From the NCBI GenBank assembly GCA_016934035.1, contig JAFGTP010000043.1:1-64000 (forward strand): a stretch of DNA of 64,000 bases, read 5' to 3'. Each line of letters opens with the position of its first letter. The stretch's first letter is position 1. Below the pieces are notes generated by a model, which was given only the letters and a program-made list of their open reading frames with translations, ran no database searches and had not been told where the DNA came from. The DNA comes from Fidelibacterota bacterium. GTDB taxonomy: Bacteria; Fidelibacterota; UBA2242; JAFGTP01. A program made the translations under genes and the position numbers. Shown here one piece after another: positions 1 through 64,000 of this stretch.

Positions 1-436
1 ATATTACCTAAATTAAATTTCCAAGTAATCTATTGAATACCAATGTATAATATCAATTTTACCAGCTATTTTTAGCTATTAGCCCTCCATTAACATGAGT
101 TCAGCCTAAACCTTTTAGGTCAATTTCACGTCCTTCACCGGAGGGTGTTAATTTCTATTATTGCCCAGCACTTGTAAAAATGACAATGGAAATTGTCACC
201 TGCGAGATATTTCTAAGGATAAATATTAAAAAAGATAATCCCAAATAAAGGGGTAATTATCTTGCATCGAAATCATGTTATATTATTGCCTTTTTTAATA
301 TTCAATCATTTCTAATCACTTAATAATCAATCTTTTAATACAAAATTGGATTTTAACCTGAGCAGTGGCTCGCTATTTGCTCCAGTAGTCGAAGTGTTCG
401 TTTTTTACTCAATTTATTTCTGGGAATATATCAAGT

Positions 437-850
437 ATGTACCAATTAGAAAAGGGTAGTAGAAAATTAAAAATAATAGCATCCGCTTCTTACACTTCGT
501 TGGAAAAAATGTGTTTTGAAGTGGAAAAATTTTCCAAGGAAATTCAATTTGAAAATCGAAAGTTTGCCATGATGATCTGTCTTCGAGAAGCCCTGACCAA
601 TGCCATTCGGCATGGATGTAAAAACGACGATCAAAAAAATATATCTCTTGCTGTCTCTTATGAAAAGCAGAATTTGGAGTTTGTTATTGAAGATGAGGGA
701 GAAGGGTTTGACTGGCATGTTGTGAAAAAAAGCCCTTCTGCGCAACTGACAACCAGTGGCCGAGGAATAGATATTATTAAAATCTATTCTGATGAATATG
801 AATTTAATAAATCAGGAAACCAGATTAGAATATCAATAAAAAATGAGTAA
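437..850 (+). CDS. RsbW-like anti-sigma factor / serine kinase ATP-binding protein (HATPase_c)
   Basis: N-box-like CLREALTNAIRHG, G1 box EDEGEGFD and G2 box SGRGIDII in a 137-aa ORF; followed directly by a STAS gene. Confidence 0.85.
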   Translation: MYQLEKGSRKLKIIASASYTSLEKMCFEVEKFSKEIQFENRKFAMMICLREALTNAIRHGCKNDDQKNISLAVSYEKQNLEFVIEDEGEGFDWHVVKKSPSAQLTTSGRGIDIIKIYSDEYEFNKSGNQIRISIKNE

Positions 851-860
851 GGAGCATAAT

Positions 861-1157
861 ATGTTTAAAATCAGTCATGTAAACGAAAAATGTGTCGTAA
901 CACCAAACGGAAATATTGTCGCCAGCATCGTCAATGAATTCCGTGATGAAATGAAATCCATCGTTGATGAAGAGAAACAAATTGTGATTGATTTGTCAAA
1001 TGTCGAAATGATTGATTCAATGGGTTTGGGCGCCTTGATTGCGACTCATAACAGTATGCAAAAATATGATAAAAAATTGGAATTGACCAATATTTCAAAA
1101 GATCTGCTCTCATTGATGAAAACCATGAGACTTGATCAACACTTTAAAATCAATTGA
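861..1157 (+). CDS. STAS-domain anti-sigma factor antagonist (SpoIIAA/RsbV-like)
   Basis: VIDLSNVEMIDSMGLGAL with the conserved phosphorylatable Ser context; AAGGAG RBS supports the ATG at 861 rather than 843. Confidence 0.85.
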   Translation: MFKISHVNEKCVVTPNGNIVASIVNEFRDEMKSIVDEEKQIVIDLSNVEMIDSMGLGALIATHNSMQKYDKKLELTNISKDLLSLMKTMRLDQHFKIN

Positions 1158-1181
1158 ACATAAAATATTCCGGAGGACATT

Positions 1182-4100
1182 ATGAGTTTTGACATGGGCG
1201 ATGAAATCCTGCAAACTTTTCTTGAGGAAGCAGAAGAGCATTTAGATGGTATTGAGCAGGACTTGCTTGAAATAGAGGAGATGGGCGAAAACATTGATGA
1301 CGAACTCGTCAATCGTGTTTTTCGTTCGGCTCACTCTGTCAAAGGAGGAAGCGGGTTTCTTGGGCTGGATACAATAAAAGATTTGTCCCACAGCATTGAA
1401 AATATTTTGGATATGGTTCGGAACAAAGAACTGGTCCCGACCTCCAGTGTTGTCAGTAAAGTACTGGATGCCTTTGACCGGTTGAAAGAATTGATCGCCA
1501 ACGCTTCCGAAAGCAATGACATGGAGATTGCTCCCTGGGTTGAAAAACTAGAAAAAATTACCAAAGAAAACCTGGAAGAAGGTGAAAAAGATTCTATTGA
1601 CGAAAATATTGTCGTCGTTGCCCCAGATGGAAGGATTTCTTTTGATGTAACCAAATTCGATTACAACCATGCCCGTAAAGGGAATAACATTCTGTATGTT
1701 CTGGAATATGACCTGATCCACGATGTCCAGCGACAGGACAAAACTCCGCTGGATGTTATTACACTTTTGGATGATATTGGTGTCATTGTGGATATCATTG
1801 TAGGCGTTGCCCAGGTTGGGTCCCTGGATGATGAACCCACAGATATAACCTTGCCAATGTTTGTGCTCTTCTCAACAATCGTGGAAGATGATTTGATTGG
1901 CTCGGTAACAAGACTTTCCGATAAACAAATACAGGTTATTCCGGAAGATTACCGGGAGCCTGATACCCATGGCATGGAAAAGAAAACCCTTCCTGAAGAA
2001 AAAACAAAACCGGTGGCTGAGGAAACGGTTCCTGAGTCCAGGCCTCAGGTAAAACCGACAACTCCAGCTAAAAAAGTTTCTCGCTCCAAAAAAATGCAGA
2101 CCGAAACGGTCGGTAGCAATTCCTCAGATGATAAAGCTTCCTTAAAAAAATCAGACACCCTGCGAGTTAAAGTAACAGTCCTTGACCAGTTGATGAACAA
2201 AGCCGCTCAACTGGTATTGGCCCGAAACCAACTGATTCAGGCCCGTGAAGTTGACAATCGTAGAAAATTGGATGTCGCTACTAAGGAAATTGACAGAGTT
2301 TCCTCAGAACTTCAGGATGCCATTATGCTGACCCGTATGCAACCTGTCAACACTGTTTTTAGCAAACTGCCCCGTGTTATTCGGGACCTGGCCCAAGACC
2401 TCGGTAAGGAAATCGAACTGGTGATGGAAGGCAAAGAGGTGGAGCTGGACAAAACAATGTTGGAAGGATTAGGTGATCCTTTGTTGCACATTGTCCGAAA
2501 CTCAGCAGACCATGGAATTGAGACACCGGATATTCGGGAACAACTGGGGAAACCCCGGCAAGGTACAATTTTACTGAAGGCCTATCATGAATCCGGTTTG
2601 GTCAATATTGAAATTGTCGATGACGGAAAAGGTATTGACCCTGATAAAATTGCCATGAGTGCTCTTCAAAAAGGTCTATACACCGAACGGGAAATTGAAG
2701 CCATGTCCGATGAAGAAAAAATTAACATGATCATGCTTCCCGGTTTTTCAACCGCTGAAAAAATCACCGATGTCTCCGGGCGTGGTGTTGGCATGGATGT
2801 GGTCCGTTCCAATATTGATAAGATGGGCGGCACAGTCCAGATAAAATCCGTTAAGGATGTTGGTTCGACCATGAACATTCGGTTGCCCCTGACACTGGCG
2901 ATTATTTCCAGTTTACTCATCAAAGCCAGCGGTCAGCGCTATGCAGTACCCCAGGTCAATGTTAGCGAAGTCCTCACCATTGCACGAAAAGACCTGGAAG
3001 ACCGGGTGAAGAAAATCGGTGATGCTGATGTGCTCATTCTTCGAGGGGAATTGGTGCCTTTGATCCAGTTAAACGAACTGCTGGAAATGCAGATGACCTT
3101 TGTCAACCCCAAAACCGGTAAAGAAGAGATTGACCGCCGTAAAAATATTGTCGATGAAAGATTGATTGAAGACGAAAACGAATTTGTCAAAGAAACCCAA
3201 AAATCAAAATTATCTAAAAAAATCAAAGAAAGACGCCAGGATGAAACCAATACCAGAATAAACATCATCATTGTCAACAGCGGCGTTTTTAAATACGGCC
3301 TGGTTGTGGACGAACTTCAGGACAATGTTGAAATCGTCGTCAAACCTCTGGGGGTACATTTGAAAAAATTCCGTGAATATGCAGGCGCTACTATTCTCGG
3401 TGATGGTACTGTGGCATTGATTCTGGATATTTCCGGCCTGGCCAATAAAGCCGAACTTCATACCCTCTCAGGAACAAAAAATCAGAAAAATATTATTTCC
3501 AAAAAGGAAAAACAGCAGAACCTCAAAGAATCCGTCAATAAAACCATGTTGTTGTTCAGAAATGCACCGGAAGAACGGTGTGCGCTGCCTCTTTCTAAAG
3601 TCACCCGTCTGGAAAAAATCAAAGCTTCGGATATTGAAATTGTCGGTGGCAAAAAAGTGGTCCAGTACCGGGGCGGCAGTTTGCCGGTCTATGCCCTGGA
3701 AGAAGCGACAAGTGTGGGGATGCTGGAAGATACGGAAGACCTTATTGTCATTGTATTCAATGTCAAAGGGAATGAGGTCGGACTGCTGACAGTACCCCCG
3801 GTAGATGCTGAAAACCTCGACCTGATGATCGATGAACGCAATGCCCACATGACAGGCGTCGACGGCACGGCTATCATCAATGATCATACGGTATTGATCA
3901 TCAATGTTGATGAAATCATGCGTGTCCTTAATCCCCAATGGTATAATGAAGTAGAAGAGGAATACGGGTCTGAAGAATACCGTCCAAAATCTTCAAAGTC
4001 CGGCAAAATGCAAAGCCAGATCGTGGAAGAAATTATTGAGGAAATCGAAGAAGTCGAAGATAAGCGTGGAACAAAGCCGGCCCTGAAAAGCAGTGGCGGC

Positions 4101-4481
4101 AGCAAAATTCTGATCGTTGAAGATTCTTCGTTTTTCCTGGCCCAGATATCAAAACTGATGCAGGACGAAGGGTTTCAGGTTGTCGAAGCTATGGACGGAA
4201 AAGAAGCCTGGGACAAACTCAATTCCTTTAAAAATGAAATTGTTATGGTTGTCACAGACCTTGAGATGCCGGTAATGGATGGTTTTGAACTGACTAAAAA
4301 AATCAAAGCCAGCAAAGAGTTTGGCCAGATGCCCGTCGTAGCTCTGACCTCCCTGGCCGAGGAATCCCAGGTGGAAAAAGGTAAAAAAGCAGGCATCGAT
4401 GACTATCAAATCAAACTGGATAAAGTGAAATTACTGCAATCCATTAAAAAATATTATCAGAAAGCATTAAATCTAAATTAG
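1182..4481 (+). CDS. cheA: Hybrid chemotaxis histidine kinase CheA (Hpt, dimerisation, HATPase, two CheW-like domains, C-terminal receiver)
   Basis: Hpt motif [15 protein letters not shown]; kinase boxes [27 protein letters not shown]; CheW-like segments; REC motif ILIVEDS...[14 protein letters not shown]. Confidence 0.93.
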
Positions 4482-4491
4482 GAGTTATAAA

Positions 4492-6462
4492 ATGATTATT
4501 CAGAAATTTTCAAATTTAAACATTAAAGCAAAATTATTGCTGGGTACCCTTCCGCTTTTAATTGTCGCCTTTGTGGTGGTAGGATTTTTGGTGATCAAGC
4601 AATCTTCAAAAATCATATTAAACCAACAGAACCAGTTTTTTGATTCCTTCATTGAACAGCTGGCCACAGATTTTGACGACTGGCTGAATGATAGAGTCCG
4701 GGAAGCCACTTTATTGGCAGAAAACAGGATAATCATTGATGCTGCCCAGGGCCGCAACCTTCAGGATGCCCAACAATTAGTAACCAATGTCAAACAAAAA
4801 TCTCCGGTCTATGAAAATGTATTTCTGGCCGATGTCGGCGGTGATATAAAAATGCTGGGAGCAGGAAATGTTGGCTCCGGTATTGATATATCAGAAATAC
4901 CACCCTATAAAATCAATGTGGATAAAGCCGCTGAAGGCTTATCATGGATTGGTTCCGTAAACCTATCCCCGGTGTCCGGCCGGCCGGTTATTCTGATTAC
5001 CGCACCGGTGAAAGATAACGGCAGGGTAGTCGGCATTCTGGGAACGCCCATTGAGCTGAATTTCTACTCGGAACGTAAAATCGAAAATGTCAATTTCGGA
5101 GTGGGAAGTTATGCCTACATCACAGATGACAAGGGCATAATTATCGCCCATCCCAATGAAGAATATATATTGAAACTGGATATTTCAAAACATGATTTTG
5201 GTAAAGAAATCCTTCAGAAAAAAAATGGCATAATTTATTATTTTTGGGATGGCGCCAACCGGGTGGCCTACATACGGGAAATTGAAAACAAACCCTGGGT
5301 CGTCGCCCTGGCCTCAAACCTGGATGAATTGTACAAACCCATCAATGCTTTTGGTATGAAAATTTTCTTTTTTCAGATGGTCGTACTGCTCGTGGTTTCA
5401 GTCATCATCTATTTCTTGATCGGATCAATTTCGAAATCCATTCAAAAAATTGTATATCGAATCAAAGACATTGCCCAGGGAGAAGGCGACCTTACCCAGA
5501 GAATTGTCAATAATTCCAAAGATGAAACCGGCGAACTGGCCAAATGGTTTAACCTTTTCGTGGAAAAAATAAGGAAAATTATCCTGCAAATCACAGAAGG
5601 AACCGAAACCCTGGCTGCTTCCGGTACGGAATTAAATACCATTGCTGAAGAGATGGCAAGAGGCATTCATGTGACCGTGGATAAGACGAATACCGTGGCC
5701 GCAGCCGCTGAAGAAATGAGTTCTAATATGGAAGCAGTAACCCATAACATGGATTCGACTTCTGGCAAATTAAACACCGTTTCAGCCGGAACAGAAGAAA
5801 TGAGTGCCAGCATCAATGAAATAGCCCGGAATGCTTCCAAATCAACGGACATCACCAAAAATGCTGTGCGTCAGGCTGAAAAAGCTTCCAACCAGGTCAA
5901 TGAATTGGGAAAAGCAGCCCGTGAAATAGTGAAAGTGACTGATACTATTGCTGAAATTTCTCAGCAAACCAATCTATTGGCTTTAAATGCTACAATTGAA
6001 GCAGCCCGTGCTGGTGACGCTGGGAAAGGCTTTGCAGTTGTCGCCAATGAGATCAAAGAACTGGCAAAGCAAACAGCCGAAGCAACCGAAGAAATCGCCA
6101 ATCAGCTGTCCGGTGTTCAGCAAACTTCCAGCAATACAGCCGAAGAAATAAAAACAATAACCAATATTATCAATGAAATAAATGATATTGTCGGCGCTAT
6201 TGCTGCCGCTGTGGAACAGCAAAATGCCACTACCTCGGAGAATGCCCGCGGCATTAATGAAATATCCGGCAATATCAAGGAAATCAATGAAAATATCACT
6301 CAGAGTAATACCGCTACAGGACAAATCGCAAAAGATATTTCCGATGTCAACCAGAGTACCAATGAAATGAGTAACAGTGCCAGCCAGGTCCAGAGAAGTT
6401 CGGAAGAATTGAGTGAAATGGTGGAAAAACTAAAAGGAATCGTAAACCAGTTTAAAGTCTAA
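4492..6462 (+). CDS. Methyl-accepting chemotaxis protein, probable dCache periplasmic domain
   Basis: N-terminal TM, ~270-aa extracellular domain, second TM, HAMP, and MCP signalling core [38 protein letters not shown]. Confidence 0.93.
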
Positions 6463-6505
6463 ATCATCAGGACAAAACAAGTCCTGAACAAGTAAGAGGT
6501 TTTTT

Positions 6506-8176
6506 ATGAATTTTTTAAACAGTATCAACAAAAAAATACTGATTTCCGGAGTAATTCTGTTAATCCTTCTCAGTCTGGGAATATCCCTGACCTTTTTCAG
6601 ACTTTACAAAAAGGAACTGGTTGCGGAAAAAGAGACGATGCTTCAATTCATCACCGAAAGTTCCATCAACATTATCGAAGGCTATTATAAAAAAGTAGCA
6701 AGTGGTGAACTGAGCGAAGAGGAGGCCATGGCCATTGTAAGGGAAACCATACCCCATATGCTCTATGGTAAAAGTGGATACATGTTTACCTACAATTTTG
6801 ATGGTATTGTTCAAATAAGGTTTACAACCCATCCTGTCGGTGAAGATCTGAGTCAGCTCAAAGATTCAGACGGCAAATATATGATTCGGGACATGGCCAA
6901 TATTGCTAAAACAAAAGGGAGTGGTTTTTATCAGTATCTATGGGATAATCCTGAAACCAAAAGAACCGAACCCAAACTATCCTATGTCCAGGCCTTCAAG
7001 CCCTGGAAATGGTTTATTGGGACCGGCGTCTATATATATGACATTCAGGAAAAAGCCAGTAATGCCCTGGTAAAAATTTTTTCCTTAAGCCTGGTGTTTA
7101 TCCTCATTGCCATGGTACTGCTTTATTTCACTTCCGGGACCATCTCCAGGCCCGCCAGAGAAGCTGCCGTAATGATGGAAAACATCGCTGTTGGCGAAGG
7201 GGATTTGACGCAACGATTAAAAATATCCTCTCAGGATGAAATTGGCATCATGGCCAAATGGTTCAATGTCTTCATTGAAAAAATCCAGAAAATGATAATT
7301 GAAATCACAAAAGGGACTGAAACCATCGCAGCTTCCGGAACAGAACTCCATGTTATCGCAGAAGAGATGAACCGTGGGATCACAAAAACAGTCGAAAAAT
7401 CCAATACTGTAGCTGCTGCTACCGAAGAGATGAGTTCTAATATGAACGTTGTGACAGGCAATATGTCCCGCACCACGGAAAAATTGAATACAGTATCGGC
7501 CGGGACTGAGGAAATGAGTGTCAGCATCAATGAAATTGCCCGCAATGCCTCCAAATCCACTGATATCACTAAAAAAGCAGTGTCCCAGGCCCAAAAAGCT
7601 TCCACTCAGGTCAATGAATTGGGTGTCGCCGCCCGGGAAATTGTGAAAGTCACCGATACTATCACTGAAATTTCCCAGCAAACCAATTTGCTGGCCCTGA
7701 ATGCCACTATTGAAGCAGCCCGCGCCGGTGATGCCGGAAAAGGTTTTGCTGTTGTCGCCAATGAGATCAAAGAACTGGCAAAACAAACTGCTGAAGCAAC
7801 AGAGGAAATTGCCAGCCAGCTCAGTGGTGTTCAGAAGACATCGGCTGATACGGCAACAGAAATCAGCGCCATCACCAATATCATCAATGAAATAGATGAA
7901 ATTGTGGGTGCCATTGCAGCAGCCGTTGAACAACAAAACGCCACCACCCGGGAAAATGCCGAAGGCATCAATGAAATTTCCGGTAATATGAAAGAAATCA
8001 CGCAAAATGTCAACCAAAGCAACCAGGCCATTGGCCAGATTGCTGAAGAAATTTCTGATTTAAATCAAAGCACCAATGAAATGGGCAATTCGGCCGTCCA
8101 GGTCAAAAACAGTTCCAATGACCTGGCACGAATGGTGGAAAAACTCAAAGTACTGGTTAAGCAATTTAAAGTATAG
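6506..8176 (+). CDS. Methyl-accepting chemotaxis protein, sCache_2-like sensor
   Basis: [13 protein letters not shown]...[20 protein letters not shown] sCache_2-type signature; HAMP; MCP core. Confidence 0.93.
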
Positions 8177-8186
8177 GAGTCAGGAT

Positions 8187-9779
8187 ATGGTTTTGTCAGT
8201 TAAAAATAAAATTTTAATCAACGTCGTCGGGGCTATTTTAATCAGCACCCTGACAACTTTTTTACTGATTTCCGGAATAACACGAAAAAATATTCAGCAT
8301 ATTACCAGAAAAGACCTCACCGATATGGTCGAAATAGCCCATAGCATTCTTAAAGATATGGATGTTGATTATACCGTGATGGAAAAAGTTTTTAATCATG
8401 ATGTCAAAATCGATGAAAATGGTTTTTTATTCATTATCAACCGGGAGGGCACTTTTCTGATTCATCCTAAAGTACAGGGTGAAAACTGGATCAATCGGCC
8501 CTTTATCAAAAAGATCGTTGAAGAAAAAACCGGCTACCATCGCTATCTCTCACCACAAACCAAAACCTGGAAAGTTGCCGCCTATAAATATTGCCAAAAG
8601 CATGATGTTATCATTGCAGCTACCAATTTTGAAGATGATGCATTGAAAGCGCCTATGGACCAGATCCAGACGCGCTTTGCGACCATTATCATTCCCGTCA
8701 TTGCGGCCCTGTCGGTTTTGATCTTCTTTGCCGTCAACCTAATGATCATCAGGCCCCTTAATGAAATTTCTGAAAATATGCGGGACATTTCTCTGGGTGA
8801 AGGCGATTTGACCAAAAGATTAAAAATCAGAACCGGAGATGAAATCGGCAAGCTCGCCAATTGTTTTAATGTGTTCGTTGATAAAATCTGGAAAGTGATT
8901 GTTGAAATCAAAGAAGATTCATCCATCCTGACCAAGGCCGGCCTGCATCTGGAAAATTCTGCTGATGAAATTTCCAGTGTGATTCGAAAAACAGTGGATA
9001 AATCCAATACTGTGGCAGCGGCTGCCGAAGAAATGAGTTCCAATATGAACACCCTTAACCAGAATATGCAACTGACAGCCGACCGATTAAACACGGTTTC
9101 TTTAGGGACCCAGGAAATGAGTTCCAGTATCAATGAAATCGCGCAAAATGCTTCCAAATCTACGGATATCACCCAAAAGGCAGTACGACAAGCCCAAAAA
9201 GCCTCGCTCAAAATGGATGAACTGGGACAGGTGGCCCGGGAAATTGTCAAAGTCACGGATACCATTGCAGAAATCTCGGATCAGACCAATCTGCTGGCCC
9301 TGAATGCTACAATTGAAGCGGCCCGTGCTGGTGACGCCGGTAAAGGCTTTGCTGTTGTGGCTAACGAAATCAAAGAACTGGCTCGACAGACTGCACAGGC
9401 CACCGAAGAAATCGCCAGGCAACTGAACCATGTCCAGAAGACCTCCGTTGATACGGCCGTGGAAATTAACACGATTACTTCAATAATCGATGAAATTGAT
9501 CATGTTGTTGGCGCCATTGCTGCCGCTGTTGAACAGCAAAATGCAACCACCTATCAAAATTCAGCGGGTATCAATAAAATCACAGGCAATATTAAAGAAA
9601 TTAACGAGAATATCTTTCAGAGCAACCAGGCTTCGGGGCAGGTTGCAAAAGAAATTTCTATGGTCAATAGTAATACCAATGAATTGAATTCTACAGCTGA
9701 GCAAGTAAAAAGCAGTTCAGTTGAACTGGGAAATTTGGTCAAAAAATTAAAAGATTTAGTCAACCAGTTTAAAGTTTAA
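8187..9779 (+). CDS. Methyl-accepting chemotaxis protein, single Cache-like sensor
   Basis: MCP signalling core and HAMP; start placed at ATG 8187 behind AGGAGTCAGGAT (the ORF-track start at 8076 overlaps the upstream mcp). Confidence 0.92.
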
Positions 9780-9832
9780 ATGAGGAAAGCCGTGGGACTC
9801 TTAAAAAAACCTGCAATTGGGAAATTAATGAA

Positions 9833-10468
9833 ATGAAAAAAAATCTGATCATTCTGATGCTGCTTCTTTCCGTTGGCAAGGCCTTCGCAGTTGAGGAAGT
9901 CTGGTTCCGCACCGATGCAGATGCAACGGGATTTTATTTGTGGTTCGGTGCCAAGGGGGCCTGTCCTTTGACCGGTTGGACGCTGGCCCATGATATGATT
10001 TATTATCCGCAAACCAATGCTTTTGAAATTGAAATCGGACCGTTATTTTCATTGGGCTCACTGGATATTTTACCCATGTTTGGAATTTGGGCCAATGTCA
10101 ATTCAGGTGAGACGGAGTACCTGATGCCGCAACTCTATTTCTATTATACAAAAAATAATTTTTATTTTGAATCCTGGAATATTTTCAGTTACGGTTCTGC
10201 CGCACCAACAGACGGTGAAAAATTCTTTTACGGAAGGCATTTTGTCAAATTTTCCGGAATTTTGGAATGGATGAGCTTTGGGCCCCAAGCGGAATTTGTT
10301 TATGATTTTGATGAACAACTGGAAGAGAACCTGACATCAGTCGCTCTCGGTGGAAGGATATCCTTTCCCTATGGTGAGGGCAACTCTTTTGATGTCTTTG
10401 CAGGGCCCGATATAAAAAACGACAATGGAATAACGATGAGGTTGACTTTTGTTCGATATTTTCAATAG
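9833..10468 (+). CDS. Secreted/outer-membrane beta-barrel-like protein of unknown function
   Basis: Signal peptide MKKNLIILMLLLSVGKAFA; alternating aromatic beta-strand pattern; C-terminal ...RLTFVRYFQ. Confidence 0.7.
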   Translation: MKKNLIILMLLLSVGKAFAVEEVWFRTDADATGFYLWFGAKGACPLTGWTLAHDMIYYPQTNAFEIEIGPLFSLGSLDILPMFGIWANVNSGETEYLMPQLYFYYTKNNFYFESWNIFSYGSAAPTDGEKFFYGRHFVKFSGILEWMSFGPQAEFVYDFDEQLEENLTSVALGGRISFPYGEGNSFDVFAGPDIKNDNGITMRLTFVRYFQ

Positions 10469-10545
10469 AAAAATATATGATAAACCAACAAAATCAAAAT
10501 GGGTTGGAAAAATTGAGTTTATTAAAATGAAGGGCAGGTGTTATT

Positions 10546-12234
10546 ATGAAGATTTTAAGATTTAAAAGTTTAAGGACGACCTTGATGGTCAGCACCGGTG
10601 TGTTTCTCTTTTTACTGTTTATTGTTCTGAATTTATTTGTCATGGATCGGATTGAAAAAGCGCTGTACAGTGAAAAAGAAATAGCTTTAAAAAACGTGGT
10701 TGACGCCAGTAGTTCTGTTCTCAAATATTATAAAAATCGTGCTGAAAACGGAATGGCCCTTGAAGAAGCCCAAACTGCTGCCAAAGAGGTAATCGCGCTC
10801 AATCGATACGGCGCCAAAGGGGATGATTATTTTTGGATCATGGATAAACGGCCTTACATGATCATGCACTCTCTGAAACCGGAACTCAATGGAACTTCTC
10901 TCTCTCAATCCAAAGACCAAAAAGGAAATTATTTATTTGTTGATATGGTCAGGGCCGTTGAAAAAGGCAACGGTGCAGGATATGTTGAATATTATTGGCA
11001 GTATTATGACGATGTCAATAGAATTGAGCCCAAACTGACTTATGTATCTGAATATAAACCCTGGGGATGGATCCTTGGAACAGGTATCTATATTGATGAC
11101 ATCAAAGCCAATGTCAATCACACCCGGAACAGGATTCTTATTGTTGAAATCATCATTTTTATGATCGGGCTGGTCCTGTATTTTTTAATGTCCAATTTTA
11201 TCACAAAACCTTTGAAAAATACAGCTTTCATATTAAAAGATATTGCCCAGGGCGAAGGCGATCTGACCCAACGAGTTCAAACGGACAGTGAGGATGAGAT
11301 CGGACAGGTGGCCCATTGGTTCAATGTCTTCATTGAAAAAATCCAGGGCATTATTCGAAATATCAGCGAAAGTACCGAAACCCTGGCCGCCTCAGGAACG
11401 GAATTAAATGCAATATCCGAAGAGATGCGCCGGGGTGTCGATGGCACTATTGAAAAATCCAATACCGTTTCTGCAGCTGCGGAAGAGATGAGTTCCAATA
11501 TGGATAATGTTGCGGGCGCCGTTGATACCATGAATGAAAAATTAAATACTGTGTCAGCCGGGACTGAAGAGATGAGTACCAGCATCAATGAAATTGCCCA
11601 GAATGCCTCCAAATCCACGGATATTACCAAAAATGCTGTGGTGCAGGCCCAGGCTGCCTCCAGTAAAGTCAATGAATTGGCCAAAGCAGCCAAGGAAATG
11701 GTCAAGGTAACCGATACCATCGCTGAAATTTCCGACCAAACCAATTTACTGGCCCTCAATGCGACCATTGAAGCGGCCCGTGCCGGCGATATGGGAAAAG
11801 GTTTTGCAGTGGTGGCCAATGAAATCAAGGAACTGGCTCGCCAGACGGCTGAAGCCACAGAAGAGATTGCCAGCCAGCTGCATGGTGTGGAGACCACTTC
11901 CCAGCAGACCGCCAAAGAAATTACCAATATTACCAACATCATCAATGAAATTGATAATGTTGTCGGCGCTATCGCTGCGGCAGTTGAAGAACAAAACGCC
12001 ACTACCCGGGAAAATGCCCGAGGTATCAATGAAATTTCCGGCAATATGAACGAAATAAAATCAACTGTCAGCCAGAGCAGCCAGGCTTCCGGGCAGATTG
12101 CCAGTGAAATTGCCGAAGTCAACCAACGGACTAATGAGATGGGCAACTCGGCCGCCCAGGTCCAGTACAGCTCCGAAGAACTGAGCCGAATGGTGGAAAA
12201 ACTGAAAGTATTGGTCGGACAGTTTAAAATATAA
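10546..12234 (+). CDS. Methyl-accepting chemotaxis protein, sCache_2-like sensor
   Basis: [24 protein letters not shown]...[23 protein letters not shown] core. Confidence 0.94.
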
Positions 12235-12247
12235 AAAAGGTTATATC

Positions 12248-14449
12248 ATGAAATTGCGATTTAAAATATTAATTTTAACAATTGTAGGTGTACTCCTCAC
12301 CTCATTATTGCTCTTAATTGTTGTATTTTTTCAAAAAGAAAAAATCAGCAGCAAAGTGATTGCCGAATTAAAAAATAACGCCTACAAAGAAACCAGTATT
12401 ATTGCAAAAAATATTCATTTGATGCTGAATACACAGAATGAAATATTGATGCAAAAAGTCAATGGAGATCTGAATGTCGCTGATGAAATTCTAAAGAATG
12501 CCGGTGACATCCAGTTTGTAAACGAAACTTTAGTCTGGAAAGCTGTAAACCAGTATACAAATCAGGCCAGTGAACATAAATTGCCGAAATTCTATGTCGG
12601 TAATCGGTGGCTGGGGCAAAACAGTAATATCAATATCGAATCTCCCTTTGTGGATAAAATTCAAAATCTGGTGGGAGGTACCTGCACGATTTTTCAACGA
12701 ATGAATGATGCCGGAGATATGCTGAGGGTTTCTACAAATGTTAAAAAACTGGATGGGACCCGGGCTATCGGTACATATATTCCGGCCATCAATCCTGATG
12801 GAAAACCCAATCCGGTTATCGAAAAAGTCTTACAGGGCCAAACCTATTACGGCAGAGCCTATGTCGTTAATGCCTGGTATTTGACAGCTTACAAACCTCT
12901 TTTTGATAAAAATAAAAAAGTCATCGGAATCCTTTATGTGGGCATCAAACAGGAGTCTGTGGAAGCCATTCGAAAAGGAATTATGGACATTGTAGTCGGT
13001 AAAACCGGCTACGTATTTGTACTGGGTGGAAAAGGAAATCAAAAAGGTGAAGTGATTATTCATAAATTTCCGGAACGAGTCGGTCAGAATATTTTTAATA
13101 ATCAGGATGCTGATGGCAAATATTACATTCAGGAAATAATCAATGGAATTGATGACCTGAGGGATGATCAGGTCTTTTATGTGAATTATAACTGGCGCAG
13201 AAAAGAAGATTTGCCGCCAGAAAATAAAATTTCAGCAATCGCATATTTCAAAGATTGGGATTGGGTCATCGGCGTGGGTGCCTATGAAAAAGATTTTATG
13301 GATACCGTGGAAAAAGTCAATACCGATTTTAATCATATGATGCTGTATTTTCTGTTTGGGATTTTATTGACTGTTTCAATCATCGGACCGGTTACTATCT
13401 TTTTTGCCCGAAAAATTGCAAGACCCATTGTGGATGCATCTCACCGGTTGAAAGATATCGCGGAAGGTGAAGGTGATTTAACCCAGAGATTGAATGTCTA
13501 CACCAGAGATGAAGTCGGAACTATGGCAAAATGGTTTAATCTCTTTGTCGAAAAAATCCAAAAGATAATTCAGGAAATATCAGAAAATACAAACACAATT
13601 GCAGCCTCCGGAACAGAACTCAATATTATTGCCGAAGAATTGAAAAAAGGGATCAACGGTACCATTGAAAAATCCAATACCGTTTCTGCTGCTGCCGAGG
13701 AAATGAGTTCCAACATGGGAAATGTGACCCATGCGGCAATCACCATCACAGACAAATTGAACACAGTATCAGCCGGAACCGAAGAGATGAGTTCCAGCAT
13801 CAATGAAATTGCCCGGAATGCCTCCAAATCCACGGATATTACCAAAAACGCCGTGGTCCAGGCCAGAAATGCCTCTAATAAAGTCAATGAACTGGCCAGA
13901 GCAGCCAAAGATATGGTCAAAGTGACGGATACTATATCGGAAATATCGGAACAGACCAATCTGCTGGCCCTCAATGCCACGATCGAAGCCGCCCGCGCCG
14001 GCGATGCCGGAAAGGGTTTTGCCGTGGTGGCCAATGAAATCAAAGAACTGGCTCGCCAGACAGCCGAAGCCACGGAAGAGATTGCCGGGCAGTTGCACGG
14101 AGTTGAAACCACCTCTCAGCAGACGGCCAGTGAAATAGCCAATATTACCAATATCATCAATGAAATCGACAATGTTGTGGGCGCCATTGCTGCGGCGGTG
14201 GAACAACAAAACGCCACCACCCGTGAAAATGCCCGGGGCATCAATGAGATTTCCGGCAATATGGGTGAAATCAAATCCACCATCGACCAGAGCAGCCAGG
14301 CTTCCGGTCAGATTGCCAACGAAATCGCAGATGTCAATGACAGTACCAATGAAATGGGTAACTCGGCGGCCCAGGTCCGAAACAGTTCTGAGGAACTGAG
14401 CCGAATGGTGGAGAACCTGAAATTCCTGGTAGGACAGTTTAAAATATAA
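12248..14449 (+). CDS. Methyl-accepting chemotaxis protein, Cache_3-Cache_2-like sensor
   Basis: CTIFQRMND...[20 protein letters not shown] plus [13 protein letters not shown]...[22 protein letters not shown] core. Confidence 0.94.
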
Positions 14450-14466
14450 TAATTAGAGGAGAAACT

Positions 14467-14928
14467 ATGTCAAAACATGAAGAAGTTAATGTCGTTGATG
14501 CCGATATTTTTCAAATCTGTAGTTTTTATCTCGGAGATGCACTCTGTGGTATAGATATCAACAATGTACAGGAAATCTCAAAGGATATGGAAATGAGTCC
14601 GGTCCCCCTTTCTCCAGATTGGGTGCTGGGTATAAAAAACCTGAGAGGTGGTATCGTTACAGTTATTGATCTCGGTGATAAAATCGGCTTGAAACCTTCG
14701 AAAATTGATGAGCAAAGTCGCATCATCATTGTCAGCTGGAAAGAAGAGTATATCGGATTGTTGGTCGACAAAATTTCAAATATCCTGCATGCTGACAGAA
14801 ATTTACTGGAAGATCCACCTTCCAATGTCAAAGGAATGCAGGGAAAATATTTTCAGGGAGTGATCAATACGGATTCCGGTTTGATTGCTTTAATGAACAT
14901 TGATGCTGTTCTCACAACTGAGGAATGA
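14467..14928 (+). CDS. cheW: Chemotaxis coupling protein CheW
   Basis: GIDINNVQEISKD...WVLGIKNLRGGIVTVIDLGDKIGL...IGLLVDKISNIL. Confidence 0.92.
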   Translation: MSKHEEVNVVDADIFQICSFYLGDALCGIDINNVQEISKDMEMSPVPLSPDWVLGIKNLRGGIVTVIDLGDKIGLKPSKIDEQSRIIIVSWKEEYIGLLVDKISNILHADRNLLEDPPSNVKGMQGKYFQGVINTDSGLIALMNIDAVLTTEE

Positions 14929-14939
14929 CAGGGAATTTT

Positions 14940-16049
14940 ATGAAAGTTCTTATCGTAGATGATACGATTTTTTATCGTAAAATACTGCAGGATGTACTTG
15001 AAACTATTCCGGGGGTGGAAGTTGTCGGCTCTGCTCATAATGGAAAATTGGCCATTGATAAAGTCAAACGTTTGAAACCGGATCTTTTGACCCTTGATGT
15101 TGAAATGCCGCAGATGAACGGTCTGGAAACTTTAAAGGTTATTCAGAATGAACAGTTGGATGTTGATGCCCTGATGGTCAGTTCAAAAACCCAAAAAGGG
15201 AGCGAGATCACAATTCAGGCCTTAGCGCTAGGCGCCTATGACTTCATTTCAAAACCGGACATTGCCGATCCTGAAGAGAACAAACGGATTCTGAAGCAGG
15301 AACTGACCAATAAATTGCAAATCCTGAAACAGAAGAAAAGACTGAACGCTCTGGTCCACAGAACCCGTTCCCATGGCGCCTCAGATGTTTTACAGGATTT
15401 AAAAAGAGATGTTTCAAAAAGTCGTAGTATATATGATACATCAACCAGTATCAATTACAAATCTGTCAAAAGAACGGAAAAATCGCAAATTGTGGCTGTT
15501 GGGTCTTCCACTGGCGGTCCCAACGCTCTAATCACATTATTATCAGACATGCCGGAAAACATCGGTGTTCCCATTGTAATTACCCAGCATATGCCGCCGG
15601 TATTTACCGCATCTCTGGCAAAGACCCTGGATGGAAAATCAAAATTATCTGTAAAGGAAGCTATGGATGGTGAAGTTCTGCAGCCCAACACAGTATATAT
15701 TGCCATGGGTGGGCAACAGATGAAGATTGCTTCCGGTATCGGATATCAAAAAATGATACGAATAACCGATGACCCGCCGGAAAACAGCTGCAAACCTTCC
15801 GTGGATTATCTATTTCGGTCTGTGTCCAGGGAGTATGGTTCAAAAGTGACCGGTGTAATATTGACCGGAATGGGGAATGATGGTAAAATCGGAATGTCGG
15901 TCATGAAATCGGCCGGGGCTTTAACAATAGCGCAAAATGCCGAAACCTGTGTGGTTTATGGTATGCCGAAAGCTGTGATCGATGCAGGTCTTGCCGATCA
16001 AATTTTACCAATAGATAAAATAAAAGATGAAATATTAAAATCGATATAA
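14940..16049 (+). CDS. cheB: Chemotaxis response regulator protein-glutamate methylesterase CheB
   Basis: N-terminal REC (VLIVDDTIFYRKIL, LTLDVEMPQMNG); methylesterase motifs VGSSTGGPNAL, ITQHMPPVFT, GVILTGMGNDGKIGM. Confidence 0.95.
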   Translation: MKVLIVDDTIFYRKILQDVLETIPGVEVVGSAHNGKLAIDKVKRLKPDLLTLDVEMPQMNGLETLKVIQNEQLDVDALMVSSKTQKGSEITIQALALGAYDFISKPDIADPEENKRILKQELTNKLQILKQKKRLNALVHRTRSHGASDVLQDLKRDVSKSRSIYDTSTSINYKSVKRTEKSQIVAVGSSTGGPNALITLLSDMPENIGVPIVITQHMPPVFTASLAKTLDGKSKLSVKEAMDGEVLQPNTVYIAMGGQQMKIASGIGYQKMIRITDDPPENSCKPSVDYLFRSVSREYGSKVTGVILTGMGNDGKIGMSVMKSAGALTIAQNAETCVVYGMPKAVIDAGLADQILPIDKIKDEILKSI

Positions 16050-16051
16050 AT

Positions 16052-17407
16052 ATGAAAAAAATAACACAACAAGAACTGCATAATTTTTCAGAATATGTTT
16101 ATAAAATTTCCGGAATCCACCTGGATGAAACAAAAGGATATTTATTGGAATCCCGGCTGAACCCTCTTTTGGTGTCCTATAATCTTGACAGTTATGAAGA
16201 ATTGCTGAGAAAAGCCATTACGGACAAAACAAAGGATTTGCAGGAGCACATCATCAATGCTGTTTCAACCAATGAAACCTTCTTTTTCCGGGACAAATCA
16301 CCCTTTACCATTCTTCAGTACAAACTGATTCCGGAATTGATAGACAGACGGCAGAAACTGTATCGCTCAAAACAAATTCCCATCAGAATACTGAGTGCCG
16401 CCTGCTCAACGGGACAGGAAGTCTATAGCATCGCTATTTCACTTCTTGAAGAAATACCGAATATTCAAAACTATGACATCAATATCCTTGGAGTTGATAT
16501 TGCCGATGAGGTCATTGCCAAAGCCAGTTATGGTAAATATGGCAAGTTTGAAGTGGAAAGAGGTATGAGTCCGGCCCTATTAAATAAATATTTTAACCGT
16601 CATGATGATGGCTGGAGAATCAAGGACCAGGTTCGTGTACTCGCGAATTTTAAAAAAGTAAATTTGCTGGAAAATTTTGCAAATATCGGGTATTTTGATA
16701 TTATTTTTTGCAGGAACGTGGCTATTTATTTCAAACATCACGATAAGGTCAAATTGTTTAAAAAACTGGCAAGTATTCTGGAACCTGACGGTGCTTTGAT
16801 TGTGGGCGGATCAGAATCCCTGACGGGTGTCGCTCCTGACTTTCAGGTCAATCATTATTTAAAAGGAATTTATTACACCCTCAAAGAAGGATCTGCGGAA
16901 AAATCAAAAGAGGTCAAGAAATTTGAAGTGCATACTTTTGCCGGTCACACGGTGGAGGAAAAACCCAAAGTTGTCAAGAAAATAATCCGCACAATTCGAT
17001 ATATCAACTCCGATGAGGAAGGAAATCCATCTGCGCGCCCAAATTTTCAAGGGCAGAAGACCCAGGATGCCCTGGAAGAATTGAAAAGAAAACGTCTGGA
17101 AATGAGCCAAAAATCTGAAGATTTTAATCGGGGCAAAGGATCCCCTGGACACCAGGAGAATAAAAATGAACAGGAACCTGATTTAAAAAACAATACCCAA
17201 ACTGAGCGATCTGATATTCAAAGCGCACCTGTTACCCAGTCTCAGAAAAAAACATTGCAGGAGGTTATGAACACAAAACAACAGGGGAGCACCCAATCCC
17301 TGCTGGGATCCATTTCTAATAAATATGAAAATACGCGGGTTTTAAATATTCAGGCCAGGTCGGCTGGAGCCGGACAATCCCTGCTTTCCCGAATAACAAA
17401 TAAGTAA
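16052..17407 (+). CDS. cheR: Chemotaxis protein methyltransferase CheR with a long C-terminal extension
   Basis: AVSTNETFFFRD, LSAACSTGQEVYSIAI, FDIIFCRNVAIYF; ~160-aa low-complexity tail. Confidence 0.94.
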   Translation: MKKITQQELHNFSEYVYKISGIHLDETKGYLLESRLNPLLVSYNLDSYEELLRKAITDKTKDLQEHIINAVSTNETFFFRDKSPFTILQYKLIPELIDRRQKLYRSKQIPIRILSAACSTGQEVYSIAISLLEEIPNIQNYDINILGVDIADEVIAKASYGKYGKFEVERGMSPALLNKYFNRHDDGWRIKDQVRVLANFKKVNLLENFANIGYFDIIFCRNVAIYFKHHDKVKLFKKLASILEPDGALIVGGSESLTGVAPDFQVNHYLKGIYYTLKEGSAEKSKEVKKFEVHTFAGHTVEEKPKVVKKIIRTIRYINSDEEGNPSARPNFQGQKTQDALEELKRKRLEMSQKSEDFNRGKGSPGHQENKNEQEPDLKNNTQTERSDIQSAPVTQSQKKTLQEVMNTKQQGSTQSLLGSISNKYENTRVLNIQARSAGAGQSLLSRITNK

Positions 17408-17431
17408 AATAGAAAAATGACATTTCATAAT

Positions 17432-17480
17432 TCTCTGTTTTTTATTAGATTTATCCCCTAATAATAAACAGAGATTTTTT
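17432..17480 (+). terminator. Near-perfect inverted repeat followed by T6: likely cheR-end terminator and/or TetR operator
   Basis: TCTCTGTTTTTTATTAG (17432-17448) and CTAATAATAAACAGAGA (17458-17474), 16/17 complementary, 9-nt loop, then TTTTTT directly before the ATG at 17481. Confidence 0.6.
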
Positions 17481-18083
17481 ATGCCGAAAATTATTGTCAA
17501 AGATGAAGTCAAAATAAAAATTGCAAAGAGTGCTTTTAAAGTCTTTACCAAAAAAGGTTATGAAGAGACACGCATGAAGGATATTGCTGATTATTGTAAT
17601 ATCAGCAGAACTTCAATTTACCAGTATTTCAACAACAAAGATGAGATATTCTTTTTTATTCTGCACACTCATCTTGATGACATCTATCATCTCTATCGAA
17701 AAACTCTTCGTATGAAGAATATGGATGAACTTGAAAAGATTCAGAGGATTATTGAGGATATTTTCAATCAATATTATAACAAGGAAAAAGTCCTGGAACT
17801 TTATGCAACCTATTGGCTCAAGGAAAAACTGGAACACCCTGGTGTCTATTCGGACCTCCAGCAGAGAACGGAAAAATTAAAAGATGTTTTCGAAGCGCTT
17901 TTGGCTAAGGGAATTCAGCGAAATGTCATCAAGGAACTTGATGTATCCAGTATGGCTAATATTTTGTTTTTGATTGTTCGCGGATTTATTATGCAAAGTT
18001 CCGTCTATACCAATGTTTCACCCTCGCAATTGATTGTCAGCACGAAATTTTTACTTCAGGGATTGAGAAAACTTAAAAAGTAA
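17481..18083 (+). CDS. TetR/AcrR family transcriptional regulator
   Basis: N-terminal HTH AFKVFTKKGYEETRMKDIADYCNISRTSIYQYFNNKDEIFF. Confidence 0.93.
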   Translation: MPKIIVKDEVKIKIAKSAFKVFTKKGYEETRMKDIADYCNISRTSIYQYFNNKDEIFFFILHTHLDDIYHLYRKTLRMKNMDELEKIQRIIEDIFNQYYNKEKVLELYATYWLKEKLEHPGVYSDLQQRTEKLKDVFEALLAKGIQRNVIKELDVSSMANILFLIVRGFIMQSSVYTNVSPSQLIVSTKFLLQGLRKLKK

Positions 18084-18543
18084 GTGCGTATTTGTTCCTG
18101 AGGAATATTTTTAATTCATTGAAACTATGAAAAATTTCCGTAGTGCATCCAATAATCCAGCCACTGATTTCCGGCTTCAATTTTTCTGTCACCATATAAA
18201 CCGGAATGCCGTGTTCGTAAGCCACGGTCAGCTCACCATAGGTGCCGCCGCCCTTTTCGGTGTAAGTGTCCCAGAGGCAGATGATATAATCAATGGATTC
18301 TTTTAAGGCCTTGAGATCGCCGTCAATCAACTTTCTCAAAATGACTTTGTACTGGTCAAGATGGGTGACTTTAAGTTCTCTGAAGGTCTCTAATTCTTCC
18401 TGAGTCAGATATTTATTTTCTTCCAGCAGCGGATTGTAGGCGGAATGATTGAGTTCATTCTGAAGAAACAGGGCCATTTCATCACGCCATTTCTTTCCAA
18501 GATCGGGTGCGTATTCGATTGCTCCGGCTAAATAGGCTTTCAT
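18073..18543 (-). CDS. Nucleoside 2-deoxyribosyltransferase-like protein
   Basis: MKAYLAGAIEYA...GKKWRDEM...IDYIICLWDTYTEKGGGTYGELTVAYEHGIPVYMVT resembles the NDT/DUF4406-type fold. Confidence 0.6.
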   Translation of the reverse strand: MKAYLAGAIEYAPDLGKKWRDEMALFLQNELNHSAYNPLLEENKYLTQEELETFRELKVTHLDQYKVILRKLIDGDLKALKESIDYIICLWDTYTEKGGGTYGELTVAYEHGIPVYMVTEKLKPEISGWIIGCTTEIFHSFNELKIFLRNKYALTF

Positions 18544-19286
18544 ATTGCTAGTTCCTTTTTGTATAAAATGTGATTGGTGATGGCTAATGCCAGGGTCAAA
18601 ATGCCGACATACAATAATTCAACCCAGATGAATTCATGATTCAATAACAAATTGCGGCTTCCTTCAAAAATAATTCCGTGAGGCAGAAATTTGATTACGG
18701 TGTACAAAGGACCTGAGTAAAGGTAAAAGGGAAGAACCAGTCCTGAAAGCAGAAAAAGAAGGATGTTAATATAAACGATATTTGTCTGCATAAAATACCT
18801 GGTTTTAACCCAGTATTTGATGAAGGCTGCGATCTGTATAAACAGGATGCCGGACAATGCTGTGAAGAGGAAAAAATACAAAAATCGGGACATCTTGATG
18901 GATATTCCGGAGAAAAGAAGCATCACCAGAGCGGTCACAAAAAACGTAATGAGCATATGGAAAACCATGACCAGCATTTTTCCCCAGAATATGCTGGTTT
19001 CAAAAATACCGGCGGTCTTGTAACAGTATAAATAGGCTTTTTGATTGACCACTTTATCCCATTCCTGCAGACTGAATAAAAAACTGGAGAGGACTGTTAA
19101 AAACACAATAATATTGGGTAAAATAAATAATTCACCATCCATTGTTTTATGGTTGATAAATGAGGTGGAATATCCAAGATAAAAGACCAGAAAAAATAAA
19201 AAAGAAATAATTGCATGGGTCAACACATTGCAAATTATTTTCCTGACTGTAAAATCCTCTTTTAATAGGTTTACCAAACTCATCAT
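18540..19286 (-). CDS. ABC-2 type transporter permease (CcmB-like)
   Basis: Six predicted hydrophobic segments; overlaps the upstream ABC ATPase gene. Confidence 0.75.
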   Translation of the reverse strand: MMSLVNLLKEDFTVRKIICNVLTHAIISFLFFLVFYLGYSTSFINHKTMDGELFILPNIIVFLTVLSSFLFSLQEWDKVVNQKAYLYCYKTAGIFETSIFWGKMLVMVFHMLITFFVTALVMLLFSGISIKMSRFLYFFLFTALSGILFIQIAAFIKYWVKTRYFMQTNIVYINILLFLLSGLVLPFYLYSGPLYTVIKFLPHGIIFEGSRNLLLNHEFIWVELLYVGILTLALAITNHILYKKELAI

Positions 19287-20206
19287 GCCAATCCTTCATC
19301 CGATAATAATTGGTTTAATAATTTTTCAAGGTCCAGGGAATTGCAGGAAACTCTGATAATGGATTCAGTTGAAACCGAGGAAATGATTTCATGAAATTCC
19401 GACAGATTTTTGCATTGCAGATTGAGGGAATTGCCGATTAGTTCAAATTTGCTGATGCCCGGATGGTGTTTTAATTTTTCAATTTCATCGATTTTGTCTT
19501 TTTTCAATTCCAGTTGTCCCAGAAAGGGCATATTGATTTGAGTTGTCATTTTTTCCAGATCACCGTCAAAACGAACACCGCGGTTGTGCAATACAATCCA
19601 ACGATCAGCGATGGTGTGTAGTTCAGTGAATTCATTGGTGGCCACAACAACGGTTTTTTCCCCTTTAACTTCCAGCAAATATGATAGAACTATCTGTCTC
19701 AGGTTGAAATCCAGATGGGCCAGAGGTTCATCCCAAATCAGAATAGCCGGATCATTGATCAGTGAGAGGACAATGGACAACCGCTTTTTGATGCCTTGAG
19801 AGCATTCTTCTACTTTTTGGGTAAGAAAATCAAATAGATGAAATCTTTCTGCCAGATTTTTTTTATTTTTTTCATAGACCTTAGGTGCTATGCCCAGAAT
19901 TTGAGCCCGTTTTTGCAGATTATCACCCACCGTCAGATTGTTTTGATATAATGGAAGGTCCCCCAGAAAACCCAAAGTGGAAACCAATTTTCTGTTTTCT
20001 GAAAAATCCATTCCATTTATATAGATTTTGCCATTATCAGGCTTGTTGATGCCTGCGAGCAATTTTAAAAAAGTGGATTTCCCCTCGCTGTTTTTCCCCA
20101 AGACAACAAAGGTTGATCCCTTTTCGATACCAAAATTCAGATTGCTGAGAATGTATCGGTTTTTAAAGTGTTTACTAACATTTTTTAATGTAATTGATGC
20201 TTCCAC
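19283..20206 (-). CDS. ABC transporter ATP-binding protein
   Basis: Walker A-like GKNSEGKST, signature-like ECSQGIKKR, Walker B ILIWDEPLAHLD. Confidence 0.9.
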   Translation of the reverse strand: MEASITLKNVSKHFKNRYILSNLNFGIEKGSTFVVLGKNSEGKSTFLKLLAGINKPDNGKIYINGMDFSENRKLVSTLGFLGDLPLYQNNLTVGDNLQKRAQILGIAPKVYEKNKKNLAERFHLFDFLTQKVEECSQGIKKRLSIVLSLINDPAILIWDEPLAHLDFNLRQIVLSYLLEVKGEKTVVVATNEFTELHTIADRWIVLHNRGVRFDGDLEKMTTQINMPFLGQLELKKDKIDEIEKLKHHPGISKFELIGNSLNLQCKNLSEFHEIISSVSTESIIRVSCNSLDLEKLLNQLLSDEGLA

Positions 20207-22908
20207 TAGTGTGCCTCATACCAAGAATTTCCAACGCCAACGTCAATGACCACCGGGATGTCCAGTTTGAGTGCAGTGGCCATTTCATAGGTGATCATTT
20301 CTTTTAATTGATTGACTTCTGATTCGGGGCATTCAAAAATCAGTTCATCGTGGACCTGTAAAATCATTTTTGCCTGCCAGTTTTGTTGCAGAAGTTTATT
20401 TTGAATTCGAATCATTGCAATTTTGATCATATCAGCGGCAGTTCCCTGAATAGGCATGTTGATTGCCATTCTTTCTGCCGCCTGCTGAATATTTTTATTG
20501 CTGCTGTTGATATTTTGAGTGTACCGTAATCGGCCGGAAATGGTTTTCACAAATCCGTTTTTTCGTGCGTATTCCAAGGTTTCTTCGATAAAATGATTGA
20601 TTCCCGGATAAGTGATAAAATATTGATCGATGAGGGATTTTGCCTCTTTCATGGAAAGATTTAGTGAACTACTCAGGCGAAAGGGGCCGGCACCGTACAT
20701 AACACCGAAATTAACCACTTTCGCATTACGGCGCATGTTTGGGGTTACCTCGCTTTCGGGGATGTTATAGACCAGGGCAGCTGTTCGGGTATGAATATCA
20801 ATCCCTTCATGAAAGGCTTTGACCAGTTCGGGGTCGCCGGACAGGTGCGCCATGACTCGCAATTCAATCTGGGAATAATCCGCTGCAACAATTTTCCAAC
20901 CCTTTTTTTGGGGCAAAAAGGCTTTGCGGATTTCACGACCTTCATCGGATCTGGCGGGAATATTTTGAAAATTTGGATTGCTGCTGCTGAGACGTCCTGT
21001 CGAGGCGATGGTTTGGTTAAAGGAGGAATGGATTCTTCCGGTTTTTTTATTGAGCAATTTGGGGAGAGCATCCAGATAGGTGTTTTGCAGTTTGGTCAAT
21101 TTTCGGTATTCAAGTACAAGCGCTGGTAGGGGATGGAGGTCTTTTAGTTTTTCCAGCACCTCTACAGCGGTGGAGCCTTTACTGATGTTGGGCAATGCCA
21201 GCCGTTGAAATAATATCTCGCTCAGTTGTTTCGGGGAATTGATATTAAACTTCAGATCAGCTTCAAAATAGATCTGCTCTGCCAGTTCATTGATTTTTCC
21301 TGTCATTTCCTTTGACATGGATTTCAAAAATTCAGTATCGACAAAAACACCGTTTAGTTCAATAATTCCAAGTGTTTGAATCAATGGTAGTTCAATGGAA
21401 TAGAAAATTTCATCCAATTTGAGTTTTGTCAGTTCAACTTTTAATATGTCTACCAGTTGAAGGGCAATATCGGCGTCTTCAGCGGCATAAAAAGTGATTT
21501 TGTCAATGTCCACCAGGTCCATGGTAATTTGGTTTTTCCCGGTACCGATCAAGGCTTCAATGGGTTGCATGGTGTAGTTGAGGTATTGCTGACTGAGATT
21601 GTCGAGTTTGTAGGAGCGCATATCCGGATGAAGTAAAAAGGCCGCCACCATTGTATCGAAAACAATATTTTTCAAATTGACATTGTAGCGATGCAGTATC
21701 ATCCAGTCATATTTAATATTTTGTCCCACTTTGGGTATGGATTCATCTTCCAGCACCGGTTTTAATTCTTCCAGCAATTCCAGCCGGTCGTCCTGTTTAA
21801 ACAAGGCAATTTGTTTGGATGGAGACTGAATTGGAATATAAACTCCGGTATTTTTTTTCCAGCTTAAGGCGACACCAACAATTTCTGCTTCAGACGGATT
21901 AATGGATGTGGTTTCCAGATCAACGGAAAGCAGCGGGGCCTGCCGAATTTCTTCGGATATTTTTTTTATTTCATCGATGCTACTGATGGTTTTGTAATCT
22001 TTTTCGATTTTAACCGTTGGTTTTCCAAGGCCATAGGTGTCAATCAGACTTTGAAAATCCAGTTTTTGAAAGACTTCATAGAGTTTTTCTTTGTTTAGGC
22101 CAGTATATTTCATGGATTCAAAATCTATTTGTAAAGGAATATCTGTTTTGATTGTGGCGAGTTTTTTTGAAAAAATTCCATCTTCTTTACCTTGCTCCAG
22201 CAATTCTGCAACTCTTTTATTGCTGACTTTGTCAAGACTGTTCAGAATATTTTCCAGTGTTCCAAACTCATTTAATAAAGGGACAGCCTTGGCTTTACCA
22301 ATTCCGAAAATTCCGGGAATATTGTCGGATTTATCTCCCAACATTGCCAGGTAATCCGGTATTTGCGAAGCTTCGACGCCATATTGTTTTTTGACATCGT
22401 CGACGGTCAGAATAGTAGATTTTTGGTTTCCCCTTCCCAACTTTACCATAGAAATGCTGCTGTTTAGCAGTTGCATCAGGTCCTTGTCAGCACTGACGAT
22501 GAACACCTCGAAACCTGATTCAAATGCTCGAAATGAAAGTGTTCCAATACCATCATCTGCCTCAAAACCAGGGGTTAAAATCACAGGAATATTCATGAAC
22601 CTGGTGATCTGTTGCATTACCGGTATCTGTTCAATCAGATCATCCGGTGTTTCGGCCCGGTTGGCTTTGTAATCCGTGTACATTTCATGCCGAAAGGTTT
22701 TTTCAGGGCCGTCAAAAAACATTGCAATGTAGTCTGGGTTATATTCGTTGATGATCCCGAATAAAGTATTGACAAAAGCATAAATGGCACCGGTTGGCAT
22801 CCCTTCAGAATTGGTCAGGCCAGATTTTTCCATGGCGAAATAGGCGCGATATGCCAGGGCTGAGCCATCAAGCAGATATAGTTTTTCTTTTTTGTTCATT
22901 TTATACAT
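20206..22908 (-). CDS. polA: DNA polymerase I
   Basis: 5' nuclease domain (LLDGSALAYRAYFA, LGDKSDNIPG), 3'-5' exonuclease DLETTSINP, polymerase motifs DYSQIELRVMAHLSGD, RRNAKVVNFGVMYG, QVHDELIFE. Confidence 0.97.
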   Translation of the reverse strand: MYKMNKKEKLYLLDGSALAYRAYFAMEKSGLTNSEGMPTGAIYAFVNTLFGIINEYNPDYIAMFFDGPEKTFRHEMYTDYKANRAETPDDLIEQIPVMQQITRFMNIPVILTPGFEADDGIGTLSFRAFESGFEVFIVSADKDLMQLLNSSISMVKLGRGNQKSTILTVDDVKKQYGVEASQIPDYLAMLGDKSDNIPGIFGIGKAKAVPLLNEFGTLENILNSLDKVSNKRVAELLEQGKEDGIFSKKLATIKTDIPLQIDFESMKYTGLNKEKLYEVFQKLDFQSLIDTYGLGKPTVKIEKDYKTISSIDEIKKISEEIRQAPLLSVDLETTSINPSEAEIVGVALSWKKNTGVYIPIQSPSKQIALFKQDDRLELLEELKPVLEDESIPKVGQNIKYDWMILHRYNVNLKNIVFDTMVAAFLLHPDMRSYKLDNLSQQYLNYTMQPIEALIGTGKNQITMDLVDIDKITFYAAEDADIALQLVDILKVELTKLKLDEIFYSIELPLIQTLGIIELNGVFVDTEFLKSMSKEMTGKINELAEQIYFEADLKFNINSPKQLSEILFQRLALPNISKGSTAVEVLEKLKDLHPLPALVLEYRKLTKLQNTYLDALPKLLNKKTGRIHSSFNQTIASTGRLSSSNPNFQNIPARSDEGREIRKAFLPQKKGWKIVAADYSQIELRVMAHLSGDPELVKAFHEGIDIHTRTAALVYNIPESEVTPNMRRNAKVVNFGVMYGAGPFRLSSSLNLSMKEAKSLIDQYFITYPGINHFIEETLEYARKNGFVKTISGRLRYTQNINSSNKNIQQAAERMAINMPIQGTAADMIKIAMIRIQNKLLQQNWQAKMILQVHDELIFECPESEVNQLKEMITYEMATALKLDIPVVIDVGVGNSWYEAH

Positions 22909-22917
22909 TCTGTTTTG

Positions 22918-23010
22918 CGGGAAAGCCTGGGAGTCGAACCCAGCTCCCCGGTCGTTCCGGGGACAACGATTTTGAAGATCGCGGCAATCACCGGATTTGC
23001 CTGCTTTCCC
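22918..23010 (-). tRNA. selC: tRNA-Sec (anticodon TCA)
   Basis: Minus strand GGGAAAGCAGGCAAATCCGGTGATTGCCGCGATCTTCAAAATCGTTGTCCCCGGAACGACCGGGGAGCTGGGTTCGACTCCCAGGCTTTCCCG: 8-bp acceptor stem, long D stem, anticodon loop CTTCAAA, long variable arm, TTCGACT T-loop; CCA not encoded. Confidence 0.95.
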
Positions 23011-23014
23011 GGAT

Positions 23015-23830
23015 TTAATTGGTTTTTAGGACCATATAATCAAGGTTTTCTTTCTTTTTGATCTCTTTGCCCACATCTATTGCAATTTTTCTGTTTTCAA
23101 AATAACCCACTCGTACGGCTACCAAAGGTCCGTTTTTTCCTTCTATTTTTTTTGTGTAGGCATTGTAGCCATGACTTTTTAGCTTGTCACGCAAATACAA
23201 GGCATTGGCAGGTGACGTAAAGGCACCAAATTGCAAGGAATAGCTGTCATCGGACTGAATGCTGAATTCTCCGGGAGCCTGGTTTTTATAGGATACAAAA
23301 TTATTTTCCAATTCTGTTTTTTTGACAATCTCAAGACTGGGTTTATATTGTAGTTCATCATAGGTTAGATTCAAATGAGGAATTACGTTTTTGTATTTTT
23401 CATAAAAATAATTTGCTGAGTCTGCTTGGTCGACTGCATGATAACTGTTGATCATGATGTTGATGCATTTTTCAATCAGTTCTGAATTAGAATGCCGTTT
23501 TATAAACTCTGAGCAATTTACGATGGATTTGTTGTAGAGTCCGAGAGTATAGTTATATTCAATAATTTTCATGAAAGCATTATCCGCCTGATCGTGTTGG
23601 GGAAATTTTTTATAAAAATCAGTAAATATATTGACCGCACTCTCGCCATTGGTTTCAACCAGTCCCGATAGAAAAAGCACATCAGCAGCGTTTGGGTATT
23701 TTGCTTTTAAATCCGGCAGGTTTTCACGAATATAATCATAGTTGCCTTTTTCAATCATGGTGTAGTAGGAATTAAAATTTTCTCCCAGTAAAAATATTGG
23801 AATCAGAAATATGATAATTATTGGTTTCAT
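23015..23830 (-). CDS. Secreted tetratricopeptide-like protein with C-terminal SPOR domain
   Basis: Signal peptide; C-terminal SPOR pattern YSLQFGAFTSPANALYLRDKLKSHGYNAYTKKIEGKNGPLVAVRVGYF. Confidence 0.82.
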   Translation of the reverse strand: MKPIIIIFLIPIFLLGENFNSYYTMIEKGNYDYIRENLPDLKAKYPNAADVLFLSGLVETNGESAVNIFTDFYKKFPQHDQADNAFMKIIEYNYTLGLYNKSIVNCSEFIKRHSNSELIEKCINIMINSYHAVDQADSANYFYEKYKNVIPHLNLTYDELQYKPSLEIVKKTELENNFVSYKNQAPGEFSIQSDDSYSLQFGAFTSPANALYLRDKLKSHGYNAYTKKIEGKNGPLVAVRVGYFENRKIAIDVGKEIKKKENLDYMVLKTN

Positions 23831-24969
23831 TTTAAAAAGGTGTCTATTTCTTTACAATGGTCGCATAACCATTGTGGTTCGGTGGTTTTGTGTCCGCAGT
23901 TGCTGCAAATCATTGTTTCGGTTTTGTTAAAATTGCCGATCACGTCAGTCAATAGATTGGCGGCATTTCGACAGTTGTTTTTAACCGAATAAAATTTGGC
24001 CAGTGAAATTTTAAGTTTTATGTCATGGTTGTGATTTTTTAAATGGTCATCGATCAGGCTGATTGCATGATCAAGTTCCCCTTTGTTTTCATGAAATTCA
24101 GCAAGTGCAATCATGGTATCAACATTTGATGGAGATTTTTTTAAAATATTACGCAGGAAAGCATCGATTTTTTCAAATTTTCCCATTGAAAAGAGAATTT
24201 TTTTAAGTTCAGGAAAAACGAGATAAGCTTTTTCCGGTTTGGTTTCGACAAATTTTTCCCACCAGTCAACTGCCTCTTCATTGCGATTATCTTTAATATA
24301 GGATAATCCCATGAAGTAATAGGGAACTTCGCAGAATGGATCGATTTTGATGGCCTTTCGAAAAATTAAGCGGGCATCATGGTATTTTTGATCATTGTAA
24401 AAGCTTTCAATTCCCTCCTGGACTTTGTAGATGGTCATTAGTCTGTTTTTTTGATTGCTGCTGATTTTTGTATTTTTTTTCAGAGCATCGATGGCTAAGT
24501 CCCAGTCCCCGTTGTCTCGATAAAGTTTAAAAAGGTTTTCATGGGCAAAGGGGTTTGCTTTGTCGATTTTAATAATCTCTTTAACCTTTAGGATAGCGGC
24601 TTCGTAATGTTTCAGGGCAATATTATCTTCGCATAACTGAATGAGGATGGTCAATTTTTGTTCTTTCGTAATATCCTGACGGAATAAAAGATTTTCATGG
24701 ATATTAAGGGCATTTTTGGGCTGACCGGTTTTCCGAAGGAGAATTCCCAGTTTTATGTAAGCATCAATGTTTTTTGTATTGACTTTTAAGTATTCTTTGA
24801 AGCATTCGATGGCTTTTTCGTTTTCTTCATAGAGCATGTGATTCAAGCCTAAAGTGTATAAGGAATCGGTCCTGTTTTTTTTTGATTTCGTTTTTTTTCG
24901 GTTGTAAAACAGATATATGTAAATTGATAAAGCAATGGCAATTAAAAGGATAAATAGTGTGAGTTCCAT
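23827..24969 (-). CDS. lapB: LapB/YciM-like TPR protein with C-terminal zinc ribbon
   Basis: N-terminal TM, TPR repeats, C-terminal CSNCGHKTTEPQWLCDHCKEIDTF; adjacent to a LapA-like gene. Confidence 0.8.
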   Translation of the reverse strand: MELTLFILLIAIALSIYIYLFYNRKKTKSKKNRTDSLYTLGLNHMLYEENEKAIECFKEYLKVNTKNIDAYIKLGILLRKTGQPKNALNIHENLLFRQDITKEQKLTILIQLCEDNIALKHYEAAILKVKEIIKIDKANPFAHENLFKLYRDNGDWDLAIDALKKNTKISSNQKNRLMTIYKVQEGIESFYNDQKYHDARLIFRKAIKIDPFCEVPYYFMGLSYIKDNRNEEAVDWWEKFVETKPEKAYLVFPELKKILFSMGKFEKIDAFLRNILKKSPSNVDTMIALAEFHENKGELDHAISLIDDHLKNHNHDIKLKISLAKFYSVKNNCRNAANLLTDVIGNFNKTETMICSNCGHKTTEPQWLCDHCKEIDTFLK

Positions 24970-24977
24970 GGGATGTC

Positions 24978-25295
24978 CTATTTTTCTATTATTTCAGAAT
25001 CGGCTATGTTCACTTCTTTATTTCGAAGCAGGTTTACTTCTTTTTCTAATTTCAGAAATTCTTTTTTTAAAACCCGTAATTGGGTTTTGGTATTAATCAA
25101 GTAAACAGCTGAAAACATGGCGCCCAGCAATATTCCCAGAAGAAGAGGGACCAAAAGGGCTATCACCAATTCTATGGTGTAAATATTGTTTTCTGTAAAA
25201 AATTTAACATCAATGGGTTTGTTAAGATTTTGAAGGATAAATAATGATAGAAAAAAAGCGATAACAATGATTAATATCATTTTAAAAATTTTCAT
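24978..25295 (-). CDS. LapA-domain (DUF1049-like) membrane protein
   Basis: Two TM helices, FILQNLNKPIDVKFF..., coiled-coil C-terminus; directly upstream of the lapB-like gene. Confidence 0.75.
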   Translation of the reverse strand: MKIFKMILIIVIAFFLSLFILQNLNKPIDVKFFTENNIYTIELVIALLVPLLLGILLGAMFSAVYLINTKTQLRVLKKEFLKLEKEVNLLRNKEVNIADSEIIEK

Positions 25296-26608
25296 TTCAG
25301 TTCTCCTTTTTCAGGGATACCAAACATTGATACCCCTGCAATGTCAGTAATTTTTACAGGAATATAATGTCCAATTTCAGGATTTCCTTGTTTGATAACA
25401 ACAATTTTATTGGAATCTGTGCGACCAATTTTTTCCGATGGATTTTTTTTACTTTCACCTTCAACAAAAACTTCAAGAGTTTTACCAATTGACTGTTTAT
25501 TTTTCATTAAAGTATGCTTTTTCTGTTTAGCGATAACTAATTCCAGACGCCGGGTTTTCTCTTCGTTGGGGATATTATCTATTTCTTTTGCCGCTCGGGT
25601 CCCTTCTCTTGGAGAATATTTAAACATAAATGCGGCATCGTAGATGACTTTATCCATGACGTCCAGAGTGTCCGCAAAATTTTTCACAGTTTCACCGGGA
25701 AAGCCAACAATGATATCTGTAGTCAATGCGATGTCCGGAATTTTGGCTTTAATTTTTTCAACCAAATCGATGTACTGTTCTTTTGTATAAGTGCGATTCA
25801 TTTTTTTTAAAATTTCTGTAGAGCCAGCCTGCAAGGGAAGATGAAGATGATTACAAATATTGTCATATTTAGTCATAACTGAAATTGTTTCATCAGTCAG
25901 ATCCTTAGGGTGAGGTGACGTAAAACGAATACGGCGAAGGCCCTCTATATTGGCGATTGTGTCCAGTATATCATGAAAATATTTACCTTCATGATAATAA
26001 GAATTCACATTTTGACCTAACAAAATAATTTCCGTACGTCCGGAGTTGATAATTTCATGGGCTAATTCGATCACTCTGTCAAATTTCATGCTGCGTTCAC
26101 GGCCTCGAGTAAAAGGGACGATACAATAGGAACAAAAGTTATTACAGCCTCTCGTAATTGGAATGTATCCAAAATATTGATTCATATAGGAGGGAGAAAT
26201 GTCTTCGTACATTTCTTTTTCAGAGAAATTACAACCTACGTAAAACTGGTTTGTATTGTTTTTGATTAAGGGGATAATGTCATGGTAAGAATCCGGTCCT
26301 AAAACGAAATCAATGGAGGGGATTTCGGTTTTTATATTCTCTTTTTTTTGTTGAGCGGTGCATCCAATTAATCCGATTTTTGCATGGGGATTTGTTTTTT
26401 TCACACTGGAGTATTGAAAGAGTTTATGGATTGCTCTTTCTTCAGCTTTTAGCCGGACTGAACAGGAATTGACACAAATAAGGTCTGCTTCCCGGAAATT
26501 ATTGGTTTCGGTATATCCGTTGTTTTCGAGAAGACTTTTTATTATTTCTGTGTCAGATTCATTCATCTGACAGCCGTGAGTTTCGATAAAATATTTCATA
26601 ATATCCAT
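25292..26608 (-). CDS. miaB: tRNA-2-methylthio-N6-dimethylallyladenosine synthase (MiaB)
   Basis: YFIETHGCQMNESDTE; radical-SAM motif GCNNFCSYCIVPFTRGRERS; C-terminal TRAM-like domain. Confidence 0.95.
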   Translation of the reverse strand: MDIMKYFIETHGCQMNESDTEIIKSLLENNGYTETNNFREADLICVNSCSVRLKAEERAIHKLFQYSSVKKTNPHAKIGLIGCTAQQKKENIKTEIPSIDFVLGPDSYHDIIPLIKNNTNQFYVGCNFSEKEMYEDISPSYMNQYFGYIPITRGCNNFCSYCIVPFTRGRERSMKFDRVIELAHEIINSGRTEIILLGQNVNSYYHEGKYFHDILDTIANIEGLRRIRFTSPHPKDLTDETISVMTKYDNICNHLHLPLQAGSTEILKKMNRTYTKEQYIDLVEKIKAKIPDIALTTDIIVGFPGETVKNFADTLDVMDKVIYDAAFMFKYSPREGTRAAKEIDNIPNEEKTRRLELVIAKQKKHTLMKNKQSIGKTLEVFVEGESKKNPSEKIGRTDSNKIVVIKQGNPEIGHYIPVKITDIAGVSMFGIPEKGELK

Positions 26609-26713
26609 AATTAAATGTGAATAAATCTAAAAAAAATTGGCAAATATTACACGATAAATCTTATAAAGGTAATGTAAAAAAATGAGAGCCTATAAGCCGG
26701 TAGATGGCGGGTT

Positions 26714-27640
26714 TTATTCTAAGTGACCTGTGAAAAAATATTTTAAAGGGTTTTTCTTGACACCAAAATTTCTGACTTCATAATGTAAGTGGGTACCGGT
26801 ACTTCGACCTGAATTTCCGACTTCACCAATGATCTGACCTCTTTTTACCTGCTGACCTTCCTTTACATGAAATTTTTGTAAATGTCCGTAATAGGTTGTA
26901 TACCCATGACCATGATCGATGGTAATTAGTTTGCCAAATCCAATGGAACTGTTGGAACATTCAGAAACAACGCCATCAGCGGTGGTATATACCGGTGTGC
27001 CCCTTTGAGCACTGATGTCGATTCCATAGTGAAATCTTCGTTCCTGGGTAAAAGGGTCTCTTCTGTAGCCAAAATAACTGCTGATAAAGCCGTCTTCGAC
27101 AGGTATTATCGATGGGGTTGACTGGATTAGTTCCTTATGATTTTTGACAGCATCGTAAATTTCTTTGTAACTGATTTTTTCAAGATTCAAATCTCTTTCT
27201 ATCTGCCCAAGTTTTCTGGAAAGATCAGAAATTAGTAAAGTGTCATTGGGAATAAATTTATCCAGTTTGGTGGTTTTGTGAATGATTTTACCTCCGACAC
27301 CCAGTTTTCTGATGTCCTGATCGATTTCCGGAATGTCAGCATAGGTTCGAAGTGCTTTGTCTTTTTCAAATAAACCTGCCAGTTCAATAGAAACAGAATC
27401 AAGTCTTGATTGCAAGTCTCCAATAACTTCAACAAGTTCTTTATTATCTTCCTTAAGTTTCGATAATTTTGTCTTATATATAAACTCAGAAAAATATTCT
27501 ACGGTAATAAAAATAGTAGAAGTAAGTAAAAGTATTAATGAAACAATAAAAGCAATAATTTTGTTTCGGGAAAGAAAAAAAGTAATAGGTTTCTTATTAT
27601 TTTCCAGTAAAAAGTCGAATTTTTCTCTATTTTTTCTCAT
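26714..27640 (-). CDS. M23 family metallopeptidase
   Basis: N-terminal TM and coiled coil; HYGIDISAQRGTPVYTTADGVV...GYTTYYGHL...STGTHLHYEV. Confidence 0.93.
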   Translation of the reverse strand: MRKNREKFDFLLENNKKPITFFLSRNKIIAFIVSLILLLTSTIFITVEYFSEFIYKTKLSKLKEDNKELVEVIGDLQSRLDSVSIELAGLFEKDKALRTYADIPEIDQDIRKLGVGGKIIHKTTKLDKFIPNDTLLISDLSRKLGQIERDLNLEKISYKEIYDAVKNHKELIQSTPSIIPVEDGFISSYFGYRRDPFTQERRFHYGIDISAQRGTPVYTTADGVVSECSNSSIGFGKLITIDHGHGYTTYYGHLQKFHVKEGQQVKRGQIIGEVGNSGRSTGTHLHYEVRNFGVKKNPLKYFFTGHLE

Positions 27641-27739
27641 ACCATGATTTTTTTTATCTTGTTGTCAATCCTTAGTTTTTACATTTTCAGTCGCAACTTA
27701 TGTATATTAAACAAAAAATATTATTTGTCAAACTTTTTT

Positions 27740-28603
27740 TTATCCAAGATAACTTCTCAAATGTTCTGTTCTGGAAATATGCCTCAATTTCCGTATGGCT
27801 TTTTCTTTGATCTGACGGACTCTTTCTCTTGTAAGATTCAAAATGTCTCCGATTTCTTCGAGAGTGGCAGGCCTTTCACGATTTATTCCAAAATAATACC
27901 GAATAATCATTTCTTCCCGGGCATCCAGAGTTTTTAAAGCTTCATTTATTTCGGATTTAAAGCTCTCCTCCATGATATCCTGTTGCGGAACAGCGACATT
28001 GTCAGTCGGGAGGATGTCTTTTAAGGTGCTTTTTCTGTCTTGCGGAAGGGGGGCATCAATACTTAAAACTCCATCATTTTGCTGTAATGATGTTTTAGAA
28101 TCGATATTTTCACTTTCCATGATATATTCTAATTCTTTTTGATTGGGTTCTCTTTCGAATTGGTTTTGGAATTCGGTTGCTGCTTTGGTAAGTTTTTTTA
28201 TATTGCCCACAACATTCAATGGTAATCGTACAAGTCTTGAATTTTCGGAAATGGATTGCAAAATAGTTTGCTTAATCCACCAAACTGCATATGAAATGAA
28301 TTTAAAACCACGGGTTTCATCAAAACGTCTGGCGGCTTTAATCAGACCGATATTGCCTTCATTAATCAAATCGGCCAGAGAGAGGCCGTGACCCTGATAC
28401 TTTTTAGCAACTGAAACGACAAACCTCAGGTTTGCTCGGAGCAACCTGTCTAAAGCTTCTTCATCACCCTGCTTAACTTTTATAGCAAGTGCTATTTCCT
28501 CCTCAGAAGTCAGCGGTTTTTCTTCACTTATTTCCTGAAAATATTGTTTGAGTACGCGACTGTAAATATGTTCAGGTAATTGCTGGTTTGTTTTAGTCTT
28601 CAT
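27740..28603 (-). CDS. RNA polymerase sigma-70 factor, short primary-type (no region 1.1)
   Basis: Region 2 NLRFVVSVAKKYQGHGLSLADLINEGNIGLIKAARRFDETRGFKFISYAVWWIKQTI; region 4 LTRERVRQIKEKAIRKLR; start at MKTKTNQQ after GGTGAGGAT. Confidence 0.93.
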   Translation of the reverse strand: MKTKTNQQLPEHIYSRVLKQYFQEISEEKPLTSEEEIALAIKVKQGDEEALDRLLRANLRFVVSVAKKYQGHGLSLADLINEGNIGLIKAARRFDETRGFKFISYAVWWIKQTILQSISENSRLVRLPLNVVGNIKKLTKAATEFQNQFEREPNQKELEYIMESENIDSKTSLQQNDGVLSIDAPLPQDRKSTLKDILPTDNVAVPQQDIMEESFKSEINEALKTLDAREEMIIRYYFGINRERPATLEEIGDILNLTRERVRQIKEKAIRKLRHISRTEHLRSYLG

Positions 28604-28637
28604 AATATCCTCACCATTTAATATTTGACCCCAATTA

Positions 28638-28970
28638 TTATACTTTTTGTGATAAATTCTGAAGCGTTTCTTCTTTGATTTTAATAAGATCATTTAACTT
28701 AATTATTTCCCCAATTGCGTTGCTGCTTTCTTCATTGTTCATAATTTCATCCAATCCTTTATCCCTCAGATCAAAAGCAATTTTTCCAAGTTTCTGAAAT
28801 TCTTTTTCTTTGGATTTTTCAAGTTGGTAAATATCCAGTTTAATTTTACTTTTTTGAGTTAATCTTTCCGCCTTATTGGCTGTATCTTTTGTAAATTCAG
28901 TTGCTTTATCTGCTGCCCCTGCAGCAAATTTTCCAATCTTTTGCTTAAACTCATTCCATTTTTCACTCAT
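28638..28970 (-). CDS. Small coiled-coil protein of unknown function
   Basis: MSEKWNEFKQKIGKFAAGAADKATEFTKDTANKAERLTQKSK; GGAGGTATT RBS upstream of the internal ATG. Confidence 0.7.
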   Translation of the reverse strand: MSEKWNEFKQKIGKFAAGAADKATEFTKDTANKAERLTQKSKIKLDIYQLEKSKEKEFQKLGKIAFDLRDKGLDEIMNNEESSNAIGEIIKLNDLIKIKEETLQNLSQKV

Positions 28971-29414
28971 AATACCTCCGATTAATCTTATTCTAATTAT
29001 CAAAAATTATGCCATAGAATATTATATTTATCTATAAATTTGAATAATAATAATTTTTATTATTACAAATTACTCACCAATTTTGATAATTAACAATATA
29101 TTTATGTTGTAAGTTATACATTTTTGATGTCATGGAAAAATAAATTTTTAATTAAATATCAGAGTATTATGTTTATCACTAACATTAAAATTGTCTTTTT
29201 TGTAGTATCCAATTAATTTATTTTTGGTTTTTAACATGTTTTTTTATTGATTTTGGCAATGTGATGAATATTTTTCCTATTTGATTGGGAAAAAAGGAAA
29301 ATTTTGCTTTAGTTTTCATTTTACATATAAAAAATAACAAAGTAAATGAAATCAAAAATTATTCTGTTTTTATCTATTTCACGGCTGGATTTGCATTCAT
29401 TTGTTCGATAAAAT

Positions 29415-29446
29415 TAAAAAAAAGGCCCCAAACAGGGGCCTTTTTT
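29415..29446 (-). terminator. Rho-independent terminator (potentially bidirectional) downstream of the ompA-like gene
   Basis: AAAAAAAGGCCCC-AAACA-GGGGCCTTTTTT. Confidence 0.85.
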
Positions 29447-29461
29447 ACTATAAAAATTTAA

Positions 29462-30832
29462 TTATCGGCTGATCATAATGATTTTGACAGTACGATTTTT
29501 GGCCATGTCTGGAAATTCTATTGATTTTCCAAAACCCATGGTTGCAATTGTCTCTTTTCTGAAACCATTTTTAACCAGGTAATCTTTGACCCATTCAGCC
29601 CGTTTGAGTGATAATTTAATGTTATATTCATCACTACCACTTTTATCAGCGTATCCTTTGATTAGGATGTTATATATACCTTCGCTTCTGAGCTGATCGA
29701 GCAATAATTCAAGGTTGTCTTGACTGTCATCTGTGGGTACTGATTTATTGGTGTCAAAATAAATATTTAATAACATACCACTATCATCGGTACCTGTACT
29801 GGCTTCCATTAAATAACTATCCGGACATCCGTCTTCGTCTTCATAACCATTCATTGTTTCGGCGGCGTTGGGACACTGGTCCTCAAGATCATTGATGCCA
29901 TCACCATCGTTGTCAAGATCTGGTGCGCCATCTTCATCTTCGAATCCATCATAATCTTCAGGATCATTGGGAGCAGCATCGGCATTGTCTGGAATCCTGT
30001 CACCATCATTATCATATTCAGGACATCCATCTTTGTCTTCAAAATCATCAAAATCTTCTGGTTCGTTGGGGCAGACATCCAATTCATCCGGAATGCCGTC
30101 TTGGTCATTATCCAGATCAGGTGCGCCATCGCTATCTTCAAAACAATCTTTATCTTCCGGGTCTTTTGGAGCCAAATCATCTTTATCCGGAACACCATCT
30201 CCGTCAGAATCAATCGGATTACCAAAATAATAAGTAAGACCCAGTCGAATTTCTGTATTGTTCTCATTTGAATCGCCATAACCGGAGTGATCAAAAGATT
30301 CATATTGATAGATTCCATATCTCATGCTGGCATCAAGTCCAAATCGATCAGAAATAAAGTATTCCAAACCACCACCAAAGGTAAATTGTTTATCGATCTG
30401 GGAACCAAACTCTCTGTGACCTTTGCCGAAACCCAGTAGATGAATCGGAGGTTCGCCACTGGTTTGATCTCGAATATCAGTAATATGAGTACCATATCCG
30501 ATAATCCCGTAAGGATTGATTCTATAGCCGATTAACGGCATAATTTTCAAATTTATGTGATAGGGAAAATAATAGGTTCTGAAATCTTCCGGATTATCAT
30601 CAACTTCTGCTACTCCAAGCCCTGAGCTGAGTTCCATGCCGAAAAATCTGTGTAATCTGTGGGTAAATTGAATTTGATGGATAGGTATCCAACCAAAATC
30701 ATCTTCGGTTCCACCTGAATAATCATTAATCCCCAATACATAACTCAAACCAGATCTGCCAACTGCCTGCTGTCCAAAAGCGAGGGTTGCAAGAATCATA
30801 GTAAGAATAAAAACGGTTAGTTGTTTTTTCAT
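29462..30832 (-). CDS. OmpA-family outer membrane protein with thrombospondin type 3-like calcium-binding repeats
   Basis: Signal peptide, beta-barrel N-terminus, repeated DxDxDGxxD...CPNxPED units, C-terminal OmpA domain IYFDTNKS...LSLKRAEWVKDYL...KNRTVKI. Confidence 0.92.
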   Translation of the reverse strand: MKKQLTVFILTMILATLAFGQQAVGRSGLSYVLGINDYSGGTEDDFGWIPIHQIQFTHRLHRFFGMELSSGLGVAEVDDNPEDFRTYYFPYHINLKIMPLIGYRINPYGIIGYGTHITDIRDQTSGEPPIHLLGFGKGHREFGSQIDKQFTFGGGLEYFISDRFGLDASMRYGIYQYESFDHSGYGDSNENNTEIRLGLTYYFGNPIDSDGDGVPDKDDLAPKDPEDKDCFEDSDGAPDLDNDQDGIPDELDVCPNEPEDFDDFEDKDGCPEYDNDGDRIPDNADAAPNDPEDYDGFEDEDGAPDLDNDGDGINDLEDQCPNAAETMNGYEDEDGCPDSYLMEASTGTDDSGMLLNIYFDTNKSVPTDDSQDNLELLLDQLRSEGIYNILIKGYADKSGSDEYNIKLSLKRAEWVKDYLVKNGFRKETIATMGFGKSIEFPDMAKNRTVKIIMISR

Positions 30833-30989
30833 AACCTACCTCATAATTTAGTTCTACGTTTCTGTTTATATTATCAATAAAAAAATCTATTATCAAGAAG
30901 TTTAGATAAATTAATATTTTAATTTATGATTTATCTGTGAAATATTACAATCATATTTTTAAAGAAGGTAATTATTGTTAGATTTTGAT

Positions 30990-31559
30990 ATGAATAAAAT
31001 ATTATACACATTTTTATTTATAATTTTTCAGGTGAAACTCCTGTTAGCTGCCGAGGTCTTTAGTGAATTAGGTTTTCACTTCAATTTGACAAATATTGTC
31101 AAAGCTGACCTGCTTGGAAAATATTATGACGTCTTTAATTGCGGTGGCAGTTTTGGAATTTCAACACCTTTCTATTTCGGAAGGTTTTCTATCCATACTT
31201 CCGTTCTGGATAATAAAAAATGGAATAATAATACAGATCATTATTTTTCAATGACTTCCTTTCTAGAGTGGGACTATCCGATTGAAGTGCTGAAATATTT
31301 TAGAATTACACCTGGATTAGGTGCCGGAAATTATTTTATGTATTTTCCTTTAAAAACAGAAGAACTCCAAATCGAATCTGAAATATGCCTGCTGGGAAAA
31401 ATTGGTTTTGAAACTAATTTTTTTAAATATGTTGGTTTTTCATGTAATTATTATTTAAAAGAAATCTCGACCTTTCACAAATTGTACATTGAAGATGTGG
31501 AAGTTGGCTTTTTTATCAAGTTCAGAACAGGCCGGAGGTTCAGGAATTTTCTTAAATGA
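30990..31559 (+). CDS. Secreted beta-barrel-like protein of unknown function
   Basis: Signal peptide MNKILYTFLFIIFQVKLLLA; AAGAAGGT upstream of ATG 30990; ATGA overlap with the next gene. Confidence 0.65.
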   Translation: MNKILYTFLFIIFQVKLLLAAEVFSELGFHFNLTNIVKADLLGKYYDVFNCGGSFGISTPFYFGRFSIHTSVLDNKKWNNNTDHYFSMTSFLEWDYPIEVLKYFRITPGLGAGNYFMYFPLKTEELQIESEICLLGKIGFETNFFKYVGFSCNYYLKEISTFHKLYIEDVEVGFFIKFRTGRRFRNFLK

Positions 31560-33394
31560 AGAAATTTATTGCTTTTCTATTGTTTATGGTACCACTGCTC
31601 GGTGAAACTTTTACAAGGGATGATTTATTGGATATGGGATGTTATCGCATTGGTGATATTCTTTACCATATTGAAAAAACAGAATTAGTATCAACCGATG
31701 GTTTCCATTTTAAAACTAGTCTGATGAACTATCAAAAGCAAGGAACAAATTTTTTGAAACTTTTCATTGATGATCATTTATTCGGCGCCAATATTCTGGA
31801 AGGCAGTCAGATAAACTGGCTTCCGATTGATGTCAATAGTATTGATTCTGTCATTATTATTGATAGAAATGGTTTTTACAAAGGAGAATATTTAAAAGAT
31901 GGTGCCATTCAGATTTTTACAAAAAAAAATAAGCAAATTATCAATGCAAATTTCGGGGGAAATTGGGGGAATGAATCCGGTGATCCCGGACCACTGAAAT
32001 ATACTGATCGTGAGACTGAAAATGTGGATAAAATTGGGCAGAATTTAAATACTTATTTATCGATCAATATTGATGAAAATTATTTATCCGGCTTTATGAA
32101 TTATCGGCAACACACATACCGGGACCCAAGAATGTTACCCAGAATTGAATCGATGTTACAGGACCGTTACTGGATCGGTATGGATCAGTTCAGTGCCGGT
32201 GAAATGATAAGTTTAAAAAACCATTCCTTTGTTATCAGCCAGGTATATGGTAAAAATTGTTTTTATTATCATCCGCAATATCAGTTAGAGGTGCCTTCGG
32301 ATATTTATTACGATCATGCCAGTTATTATGGCCATTTCAATTTGTTTGGAATAAGTCTTGATTTGCGTTCCAATTGGGAAAATTATCATTCGGAGTATAT
32401 TGAAAACAGTCAAAATATCAATATAGATTGGAGATTAAAAAATTTTAGTAATAACCTTCACATTTCGCGAAAAGTCAATGCCTTTAACATAATTACCGCG
32501 TTGGATTATGAAGTGATTCGATATCGTTCAAAAAAATATTCTAAATTAGGAAATATTTGGTCCTTAGCTTATTCAGGAGATAATTTATATCATGAGTTTA
32601 CTGTTGGGTTTGACGTATTTTTTGAGGATAAAAAAGTAAAAAATAGTATCAATACTGCCTTGACTTCCATTTATATCTTTGAGGATAATAACCGGTTGAT
32701 TTCCAATTTGTATTTTCAAACCTTCGCGTCAAACGATGTGTTTGATATTAAATATTTTCAATCGGATGAAATATTGAATGATGACCAATTTTTCAGAATT
32801 CGAGAGTCAGTTTCTTTGGGTACTACAATAGGGGGCAATCTTTCTGCAGAAATGAGAGAGTGGAAAAATTTTGAAATAAAAATTGGAATTCCTTTTAATT
32901 ACAATATCAATAAACAATTACAATTGAATGATTTTGACAATAGAACCATTGAGTTTACTGAATATCTCAATGAAAATTATTTTACAGCTAGCTATGGATT
33001 GTATTTTAAGACAATCTTATTTCCTGAAAAATCATTATCGACAACAGGTTTTTACCAGGTAATCCGATACCTCTTTGATGATCATTTTGACCGGGTCAAT
33101 AATGAATTCATCATGAACAAGGCCGTTGTCAGCACAAAATACAAGCCTTCCTCAAGCTTTTCTTCAGTTCTGAAATTGATATATTGGAAAAATAATTTTC
33201 AAAATCTTCACTATATATCTTACCCCAAACGTGATATTATAACGATTGATGTATCCTTGATTAAATATTTCTGGAACAAGCGATGCTCGTCAAATTTCAT
33301 GATTAAAAACCTGATGAATAATCGTTATTGGCTTCATCAGGAAGGAATTGCTTTCGACAGAAGCATGTATTTCGGAGTTAATTTTTGGTTATGA
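31556..33394 (+). CDS. TonB-dependent-receptor-like outer membrane protein (plug plus barrel)
   Basis: Signal peptide; plug-like LKLFIDDHLFG...INSIDSVIIIDRNGFYKGEYLKDGAIQIFTKK; C-terminal strands MIKNLMNNRYW...MYFGVNFWL. Confidence 0.6.
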   Translation: MKKFIAFLLFMVPLLGETFTRDDLLDMGCYRIGDILYHIEKTELVSTDGFHFKTSLMNYQKQGTNFLKLFIDDHLFGANILEGSQINWLPIDVNSIDSVIIIDRNGFYKGEYLKDGAIQIFTKKNKQIINANFGGNWGNESGDPGPLKYTDRETENVDKIGQNLNTYLSINIDENYLSGFMNYRQHTYRDPRMLPRIESMLQDRYWIGMDQFSAGEMISLKNHSFVISQVYGKNCFYYHPQYQLEVPSDIYYDHASYYGHFNLFGISLDLRSNWENYHSEYIENSQNINIDWRLKNFSNNLHISRKVNAFNIITALDYEVIRYRSKKYSKLGNIWSLAYSGDNLYHEFTVGFDVFFEDKKVKNSINTALTSIYIFEDNNRLISNLYFQTFASNDVFDIKYFQSDEILNDDQFFRIRESVSLGTTIGGNLSAEMREWKNFEIKIGIPFNYNINKQLQLNDFDNRTIEFTEYLNENYFTASYGLYFKTILFPEKSLSTTGFYQVIRYLFDDHFDRVNNEFIMNKAVVSTKYKPSSSFSSVLKLIYWKNNFQNLHYISYPKRDIITIDVSLIKYFWNKRCSSNFMIKNLMNNRYWLHQEGIAFDRSMYFGVNFWL

Positions 33395-34188
33395 GAAAAC
33401 TGGCCTTGTATTTTACTGTTTTATTGATGCAGATTCAAATGCTTAATTCTGCAACACCTGCGTTTCCGAATTATCTCAGAGACTTCAAATCGATGGGCCG
33501 AAATGCAGGTGAGAGGATCGATGATTTTTATCCTGAATTAGGGTGTATTGGTTTAATGGCCGGGATACTGGTTTGGAAAGGCGATGAATTGGTTCGGAAC
33601 AACCTGGTTGATTGCAATAAAAAACAGTTTGAAAATAAAATTTTAAATGCTGCTACCTTACCGGCCCGATGGTATGGGGCCAATACTAAAAATTTGCTAT
33701 ATACATTTGTGGGTTTAACGGGGTCTTTTTATCTTTTTGGAAAAACCTTTAATTGCTCCAAATCGGAAGAAACATCCTACTTAGTGATGGAATCCTTTGT
33801 GTTTACTACCAGTATTGTGGAAACCAGTAAGTTTTTTCTGGGCCGAGCCCGGCCTTTCAAAAATTTAGGATCCAGGAATTTTGAATTTTTTAATGCTCAT
33901 GAATCGAACCATTCACTGCCTTCAGGCCACACTGCCATCGCTTTTTCCATGGCTGGCATTGTCGCTATGTCATCGGATTCCTATTGGATCAAAGTTCCGT
34001 GCTATCTATGGGCGACCAGTGCCGGTTTACAGCGGATCGGTTTTGATGTTCATTGGGTTTCTGATGTCATACTTGGCGGCCTGGTTGGCTATAGTATTTC
34101 ATCCTTTTTGCATCACCATTACTATGAAAAAAAAATAGATCAAAAAGTAAAACCCTCAGTATCCTTTAATATTGTCATACCGCTGTGA
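33391..34188 (+). CDS. PAP2-family phosphatase, secreted/membrane
   Basis: KFFLGRARP, LPSGHTAIAFS and QRIGFDVHWVSDVILG match the three phosphatase motifs. Confidence 0.9.
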   Translation: MRKLALYFTVLLMQIQMLNSATPAFPNYLRDFKSMGRNAGERIDDFYPELGCIGLMAGILVWKGDELVRNNLVDCNKKQFENKILNAATLPARWYGANTKNLLYTFVGLTGSFYLFGKTFNCSKSEETSYLVMESFVFTTSIVETSKFFLGRARPFKNLGSRNFEFFNAHESNHSLPSGHTAIAFSMAGIVAMSSDSYWIKVPCYLWATSAGLQRIGFDVHWVSDVILGGLVGYSISSFLHHHYYEKKIDQKVKPSVSFNIVIPL

Positions 34189-34880
34189 TTTAAAAAAAGG
34201 CCAGGGGTCTCGGATTCAAATCTTTGTAAGCACAAGGAAGAATTATTTGCTGGGTGATTGACAAAATAAGTAACAGGATAATAATTTAGTTTTTCCTCAA
34301 AGGGAATTAATAATTTCAGGGCCATATCCTTATCATATCTGGTGTGATTAATCCAGAATTCAATTTTGTCTTTGGGAATAATTGCCGGCATTCGATGGTG
34401 AATATGAGCGATTTCCTGTTGGGGTTCTGTAGTAATAACAGTATAGGTGTGAATTATTTTATCGCGGTCCGACTGCCACTGGCTCCATAGTCCGGCCATG
34501 GAAATAAAATCCCGGTCTTTTCGGAAAATAAAGTAGGGCCTTTTTCCAAGGCCAGTATTTTTCCATTCATAATACCCATCGGTAATGACAATACATCGTT
34601 GTTGTTTTATCAAAGGGGCAAAGGATTTTTTTTCGGTTAACCGGTCACTGCGGGCATTGATCATTTTATATCCAATACTTCTGTCTTTAGCCCAGAATGG
34701 AATCAATCCCCATTGCATTGGCACAATCGTCCTTCCGCCTTTGTATATTAAGACGGGAGTTTGTTGAGAAGGAGCAATATTAAAACTGGGGTTCCATTCA
34801 AAGCAGGCATTATCGGTATTTTGTAAATATTCCTTGATTATTTCAGTTTTATCTTTTGTTAAAGTTTTTCTTCCGCACAT
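34140..34880 (-). CDS. SRAP domain protein (SOS response-associated peptidase, YedK/HMCES-like)
   Basis: Catalytic MCGRKTL N-terminus; FNIAPSQQTPVL, MQWGLIPFWAKD, NARSDRL, CIVITDGYYEWK, HHRMPAII. Confidence 0.95.
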   Translation of the reverse strand: MCGRKTLTKDKTEIIKEYLQNTDNACFEWNPSFNIAPSQQTPVLIYKGGRTIVPMQWGLIPFWAKDRSIGYKMINARSDRLTEKKSFAPLIKQQRCIVITDGYYEWKNTGLGKRPYFIFRKDRDFISMAGLWSQWQSDRDKIIHTYTVITTEPQQEIAHIHHRMPAIIPKDKIEFWINHTRYDKDMALKLLIPFEEKLNYYPVTYFVNHPANNSSLCLQRFESETPGLFLNHSGMTILKDTEGFTF

Positions 34881-35003
34881 ATTGAAAAGCTAAGGCATCC
34901 ATTCCTCAAGATCAATAAGTTTAATTTCTCTTATAGATTTAATAATGGTATTATATTTGATAGATAAAATGACTAATTTTTTAATCAAATAAGGAATATT
35001 TAA

Positions 35004-35915
35004 ATGAAAAACAGAATTTTATTGGAAACCGGTACTAATGAGATGGAACTTTTAGCAGTTGAAATAGACCATCAATATTTTGGAATGAATGTCGCAAAGG
35101 TACAATCGATCCAGCAGTATGACCCAAAATTAGTCACTAAAATGCCAATCAAAGTGCCCGGCATCATTGGCCGGCTGACATATCGAAAAAGGAATATTCC
35201 CTTGATTGATCTGGCCTCTATTCTTGGCCGGAATGACCCTCCGGGGGACAGCAAGCAGATTGTTGTTGTAACTGAATTTAATAATTCACTGAACAGTTTT
35301 AAAGTTCATGGTGTTAATCAAATTTACAGGCTATCCTGGGAAAGATTGACCCCCTTGAAAGGGATTATGAATAAAAATTCCTTTGTAACTGGTTCAGTTA
35401 TTATTGATGACCATGAAATTCTTGTTCTGGATCTTGAATATATTCTTGCTATGCTTTTTCCGGAATTGACTTTGGAAGAAGTTTCCAATGATGTGGTTGA
35501 CCAAGGCCGGGAACGCGACAGAAACCAATTAAAAATTTATTTTGCTGAAGATTCAAATATTATTCGTAAAGGGGTTATCAGTGCCTTAAATAAAGTCGGT
35601 TATCATGATATTACCGAATTTGGAGATGGTAAAATAGCCTATGATTTTTTTATGGAAATCAAAGAAAAATCATCTGCTGACATGAGCAATAGTGTGCTGA
35701 TTTCTGACATTGAAATGCCGGAAATGGACGGCTTGACCTTATGCAAAAATCTGAAAAATGATCCTGATCTGGGAAAAATACATATCACCATGTTTTCCAG
35801 TCTGATCAATCGACAAATGATCGAAAAATGCAAAAGTGTCGGTGCCGATAATTATGTGACTAAACCTGAAGTCAATAGACTCATCCATATTCTTGACACC
35901 TTTTGTAAAAATTAG
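35004..35915 (+). CDS. cheV: Chemotaxis protein CheV (CheW domain plus receiver)
   Basis: N-terminal MELLAVEIDHQYFGMNVAKVQSIQ...PGIIGRLTYRKRNIPLIDLA; C-terminal REC IYFAEDSNIIRKGV...LISDIEMPEMDGLTL. Confidence 0.92.
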   Translation: MKNRILLETGTNEMELLAVEIDHQYFGMNVAKVQSIQQYDPKLVTKMPIKVPGIIGRLTYRKRNIPLIDLASILGRNDPPGDSKQIVVVTEFNNSLNSFKVHGVNQIYRLSWERLTPLKGIMNKNSFVTGSVIIDDHEILVLDLEYILAMLFPELTLEEVSNDVVDQGRERDRNQLKIYFAEDSNIIRKGVISALNKVGYHDITEFGDGKIAYDFFMEIKEKSSADMSNSVLISDIEMPEMDGLTLCKNLKNDPDLGKIHITMFSSLINRQMIEKCKSVGADNYVTKPEVNRLIHILDTFCKN

Positions 35916-35924
35916 CTATAACGA

Positions 35925-38912
35925 CTACTTCGCAGCGATTGTTTTCAATTGTTCCCGGGCTATTTTGCTCAGACTGTACAGTCTCTCTACAGTCACAGTG
36001 TAGACACCCCAGGCTTCTTCTACTTTTCCTCTTACTACAAACAGCTGTTCCCAGTTCAGCAAATCACCAAATTCTTTGTAAATTTCCGGAAACATTACGC
36101 ATTCATAAATATCGGTCTCATCTTCAAAGGTGACAAATTCCATGGGCTGGTGTTTTTTTGTGCTGGTTACTTTGCGAGTGATTTTAACACCCGCAAGGTT
36201 GATAACCCGGTTTTTATATTTTGCAAGATTAATTGCCTTGCGGGTCCGGCCCTGGAGAATATCAGAATAAAGATAAAGGGGATGCCGGGTAACAGGAAAC
36301 CCAAAGGCCTCGTTTTCCATCTTGAGCAATTCAGCAAGAGGTAAATCCCCTTCTCTTTCCGGAATATATTTGGGTTCGTTATGGTCCCTGGTGAGGCAGT
36401 GAATGGCCACATTGTAGGCGATTTCCTTGTGTGACATACCGGGCTCAATACCATAAAAACAACCGCTGTCTGTTAGTATCATTGCATCGGAAAAATCAAT
36501 CTCAACCCGTTGAAAAAAATCCATTAAAGATGTAAAAAACCTGTTTTTTCGCTCTTTGATGATAAGATCGACAGTGGTGTGTTTTAATCGTTGGATCGCC
36601 ATGAAGCCCATGCGAATTTTATCCTTGCGACCTTTGTATAAGACCTCGCTGAGGTTGATATCTGGTTTAAGAATCGTAATACCAAACCTTCGGCCTTCAC
36701 TCACATAGGCAAAGGCAGAATAGAAGCCACCCTGGTTACTGATCACCGCCGCCAGAAATTCTGCCGGATAATTGGCTTTCAGATAGGCGCAGGTAAAAGA
36801 GAGCCGGGCAAAGGAGGCCGAGTGGGGCTTGCAAAAGGAATAGCCGGAAAAGGACTCAATCATTGACCAGAGATCCGTTGCCAGTTGCCGTGGATAACCC
36901 CGCTTTTCAGCTCCTCTGAAAAAATTGTTTTTCCATTGAGGTTTGACCTCCTGCAGATTGGGGCGGGAAATCACCTTGCGCAAATAGTCGGATTCTTTGT
37001 AACTGAACCCAGCTACCTGTCGCGCCACCATGGAAACCTGTTCCTCATAAACCATAATGCCGTAACTCTCTTCAAGACATTTTAAATCCGGGTGGATCAG
37101 ATTCCATGGTTTCCCATGGATTCTTTCTAGCATGAGGTTAATAAAACGGTTGGCGGCCGGACGAATGATAGAGGAGTAGATCACCACATGCTCAAAATCT
37201 GCCACACCCGCTTTGGTCAACAGTTGTCGCGTGGCCGGGCTTTCGATATAAAAAACGCCCATTGTCTGACCGGTTTCCATCAGTTGCCGGGTTTTTTCGT
37301 CGTCAGTGCCTCTGATGGCATAATAGTCCAGGTGAATATTGCGATAAAGTTTGAGCATTTTGATGGTGTCCCTGACCACGGCCAGGGAGCGGTTGCCCAA
37401 AAGGTCAATTTTTAACAAACCGGAATCTTCGGTCTGGTCTTTTTCCCATTCGATGATATTAACGCCTTTGGGGGCTTTTTCCACCGGAACATAGTTGCGC
37501 ATATCATCCGGCACAATGATCACACCTCCGGGATGCACAGATGGATAGCGAAAAACGCCCCGTATATTATCACTCTGACGAATGATTTCAAGCAGATCTT
37601 CATCAAGATTGAGGTTTTTAAAACGATTATTACTTTTGACCCATTTCACCAGTTCTTTGGGGCGACTCATGAAACCGATGCGTTTGGTCACAGCTTTTAT
37701 CTCTTCATTGGAAAGGCCAAAGACTTTGCCTGTCTCACGAATAGCTGAACGGGGTTGCAGAAAGACCTGACTGGCGACCATGGCTGTGCGGCTGGTGCCA
37801 TATTTTCGAAAGACATAATCCAGTACATTGTCGCGTTCATCCCAGGGAAAATCTATGTCAATATCTGGCATGTCCACGCGTTCGGGATGAATAAAGCGCT
37901 CAAAAACCAGATTGTATTGAATCGGGTCTACCTGGGTGATAAACAGGCAGTAGGATACAATGGAAGCAGCCCCGGAACCACGACCAATGGTGGCACTCTG
38001 ACTGTTTTTTACAATATCATAGACCACAAGAAAATAAGGGGAAAAGCCCTTCTGCGTGATGATGGATAATTCGTATTCGATCCGGTCTTCGATTTCTGGT
38101 GTGATTGTATCATATCGCAGTCTGGCACCCTGGTAAACCAGTTTGCGCAGGTCTTTGTTGGCCTTGTGATTGTGCCGGAGATTCAGGTTTGGAAAAATTG
38201 TATCTACAAAATTCCAATCGGTCTTGCAACGCTCTGCAAGATAATAGGTGTTGTTGATTGCGTCCAGAGAATTGGGGAACAATTCAATCATTTCTTCTTC
38301 GTTGCGAAAATAATTTTTCGGGCTTTTAAAACTCTTTGCCGTCAAGGCAGAAAGGGTGGTGTTCTTCTCAATGGCCCGCAGGATTTTGTGGGCTTTGTGT
38401 TCTTGGGGATGAATAAAATAGACATCGCCTGTAGCCACGACTTCCAGACCATTTTCCCGAGCGATGAAGCGGGCGTCGTTTTCGGACATTCCACAGCGCA
38501 ATTCCACAAAAAGATGGGAGGAAGGAATGAATTTTCTCAATTCTTTGGTGACTTTCACCTGATGGGAAAGAATGAAAACGCCGGCGGTTTGTTTTTCAAA
38601 TAATTGCTGCAGGGTGATGGCTTTATTGGCTTTGACATCAGAAATAATGTGGCATATGTTTTCATAGCCTTTTTGGTTTTCTGCCAGCAGGATCAAATCA
38701 AAATGATCGGTGATAATGTTGGTACCGGCGATAGGAAGAATGTTCAAATCCCTGGCTTTTTGTATAAAATGAATAAAACTTCGCAGGCTGTTCACTTCGG
38801 TCAGGGCAATGGCTTTCTGGCCATATTCTTTGGCCCTGAGCAACAGGTCCCTGATGGTGATTGTGCTCATCATGGCTGAGAAATTTGAGTGTGTATTTAA
38901 ATGGCAAAACAT
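35925..38912 (-). CDS. DNA polymerase III alpha-subunit family protein (short DnaE, DnaE2-like?)
   Basis: N-terminal PHP-like domain, PDIDIDFPWDERDNVLDYVFRKYG catalytic motif, FCKPHSASFARLSFTCAYLKANYPAEF, OB-fold region near C-terminus; 995 aa. Confidence 0.9.
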   Translation of the reverse strand: MFCHLNTHSNFSAMMSTITIRDLLLRAKEYGQKAIALTEVNSLRSFIHFIQKARDLNILPIAGTNIITDHFDLILLAENQKGYENICHIISDVKANKAITLQQLFEKQTAGVFILSHQVKVTKELRKFIPSSHLFVELRCGMSENDARFIARENGLEVVATGDVYFIHPQEHKAHKILRAIEKNTTLSALTAKSFKSPKNYFRNEEEMIELFPNSLDAINNTYYLAERCKTDWNFVDTIFPNLNLRHNHKANKDLRKLVYQGARLRYDTITPEIEDRIEYELSIITQKGFSPYFLVVYDIVKNSQSATIGRGSGAASIVSYCLFITQVDPIQYNLVFERFIHPERVDMPDIDIDFPWDERDNVLDYVFRKYGTSRTAMVASQVFLQPRSAIRETGKVFGLSNEEIKAVTKRIGFMSRPKELVKWVKSNNRFKNLNLDEDLLEIIRQSDNIRGVFRYPSVHPGGVIIVPDDMRNYVPVEKAPKGVNIIEWEKDQTEDSGLLKIDLLGNRSLAVVRDTIKMLKLYRNIHLDYYAIRGTDDEKTRQLMETGQTMGVFYIESPATRQLLTKAGVADFEHVVIYSSIIRPAANRFINLMLERIHGKPWNLIHPDLKCLEESYGIMVYEEQVSMVARQVAGFSYKESDYLRKVISRPNLQEVKPQWKNNFFRGAEKRGYPRQLATDLWSMIESFSGYSFCKPHSASFARLSFTCAYLKANYPAEFLAAVISNQGGFYSAFAYVSEGRRFGITILKPDINLSEVLYKGRKDKIRMGFMAIQRLKHTTVDLIIKERKNRFFTSLMDFFQRVEIDFSDAMILTDSGCFYGIEPGMSHKEIAYNVAIHCLTRDHNEPKYIPEREGDLPLAELLKMENEAFGFPVTRHPLYLYSDILQGRTRKAINLAKYKNRVINLAGVKITRKVTSTKKHQPMEFVTFEDETDIYECVMFPEIYKEFGDLLNWEQLFVVRGKVEEAWGVYTVTVERLYSLSKIAREQLKTIAAK

Positions 38913-38997
38913 AAATATTGCTTAATTTTTTACTATTAACTTACTAGTAAATTTATATAGAAAATCTGCAAAAGGAAACTGTTTTGCAATATAAATT

Positions 38998-39609
38998 TTA
39001 TTGGCAAAAGCGCAGGATTCTTGTAATCATCAGTTCTTTACGGGATTGCAGTATTTCAGCACTGTAATCAGCCGGTGCATAAATGATGATACAAGCATTT
39101 TGGGTGTGCAGATCAACAGATGTGCGCCGGGAATCTGTGATGGGAGAGCCAAAGACTCCGACATCGTCAGCCAGACAATAGCGCGCCGCCAGGTTGACCT
39201 GGCGATTGTTGATGCCTTCGTAAGATTCGTTTTCAAGACCTTCACGCAATACGATATCACCTTGAATCTTCGAACTGTCATAGACACCATTGGGTAGTAA
39301 AAAATCCAGCGCGCACCAGTTGCAGACATCCACCAGATTGTTGACTGAATGGAATTTTTTTTGTTTCATTGCCCGCCGAAGCAATGCTTCCGAAGAGGGG
39401 CGATGGCGGGTAGGATCCATCTTCAGTTGATGAAAAAGGTTGCGCGCCTGGAATACTCCGGGAATATGGCTGAGCGGAAGTTGAAAGTGTTCAAAATAAT
39501 TGTTACCGCACTTGACTAATTCATCGTAAGCGGATTTTTCAGATGCTATTTTTAAATCATTTAGAATAAAAAATTCATATCGGATATTGAGAGAGGTTAT
39601 GAGTTTCAT
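38998..39609 (-). CDS. B3/B4 (PheT-like tRNA-binding) domain protein
   Basis: GVFQARNLFHQLKMDPTRHRPSSEALLRRAMK...VNNLVDVCNWCALDFLLPNGVYD...; start at MKLITSLNIRYEFFILN with TACCAGGTAGCAAAA upstream. Confidence 0.85.
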   Translation of the reverse strand: MKLITSLNIRYEFFILNDLKIASEKSAYDELVKCGNNYFEHFQLPLSHIPGVFQARNLFHQLKMDPTRHRPSSEALLRRAMKQKKFHSVNNLVDVCNWCALDFLLPNGVYDSSKIQGDIVLREGLENESYEGINNRQVNLAARYCLADDVGVFGSPITDSRRTSVDLHTQNACIIIYAPADYSAEILQSRKELMITRILRFCQ

Positions 39610-39736
39610 TTTTGCTACCTGGTATTTTTTTTTAAAATCTATTTTCTGAAGGATATTAAACAAAAGAATAATAAGAAAAAAATATTGCTTAAATGAAATT
39701 ATACCGATAAATTTAGCCCGCTTTTTAAATGATGAT

Positions 39737-39810
39737 GCGCCCATAGCTCAATTGGATAGAGCGTCTGGCTACGGACCAGAAGGTTAGGGGTTCGACTCCT
39801 CTTGGGCGTA
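39737..39810 (+). tRNA. tRNA-Arg (anticodon ACG)
   Basis: GCGCCCATAGCTCAATTGGATAGAGCGTCTGGCTACGGACCAGAAGGTTAGGGGTTCGACTCCTCTTGGGCGTA folds as a cloverleaf; anticodon loop CTACGGA; CCA not encoded. Confidence 0.96.
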
Positions 39811-39817
39811 CATTTTT

Positions 39818-40630
39818 TTATTTCTCTTCATTGATTTCCACGCAACCAAAACCGCGATCTCCTTCTTCACCAAAACCACATTCATAACCAATTCTGATCA
39901 ATTCCGGATCTGCCTCAATAACAAAAGGAGCTTCAAAAGCCTTGACTTTTTCATCGTTTTCAAAATGAATCAGTTTACTGATCTTGCCTTTATTCTCATT
40001 GATGTATTTATTATCAAATTTAAAGAAAATATGGCTGTTCCCTGAATAAAGATTGCCATTGAGCATTTCATATTTATCTATCAGTGATTGCTTGAGTTTA
40101 TTAATAAATTTTTTTCTTTCTTTGTATTTCATGTAATTATAAAAATGCTTTTTGACAGTATTAAATTGTGTTTTCCAATTGGTACATACTGCTATTGGAG
40201 ATTTTGTAATGAAATGCATTCTGTTTTTAAACTCGGGGATGGCCAGTTTTTCCAGAAAATTGACTGTAAATTTTTTTTCTTCATTTTCAAATCGAAATAC
40301 AAAATGATAATTTTTAAATATTTCTACAAAATAAATAAAATAATGGTCTGGAAACGGTGCAGAAAAATAGAGTTCAGCCCGCTGGACATTATAAAAACCC
40401 AGTGAATTAATATTCCTGGGAAAAAAATTGAACTTTGAATAGGTATAATTTTTTTCCTCTATGATAATAGTTTTAAGATTTTCGAGGTGCTGCGGGGGGA
40501 TTGAATCGGATTTTTCCAGGTTTTCAATACCAATTACAAGTGCATAACGAATGGAGTTGTTAAGTTGTAAATGATAATTAAAAGGAACGGTTTGTTCCTC
40601 ATTACAGGATGTTTTTATAATAAATCTCAA
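39818..40630 (-). CDS. Cas6-like CRISPR endoribonuclease (solitary)
   Basis: C-terminal glycine-rich loop GYECGFGEEGDRGFGCVEI; INKLKQSLIDKYEMLNG; LRF-type first strand and FNYHLQLNNSIRYAL. TTG at 40630 behind AAGGAG is proposed; the ORF track extends to ATG 40681. Confidence 0.75.
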   Translation of the reverse strand: MRFIIKTSCNEEQTVPFNYHLQLNNSIRYALVIGIENLEKSDSIPPQHLENLKTIIIEEKNYTYSKFNFFPRNINSLGFYNVQRAELYFSAPFPDHYFIYFVEIFKNYHFVFRFENEEKKFTVNFLEKLAIPEFKNRMHFITKSPIAVCTNWKTQFNTVKKHFYNYMKYKERKKFINKLKQSLIDKYEMLNGNLYSGNSHIFFKFDNKYINENKGKISKLIHFENDEKVKAFEAPFVIEADPELIRIGYECGFGEEGDRGFGCVEINEEK

Positions 40631-40820
40631 CTGTGAAATTTCTCCTTGCTGTGTCTGATTATAAAAATGCCGATGTAGCAAAATTTAAAAATTATTTAAG
40701 CAATAGCAAACATTTTTATATCTTATAATTTTTAGCATTTCAAGATAATTTTCAAGTATATTGAAATATTTCTAAAAAAAGTATTTTTTTCGACTGATAA
40801 TACAAAAATTATTAATGTTT

Positions 40821-40872
40821 TTTACAATAAAATTGGCCGAATACAACTGATAGCGGCCAATTTTATTGTAAA
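40821..40872 (-). terminator. Long hairpin downstream of trpA, probable operon terminator
   Basis: 17-bp perfect arms TACAATAAAATTGGCCG (40823-40839) / CGGCCAATTTTATTGTA (40854-40870), extendable by two A-T pairs, 14-nt loop, 8 bp from the trpA stop. Confidence 0.65.
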
Positions 40873-40880
40873 GATACAGG

Positions 40881-41675
40881 CTATTTTTGTGCGGAAATTT
40901 GTTGTAGATAATTTTTTAATTCTTTCTGCATTTTTGGAATATCGGACAATGAATTCTGGATCTGTTTTATGATGGCACTGCCAATAATTCCACCATCGGC
41001 ATGAACCTGCTTGAGATTTTTAAAATGGGATGGATCAGAAATTCCAAAACCAACATTGATTGGCAGATTGGATACCTGGCGAATTGTTTTAATCGTCTCT
41101 GCAAGATCGATGCGTGCCTTTTCATGTGTGCCGGTGACCCCCAATCTGGATACCAAATAGATAAAACCTGTTGTCATTTGACAAATTTTGTCGATGCGTT
41201 CTTTTGGTGTAACGGGTGTAATAATGAACACGGTTTGAATTCCATATTTTTGGGCAATGACCCGGTATTCTTCAGATTCCTCGGGCGGAATATCCGGAAT
41301 TAATACTGAATTGATTTTTAATTCCTGCAATCTCTTATAAAAATTTTCTGTACCGTAAGTAAAAACCAAGTTTGCATAGACCAGAAGTCCGATAGGAATT
41401 GGACTGAATTTTCTGATTTTTTCTAATATTGTTAGACATTTTTCGGTGTTAATGTTATTATGCAAAGCAATATTATTGGCTTCCTGTATGATAGGTCCGT
41501 CAGCAACCGGATCTGAGAATGGAAAACCCAATTCCAGGATATCGGCACCGTTTTCAATCAAAGTTTGAATGACAGAAAGACTGGTTTCAAAATTGGGAAA
41601 CCCTAATATAGTAAAAGGAAGAAATGCGATTTTGCCTTCCTTTTTCAGGTTTATATAGACATTATGATAATTCAT
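40881..41675 (-). CDS. trpA: Tryptophan synthase alpha chain
   Basis: FTILGFPNFETSL, LELGFPFSDPVADGPIIQ, LIPDIPPEE, GFIYLVSRLGVTG, VGFGIS. Confidence 0.97.
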   Translation of the reverse strand: MNYHNVYINLKKEGKIAFLPFTILGFPNFETSLSVIQTLIENGADILELGFPFSDPVADGPIIQEANNIALHNNINTEKCLTILEKIRKFSPIPIGLLVYANLVFTYGTENFYKRLQELKINSVLIPDIPPEESEEYRVIAQKYGIQTVFIITPVTPKERIDKICQMTTGFIYLVSRLGVTGTHEKARIDLAETIKTIRQVSNLPINVGFGISDPSHFKNLKQVHADGGIIGSAIIKQIQNSLSDIPKMQKELKNYLQQISAQK

Positions 41676-41714
41676 TGTTTTCTCTTTCGTTTTTTATATG
41701 AATTAGAGGTGCTT

Positions 41715-42902
41715 TTAAGAAACATTACGACTTTCATATTTTATCACACTCATTAGATCTTTATCACCTCGACCAGATAAATTGATTAGAACAATTTCAC
41801 CGGGTTGATAGGTTTTATAGTTTTTAATGACATAACCAATGGCATGTGAAGATTCCAGTGCGGGAATGATGCCTTCTTTTTCTGAAAGCATTTTAAATCC
41901 TTTGACTGCCCAGTCATCATTCAGGTAATCATATTTTGCTCGACCCGTTTCCGCAAGGTGGGTGTGTTCCGGTCCGATAGCACAATAATCCAATCCGGCA
42001 GAAATGGAATAGGTATTGCGGATTTGACCTAAATTTTCCTGCAGTACATAAGTCTTTGTTCCCTGAAAAATACCGGGTTTGGAATTTATAGTGTCGCACA
42101 TGCGGGAAGCGTGTTTTCCGGATTCAATCCCCTTGCCACCGGCTTCCACACCAATCAATCGCACTTTTTTATCATCCAGAAATCCTTTGAAAATGCCCAT
42201 TGCATTGCTGCCACCACCAACACAGGCCACAACATAATCCGGCAGTTTTTTTGCAATATTCAGCATCTGTTGACGGGCTTCAATGCCTATAATACTTTGA
42301 AAATAGGTGACCATTTCAGGGAATGGATGGGGGCCCAGTACTGAACCGAGTAAATAATGAGTGGATTCAACGCTACTGCTCCAGTCGCGCAGGGCTTCAT
42401 TGATAGCGTCTTTTAGTGTCCGTGTTCCTGAAACCACCCGATGGACTGTCGCCCCAAGAAGTTCCATGCGGTGAACATTTATGGCCTGACGTTCACAATC
42501 CACTTCACCCATGTATATCTCACATTTCAGGCCAAGCCGGGCACAGGCTGTCGCTGTGGCAACCCCGTGTTGTCCGGCTCCGGTTTCTGCAATAATTCGT
42601 GTTTTGCCGAGTTTTCTGGCCAGGAGGGCCTGACCCAGAGCGTTGTTAATTTTGTGTGCGCCGGTGTGGTTTAAGTCTTCACGTTTGAGATAGATTTCAC
42701 AATTGAGTTCTTTGCTCATATTAGCACAATAGGTTAGGGGTGTAGGACGGCCGGAATAATTTTGCAGCATTGTATTTAATTCTTTTAAAAACCTGGAATC
42801 TTTCTTGATTTCCTCAAAAGATTTTTCCAATTCCAGGATTGCAGGCATCAATAATTCTGAAATATACTGGCCACCCCAATTTCCATAATATCCTTTTTTC
42901 AT
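41715..42902 (-). CDS. trpB: Tryptophan synthase beta chain
   Basis: [26 protein letters not shown] (PLP lysine), [33 protein letters not shown]. Confidence 0.98.
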
Positions 42903-44278
42903 TTTAGTCCTTTTAGTATTTGATCAATTTTCTTATAATCTTTAATTCCGGGTGAATTTTCCACTCCGGAACTGATATCTAAAACATCGGGTTTATAGCC
43001 CAGAATATCGGTATAGTTTTCCGAATTGATACCCCCGGCCACAAACAGATTTCTGTGTTTTATTTTTTCAATATTTTTCCAGTTAAAAGATTGTCCCGTG
43101 CCGCCATATACATTGGGACTGTAAGTATCCATGAGAACATATTTTGCCTGACAATTATTGATTTGGTTGATCTTGATTTGATCCAATTGGTTTTCAATTC
43201 GAAAAACTTTGATAACCCTGTCCTGAAAATTATAATAAAAGGATTCCGTTTCATCGCCATGTAGTTGAGCCAGGTCCAACTGACATCTGTTCATAATATC
43301 CAAGACTCTTTTCGGGTCTTCATTAACAAAAACACCCACTAATTTAACTTGGGGAAAAAGGTCTTTGATCTCAGTGGAAATGGCAGCGGAAACTCTGGGG
43401 TCAGTGTACCTTTTTGACTTCTGACTGAATATAAATCCCAGATAATCAACTCCGTTTTCACCACAATATATTGCATCTTTTAATTGGGTAATACCACAAA
43501 TCTTGATATCAGGTTTGAATAACGAGGCTATCCTTGCGGATGGATTTTCATTCAACATCAGTGACGTTCCCACCAGAATTGCATCGGCAAAATCTATGAT
43601 TTTCTTTACATCATTCCGGGTATTGATGCCGGATTCTGTGACAATGATGTTAGATTTTTTTCGCAGTTTTTCTGAAAGTTTTTTTGTCGTATCAAGGGAG
43701 ATTGTGAAATCTTTAAGATTTCGGTTGTTTATTCCTGCAATATCAACAATGGAGGGTAATTTTACAATTTCGTCTTCATTGTGTACTTCCACCAGGCAAT
43801 CCATTTTCAAGGATTTGGCGATATTAATAAAATGCTCCATTGTCTCTGTCGTCAATTCTGAAGCAATCAGCAAAATAGCATCAGCGCCAAAATAGCGAGC
43901 TTCATAGATTTGATATTCATCGATGATAAAATCTTTGCAGAGAACAGGTTTTGTGGTTTGCAGGCTGATTTGAAGCATCTCTTCCAGAGTTCCGCCAAAA
44001 TATTGATAATCTGTAAGAAAAGAAATCGCACTAACAAAGTGGTTTTGGGAATAAATTTTTACAATTTCAAAAATATTTACATCATTACGGATTGTTCCTT
44101 TGGAAGGAGATTTTCGTTTGACTTCAGCAATAAGATTCAGTCCGTGTCCTTTACTAATTGCCATTTTGAAATCACGAACAGAAGGTGAAAGGCCTGCTTT
44201 TATTTTTTCAATTGACACAAAAGATTTTCTTTGGTCGACTTCTTTTCTCTTGTTTTGGATTATTTCGTCAATAATCAT
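42899..44278 (-). CDS. trpCF: Bifunctional indole-3-glycerol phosphate synthase / phosphoribosylanthranilate isomerase (TrpC-TrpF fusion)
   Basis: Trp[40 protein letters not shown]; Trp[45 protein letters not shown]. Confidence 0.95.
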
Positions 44279-45273
44279 GCAGCACCTTTTAAATCTTTCA
44301 ATTTTTCCAAAGCCAGACCAGAATCAATTATGGCAGCGGCCTTATTGATACCATCGATGGGGGAGGTGGCTATATTGCCTAAAACCAGGGCAAAAGCGGA
44401 ATTGAGCAAAACAATGTCACGTTTCGGGCCTTTTTTACCGGATAAAATTTCAATGACCATTTTCGCATTTTCTTCTTTATCTTTTCCCATGATATCCCGG
44501 CTGGTTGCTTTCGGAAGGCCAAATTCTTGAACATCAATGATATAGGTCTGGACATCACCGTTCCTTAATTCGGTAATTTTGGTTTTTCCAAGTGTCGAAA
44601 TTTCATCCAATCCGCCCTCACCATGAACAACCATTGCCCGCTTCACACCGATATTTCCTAATACCCGGGCCATGATTTCTGTAAGTTCCGGATCAAAAAC
44701 CCCCAGTAGTTGCGTATTGGCATTGGCCGGATTTGTCAGTGGGCCTAAAATATTGAAAACCGTACGAACGGCAAGTCCTTTCCGAACAGGCATCACATAT
44801 TTCATGGCTTGGTGTAAAAAGGGGGCGAACATAAATCCAAAATTTTTTTTCAGAATGGAATCTGCAACAGAATTGACATCCTCTTCAAGATTGATTCCCA
44901 GCATTTCCAGCACATCTGCACTGCCGCATTTTGACGAGGCGCTGCGGTTGCCATGTTTGGCTACCTTTATGCCGGCTGCTGCAGCGATTATACCGACAAT
45001 TGTAGAAATATTGAAGGTATGCAGGCGACTTCCTCCGGTGCCGCAACAATCAAAGAGTACATCTCCATTGACAGTGACTGGAACTTTGGTGGATTTTTCA
45101 CGCATGACTTTTGCAAAGCCAGTTACTTCTTCTTCCGATTCACCTTTGGCTGCCAGTGCTGTCAAATAGCCTGCAATTTGAATTTCTGACAATGTACCGG
45201 TCATTATTCGGGTCATTAATGTTTCTGCTTCTGATTGAGATAGATGCTGCCCGCTGATTATTTTATCCAACAT
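44275..45273 (-). CDS. trpD: Anthranilate phosphoribosyltransferase
   Basis: DCCGTGGSRLHTFNIST, KHGNRSASSKCGSADVLE, LGPLTNPANANTQLLGV, VVHGEGGLDE. Confidence 0.97.
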   Translation of the reverse strand: MLDKIISGQHLSQSEAETLMTRIMTGTLSEIQIAGYLTALAAKGESEEEVTGFAKVMREKSTKVPVTVNGDVLFDCCGTGGSRLHTFNISTIVGIIAAAAGIKVAKHGNRSASSKCGSADVLEMLGINLEEDVNSVADSILKKNFGFMFAPFLHQAMKYVMPVRKGLAVRTVFNILGPLTNPANANTQLLGVFDPELTEIMARVLGNIGVKRAMVVHGEGGLDEISTLGKTKITELRNGDVQTYIIDVQEFGLPKATSRDIMGKDKEENAKMVIEILSGKKGPKRDIVLLNSAFALVLGNIATSPIDGINKAAAIIDSGLALEKLKDLKGAA

Positions 45274-45844
45274 CTTTAATTCTCCTAATTAAATTGTTAA
45301 TAAGTGAGTTGCCGCTGGCGGTCAGAATGCTTTCTGGATGAAACTGGACACCACTGATATTATATTTTTCATGATATATCGCCATGGGTATATCCCGGTG
45401 GTTTGCTGCTACAATAAATCCTTTTGGTATTGATTCTGCATATAGGGAATGATAGCGACCGACATGAATGGGGTTGGGTAATCCTTTAAAAATATTCTGA
45501 TTATTGTGCGTTATAATACTGGATTTTCCATGCAATACTTCATAACAACGGGATACTTTTCCACCAAATTCTTCGACAATACACTGAAAACCCAGGCATA
45601 CTCCGAAAACGGCAATATCCCTGTGGTATTTTCGTATGACCGCTTTGCATATTCCGGCATTGGACGGGTTGGATGGACCAGGGGAGATAACGATGAGTTT
45701 AAAATCCGTTTCCGTGATGACTTTCTCAATTTCTTTCATGGAAATATTGTTTCGATATATCGAAACATCGCATCCGATTTTTTCAATTTCATCTACAAGA
45801 TTATAGGTAAAGGAATCAAAATTATCGATCATCAGAATGTTCAT
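45263..45844 (-). CDS. trpG: Anthranilate synthase component II (glutamine amidotransferase)
   Basis: NILMIDNFDSFTYNLVDE, ISPGPSNP, FGVCLGFQCI, GVQFHPESILT. Confidence 0.96.
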   Translation of the reverse strand: MNILMIDNFDSFTYNLVDEIEKIGCDVSIYRNNISMKEIEKVITETDFKLIVISPGPSNPSNAGICKAVIRKYHRDIAVFGVCLGFQCIVEEFGGKVSRCYEVLHGKSSIITHNNQNIFKGLPNPIHVGRYHSLYAESIPKGFIVAANHRDIPMAIYHEKYNISGVQFHPESILTASGNSLINNLIRRIKDVG

Positions 45845-47448
45845 GATTTTCCTCCTCGGGACAATGCCAGAACACTGGCTCTGGATTTATTAATGGTTTC
45901 TTCCCATTCTTTTTCCGGTATCGAATCATAGACAATGCCTGCACCGACCTTGATATATATATGGCCGTTTTTAAATCGCATGGAGCGGATATTTATGCAG
46001 GAATCAAAATTACCGTCCGGGGTAAAATAGCCAACAGACCCACCATAATAACCCCGTTTTCCGGTTTCATAGAGGCGAATCAATTTCATGGCTTCGATTT
46101 TTGGTGCACCGGTCAAGGTACCCATATTCATCGAAGCCACATAAGCATGGAGTGCATCATATTCTTTTTTCAACTGCCCGCTGACATTGGATACCAGGTG
46201 CTGAACATGGGAATATTTTTCAATGATGAAGGGTTCATCAACATAGCGTGAACCTTTTTGACAAACCCGGGCAACATCGTTTCTGGCCAGGTCAATCAAC
46301 ATGGTATGTTCAGCCTGTTCCTTGGGGTCGAGTTTGAGTTCCAACTCATATTTAGAGTCCAGGTCAGAATCAATTTTACCATTAATATACCCTCTGGGTT
46401 TTGTCCCGGCTATGGGGCGAATTTCCAGAATTTTTTCATCTTTCCCCTCAACACGAATGAACATTTCGGGACTGGAACCCAAAATACATCCATCGCTGGT
46501 ATTGAAATAAAACATATAGGGGCCGGGATTGATCGTGCGTAAATTTTTATAGGCTTTATAAGGAGGAATTTTTGTATCGCCAATCAGCGTACGGCAAAGG
46601 ACGGCCTGAAAAATATCGCCAGCAAGAATATGCTCTTTCAATTGGCTGACTTTTTTAAGAAAATTCTCTTTTTCTGTGTCGGTAATCCATTCGATTTCTT
46701 CATCAGTTTCATCAAAATAAGAAGGGAAACCGGTATTTTTGCATAATTGCAGACATTCTTCGTATCGGTTCAATTTTTTGATGCAGTCCAGATAAACATC
46801 ATCTCTGCTTTGGTTCGATATCAAGGCGTTGGCTACGAATTTCATTTCGTTTTTGATATGGTCCATGATAAAAAAATTATCAACGTAGATCATCTCATAA
46901 TCATGGTCGCCAATGATATCTGTTTTTGAGGGTGGTAAATCTTCAAACTGATCGATTATATCATAACTGATAGCCCCAAAAATTCCGCCGGCCGGATTAA
47001 CACCATTTGAAATTGGAATAAAGCGATTATTAATGACCCTCAAAATATCAAAATGGGTTCGTGCTTTTAACCGTTCTCTTTCATCGGTCTGGGATTTGTC
47101 AGGTATCAGTGTGCCGCTGATTTTTTCTTTTGTGATTACAAGATCATCGCAAAATATCAGATCATCAACAATTTCAGCCAGGAAATATTCACCGGTTTTA
47201 TTGAGTGCTTTAATAACAAAATTTTCTCCTTTACCTTTGATCTTCAAACAAGGATTAATTGCACCGATGCTTTTTTCACCGTATTTAGAAATGGTATTAG
47301 CAGATTCCAGCAAAATACAGTTTGTATCTTGGCCGAAATTTGTCAAATGACCAAAAAAAAGTACCGGATCAATGTTAATCTTCTGACTTTTGATGATTGG
47401 AACCAGATCACCTTTTTGGGCATGCTTAATTCGATTAAAATCTTCCAT
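45841..47448 (-). CDS. trpE: Anthranilate synthase component I
   Basis: Chorismate-binding motifs: ILEIRPIAGTKPRG, EHTMLIDLARNDVARV, GTLTGAPKIEAMKLI, IKVGAGIVYDSIPEKEWEE. Confidence 0.97.
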   Translation of the reverse strand: MEDFNRIKHAQKGDLVPIIKSQKINIDPVLFFGHLTNFGQDTNCILLESANTISKYGEKSIGAINPCLKIKGKGENFVIKALNKTGEYFLAEIVDDLIFCDDLVITKEKISGTLIPDKSQTDERERLKARTHFDILRVINNRFIPISNGVNPAGGIFGAISYDIIDQFEDLPPSKTDIIGDHDYEMIYVDNFFIMDHIKNEMKFVANALISNQSRDDVYLDCIKKLNRYEECLQLCKNTGFPSYFDETDEEIEWITDTEKENFLKKVSQLKEHILAGDIFQAVLCRTLIGDTKIPPYKAYKNLRTINPGPYMFYFNTSDGCILGSSPEMFIRVEGKDEKILEIRPIAGTKPRGYINGKIDSDLDSKYELELKLDPKEQAEHTMLIDLARNDVARVCQKGSRYVDEPFIIEKYSHVQHLVSNVSGQLKKEYDALHAYVASMNMGTLTGAPKIEAMKLIRLYETGKRGYYGGSVGYFTPDGNFDSCINIRSMRFKNGHIYIKVGAGIVYDSIPEKEWEETINKSRASVLALSRGGKS

Positions 47449-47466
47449 AAATTCTCCTATAAATGA

Positions 47467-47503
47467 AAAAAGCCGCTAGACCCTTTCGGGTTAGCGGCTT
47501 TTA
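47467..47503 (-). terminator. trp attenuator terminator hairpin
   Basis: Minus strand AAAAGCCGCTA-ACCCGAAAGGGTC-TAGCGGCTTTTTT between the leader ORF and trpE, ~20 nt before the trpE ATG. Confidence 0.9.
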
Positions 47504-47530
47504 ATTTTTATGTTTTTTATTAAATGTTAA

Positions 47531-47626
47531 TTAAAGCGGAACCTTCAGGGTTTCAGAAATAGTATACTGCCAGTTCCACCACCAGTTATTTGAATTAAGA
47601 TTGATATTTGTTCTACTTTTTATCAT
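47531..47626 (-). CDS. trpL: trp operon leader peptide, 31 aa, MIKSRTNINLNSNNWWWNWQYTISETLKVPL
   Basis: ATG at 47626, stop TAA 47531-47533; codons AAC TGG TGG TGG AAC TGG; followed by terminator and trpE. Confidence 0.88.
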   Translation of the reverse strand: MIKSRTNINLNSNNWWWNWQYTISETLKVPL

Positions 47627-47714
47627 GGGCTTAATTTAGAATTCCATTTTATTTAACAAAATAATTTTTTTATAAAGTGATTAAAAAAAATGGTTTGATG
47701 AGGAAAAACCAAAA

Positions 47715-48566
47715 TCAAATTCCTTTTACTCTAATAGTTCCATTGGTTGTTACTAGATCCACTTCACCTTCTCCATTACCCAAAATTCCTGAAACAGAAT
47801 ATTTACTCTGTTGGAAATTACTGAATGTCAAATTGTTGGTTGAAATTGAACCATTGGTAATTTTGGCTGAAAATTCTGCTGAGGTTGATTGGGGAATATC
47901 TAGATTTATGTTGCCATTGGTGACATAAATCTTACAAACTCCTTGTTTGGATAATGTGCTTTCACCATCAATGTTGCCATTGGTCAGGTTTATATCGGAA
48001 CTGCCACAATGCGAATCAATGAAAATATTGCCATTGGTCAGGTCAACTGTCTGAGCCCCCTCAAGATTATTGATTTCAATATTTCCATTTGTCAATCGAA
48101 TATCTGTGGAATTTCCCATAGAATCTATGGAGACATTGCCATTGATATTGAGGATTTCGGAATAAAAAATATAGGGTAATTTAATATGGTATTCGACTTC
48201 ATAGCTTCTGCCATGAGTTTCATCAGGTTGGATCGTGCGTACTAATATTTTTTCATTCCATTGCAACCACTCAACTTCCAGAAGATCCAGATGCTCTTCT
48301 GCATCGGCCCTGGAATCTGATTTTACTTTGCGGGTACCGAGAATGTGGATCAGGCTGTCTCCTGATGTACCGGAAATTTCAATATTTCCATTGATTCCCT
48401 GAATTTCAAAAGATGAAAATCCTTCTGCATCTATTTCAAAAGAAAAGTTTTCCTCTACCGAAAAATTCGTATTATGCACACAATTATTACAATCCAGTAT
48501 CCTTTCGCATCGTGATAAAAATCCGATAAAAACAATAAATAAGATAGAGTGTTTGATTTTCCACAT
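47715..48566 (-). CDS. Lipoprotein-like DUF4097-type beta-solenoid protein
   Basis: N-terminal signal with FLSRCERI lipobox-like Cys; repeated (L/V)TNGNI units typical of the DUF4097/adhesin-like fold. Confidence 0.75.
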   Translation of the reverse strand: MWKIKHSILFIVFIGFLSRCERILDCNNCVHNTNFSVEENFSFEIDAEGFSSFEIQGINGNIEISGTSGDSLIHILGTRKVKSDSRADAEEHLDLLEVEWLQWNEKILVRTIQPDETHGRSYEVEYHIKLPYIFYSEILNINGNVSIDSMGNSTDIRLTNGNIEINNLEGAQTVDLTNGNIFIDSHCGSSDINLTNGNIDGESTLSKQGVCKIYVTNGNINLDIPQSTSAEFSAKITNGSISTNNLTFSNFQQSKYSVSGILGNGEGEVDLVTTNGTIRVKGI

Positions 48567-48815
48567 ATTAGTCTCCTTTTGTTCGTTTTCCTTAAAAAAA
48601 TCCGATTGCTTGAATATAAAAATAAATTGCTGTCAGATATGTGAGTAATATCACCTTGAACAACAGGCAGCTTTGGTTGTTGTTCAAGGTCTCCCGATAG
48701 GAAAATAGGATAATTGCAAACTGGTATTTTTCTCAATGAAAAATATTTCTGGGTTAATTTTTTCTTTAACAGTTAAAATCAAAAACAATTTTAAAATCCT
48801 TCGGCAAAAATTAAA

Positions 48816-48841
48816 AAAAGCGGCCAAGATTGACCGCTTTT
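48816..48841 (-). terminator. Rho-independent terminator downstream of the GH2 gene
   Basis: AAAAGCGG-CCAAGATTGA-CCGCTTTT, 22 bp from the GH2 stop codon. Confidence 0.75.
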
Positions 48842-48862
48842 CAATGAACATGGAAGATAAAA

Positions 48863-51550
48863 TTACTTGATATTAATTCCAGAAAATTCAAATACCGGAT
48901 TTTTACCTTCCAAATCCGCTCCATTTATTTTTGCCGTAATCGTTTTTGTTTCTCGAGGTAAGAGGGTGATATAATTATCGCTAAAGAAAACCGGAAGAAT
49001 TGATAAACCGGATTTTTTATCAATTACTCTGGATTCAATAAAAAATGCAATTTTGTTGGTTGGATTTTCATAGGTTACAGTTAATTCCAATCCATCATTG
49101 GTTTTCGTGAATTTGTGTCTTGAATTGATTTTGACTTTTTCCATGGTTTGCAATGCTGTAAAATCTTCATACTGAGTCATTGGCGTAAAGAACCAAACTG
49201 AATTTTTGTAATCTAATTCCGCTTCCTGGGTTGATAGCCAATAGAAATTATCTGTAATCAAATCGCCATCAGCATCTTTCAGTTTTAGTGATAGAAAGTA
49301 AGTCTTCGTAAGTCCTTGAATTTCAGGCATATCGAAAACAAGTGAAGACTCATTTGCAGGAAGATTGAACTTAATTTCTTTTTCAAAAAAAATGTTGGAA
49401 TTAATATCCAACACTTTAATTTCTGCCTTCATGCCTTCGATTGTATAAAATTTTTCATTGATGGCGTAAATGTTCCTATCGTCGTAATTGAAGACAAGAT
49501 TAACTGGCTCACATCCATGCAAAGCACCATAAAAAGCGCCATTGGGCATCATGTACCAATCATAAAGTTGCCAGAAAGTTTCCGGCCAGGCAGAATTCAG
49601 CATCCATTGCACGATTCCAGTTGCGATTGGACGATTCACCTGGAAGGCTTCATACATTGGGCGCATTGTTTCGTAATTGGATAACTGACAGTAAGTTGCA
49701 AAACCTTCAATATTGTCAAATTCACCATATTTTTTGTTGAATGCATTGAGGAAGCGATTCAAAGTCTGAAATTCATTTCGGCCGTTATGAAAATGGAAAA
49801 CATCATTGGTCACTGGCCAGAGTTTGTCTTCTGGTAGCATTTTTTTCAAAGATTCCAAAGGTGGAACTTGGGCGCCAGGACCGGTTTCAGTATTAAAACC
49901 ATAAGCGCCACCAAGTTTACGGTTTTCATACCAGTATTTTGGTGGAGTATAGGCATAAGGGCCAGTCATTTTTACACCGGGACAACCAGATACTTCAGAG
50001 TAATTTGGATTGTTTGGGAATCCATCAAAATCCGGATAATCAGCAACATCGTCATAATTCCAACTGTTTTCCATTTTGTAGGCTACATCGTAATCCATCA
50101 TTTTACAAGTAGAAAGAATTGGTCTTGTCGGGTCTTCTTTTTTGATCGCTTGAGTGAGAGATTTTTCAAATTCAGGACGAAGGAGTTTGTCACTTCCGAA
50201 AACCCAGGTGAAAATGGATGCATGGTTTCGTCCCCATTTAACCTGGTCAATGTAAGCATCAGTATGCATTGCAATATCTTCGGGTGTATGAATTGAAAGA
50301 TATTGAGTCTCCGGGCGACCGCAGTAACCTTCCCATTCCCAGTGGCAACTCCAGCCAATCATTAGAAGCAGACCGAGTTCATCACAGGTTTCATAGATTG
50401 TTTTGTTCTTTCCCCAAAATCCTTCCAGGCGAACAGAATTGAGATTTATATGTTTAACATAGGCTAATTGATCACGCACTTTTTTGTCTGAATCATTCAG
50501 GAACATATCATCAACCCAGCCAGCGCTTTTGATAAGTATATTTTTGCCATTAACTGTATATTGTTTGTGACCATGATTGTTTATGTAGGCGTCAAATTTC
50601 CGAATCCCAAACTGTATATTTTCTATATCAGAAACTACATTTTTGATTTTTGCTGAAAGTTCAAGATTGAAAAGAGGCTGATCGCCAAGACCGTTTGGCC
50701 ACCAGAGTTTTGGATTTTTTATATTTAATTGTGGAAAATCCCTTGAGCAGAAATTCACATCAACTTCTTGGCCAGACTTCAGGGTTATTTCCTTTGACAA
50801 AGTAATTTCGCCAATATTTCCTTCTATCGTGAATTTCTGGGAATTTGGTGAATGGTTTTTAACCGTTGTATTGATAATAATATCAGCTTCATCCAGAGTT
50901 GTCGTATTGACTTCAGTTTGAACAAAAGTATTATTTAAGGAAATAGCTTTTGAGTAAACCAATTTGACAGGACGCCAGATTCCCATATTATTATCAGGAG
51001 GCCATGGATTCCAATCAACAAATCCAATTGTGAGATCACCACTGACTGGTGGAATAATTTCAACCGCAATAACATTATCTTTATCTTTCAATAAATTAGT
51101 AATATCAAATTCAAATATCCTGAAGGGCTGTTCAACATCTTCACTTTTTCCAATTTGTGTTCCATTCAGCCAGATATTCGCTTTATAATTAATACCTTCA
51201 AAAACTAATTTGATATGCTGAAAATCTTTTTCATCAAAATCAAAAGTTTTTCTATACCACCAGGAAGTTTGAAATATTGACTGATCTACTTTTTCCAGGT
51301 TTTTAGCAAAGAAAATATTTTCATATTCGCCATTTTCAACCAAAGCAGCCATAACAGTTTTAGGAATAGATGTGGGGAAGGGCTCCATAGCGACAAAACC
51401 GGATTGTGAGATTATTTCGCCTGATTGATCATTTTGGCTTGATGAGAATATTTGCCAGTTATAAGATAAATGTTGCTGAAATTTTTCAGTAGCCATCAGT
51501 ATTCCTCCCAAAAATAATAGTCCGGTCAAGAAAAGAATTTTATTCATCAT
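48863..51550 (-). CDS. Secreted glycoside hydrolase family 2 protein, exo-beta-D-glucosaminidase-like
   Basis: Signal peptide; GH2 sugar-binding domain (WWYRKTFDF...GINYKANIWLNG); active-site-like TWVFGSDKLLRPEFE and GFNTETGPG; start at MMNKILFL behind GGAG. Confidence 0.85.
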   Translation of the reverse strand: MMNKILFLTGLLFLGGILMATEKFQQHLSYNWQIFSSSQNDQSGEIISQSGFVAMEPFPTSIPKTVMAALVENGEYENIFFAKNLEKVDQSIFQTSWWYRKTFDFDEKDFQHIKLVFEGINYKANIWLNGTQIGKSEDVEQPFRIFEFDITNLLKDKDNVIAVEIIPPVSGDLTIGFVDWNPWPPDNNMGIWRPVKLVYSKAISLNNTFVQTEVNTTTLDEADIIINTTVKNHSPNSQKFTIEGNIGEITLSKEITLKSGQEVDVNFCSRDFPQLNIKNPKLWWPNGLGDQPLFNLELSAKIKNVVSDIENIQFGIRKFDAYINNHGHKQYTVNGKNILIKSAGWVDDMFLNDSDKKVRDQLAYVKHINLNSVRLEGFWGKNKTIYETCDELGLLLMIGWSCHWEWEGYCGRPETQYLSIHTPEDIAMHTDAYIDQVKWGRNHASIFTWVFGSDKLLRPEFEKSLTQAIKKEDPTRPILSTCKMMDYDVAYKMENSWNYDDVADYPDFDGFPNNPNYSEVSGCPGVKMTGPYAYTPPKYWYENRKLGGAYGFNTETGPGAQVPPLESLKKMLPEDKLWPVTNDVFHFHNGRNEFQTLNRFLNAFNKKYGEFDNIEGFATYCQLSNYETMRPMYEAFQVNRPIATGIVQWMLNSAWPETFWQLYDWYMMPNGAFYGALHGCEPVNLVFNYDDRNIYAINEKFYTIEGMKAEIKVLDINSNIFFEKEIKFNLPANESSLVFDMPEIQGLTKTYFLSLKLKDADGDLITDNFYWLSTQEAELDYKNSVWFFTPMTQYEDFTALQTMEKVKINSRHKFTKTNDGLELTVTYENPTNKIAFFIESRVIDKKSGLSILPVFFSDNYITLLPRETKTITAKINGADLEGKNPVFEFSGINIK

Positions 51551-51571
51551 TGCTCCATTTTTTAAATTATG

Positions 51572-51585
51572 TGTTATCGGTAACA
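51572..51585. promoter_or_regulatory. LacI-family-type operator candidate upstream of the GH2 gene
   Basis: TGTTATCGGTAACA: 5-bp arms around a central CG, 22 nt upstream of the GH2 start. Confidence 0.5.
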
Positions 51586-52459
51586 TTAATGGAGAATATA
51601 TTTCTGTAAAAAAAAATATACCAGAATTTTTTTTTAAAAATTATTCAAAAATTCAAAAACGAATGTGTCTGTATAGGTAGGGAAGAGTTTGGGTCAGAAA
51701 TTCGATGATAATAATTTTTCGGTTTATTTATTAAAAAAAACACTTTCCTATTAAAAAAAACAATAAAAGAATCATAAAAATCATATTGATTTTAATTTTG
51801 ATCTGAAATCATCTGTTTAGCATAAATTAATGGAATTTTTTTATTGAAAAACATCAGGCCAGGTGGGTGAGGCGAACCAAAAATACTTATAAAATTAACG
51901 ATCATAAAAACTTTTTCTTTATATAACTTTAACAAGATATATTTGAATTTAAGTTCCTTATAATCGAATAAATAAGAAATTCAAGTTAAGTAAATTATAT
52001 AAGTGGAAAATAATATTTGAAATATTATAACTTTAAAAATATTTAATTGATTATCTATGCTTTTTACTCAGAATGAAATTAGGGCCTGGTGTTGAAATTG
52101 AAACTCAAATTTTAAATACCAAATCCGAACTTAATATGATAAAAAAAAGTGAATTAATTGAAATATCAGGAGGCCTTTTCGTTTTTTTGTCACTCCACAA
52201 AGATTGCATTGGATCATATTTTTTTAGATTATTTGATGTTAATTTTTGACAGAATGAATACTGTGTTTTGAAATTAATTTCGTAGTGTTGTTTTGTTGTT
52301 ACCAGTATTTACAAGATAAGCACCAAATATTTCAAAGTGAATAAGTTGCTTTAAATTAGTGTTTTATGCTGTTTATATAAAGTAAAATTTAGTGTGACAA
52401 AAAGTCAGTTGCGGTTTTTCTGGTATTGTGGTATTTTTATTTAAAAAAAATGGTGGTTC

Positions 52460-54286
52460 ATGAAAAGATCTGATTTATTGGAAAAAATTAAAAATGCTCC
52501 GAATGATCCAGGTTGTTATATTTATAAAAATAATGTTGAAAAAATTATTTATATTGGAAAAGCACGAAATATCCAAAAGCGTGTTTCTTCCTATTTTGTC
52601 CATACTGGCAAAGATGTAAAAACATCGAAACTTATTCAACATATTTCCGATGTTGAATTTATCATTACACATTCTGAGATCGATGCCCTGATATTGGAAA
52701 ATAATCTGATCAAGGAACATAAACCTAAATATAATATTCTTTTGCGCGATGATAAAACTTTTCCCTATGTAAAAATTAGTAATGAATATTTTCCCAGAGT
52801 GCTTATAACCCGCAAGTTTGAAAATGATGGTGGAAAATATTTTGGTCCTTTCACAGAGAGTCGAAGATTAAAACATACGATCGAATTAATTAAAAGGATT
52901 TTTCCCGTCAGAAGATGCAATAGGTCTTTTAATGCCGGCAATATAGGTCCGGAAAAGCAAAAAGTTTGTTTGAATTATCATATTAACAGATGTGAAGCCC
53001 CTTGTGTTAAATATGTCAGCTATCAACACTATATGGAAATGGTTCAAAAAATAGAAGATTTTTTAAATGGAAAGACAGCTGAGGTGATTGATTATTTTCA
53101 GAAAAGAATGAAAGAAGCCGCTATGTCGCAAAAATATGAATTTGCGGCAAAATACAGAGACAATATTAAATTAGTCAATAACTTGTATCGAAGACAAATT
53201 GTTGAAGACACGACTCTTGAAGATCGTGATTTATTCAATATTTCAGTTGAAGAAAATAAAGCCTGCGCAGTTTTAATGAAAATCCGGCAGGGGAAACTAC
53301 TAGGACAAGAGGTCTTTTTTATGGACTGGTCTGGGAATCAGGCTGAAGAAAGCATTTTGGAGAATTTTATTCAAAATTATTATTCAAATACAACAAATTT
53401 TCCAAATGAAATCATTGTTGAAAACCTTCCAACCGACAGGGAGTTATTGCAAGATTGGTTGAAAGAAATAAGTGGAAAAATAGTAAAAATAATAAAAGCG
53501 GTCCGTAAAGATAAAACCAGGTTACTCTCCATGGCCAAAAAAAATGCAGGCCTTCGATTAAGGGAGTTTATTCTCAAAGAAAAGAAAATTTATAATTATA
53601 TTCCATTGACGCTGAGTTCCTTGAGAGAATCACTTAATTTAAATTCTCTGCCAAAAAAAATTGAAGGTTTCGATATTTCCAATATCAGCGGAACTCATAA
53701 AGTTGCTTCCATGGTCTGTTTTGTTAATGCTTCGGCAAAGAAAAGTGAATATAGGAAATTCTCAATAAAAACTGTTGACGGAATTAATGATTTTGCTTCG
53801 ATGGCTGAAGTCATCAAGCGACGATATACGAGAGTTTTAAAAGAGAATCTTGAGAAACCTGATTTGATTTTGATTGATGGTGGAAAGGGGCAATTATCTG
53901 TTGCAAAAGCTGTTTTAAATAATTTGGGCCTGGGCTCTATACCTATCATTGGCCTGGCGAAAAAACTCGAGGAGATTTTTATACCGGGTGAGTCTGAACC
54001 GATTGTTTTGGCTAAAGACAATCCAGGCTTAACATTACTGCGGAGAATAAGAGATGAATCTCACCGCTTTGCCATAACTTACCATCGAAAAAAAAGATCA
54101 AAAGCCAGTGTCAAATCAATCCTTGATGATATCCCCGGATTAGGTGAAAATAAGAAACTTGCTTTGATAAATCATTTTAAATCAGTAGAAAGAATTAAAG
54201 CCCTCTCTATCGAGGATTTATGCGATGTGAAAGGAATCGGTCTGAAACTTGCCAAAAATATTTGGGTATGCATTCATGAAAGATAA
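52460..54286 (+). CDS. uvrC: Excinuclease ABC subunit C
   Basis: GIY-YIG domain PGCYIYKNNVEKIIYIGKARNIQKRV; IEGFDISNISGTHKVASMV; DLILIDGGKGQL; C-terminal HhH. Confidence 0.97.
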   Translation: MKRSDLLEKIKNAPNDPGCYIYKNNVEKIIYIGKARNIQKRVSSYFVHTGKDVKTSKLIQHISDVEFIITHSEIDALILENNLIKEHKPKYNILLRDDKTFPYVKISNEYFPRVLITRKFENDGGKYFGPFTESRRLKHTIELIKRIFPVRRCNRSFNAGNIGPEKQKVCLNYHINRCEAPCVKYVSYQHYMEMVQKIEDFLNGKTAEVIDYFQKRMKEAAMSQKYEFAAKYRDNIKLVNNLYRRQIVEDTTLEDRDLFNISVEENKACAVLMKIRQGKLLGQEVFFMDWSGNQAEESILENFIQNYYSNTTNFPNEIIVENLPTDRELLQDWLKEISGKIVKIIKAVRKDKTRLLSMAKKNAGLRLREFILKEKKIYNYIPLTLSSLRESLNLNSLPKKIEGFDISNISGTHKVASMVCFVNASAKKSEYRKFSIKTVDGINDFASMAEVIKRRYTRVLKENLEKPDLILIDGGKGQLSVAKAVLNNLGLGSIPIIGLAKKLEEIFIPGESEPIVLAKDNPGLTLLRRIRDESHRFAITYHRKKRSKASVKSILDDIPGLGENKKLALINHFKSVERIKALSIEDLCDVKGIGLKLAKNIWVCIHER

Positions 54287-54564
54287 ATTTTTTAACTAAT
54301 TTATATAGAGTTGATTATATTGATTATATAAAGCAAACTTACTCATTTTTCTTGTTTTATTTTTAAAATATTTTCGGTTTTTTTCTATTGATATAAGATA
54401 TGAATTAACTTTTGTAAGCAACTGGCTATTAAATCTTAATTATCAAATAGGTTTTATTTATTTATTCTATTTTATAATTTAAATTTTAGATAGTTTGTTA
54501 TAATTGTTGACAAAAGAACCTTCTTTGATTAAAATAATAAAGCAACATTAAGAGGAACTTTATT

Positions 54565-55551
54565 ATGGATTTTAGAAAATTTATTATTGGAATATCTTTT
54601 TTATTATTAGCATGTTTTCTAACTAACTGTTCAAAATTGCCTGAAGAAAAATTAACAACAGCTGATTTATTAATTCGAAAACTTGATGAACAACAGGCAG
54701 CTGTATATGCACCGGATAAATATGAAATGGCGATGAATTTCTATAAACAGGCAAAAGAACATCTGGACAAAAAAGATTTCAAAAAAGCCAATTCAAAATT
54801 GGATTTATTCATCAATACAGCCAATTCAGCTCTCGTTAAAGCTCAAAATGAAAAAGAGTTTCAGAAATTGGCTGAAAAAGACACCCTTTTTCCGGAACCA
54901 TCTCACCAGGATAGTGCTTTTAAAAATTCCATTGAAACGCAAAATATAAATACTAACATAACTTCAACTCAATATGTTCAGGAAACAACCCATATTGTTG
55001 AAGTCGGTGATTGCTTAACCGAGATTTCGATGATGTATTATGGAACCTCTAAACTTTGGCGTGCAATCTTCGATGCAAATTCAGATTTAATATCCAATCC
55101 AGAAATTATCAAGACCGGAATGGCTTTAAAAATTCCTGAACAAGAAATAAAACTTGTGGAAAAAAGCATGCTCTCCGGGCAATTGAAAAAAGGAGAATAC
55201 CTTATCGAAATTGGTGAATCCCTTTGGTCCATTGCGAATAAAGTATATCCCGATGAAACAACCAATCATTGGCAATTTATATACATCGAGAATTTAGATT
55301 TAATTGCAAACCCAAATTTAATCCAGGCTGGAATGATCATCAATATTCCTGATTTGCAGCATTCTTTTTATCAGAATGGTGATTCCACTTATTTTGTCCG
55401 GGACGGAGATAATCTTTGGAAAATTGCAGAAATTCTTAATGAAAAAGATGTTGCCAATAATTATTCTTGGCAATATTTATTTCAATTAAATGAGAATACG
55501 ATACAAGACCCGAATGTTATCTATCCGGATCAACTGATTCGATTAAAATAA
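54565..55551 (+). CDS. Lipoprotein with three LysM-like domains
   Basis: Lipobox FLLLACFLTNC; repeated HIVEVGDCLTEIS..YGTSKLWRAIFDAN.., YLIEIGESLWSIA.., YFVRDGDNLWKIA.. Confidence 0.88.
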   Translation: MDFRKFIIGISFLLLACFLTNCSKLPEEKLTTADLLIRKLDEQQAAVYAPDKYEMAMNFYKQAKEHLDKKDFKKANSKLDLFINTANSALVKAQNEKEFQKLAEKDTLFPEPSHQDSAFKNSIETQNINTNITSTQYVQETTHIVEVGDCLTEISMMYYGTSKLWRAIFDANSDLISNPEIIKTGMALKIPEQEIKLVEKSMLSGQLKKGEYLIEIGESLWSIANKVYPDETTNHWQFIYIENLDLIANPNLIQAGMIINIPDLQHSFYQNGDSTYFVRDGDNLWKIAEILNEKDVANNYSWQYLFQLNENTIQDPNVIYPDQLIRLK

Positions 55552-55578
55552 AAATGGATTTGTTTGGACTATCAGATT

Positions 55579-56613
55579 CTAATCAACTAGAGAAGAATTT
55601 GCATAAAATGCTTGATAGTAGTGATAAAAACCCTCTGACATAATATGTTTTCCTTCCCAATCAACCCACAAACACTCGATGTCGGGGTAATTGATAAGAG
55701 CCTTGAGACCTTTTTCTGCTCCCAAAACAAACAAGCCGGTAGCCAGGGCATCAGCCATTTCAGCATCTGGTGCAATGACAGTAGACGAATGGCTTTTATC
55801 GGCTGAAAATCCAGTCAGAGGATTGATAATATGGTGATACTTTTTACCATTAACGATCGAAAATTGTTCATAATCACCGCTGGTAACAACGGCCCCTTCC
55901 TCGATTGACACAGTGCCTAAAAGGTGGTCTTTTTTAGCTGGATCTTGTACACCGACCAGCCATTTCTGGCCATCGGAGCGCTTTGAAGCACAGATATCAC
56001 CACCGGCATTCACAAGAACGCCATAATGATTTTCTTTAACGATTTTTTGCAAAGCCCGCTCAGCTGCATAGCCTTTTACAATCGCACCGGTTAGCAGTGT
56101 GAAATTTTGATTTTCGGATATTAATAAATTTCTCTTCAAGTCGATTTCTAGTTTTTCAAAACCAATATTTTTTATTGTTTCTGATACAATTAATGAATCT
56201 GGTACTTTTTCTTCTCCTTTTTTAAAAGAGTACAAATCTTTCAGAGTGCCGATTGTCATATCAAAAGCGCCAAAGGTATTGACAGAGATTTGTTTGGCGC
56301 GACTGATTAAAGCTGCAACTTCTGCTGACACCTCTACTGTATCTGAGTTACGGTGATTGAATTTATAGATGTCACTATCAGGATTGCCTTCCCAAAAGAG
56401 ATTGGCAATCCGATCAATTTCTGCAAATCCTTGATCCATTTGTTTATGGGCCGTTTCTTTGTTTTTTTCAAAAACAGTGATCTGGACGATGGTTCCCATC
56501 TGAAAGCGGGTTTCAGTGAATTTCGTGACCTTGGATTCGCAGGTAAAAAGGGAAGCCAACAGCAGATTCAACAGAAAATAGAAATAGATGTTAATTTGGA
56601 TTTTCAGAGACAA
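55579..56613 (-). CDS. apbE: FAD:protein FMN transferase (ApbE)
   Basis: TRFQMGTIVQITVF, GAFDMTIGTL, GAIVKGYAAERAL, VNAGGDICASG-like VNAGGDICASK, HHIINPLTGFSADKSHSSTVIAPDAEMADALATGLFVLG. Confidence 0.94.
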   Translation of the reverse strand: MSLKIQINIYFYFLLNLLLASLFTCESKVTKFTETRFQMGTIVQITVFEKNKETAHKQMDQGFAEIDRIANLFWEGNPDSDIYKFNHRNSDTVEVSAEVAALISRAKQISVNTFGAFDMTIGTLKDLYSFKKGEEKVPDSLIVSETIKNIGFEKLEIDLKRNLLISENQNFTLLTGAIVKGYAAERALQKIVKENHYGVLVNAGGDICASKRSDGQKWLVGVQDPAKKDHLLGTVSIEEGAVVTSGDYEQFSIVNGKKYHHIINPLTGFSADKSHSSTVIAPDAEMADALATGLFVLGAEKGLKALINYPDIECLWVDWEGKHIMSEGFYHYYQAFYANSSLVD

Positions 56614-57043
56614 TCTCCCTCAGGTTATGTAATGATATGGATTTGGCTTTTTGGGCGCTCCAATGACGTGTAATGCACCCAAACCCCAGCATTATCAGTA
56701 GGGCAAACAAAAAAGAACCAAGTTCTTTGGGAATCGGAAAAAAAATAGCCAATAAATAAAAATATCCAATAAGCCCCAATAAAAATCCAAACAGCGGAAT
56801 ACCATATTGCATGATATTGATTTTCAGTTGTTCTGTTTCTGACGTGTCAAAGGCAACCAGATCGCCAATTTTCACATTTAATGTGTTTTTTATTCTCATA
56901 ATCCGATTGTCCTCTTTGCCGGCCGTACAGACTGCTTTTGCTCCACAACTGCGACAGGCATCGCTGGCCTTTAATTCCAAAAGAGCATAATCGCCATTCA
57001 GTTCTATGACCTTTCCTATTTCATGGTCTGAGTATCGGTTCAA
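56591..57043 (-). CDS. RseC/MucC-like (SoxR-reducing system) membrane protein
   Basis: DACRSCGAKAVCTAG cysteine cluster, two TM helices, adjacent to rnf genes. Confidence 0.8.
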   Translation of the reverse strand: MNRYSDHEIGKVIELNGDYALLELKASDACRSCGAKAVCTAGKEDNRIMRIKNTLNVKIGDLVAFDTSETEQLKINIMQYGIPLFGFLLGLIGYFYLLAIFFPIPKELGSFLFALLIMLGFGCITRHWSAQKAKSISLHNLREIVSENPN

Positions 57044-57136
57044 GTTCTATTCCTTTCGATCATGAGCCGGGAATACTGGGACTGGCATAAAAAATAATTG
57101 TTTTTCATGCCAGTCAAAATATTCTCCGAAATATGT

Positions 57137-57958
57137 CTATTTTTCGTCATTGTATCCAACAGCAACAATGGCATTTGTCGGGCATTTGTCGGTGGGCAAT
57201 TCCATGGTTGAGCCATATTTTTCATGGTCAACTGTTGCAAGAAAATTATCAATTTTAAATCCACCGGAAGCATCATTTTTAACGCAGATAGAACAACCGA
57301 TGCAGGCTGTTTTGCAGACTTTCCGGGCGTCCGCACCTTTATCATGGTTTTTACACAGTACAAAGACATGATGGGAAACAGGGTGCATTTCAATAATGTT
57401 TCGAGGACATACCGTAGCACAGGCGCCACAGCCGGTGCATTTCTCTCTATCAACAATTGGAAGACCTTCTTCACCAATATAGATCGCATCAAACTGGCAG
57501 GCTTCTACACAATCACCTTTCCCGAGGCATCCATATTCACATGCTTTATCACCACCACTAACCAGAGATATACCTAAACAGGTGGCAACACCCTCATAAT
57601 CAGCTCTTTGGACAACATTAGAATGACCTCCCTGACATAAAACAACTGCCACGTTGCGTTCACCCTTTTCAACTTCCACACCCAATAATTTTGCTATACT
57701 ATGCTGACTTTCTTCACTACAAACCGGGCAGGCTGTGGCTAAAACATCACCTTTAACCATTGCATCTGCACAAGCTGCGCATCCCGGAAGTCCGCAGGCG
57801 CCGCAGTTTGCTCCTGGTAATAATTCTTCAATCTGAGCTACTCTTGGATCTTCTTCAACTTTTAGTTTTTTATCAGCCAATGCCAGCATAATTGCGAAAA
57901 ACAAACCGATTCCGCCCATGCTTAACACTGCGTATATTACTGATGTATAGTCCATCAA
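57137..57958 (-). CDS. rnfB: RNF complex subunit RnfB (ferredoxin)
   Basis: LPGANCGACGLPGCAACADAM plus 2x[4Fe-4S] CTGCGACATVCP / CIGCSICV. Confidence 0.95.
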   Translation of the reverse strand: MMDYTSVIYAVLSMGGIGLFFAIMLALADKKLKVEEDPRVAQIEELLPGANCGACGLPGCAACADAMVKGDVLATACPVCSEESQHSIAKLLGVEVEKGERNVAVVLCQGGHSNVVQRADYEGVATCLGISLVSGGDKACEYGCLGKGDCVEACQFDAIYIGEEGLPIVDREKCTGCGACATVCPRNIIEMHPVSHHVFVLCKNHDKGADARKVCKTACIGCSICVKNDASGGFKIDNFLATVDHEKYGSTMELPTDKCPTNAIVAVGYNDEK

Positions 57959-58028
57959 TTAATTCTCCTTTATTTTTTCACAATTCATGCAAAGGGCCCC
58001 GATATCTTTTCTATAAAAGAATTCTGTC

Positions 58029-58610
58029 CTAAATCATTCCTGCAAATCCCATAAATGCGAGGGCCAGACATCCAGCAATGATCATGGTGATTGGAGCTCC
58101 TTTGAAATATTTGGGAACATCTGCTAATTCCAATTCTTCTCTGATTCCAGCCATCAGTACAATTGCAATGGTAAAACCAATTCCTGCACTGGTGCCGAAA
58201 ACAACCGATTCAATAAATCCATATTCTTTGGTTACCAGATTCAGAGCCACACCCATAATAGCACAATTGGTCGTAATCAGGGGAAGAAAAATCCCTAAGG
58301 CATCATAAAGCGGTTTACTCATTTTTTTGATAAACATTTCCACCAATTGAACCAGAGAGGCAATGACGAGAATGAAAGCCACAATTTGCAGAAATTCCAA
58401 ACCCAGACCGGTTTTTGATGACAGAATGTAATGATTGATTAACCATGCCACGGAAGCGGAAAGAGTCATCACAAAAGTGGTGGCCATGCCCATGCTTAAT
58501 GCAGGTCCGACCTTTTTTGAAACGCCGACAAAAGGACATATTCCGAGGAACTGAACCAAAACATAGTTGTTAATAATTGCAGCTGATAAAAATATAATGA
58601 TCAAGTTCAT
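58029..58610 (-). CDS. rnfA: RNF complex subunit RnfA
   Basis: NNYVLVQFLGICPFVGVSKK; LITTNCAIMGVAL. Confidence 0.95.
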   Translation of the reverse strand: MNLIIIFLSAAIINNYVLVQFLGICPFVGVSKKVGPALSMGMATTFVMTLSASVAWLINHYILSSKTGLGLEFLQIVAFILVIASLVQLVEMFIKKMSKPLYDALGIFLPLITTNCAIMGVALNLVTKEYGFIESVVFGTSAGIGFTIAIVLMAGIREELELADVPKYFKGAPITMIIAGCLALAFMGFAGMI

Positions 58611-58615
58611 AATTG

Positions 58616-59230
58616 TTATCCTTTCTTCGCATTAATCCAGTTGGCAGTACCGATCAGTAACCCCAGTGTAATAAAAGCACCTGGAGGCAGGATCATAACC
58701 AGCCAGGGAGCAAAGGCATCCGGCATCACCTGGGCGCCGAAAAGCATACCGCTGCCTAAAATCTCACGAATAGAGCCAAGAACGGTCAGGGTCATTGTAA
58801 AACCGATTCCCATCCCCAGAGCATCAATGATGGACCGTCCCACATTATTTTTTGAAGCAAAGGCTTCCTGGCGTCCAAGAATGATGCAGTTTACAACAAT
58901 CAAGGGAATAAATGCGCCTAAGGCTTTATGTAAATCGGGTACATAAGCAGCCATACTTCTATCGGTAATCGTCACAAAAGTGGCGATGATGATAATAAAT
59001 ACAGGGATACGCACCTCTTTGGGAATCAGGTTTCGGGTCAGGGAGATAAGGGCGCTGGACATAACTAGTGTGAAGATTACCGCTAAACCCATGGATAGAC
59101 CGTTAATTGCAGAAGAAGTGACAGCCAGAGTCGGGCAGAGTCCTAGTAACATACTGAGTACGGGGTTTTCTTGCCAAAGTCCCTTGGTAAATTCTGCCAG
59201 TAAAGAAGTTTTAGTTTTTGCCATAATCAC
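58616..59230 (-). CDS. rnfE: RNF complex subunit RnfE
   Basis: LWQENPVLSMLLGLCPTLAVTSSAING; LIVVNCIILGRQEAFA (alternative start MAKTK at 59224). Confidence 0.95.
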   Translation of the reverse strand: MIMAKTKTSLLAEFTKGLWQENPVLSMLLGLCPTLAVTSSAINGLSMGLAVIFTLVMSSALISLTRNLIPKEVRIPVFIIIIATFVTITDRSMAAYVPDLHKALGAFIPLIVVNCIILGRQEAFASKNNVGRSIIDALGMGIGFTMTLTVLGSIREILGSGMLFGAQVMPDAFAPWLVMILPPGAFITLGLLIGTANWINAKKG

Positions 59231-59237
59231 CTCACAA

Positions 59238-59828
59238 TTATCCCTGTTTCAGGAAAATTTTTCTGTTTTTTATTATTGCATCGTTGATAATGTCAACCAC
59301 AGCTTGTGATGAAATTGTCGCCCCGGTTATGGCCATGATTTGTCCTTTTTCTTTATTTGGAGTTTCATTTTTTAAATAAGAAATTTTTTCCTTTGCCAGG
59401 TTTAAACCAAAGAATTGTTTATAAAACCAACCCGGGTTTTTTTTATCGCTGGGGTCTGTTTCGATTTTGGTACCCAGGCCAGGAGTTTCCATCTGTTCCA
59501 GTACCTTAATTGCCAGAATGGTTTTCATTTCCAAATCCATTCCTACGAGAATCTTTAATTTGCTTTGGAAACCATTTCCAACTGCCTGAAATGCAACGTT
59601 TTGTATGGTTCCGTTCAAGTTTTTTCCCAGAAAAAATTCCACACCCTCCTTGATTTCCCGATCATAGGATTCAATTCCGGGAAGTACATTGGTTACAGCA
59701 TTTTTTAATACTTCCGAAGCGTGAGCTTCAATTATGGGCTGAGTGACATTGTCAAGCGATGCCAAAACCAGTCCGGAAATGATGGCAGTTGTTGTCAATA
59801 CGATAATCAAATTTGTTGATTTTTTCAT
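59238..59828 (-). CDS. rnfG: RNF complex subunit RnfG
   Basis: N-terminal TM; FMN-attachment-like ITGATISSQAVV; start at MKKSTNLIIV overlapping the rnfD stop. Confidence 0.93.
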   Translation of the reverse strand: MKKSTNLIIVLTTTAIISGLVLASLDNVTQPIIEAHASEVLKNAVTNVLPGIESYDREIKEGVEFFLGKNLNGTIQNVAFQAVGNGFQSKLKILVGMDLEMKTILAIKVLEQMETPGLGTKIETDPSDKKNPGWFYKQFFGLNLAKEKISYLKNETPNKEKGQIMAITGATISSQAVVDIINDAIIKNRKIFLKQG

Positions 59829-60814
59829 TTTACCACCTCCCCGAAAACTGTGGGTTGAGTGAAACGATTGATCAGAGGAGTGATTGCATTCATCAGGAGA
59901 ATCGAATACATAACGCCCTCTGGTAATCCGCCAAATAATCGAATGAGGACCAGAAAAAAACCACAGCCGATACCAAAAATCCAACTTCCGAGTTTTGTTT
60001 CAGGAGAAGTCACCATATCCGTAGCCATGAAAAAGGCCCCCAGCATTAACCCACCCGAAAAAAGATGAAAGACGGGATCAGGATACTGAGCCGGATTGAT
60101 CAGCCAGAAAATTCCCCCCAGTACAAATACACTCAGGAGATAACTGACTGGAATACGCCAATCTGACCAGCGTTTGACTATCAGGTAAAATCCGCCCAGG
60201 GCTATGGCTGCGGCTGATGTTTCTCCAATACAGCCGCCGATATTTCCCATGATCAGACCGTTCCAATAATCCGAAAAGTTGTGAATTATATTTTCACCAA
60301 ATTTGAATCCGCCCAGAGGTGTCGCAAAGGTTTTAGCGTCAAGCACCATTAACTTTGTCGGCGTCCAGGTTGTCATTTTTACCGGAAAACTGGCCTGGAG
60401 AAAAGCCCGTCCCAGCAGTGCTGGATTGAAAATATTATTTCCCAGTCCGCCAAAAATTTCTTTCCCGATCCCGATAGCGAATACAGAGCCGAGTACAACA
60501 TAGCCAAGATGAATACTGGGTGGTAATGTCATTGCCAGCAAAAGTCCTGTGACAACTGCACTGCCTTCGTTGATTTTTTTATTACGTAATTTTTTTAACA
60601 GAAATTCCGTAACCAGACAGGCTGCAATTGCAGTCATTATAACTAGCATTGAGCGAAGTCCGAAATAGTATACGGAAAAGACAACAGCCGGCAACAGGGC
60701 CAAAACAACGCCTCGCATGATTTTTTTTACATCATCATTGGAATTTTGATGTGGGGAAGACGAGAGGACTAATCGACCGAGACTGTTTTCAGTGGGGTTA
60801 TTTTGTTCACTCAT
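59825..60814 (-). CDS. rnfD: RNF complex subunit RnfD
   Basis: LSSSPHQNS, NIFNPALLGRAFL, AKTFATPLGGF, FFMATDMVTSPET. Confidence 0.95.
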   Translation of the reverse strand: MSEQNNPTENSLGRLVLSSSPHQNSNDDVKKIMRGVVLALLPAVVFSVYYFGLRSMLVIMTAIAACLVTEFLLKKLRNKKINEGSAVVTGLLLAMTLPPSIHLGYVVLGSVFAIGIGKEIFGGLGNNIFNPALLGRAFLQASFPVKMTTWTPTKLMVLDAKTFATPLGGFKFGENIIHNFSDYWNGLIMGNIGGCIGETSAAAIALGGFYLIVKRWSDWRIPVSYLLSVFVLGGIFWLINPAQYPDPVFHLFSGGLMLGAFFMATDMVTSPETKLGSWIFGIGCGFFLVLIRLFGGLPEGVMYSILLMNAITPLINRFTQPTVFGEVVK

Positions 60815-60816
60815 AA

Positions 60817-62142
60817 TTAACTCTTTTTATTTTTCATTTCTCTGATTTTATTCTTGCCAATACGAATACGCTGAACCAGGGGAATGTTTGAAGGACATTC
60901 GTAAGCGCAGGAACCGCATTCGATACAGTTCATGATTCCCAGTTCATCGGCCATCTCAAATTTGCCTGCTTCAACTGCCCGGGCTATTCTGGTGGGCACC
61001 AGAAACATAGGGCAGGCATGGACACAGCGCCCGCATACGATACAGGTAAATTCTTCACGATAGGGAACGGATTTTTTCGTCAGACAGAGTATGCCGCTTG
61101 TCGCTTTTACAACGGGTACATCCAGTGAATATTGGGCTACACCCATCATCGGCCCACCCATCAGAATTTTTTTTGTATCCGGTTTCAGTCCGCCACAAAA
61201 TTCAATCAGCTTTGAAAAAGGGGTTCCGATGCGCGCGATGACATTTTTAGGTTCTGTAACCGCATCACCGGTCACAGTTACGATTCGATTAATTGATGGA
61301 ATTTTTTTTACAACCGCTTCATAAACGGCAATGGCTGTTCCGACATTATTGACGACACATCCGACATCCATGGGTAAACTACCAGCCGGTACTTCACGTT
61401 TATTGACCGCTTTGATGAGCATTTTTTCTGCCCCTTGGGGGTATTTCACTTTTAAAGGAATTATTGTAATTCCGGGCAAGTGTTCGGTAGATTTCTGCAT
61501 AATTTCGATTGCGTCAGGTTTATTGGATTCAATTCCAATGAAGGCTTTTTCCACATCCAGTATCTTCATCAAAATCTGTGTACCTTCGATCATCTCTTTG
61601 GCTTGTTCAACCATCATTCTGTGATCAGCGGTGAGATAGGGTTCACACTCACAACCATTGATAATAAAGGTTTCAATTTTTTTATCCCTGGGAGGACTGA
61701 CCTTGACATTGGTTGGAAAGGCCGCTCCGCCCATTCCGACGATTCCGGCATCTGCGATAATTTTTTTCAGTTGTTCAACGCTCATCTCTCCCCATGGTTC
61801 TGTATGGTCGTGAACTTTCACCCATTCTTCATCACCTTCAGCCACAATCTGGATCATTGGACTTTTGGTACCATTGGGATGGGGAAAATCTCCGATCTTC
61901 TTGACTTTTCCGGTTATAGAGGAGTGGATGTTGCTGGAAACAAATCCGGTCGATTCTGCAATCAACTGCCCTGTTTTCACTTCATCACCGACCTTCACAA
62001 CTGGTTTACATGGAGCGCCAATATGCTGAATGACAGGAATAAATACCTCTTCTGGAATGGGTAACGGTTCCAGGGTCTTGTGTTCTGTGTATTCCTTAAA
62101 TTCGGCGGGATGCGAGCCATGCTTAAAGCTTGATACTTTCAT
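60817..62142 (-). CDS. rnfC: RNF complex subunit RnfC
   Basis: GMGGAAFPTNVK, NGCECEPYLTADHRMM, CIVCGRCVHACPM and CIECGSCAYECPS. Confidence 0.97.
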   Translation of the reverse strand: MKVSSFKHGSHPAEFKEYTEHKTLEPLPIPEEVFIPVIQHIGAPCKPVVKVGDEVKTGQLIAESTGFVSSNIHSSITGKVKKIGDFPHPNGTKSPMIQIVAEGDEEWVKVHDHTEPWGEMSVEQLKKIIADAGIVGMGGAAFPTNVKVSPPRDKKIETFIINGCECEPYLTADHRMMVEQAKEMIEGTQILMKILDVEKAFIGIESNKPDAIEIMQKSTEHLPGITIIPLKVKYPQGAEKMLIKAVNKREVPAGSLPMDVGCVVNNVGTAIAVYEAVVKKIPSINRIVTVTGDAVTEPKNVIARIGTPFSKLIEFCGGLKPDTKKILMGGPMMGVAQYSLDVPVVKATSGILCLTKKSVPYREEFTCIVCGRCVHACPMFLVPTRIARAVEAGKFEMADELGIMNCIECGSCAYECPSNIPLVQRIRIGKNKIREMKNKKS

Positions 62143-62301
62143 TAAACTTGCTCCTTCAACCTTTATATAATATTCTTCACCAATAAAAGCGCTGGAATTT
62201 AATGAGAAGTTTTTAGAAGGAAAAGGATTATTTTTTATCCTATTTTTTTGATTATTGGCCTACAAGTGTTTTGGTAATAAAAAAATATCCAAAAATATTT
62301 A

Positions 62302-62334
62302 TACAGCCCGCTGAATGGATATCAGCGGGCTGTA
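62302..62334 (-). terminator. Hairpin terminator downstream of the CBM48 gene
   Basis: Perfect 13-bp arms TACAGCCCGCTGA / TCAGCGGGCTGTA, 7-nt loop. Confidence 0.65.
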
Positions 62335-62347
62335 ATAACCCTGACAA

Positions 62348-62653
62348 TTAAATGGAAATTACAGAGTTATCAATACCTGGAAAGGGGGATGGCAGATACT
62401 TATCAGCTGCATCATCATTGATCCAGTATTCATGGTTTACTCTGTAGCGAAACTGGTATTCAGAACCAGTTTCCATATCCAGATCAACTGTAAAATCGCC
62501 ATTTTTTAATTTTTTCAGCGATGTTGCCTTTTCATCCCAACCATTGATGTCACCAACTAAATTGATTGAGTCTACATCGCCTACATAAGATTTCTTCAGT
62601 TTGAATGTCACTTTACAGACTGGTTTTGATTTCAAGTATTTTTTCTTTAACAT
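62348..62653 (-). CDS. Stand-alone CBM48/AMPK-type glycogen-binding domain protein
   Basis: CKVTFKLKKS...INLVGDINGWDEKATSLKKLKNGDFTVDLDMETGSEYQFRYRVN. Confidence 0.85.
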   Translation of the reverse strand: MLKKKYLKSKPVCKVTFKLKKSYVGDVDSINLVGDINGWDEKATSLKKLKNGDFTVDLDMETGSEYQFRYRVNHEYWINDDAADKYLPSPFPGIDNSVISI

Positions 62654-62870
62654 GTTGATTCCTCCGAAAAAATGTTCATTTAAAAATAATCGTTAAAAAA
62701 ATTGATTAATTCAAATTACCGATGACGAAATGTATCAAAATATAGTATAATGTGTAAGAAAATAATGAATAAAGTTTAAACTTCGAATAATCAAAATGTT
62801 AATAAAAAATTATTACAAAAATGTATTTCAACTTTTGCAGAATGTACAATTTTGCTGGACTTTTGAGTGA

Positions 62871-62909
62871 ATTTTAAAGTGAATTGACATGGTCAATTCA
62901 CTTTAAAAT
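62871..62909. repeat. Perfect 18-bp inverted repeat with 3-nt spacer
   Basis: ATTTTAAAGTGAATTGAC-ATG-GTCAATTCACTTTAAAAT. Confidence 0.9.
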
Positions 62910-62970
62910 AATTATGCCTTTCATCGATGCTGTCGGTGGAAGGCATAAACAGGGTGAGCAGTCTGAAATT

Positions 62971-62998
62971 AAAAAGGGCCGAATAATCGACCCTTTTC
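62971..62998 (-). terminator. Rho-independent terminator downstream of the M3 peptidase gene
   Basis: AAAAGGGCCGAATAATCGACCCTTTT hairpin; U-tract on the minus strand. Confidence 0.75.
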
Positions 62999-63025
62999 CA
63001 ATTTTATCAAAATCTCAGAAAGAAT

Positions 63026-63985
63026 TTAGTTTAATCCCCGTTTTTTCAGCAAAGCTGTCGGTTCCGGTTCTCTGCCACGGAATTTGACAAACAGGTCCAT
63101 CGCATCTTCTGAGCCGCCTTTTTCGAGGACATTTTCTCTGTATAATTTTGCGACCTTCTGATTGTAAATATCACCGGTTTCCTTGAAAGCTTCATAACCG
63201 TCAGTATCAAGCACACCGGACCAGATATAACTGTAATATCCCGCTGAGTAGCCTCCTGAAAAAATATGATTGAAATACGTACTTCTGTATCTTACCACAA
63301 TTTCATCGATAAGTCCAAGTTCATTCAAAACATTTTTTTCAAATTTATTGACATCCAGATCATCAAAATTGGTCTGAGTATGATACGCCATATCCAGCAG
63401 TGCGGCTGCCATATATTCAACCGTGATGAATCCCTGGTTGAAAGTCCCGGCTTTTTCTAATTTTTCCAGCAATTCATCGGGGACGGGTTCACCGGTTTGA
63501 TAATGTTTGGCATAAACTTTAATGTATTCCGGATCTCCAGCCCAGTTTTCCATGATTTGGGATGGAAATTCAACAAAGTCCCTGGGAACGGAAGTTCCGG
63601 AAACTCTGGGAAATTCGCATTGGGAAAGCATGCCGTGGAGTCCATGACCAAATTCATGAAACAGTGTTGTTACCTGATCAAAAGTAAGAAGTGATGGCTT
63701 CCCGCCGGAGGGTTTTGCAAAATTTCCGACATTGTAGACAATTGGACGAACTTCATGATTTCGAATATTACTCTGTTTAATCCAAGCATCCATCCAGGCG
63801 CCACCTTCCTTGCTGGAGCGGGGATAATAATCCGTCATAAAAACAGCCAGGTGTTTGCCATCGGCATCAATAACTTCAAAGGCTTCGACATCTTTGTGGT
63901 AGAGGTTTACGTTTTCAATGGGCTTAAAGGTAATACCCCACAATTTGGTGGCCAGGTCAAAGGCACCCTGGCGCACGTTTTCCAT
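63026..63985 (-). CDS. M3-family oligopeptidase (PrlC/Dcp-like), 5' end beyond the window
   Basis: TTLFHEFGHGLHGML zinc motif; C-terminal GGYSAGYYSYIWSGVLDTDGYEAF; reading frame runs to the window edge. Confidence 0.93.
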   Translation of the reverse strand: MENVRQGAFDLATKLWGITFKPIENVNLYHKDVEAFEVIDADGKHLAVFMTDYYPRSSKEGGAWMDAWIKQSNIRNHEVRPIVYNVGNFAKPSGGKPSLLTFDQVTTLFHEFGHGLHGMLSQCEFPRVSGTSVPRDFVEFPSQIMENWAGDPEYIKVYAKHYQTGEPVPDELLEKLEKAGTFNQGFITVEYMAAALLDMAYHTQTNFDDLDVNKFEKNVLNELGLIDEIVVRYRSTYFNHIFSGGYSAGYYSYIWSGVLDTDGYEAFKETGDIYNQKVAKLYRENVLEKGGSEDAMDLFVKFRGREPEPTALLKKRGLN

Positions 63986-64000
63986 TTGAAAATATTCAGA

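What the first reader, a model, noticed from the sequence alone, without database searches (positions are those of the whole stretch)
47467..47626. Unannotated trp leader peptide and attenuator upstream of trpE
The minus strand encodes MIKSRTNINLNSNNWWWNWQYTISETLKVPL* with four Trp codons in five positions (TGG TGG TGG AAC TGG). It is followed by a GC-rich hairpin with U-tract (AAAAGCCGCTA...TAGCGGCTTTTTT) and then trpE. The leader's 3' part (GGTTCCGCTTTAATT) can pair imperfectly with the terminator 5' flank (AATTAAAAGCCGCTAACC), giving a plausible antiterminator. This is the architecture of ribosome-mediated attenuation known from enteric bacteria, here controlling a complete trpEGD(CF)BA operon in what does not look like an enteric genome. 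The 31-aa ORF is not in the supplied ORF track.
Basis: partly seen in the sequence, partly recalled or inferred. Interest (0 to 1): 0.72.

Follow-up and report, generated by a model that had tools for sequence, protein, structure and literature searches.

The report
Tryptophan operon attenuator in Marinimicrobia
A short, tryptophan-rich reading frame and a transcription stop signal in front of the tryptophan genes of an uncultured bacterium (Marinimicrobia) most likely form the classic switch that turns the operon on when tryptophan runs short, and similar switches sit in front of the same genes in related phyla.

Summary
On the minus strand a 31-codon ORF (47626-47531) with Trp codons WWWNW is followed by a strong intrinsic terminator (about 47502-47466), then trpE-trpG-trpD-trpCF-trpB-trpA. 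Its 3' end can pair either with the Trp-codon region or with the terminator's 5' arm, the usual mutually exclusive arrangement. The genome is a Candidatus Neomarinimicrobiota. All four relatives with an orthologous full-length trpE carry a WWW leader ORF at the same place; three of the four also have a terminator and a much stronger antiterminator than the window (shuffle p=0.001 each, window p=0.039). One (G016) has no recognisable terminator. WWW leaders also precede a different, non-enteric trpE type in other Marinimicrobia, and Trp-rich leaders precede trpE in all 30 best Bacteroidota matches. None of the Marinimicrobia or Bacteroidota loci tested reaches Rfam's Trp_leader cut-off. These leader ORFs lack a Shine-Dalgarno sequence. 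In Bacteroidota a textbook promoter predicts a 5' UTR of about 0-9 nt (near-leaderless); for the window this is likely but weaker. Ribosome-mediated attenuation is the best reading (0.9): a new member, in a new phylum, of a known kind. The same genome has two His leader/terminator modules in series before hisG.

The parts
47633..47659 (-). candidate promoter: TTG at 47659-47657, 18 nt, TAAATT at 47638-47633; predicted transcription start at or next to the leader ATG
   Evidence: TANNTT at -12..-16 from the ATG in 6 of 9 Marinimicrobia leaders, shuffle mean 0.99, p=0.0006; a broader promoter scan was not significant for Marinimicrobia; prediction only
47531..47626 (-). trp leader ORF (31 aa, WWWNW), no Shine-Dalgarno
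   Evidence: WWW ORF at the same place in orthologous loci
47570..47584 (-). regulatory Trp codons TGG TGG TGG AAC TGG
47572..47580 (-). strand 1 (overlaps the Trp codons), pairs with strand 2 in the minimum-energy fold
47528..47552 (-). strand 2 (3' end and stop codon of the leader ORF)
   Evidence: 2:3 duplex dG -15.0, shuffle p=0.039
47480..47507 (-). strand 3 (terminator 5' arm and flank), pairs with strand 2 as antiterminator
47466..47502 (-). intrinsic terminator (3:4 hairpin plus U-tract)
   Evidence: dG about -22.8
47454..47458 (-). Shine-Dalgarno AGGAG of trpE
   Evidence: read from sequence
45841..47448 (-). trpE, enteric type (anthranilate synthase component I)
   Evidence: NF010079 476 bits, cut-off 471
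45263..45844 (-). trpG
44275..45273 (-). trpD
42899..44278 (-). trpCF fusion
   Evidence: NF006945 411 bits, cut-off 380
41715..42902 (-). trpB
40881..41675 (-). trpA

Best explanation
A ribosome-mediated transcription attenuator controls the trpEGD(CF)BA operon. Shown by sequence and computation: the leader ORF with clustered Trp codons, the terminator, and the alternative 1:2, 2:3 and 3:4 pairings. Inferred: when charged tRNA-Trp is scarce, a ribosome stalls at the Trp codons and covers strand 1. Strand 2 then pairs with strand 3, and RNA polymerase reads through into trpE. When Trp is plentiful the ribosome runs on to the stop codon inside strand 2, so strand 3 is left to form the terminator and transcription stops. 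Also inferred: the ribosome starts on the nascent 5' end with little or no 5' UTR and no Shine-Dalgarno sequence.
For: Leader ORF and terminator exactly in place. WWW leader ORFs at the same place in all four orthologous loci with full-length trpE, of which three have terminators. 2:3 duplexes: p=0.001 for G003, G008 and G015, 0.001-0.002 for L008 and L010, window p=0.039; Fisher over 12 non-independent loci about 1e-15. With a ribosome at the Trp codons the terminator arm is paired upstream with mean probability 0.62 in the window and 0.88 in G008 and G015; with a ribosome at the stop codon it falls to 0.00. WWW leaders also precede the other trpE type in Marinimicrobia, and Trp-rich leaders precede trpE in the 30 best Bacteroidota matches. 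No TrpR or TRAP gene was found in the genome and no T-box, riboswitch or other cis-regulatory Rfam match in the window. The same genome and many relatives carrying hisG have His-rich leader/terminator modules before it, so the mechanism looks general there.
Against: No transcription start, translation or expression data. The window's own 2:3 pairing is the second weakest by p value of the 12 loci (0.039). Equilibrium folding does not separate 'no ribosome' (0.50) clearly from 'stalled' (0.62), so the protector role of 1:2 rests on folding order during transcription. G016 keeps the WWW ORF but has no terminator-like hairpin (best dG -1.1).
Confidence: 0.9

Rival explanations
1. The hairpin is only the terminator of the upstream DUF4097 gene (47715-48566), and the 31-codon ORF is a chance frame.
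For: The upstream gene points the same way and ends only about 90 bp before the leader.
Against: WWW ORFs sit in the same place in four orthologs, before another trpE type and in another phylum. The ORF 3' end is complementary to the terminator arm in these loci.
Confidence: 0.04
2. The leader regulates trpE, but the peptide or the terminated small RNA also acts in trans, as described for peTrpL/rnTrpL of Sinorhizobium meliloti (compatible with the best explanation).
For: A leaderless trpL mRNA released by attenuation is the form that does this in S. meliloti (PMC7298713).
Against: Peptide sequence outside the Trp run is poorly conserved between genera, which argues against a peptide function. 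All trp genes here are in one operon, so no separate trp target in trans is needed.
Confidence: 0.08
3. The terminator is controlled by another sensor (T-box, TRAP-like protein) or the operon by TrpR.
For: Such systems control trp genes in Firmicutes and enterics (established knowledge).
Against: No T-box or other Rfam regulatory match in the window; no Trp_repressor (PF01371) and no TrpBP (PF02081) match in the genome (genome 88.6% complete). The Trp codons would be unexplained.
Confidence: 0.02

Closest known systems
Enteric trpL attenuator (Escherichia coli/Vibrio type; Rfam RF00513 Trp_leader)
   Same: Leader ORF with tandem Trp codons, strand 1 overlapping the Trp codons, 2:3 antiterminator, 3:4 terminator, trpEGD(CF)BA order.
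   Different: Sequence model not matched (20.7 bits against a cut-off of 41). No TrpR gene found. No Shine-Dalgarno before the leader. Leader is 31 instead of about 14 codons.
Sinorhizobium meliloti trpL/rnTrpL
   Same: Leader mRNA that starts at its own ATG (PMC7298713).
   Different: Different phylum and different trp gene organisation; the leaderless start is only predicted here.
Actinobacterial trp attenuators (Corynebacterium, Streptomyces; PMC1262725)
   Same: Classical attenuator outside Proteobacteria.
   Different: Different phylum and different operon; no sequence comparison made.
Leader-peptide attenuation clues in Flavobacterium psychrophilum (PMC9723704)
   Same: Related phylum; amino-acid biosynthesis operons; no Shine-Dalgarno.
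   Different: The main text does not mention trp; Marinimicrobia are outside its scope.

Membership tests
Ribosome-mediated trp attenuator (trpL type, as a mechanism) | Short ORF with clustered Trp codons just upstream of trp biosynthesis genes | tested here: met
Ribosome-mediated trp attenuator (trpL type, as a mechanism) | Intrinsic terminator between leader ORF and first structural gene | tested here: met
   dG -22.8 with U-tract
Ribosome-mediated trp attenuator (trpL type, as a mechanism) | Antiterminator that excludes the terminator | tested here: met
   2:3 dG -15.0, p=0.039 in the window; p=0.001 in three orthologs
Ribosome-mediated trp attenuator (trpL type, as a mechanism) | Protector 1:2 pairing reached by the stalled ribosome | tested here: inconclusive
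   present in the minimum-energy fold and overlapping the Trp codons, but not decisive at equilibrium
Ribosome-mediated trp attenuator (trpL type, as a mechanism) | Leader transcribed, translated and Trp-responsive | not testable with these tools
   needs experiment
Rfam RF00513 Trp_leader (sequence family) | Covariance-model score at or above 41 bits | tested here: not met
   20.7 bits; four of five gammaproteobacterial loci tested reach 73-77 bits, none of the Marinimicrobia or Bacteroidota loci does
T-box (Rfam) | Covariance-model match upstream of trpE | tested here: not met
   only two tRNA genes match in the window
TRAP (TrpBP) control | TRAP gene in the genome | tested here: not met
   no PF02081 match; control genome B. 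subtilis matched
Leaderless leader mRNA (S. meliloti trpL-like) | Transcription start at the leader ATG | tested here: inconclusive
   TANNTT 12 nt upstream; 6 of 9 Marinimicrobia, p=0.0006; broader scan not significant for Marinimicrobia

The most novel reading that the evidence does not exclude
Across the Bacteroidota-Marinimicrobia group, amino-acid operons are controlled by a class of near-leaderless, Shine-Dalgarno-free attenuators. The ribosome loads directly on the emerging 5' end of the transcript, which could replace the polymerase pause that synchronises ribosome and polymerase in E. coli. In several members strand 1 is the extreme 5' end of the ORF itself rather than the Trp codons.
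Probability: 0.35. Interest if true: 0.6.

Novelty: new member of a known kind. Interest (0 to 1): 0.42.

Why it matters
It extends trp attenuation by leader peptides to Marinimicrobia, where I found no earlier report in the library available. It also suggests that the mechanism is common in Bacteroidota, which largely lack Shine-Dalgarno sequences. That gives a testable question: how a first ribosome is placed in time on a nascent mRNA with almost no 5' UTR. It also points to short peptides and terminators that Rfam's Trp_leader model misses.

Tried and rejected
Transfer of leader and operon together from Gammaproteobacteria: TrpE of this clade is sister to gammaproteobacterial TrpE (100/99, on long branches), and the fused TrpCF points the same way. 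But most other proteins of the operon are not clearly closer to gamma than to Bacteroidota or other Marinimicrobia homologues, and the leader lacks the TrpR-operator and Shine-Dalgarno context. Left open. A 5'-codon strand 1 for the window: AAAGUAGAAC pairs with GUUCCGCUUU, but only at p=0.18, so I keep the Trp-codon strand 1 for the window. A leader before ilvB in the same genome: no convincing candidate; coding sequence precedes it closely. Literature search for Marinimicrobia trp attenuation: nothing relevant. Merino 2008 and Lopatovskaya 2010, which from memory may list Bacteroidetes leaders, could not be read (not held; cited only).

Full report
What is there. The minus strand carries, in order: a possible promoter, a 31-codon ORF (47626-47531) with Trp codons WWWNW, a terminator (about 47502-47466), a Shine-Dalgarno AGGAG and trpE (47448-45841), then trpG, trpD, fused trpCF, trpB and trpA. 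The 221-nt leader region folds better than shuffles (z -3.1). In-frame TGGTGGTGG is rare: 90 hits in the 4.2 Mb genome, or about 3e-4 for one ORF of this size.

Whose genome. The closest named relative is a Candidatus Neomarinimicrobiota MAG (JAIPJV010000090.1, TrpE 63% identical). Of 245 genomes of the phylum searched, five including the window's own have this TrpE at E below 1e-100; a sixth (G001) has a copy truncated at a contig edge.

Comparative test. In all four other genomes a WWW ORF lies just upstream of trpE: MNMNPKDIKLNNWWWQWLADKKSAFRIPVVT, MKANSENNNKKFWWWQINVILSGSLIS, MKASPKHISKIFWWWHNSHTLSGSPIFLVN, MKANSKHINNNFWWWHNSHARSGSPIFLIN. Three of the four have a terminator after it; G016 has none that I can find (best hairpin -1.1 kcal/mol). 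WWW or WFWW leaders with terminators also precede a different trpE type in four other Marinimicrobia, and Trp-rich leaders precede trpE in Bacteroidota and Ignavibacteria. Among the 30 best matches to a Bacteroidota TrpE, all 30 have a leader with at least two Trp residues, 28 with three or more. These 30 are the closest of 206 matching genomes, so they are not a random sample of the phylum. The gammaproteobacterial loci serve as positive control: most show a Trp leader, and four of the five tested match Rfam RF00513.

Alternative structures. I measured the duplex between the RNA downstream of the Trp codons and the terminator 5' arm against dinucleotide shuffles: window -15.0 kcal/mol, p=0.039; G003 -23.2, G008 -25.8, G015 -25.0, all p=0.001; the other Marinimicrobia and Bacteroidota loci p=0.001-0.053. 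The sequences are related, so the combined value (about 1e-15) overstates independence, but the pairing persists while the sequences change. In the window the minimum-energy fold pairs the Trp codons (nt 47-55 from the ATG) with nt 84-92, and the terminator forms. With a ribosome at the Trp codons the terminator arm is mostly paired upstream (0.62); with a ribosome at the stop codon this disappears (0.00). Without a ribosome the equilibrium value is 0.50, so default termination without translation depends on order of folding, which I could not simulate properly.

Translation start. None of 9 Marinimicrobia or 34 Bacteroidota leaders has an SD-like motif; 4 of 10 gammaproteobacterial ones do. 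In Bacteroidota the best TTGAC...TAnnTTTG match lies with its first T 10-21 nt before the ATG in all 34 (27 of 34 within 10-18; shuffles 10.2 on average, at most 19), predicting a 5' UTR of roughly 0-9 nt if the first T is at about -12 (established consensus). For comparison, 5' UTRs under 10 nt are about 3.7% in Bacteroides thetaiotaomicron (PMC7366714) and leaderless mRNAs 5.5% in Flavobacterium psychrophilum (PMC9723704). For Marinimicrobia the same broad scan is not significant (4 of 9). A narrower test chosen after inspection finds TANNTT at -12 to -16 in 6 of 9, p=0.0006, so this part is suggestive only. A leader mRNA starting at its own ATG is known in Sinorhizobium meliloti (PMC7298713).

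Evolution. TrpE of the window clade is sister to gammaproteobacterial TrpE (100/99) and separate from TrpE of other Marinimicrobia and Bacteroidota; TrpCF is fused as in the gammaproteobacterial loci compared. The gene order EGDC(F)BA is shared by both types. Attenuators thus stand before two unlike trpE types in one phylum: either the leader was kept when the operon was exchanged, or it arose or arrived more than once. I cannot decide.

Generality. Upstream of hisG in the same genome lie two His-rich leaders in series, each with a terminator: MRKKSMKRNLTHWHHHHSNYRLM and MKNNTNNHHIHHHGHWISG. The second has a strong antiterminator (p=0.0015), the first a weaker one (p=0.08). Many relatives with hisG show a single His leader. 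Attenuation by leader peptides therefore looks like a general habit of these bacteria. No TrpR or TRAP gene was found.

Known or new. A 2010 survey stated that, to its authors' knowledge, leader peptide systems had been shown only in Proteobacteria and Actinobacteria, and added Firmicutes (PMC2965389). A 2021 study reported strong clues in F. psychrophilum (PMC9723704). From memory, Merino 2008 and Lopatovskaya 2010 may list Bacteroidetes cases; neither could be read here. I therefore file the window element as a new member, in a new phylum, of a known kind.

Noticed in passing
L215:1196-1460 (G000 contig C12, upstream of hisG): Two His leader ORFs in tandem, each followed by its own terminator, before hisG in the window's own genome: a serial double attenuator. 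In the relatives scanned only single leaders were seen.
   Followed up: partly
L218-L246 (hisG loci of Marinimicrobia): His-rich leader peptides with terminators precede hisG in many Marinimicrobia that have hisG; many end in a shared GTG-type motif (e.g. RRGTGMR) that overlaps the likely antiterminator strand.
   Followed up: partly
L003 / L112 (G016 trp leader): The WWW leader ORF is intact but no terminator-like hairpin lies before trpE; the attenuator may be decaying or work by another route.
   Followed up: partly
L045-L051, L146-L165 (Bacteroidota and Ignavibacteria trp leaders): Many leaders share a (G/E/K)TYY motif near codons 6-9; in some its RNA pairs with the ORF 3' end (strand 1 at the extreme 5' end), in others the reason for conservation is unclear.
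   Followed up: no
window 39818-40681 (-): A cas6 endoribonuclease gene (TIGR01877, 68 bits) lies directly downstream of trpA; no CRISPR array or other cas genes were looked for.
   Followed up: no
window 22919-23010 (-): Selenocysteine tRNA gene (RF01852, 61.8 bits) directly beside a DNA polymerase I gene.
   Followed up: no
window 40822-40866: Near-perfect palindrome ACAATAAAATTGGCCG...CGGCCAATTTTATTGT just after trpA, a likely bidirectional terminator ending the operon.
   Followed up: no
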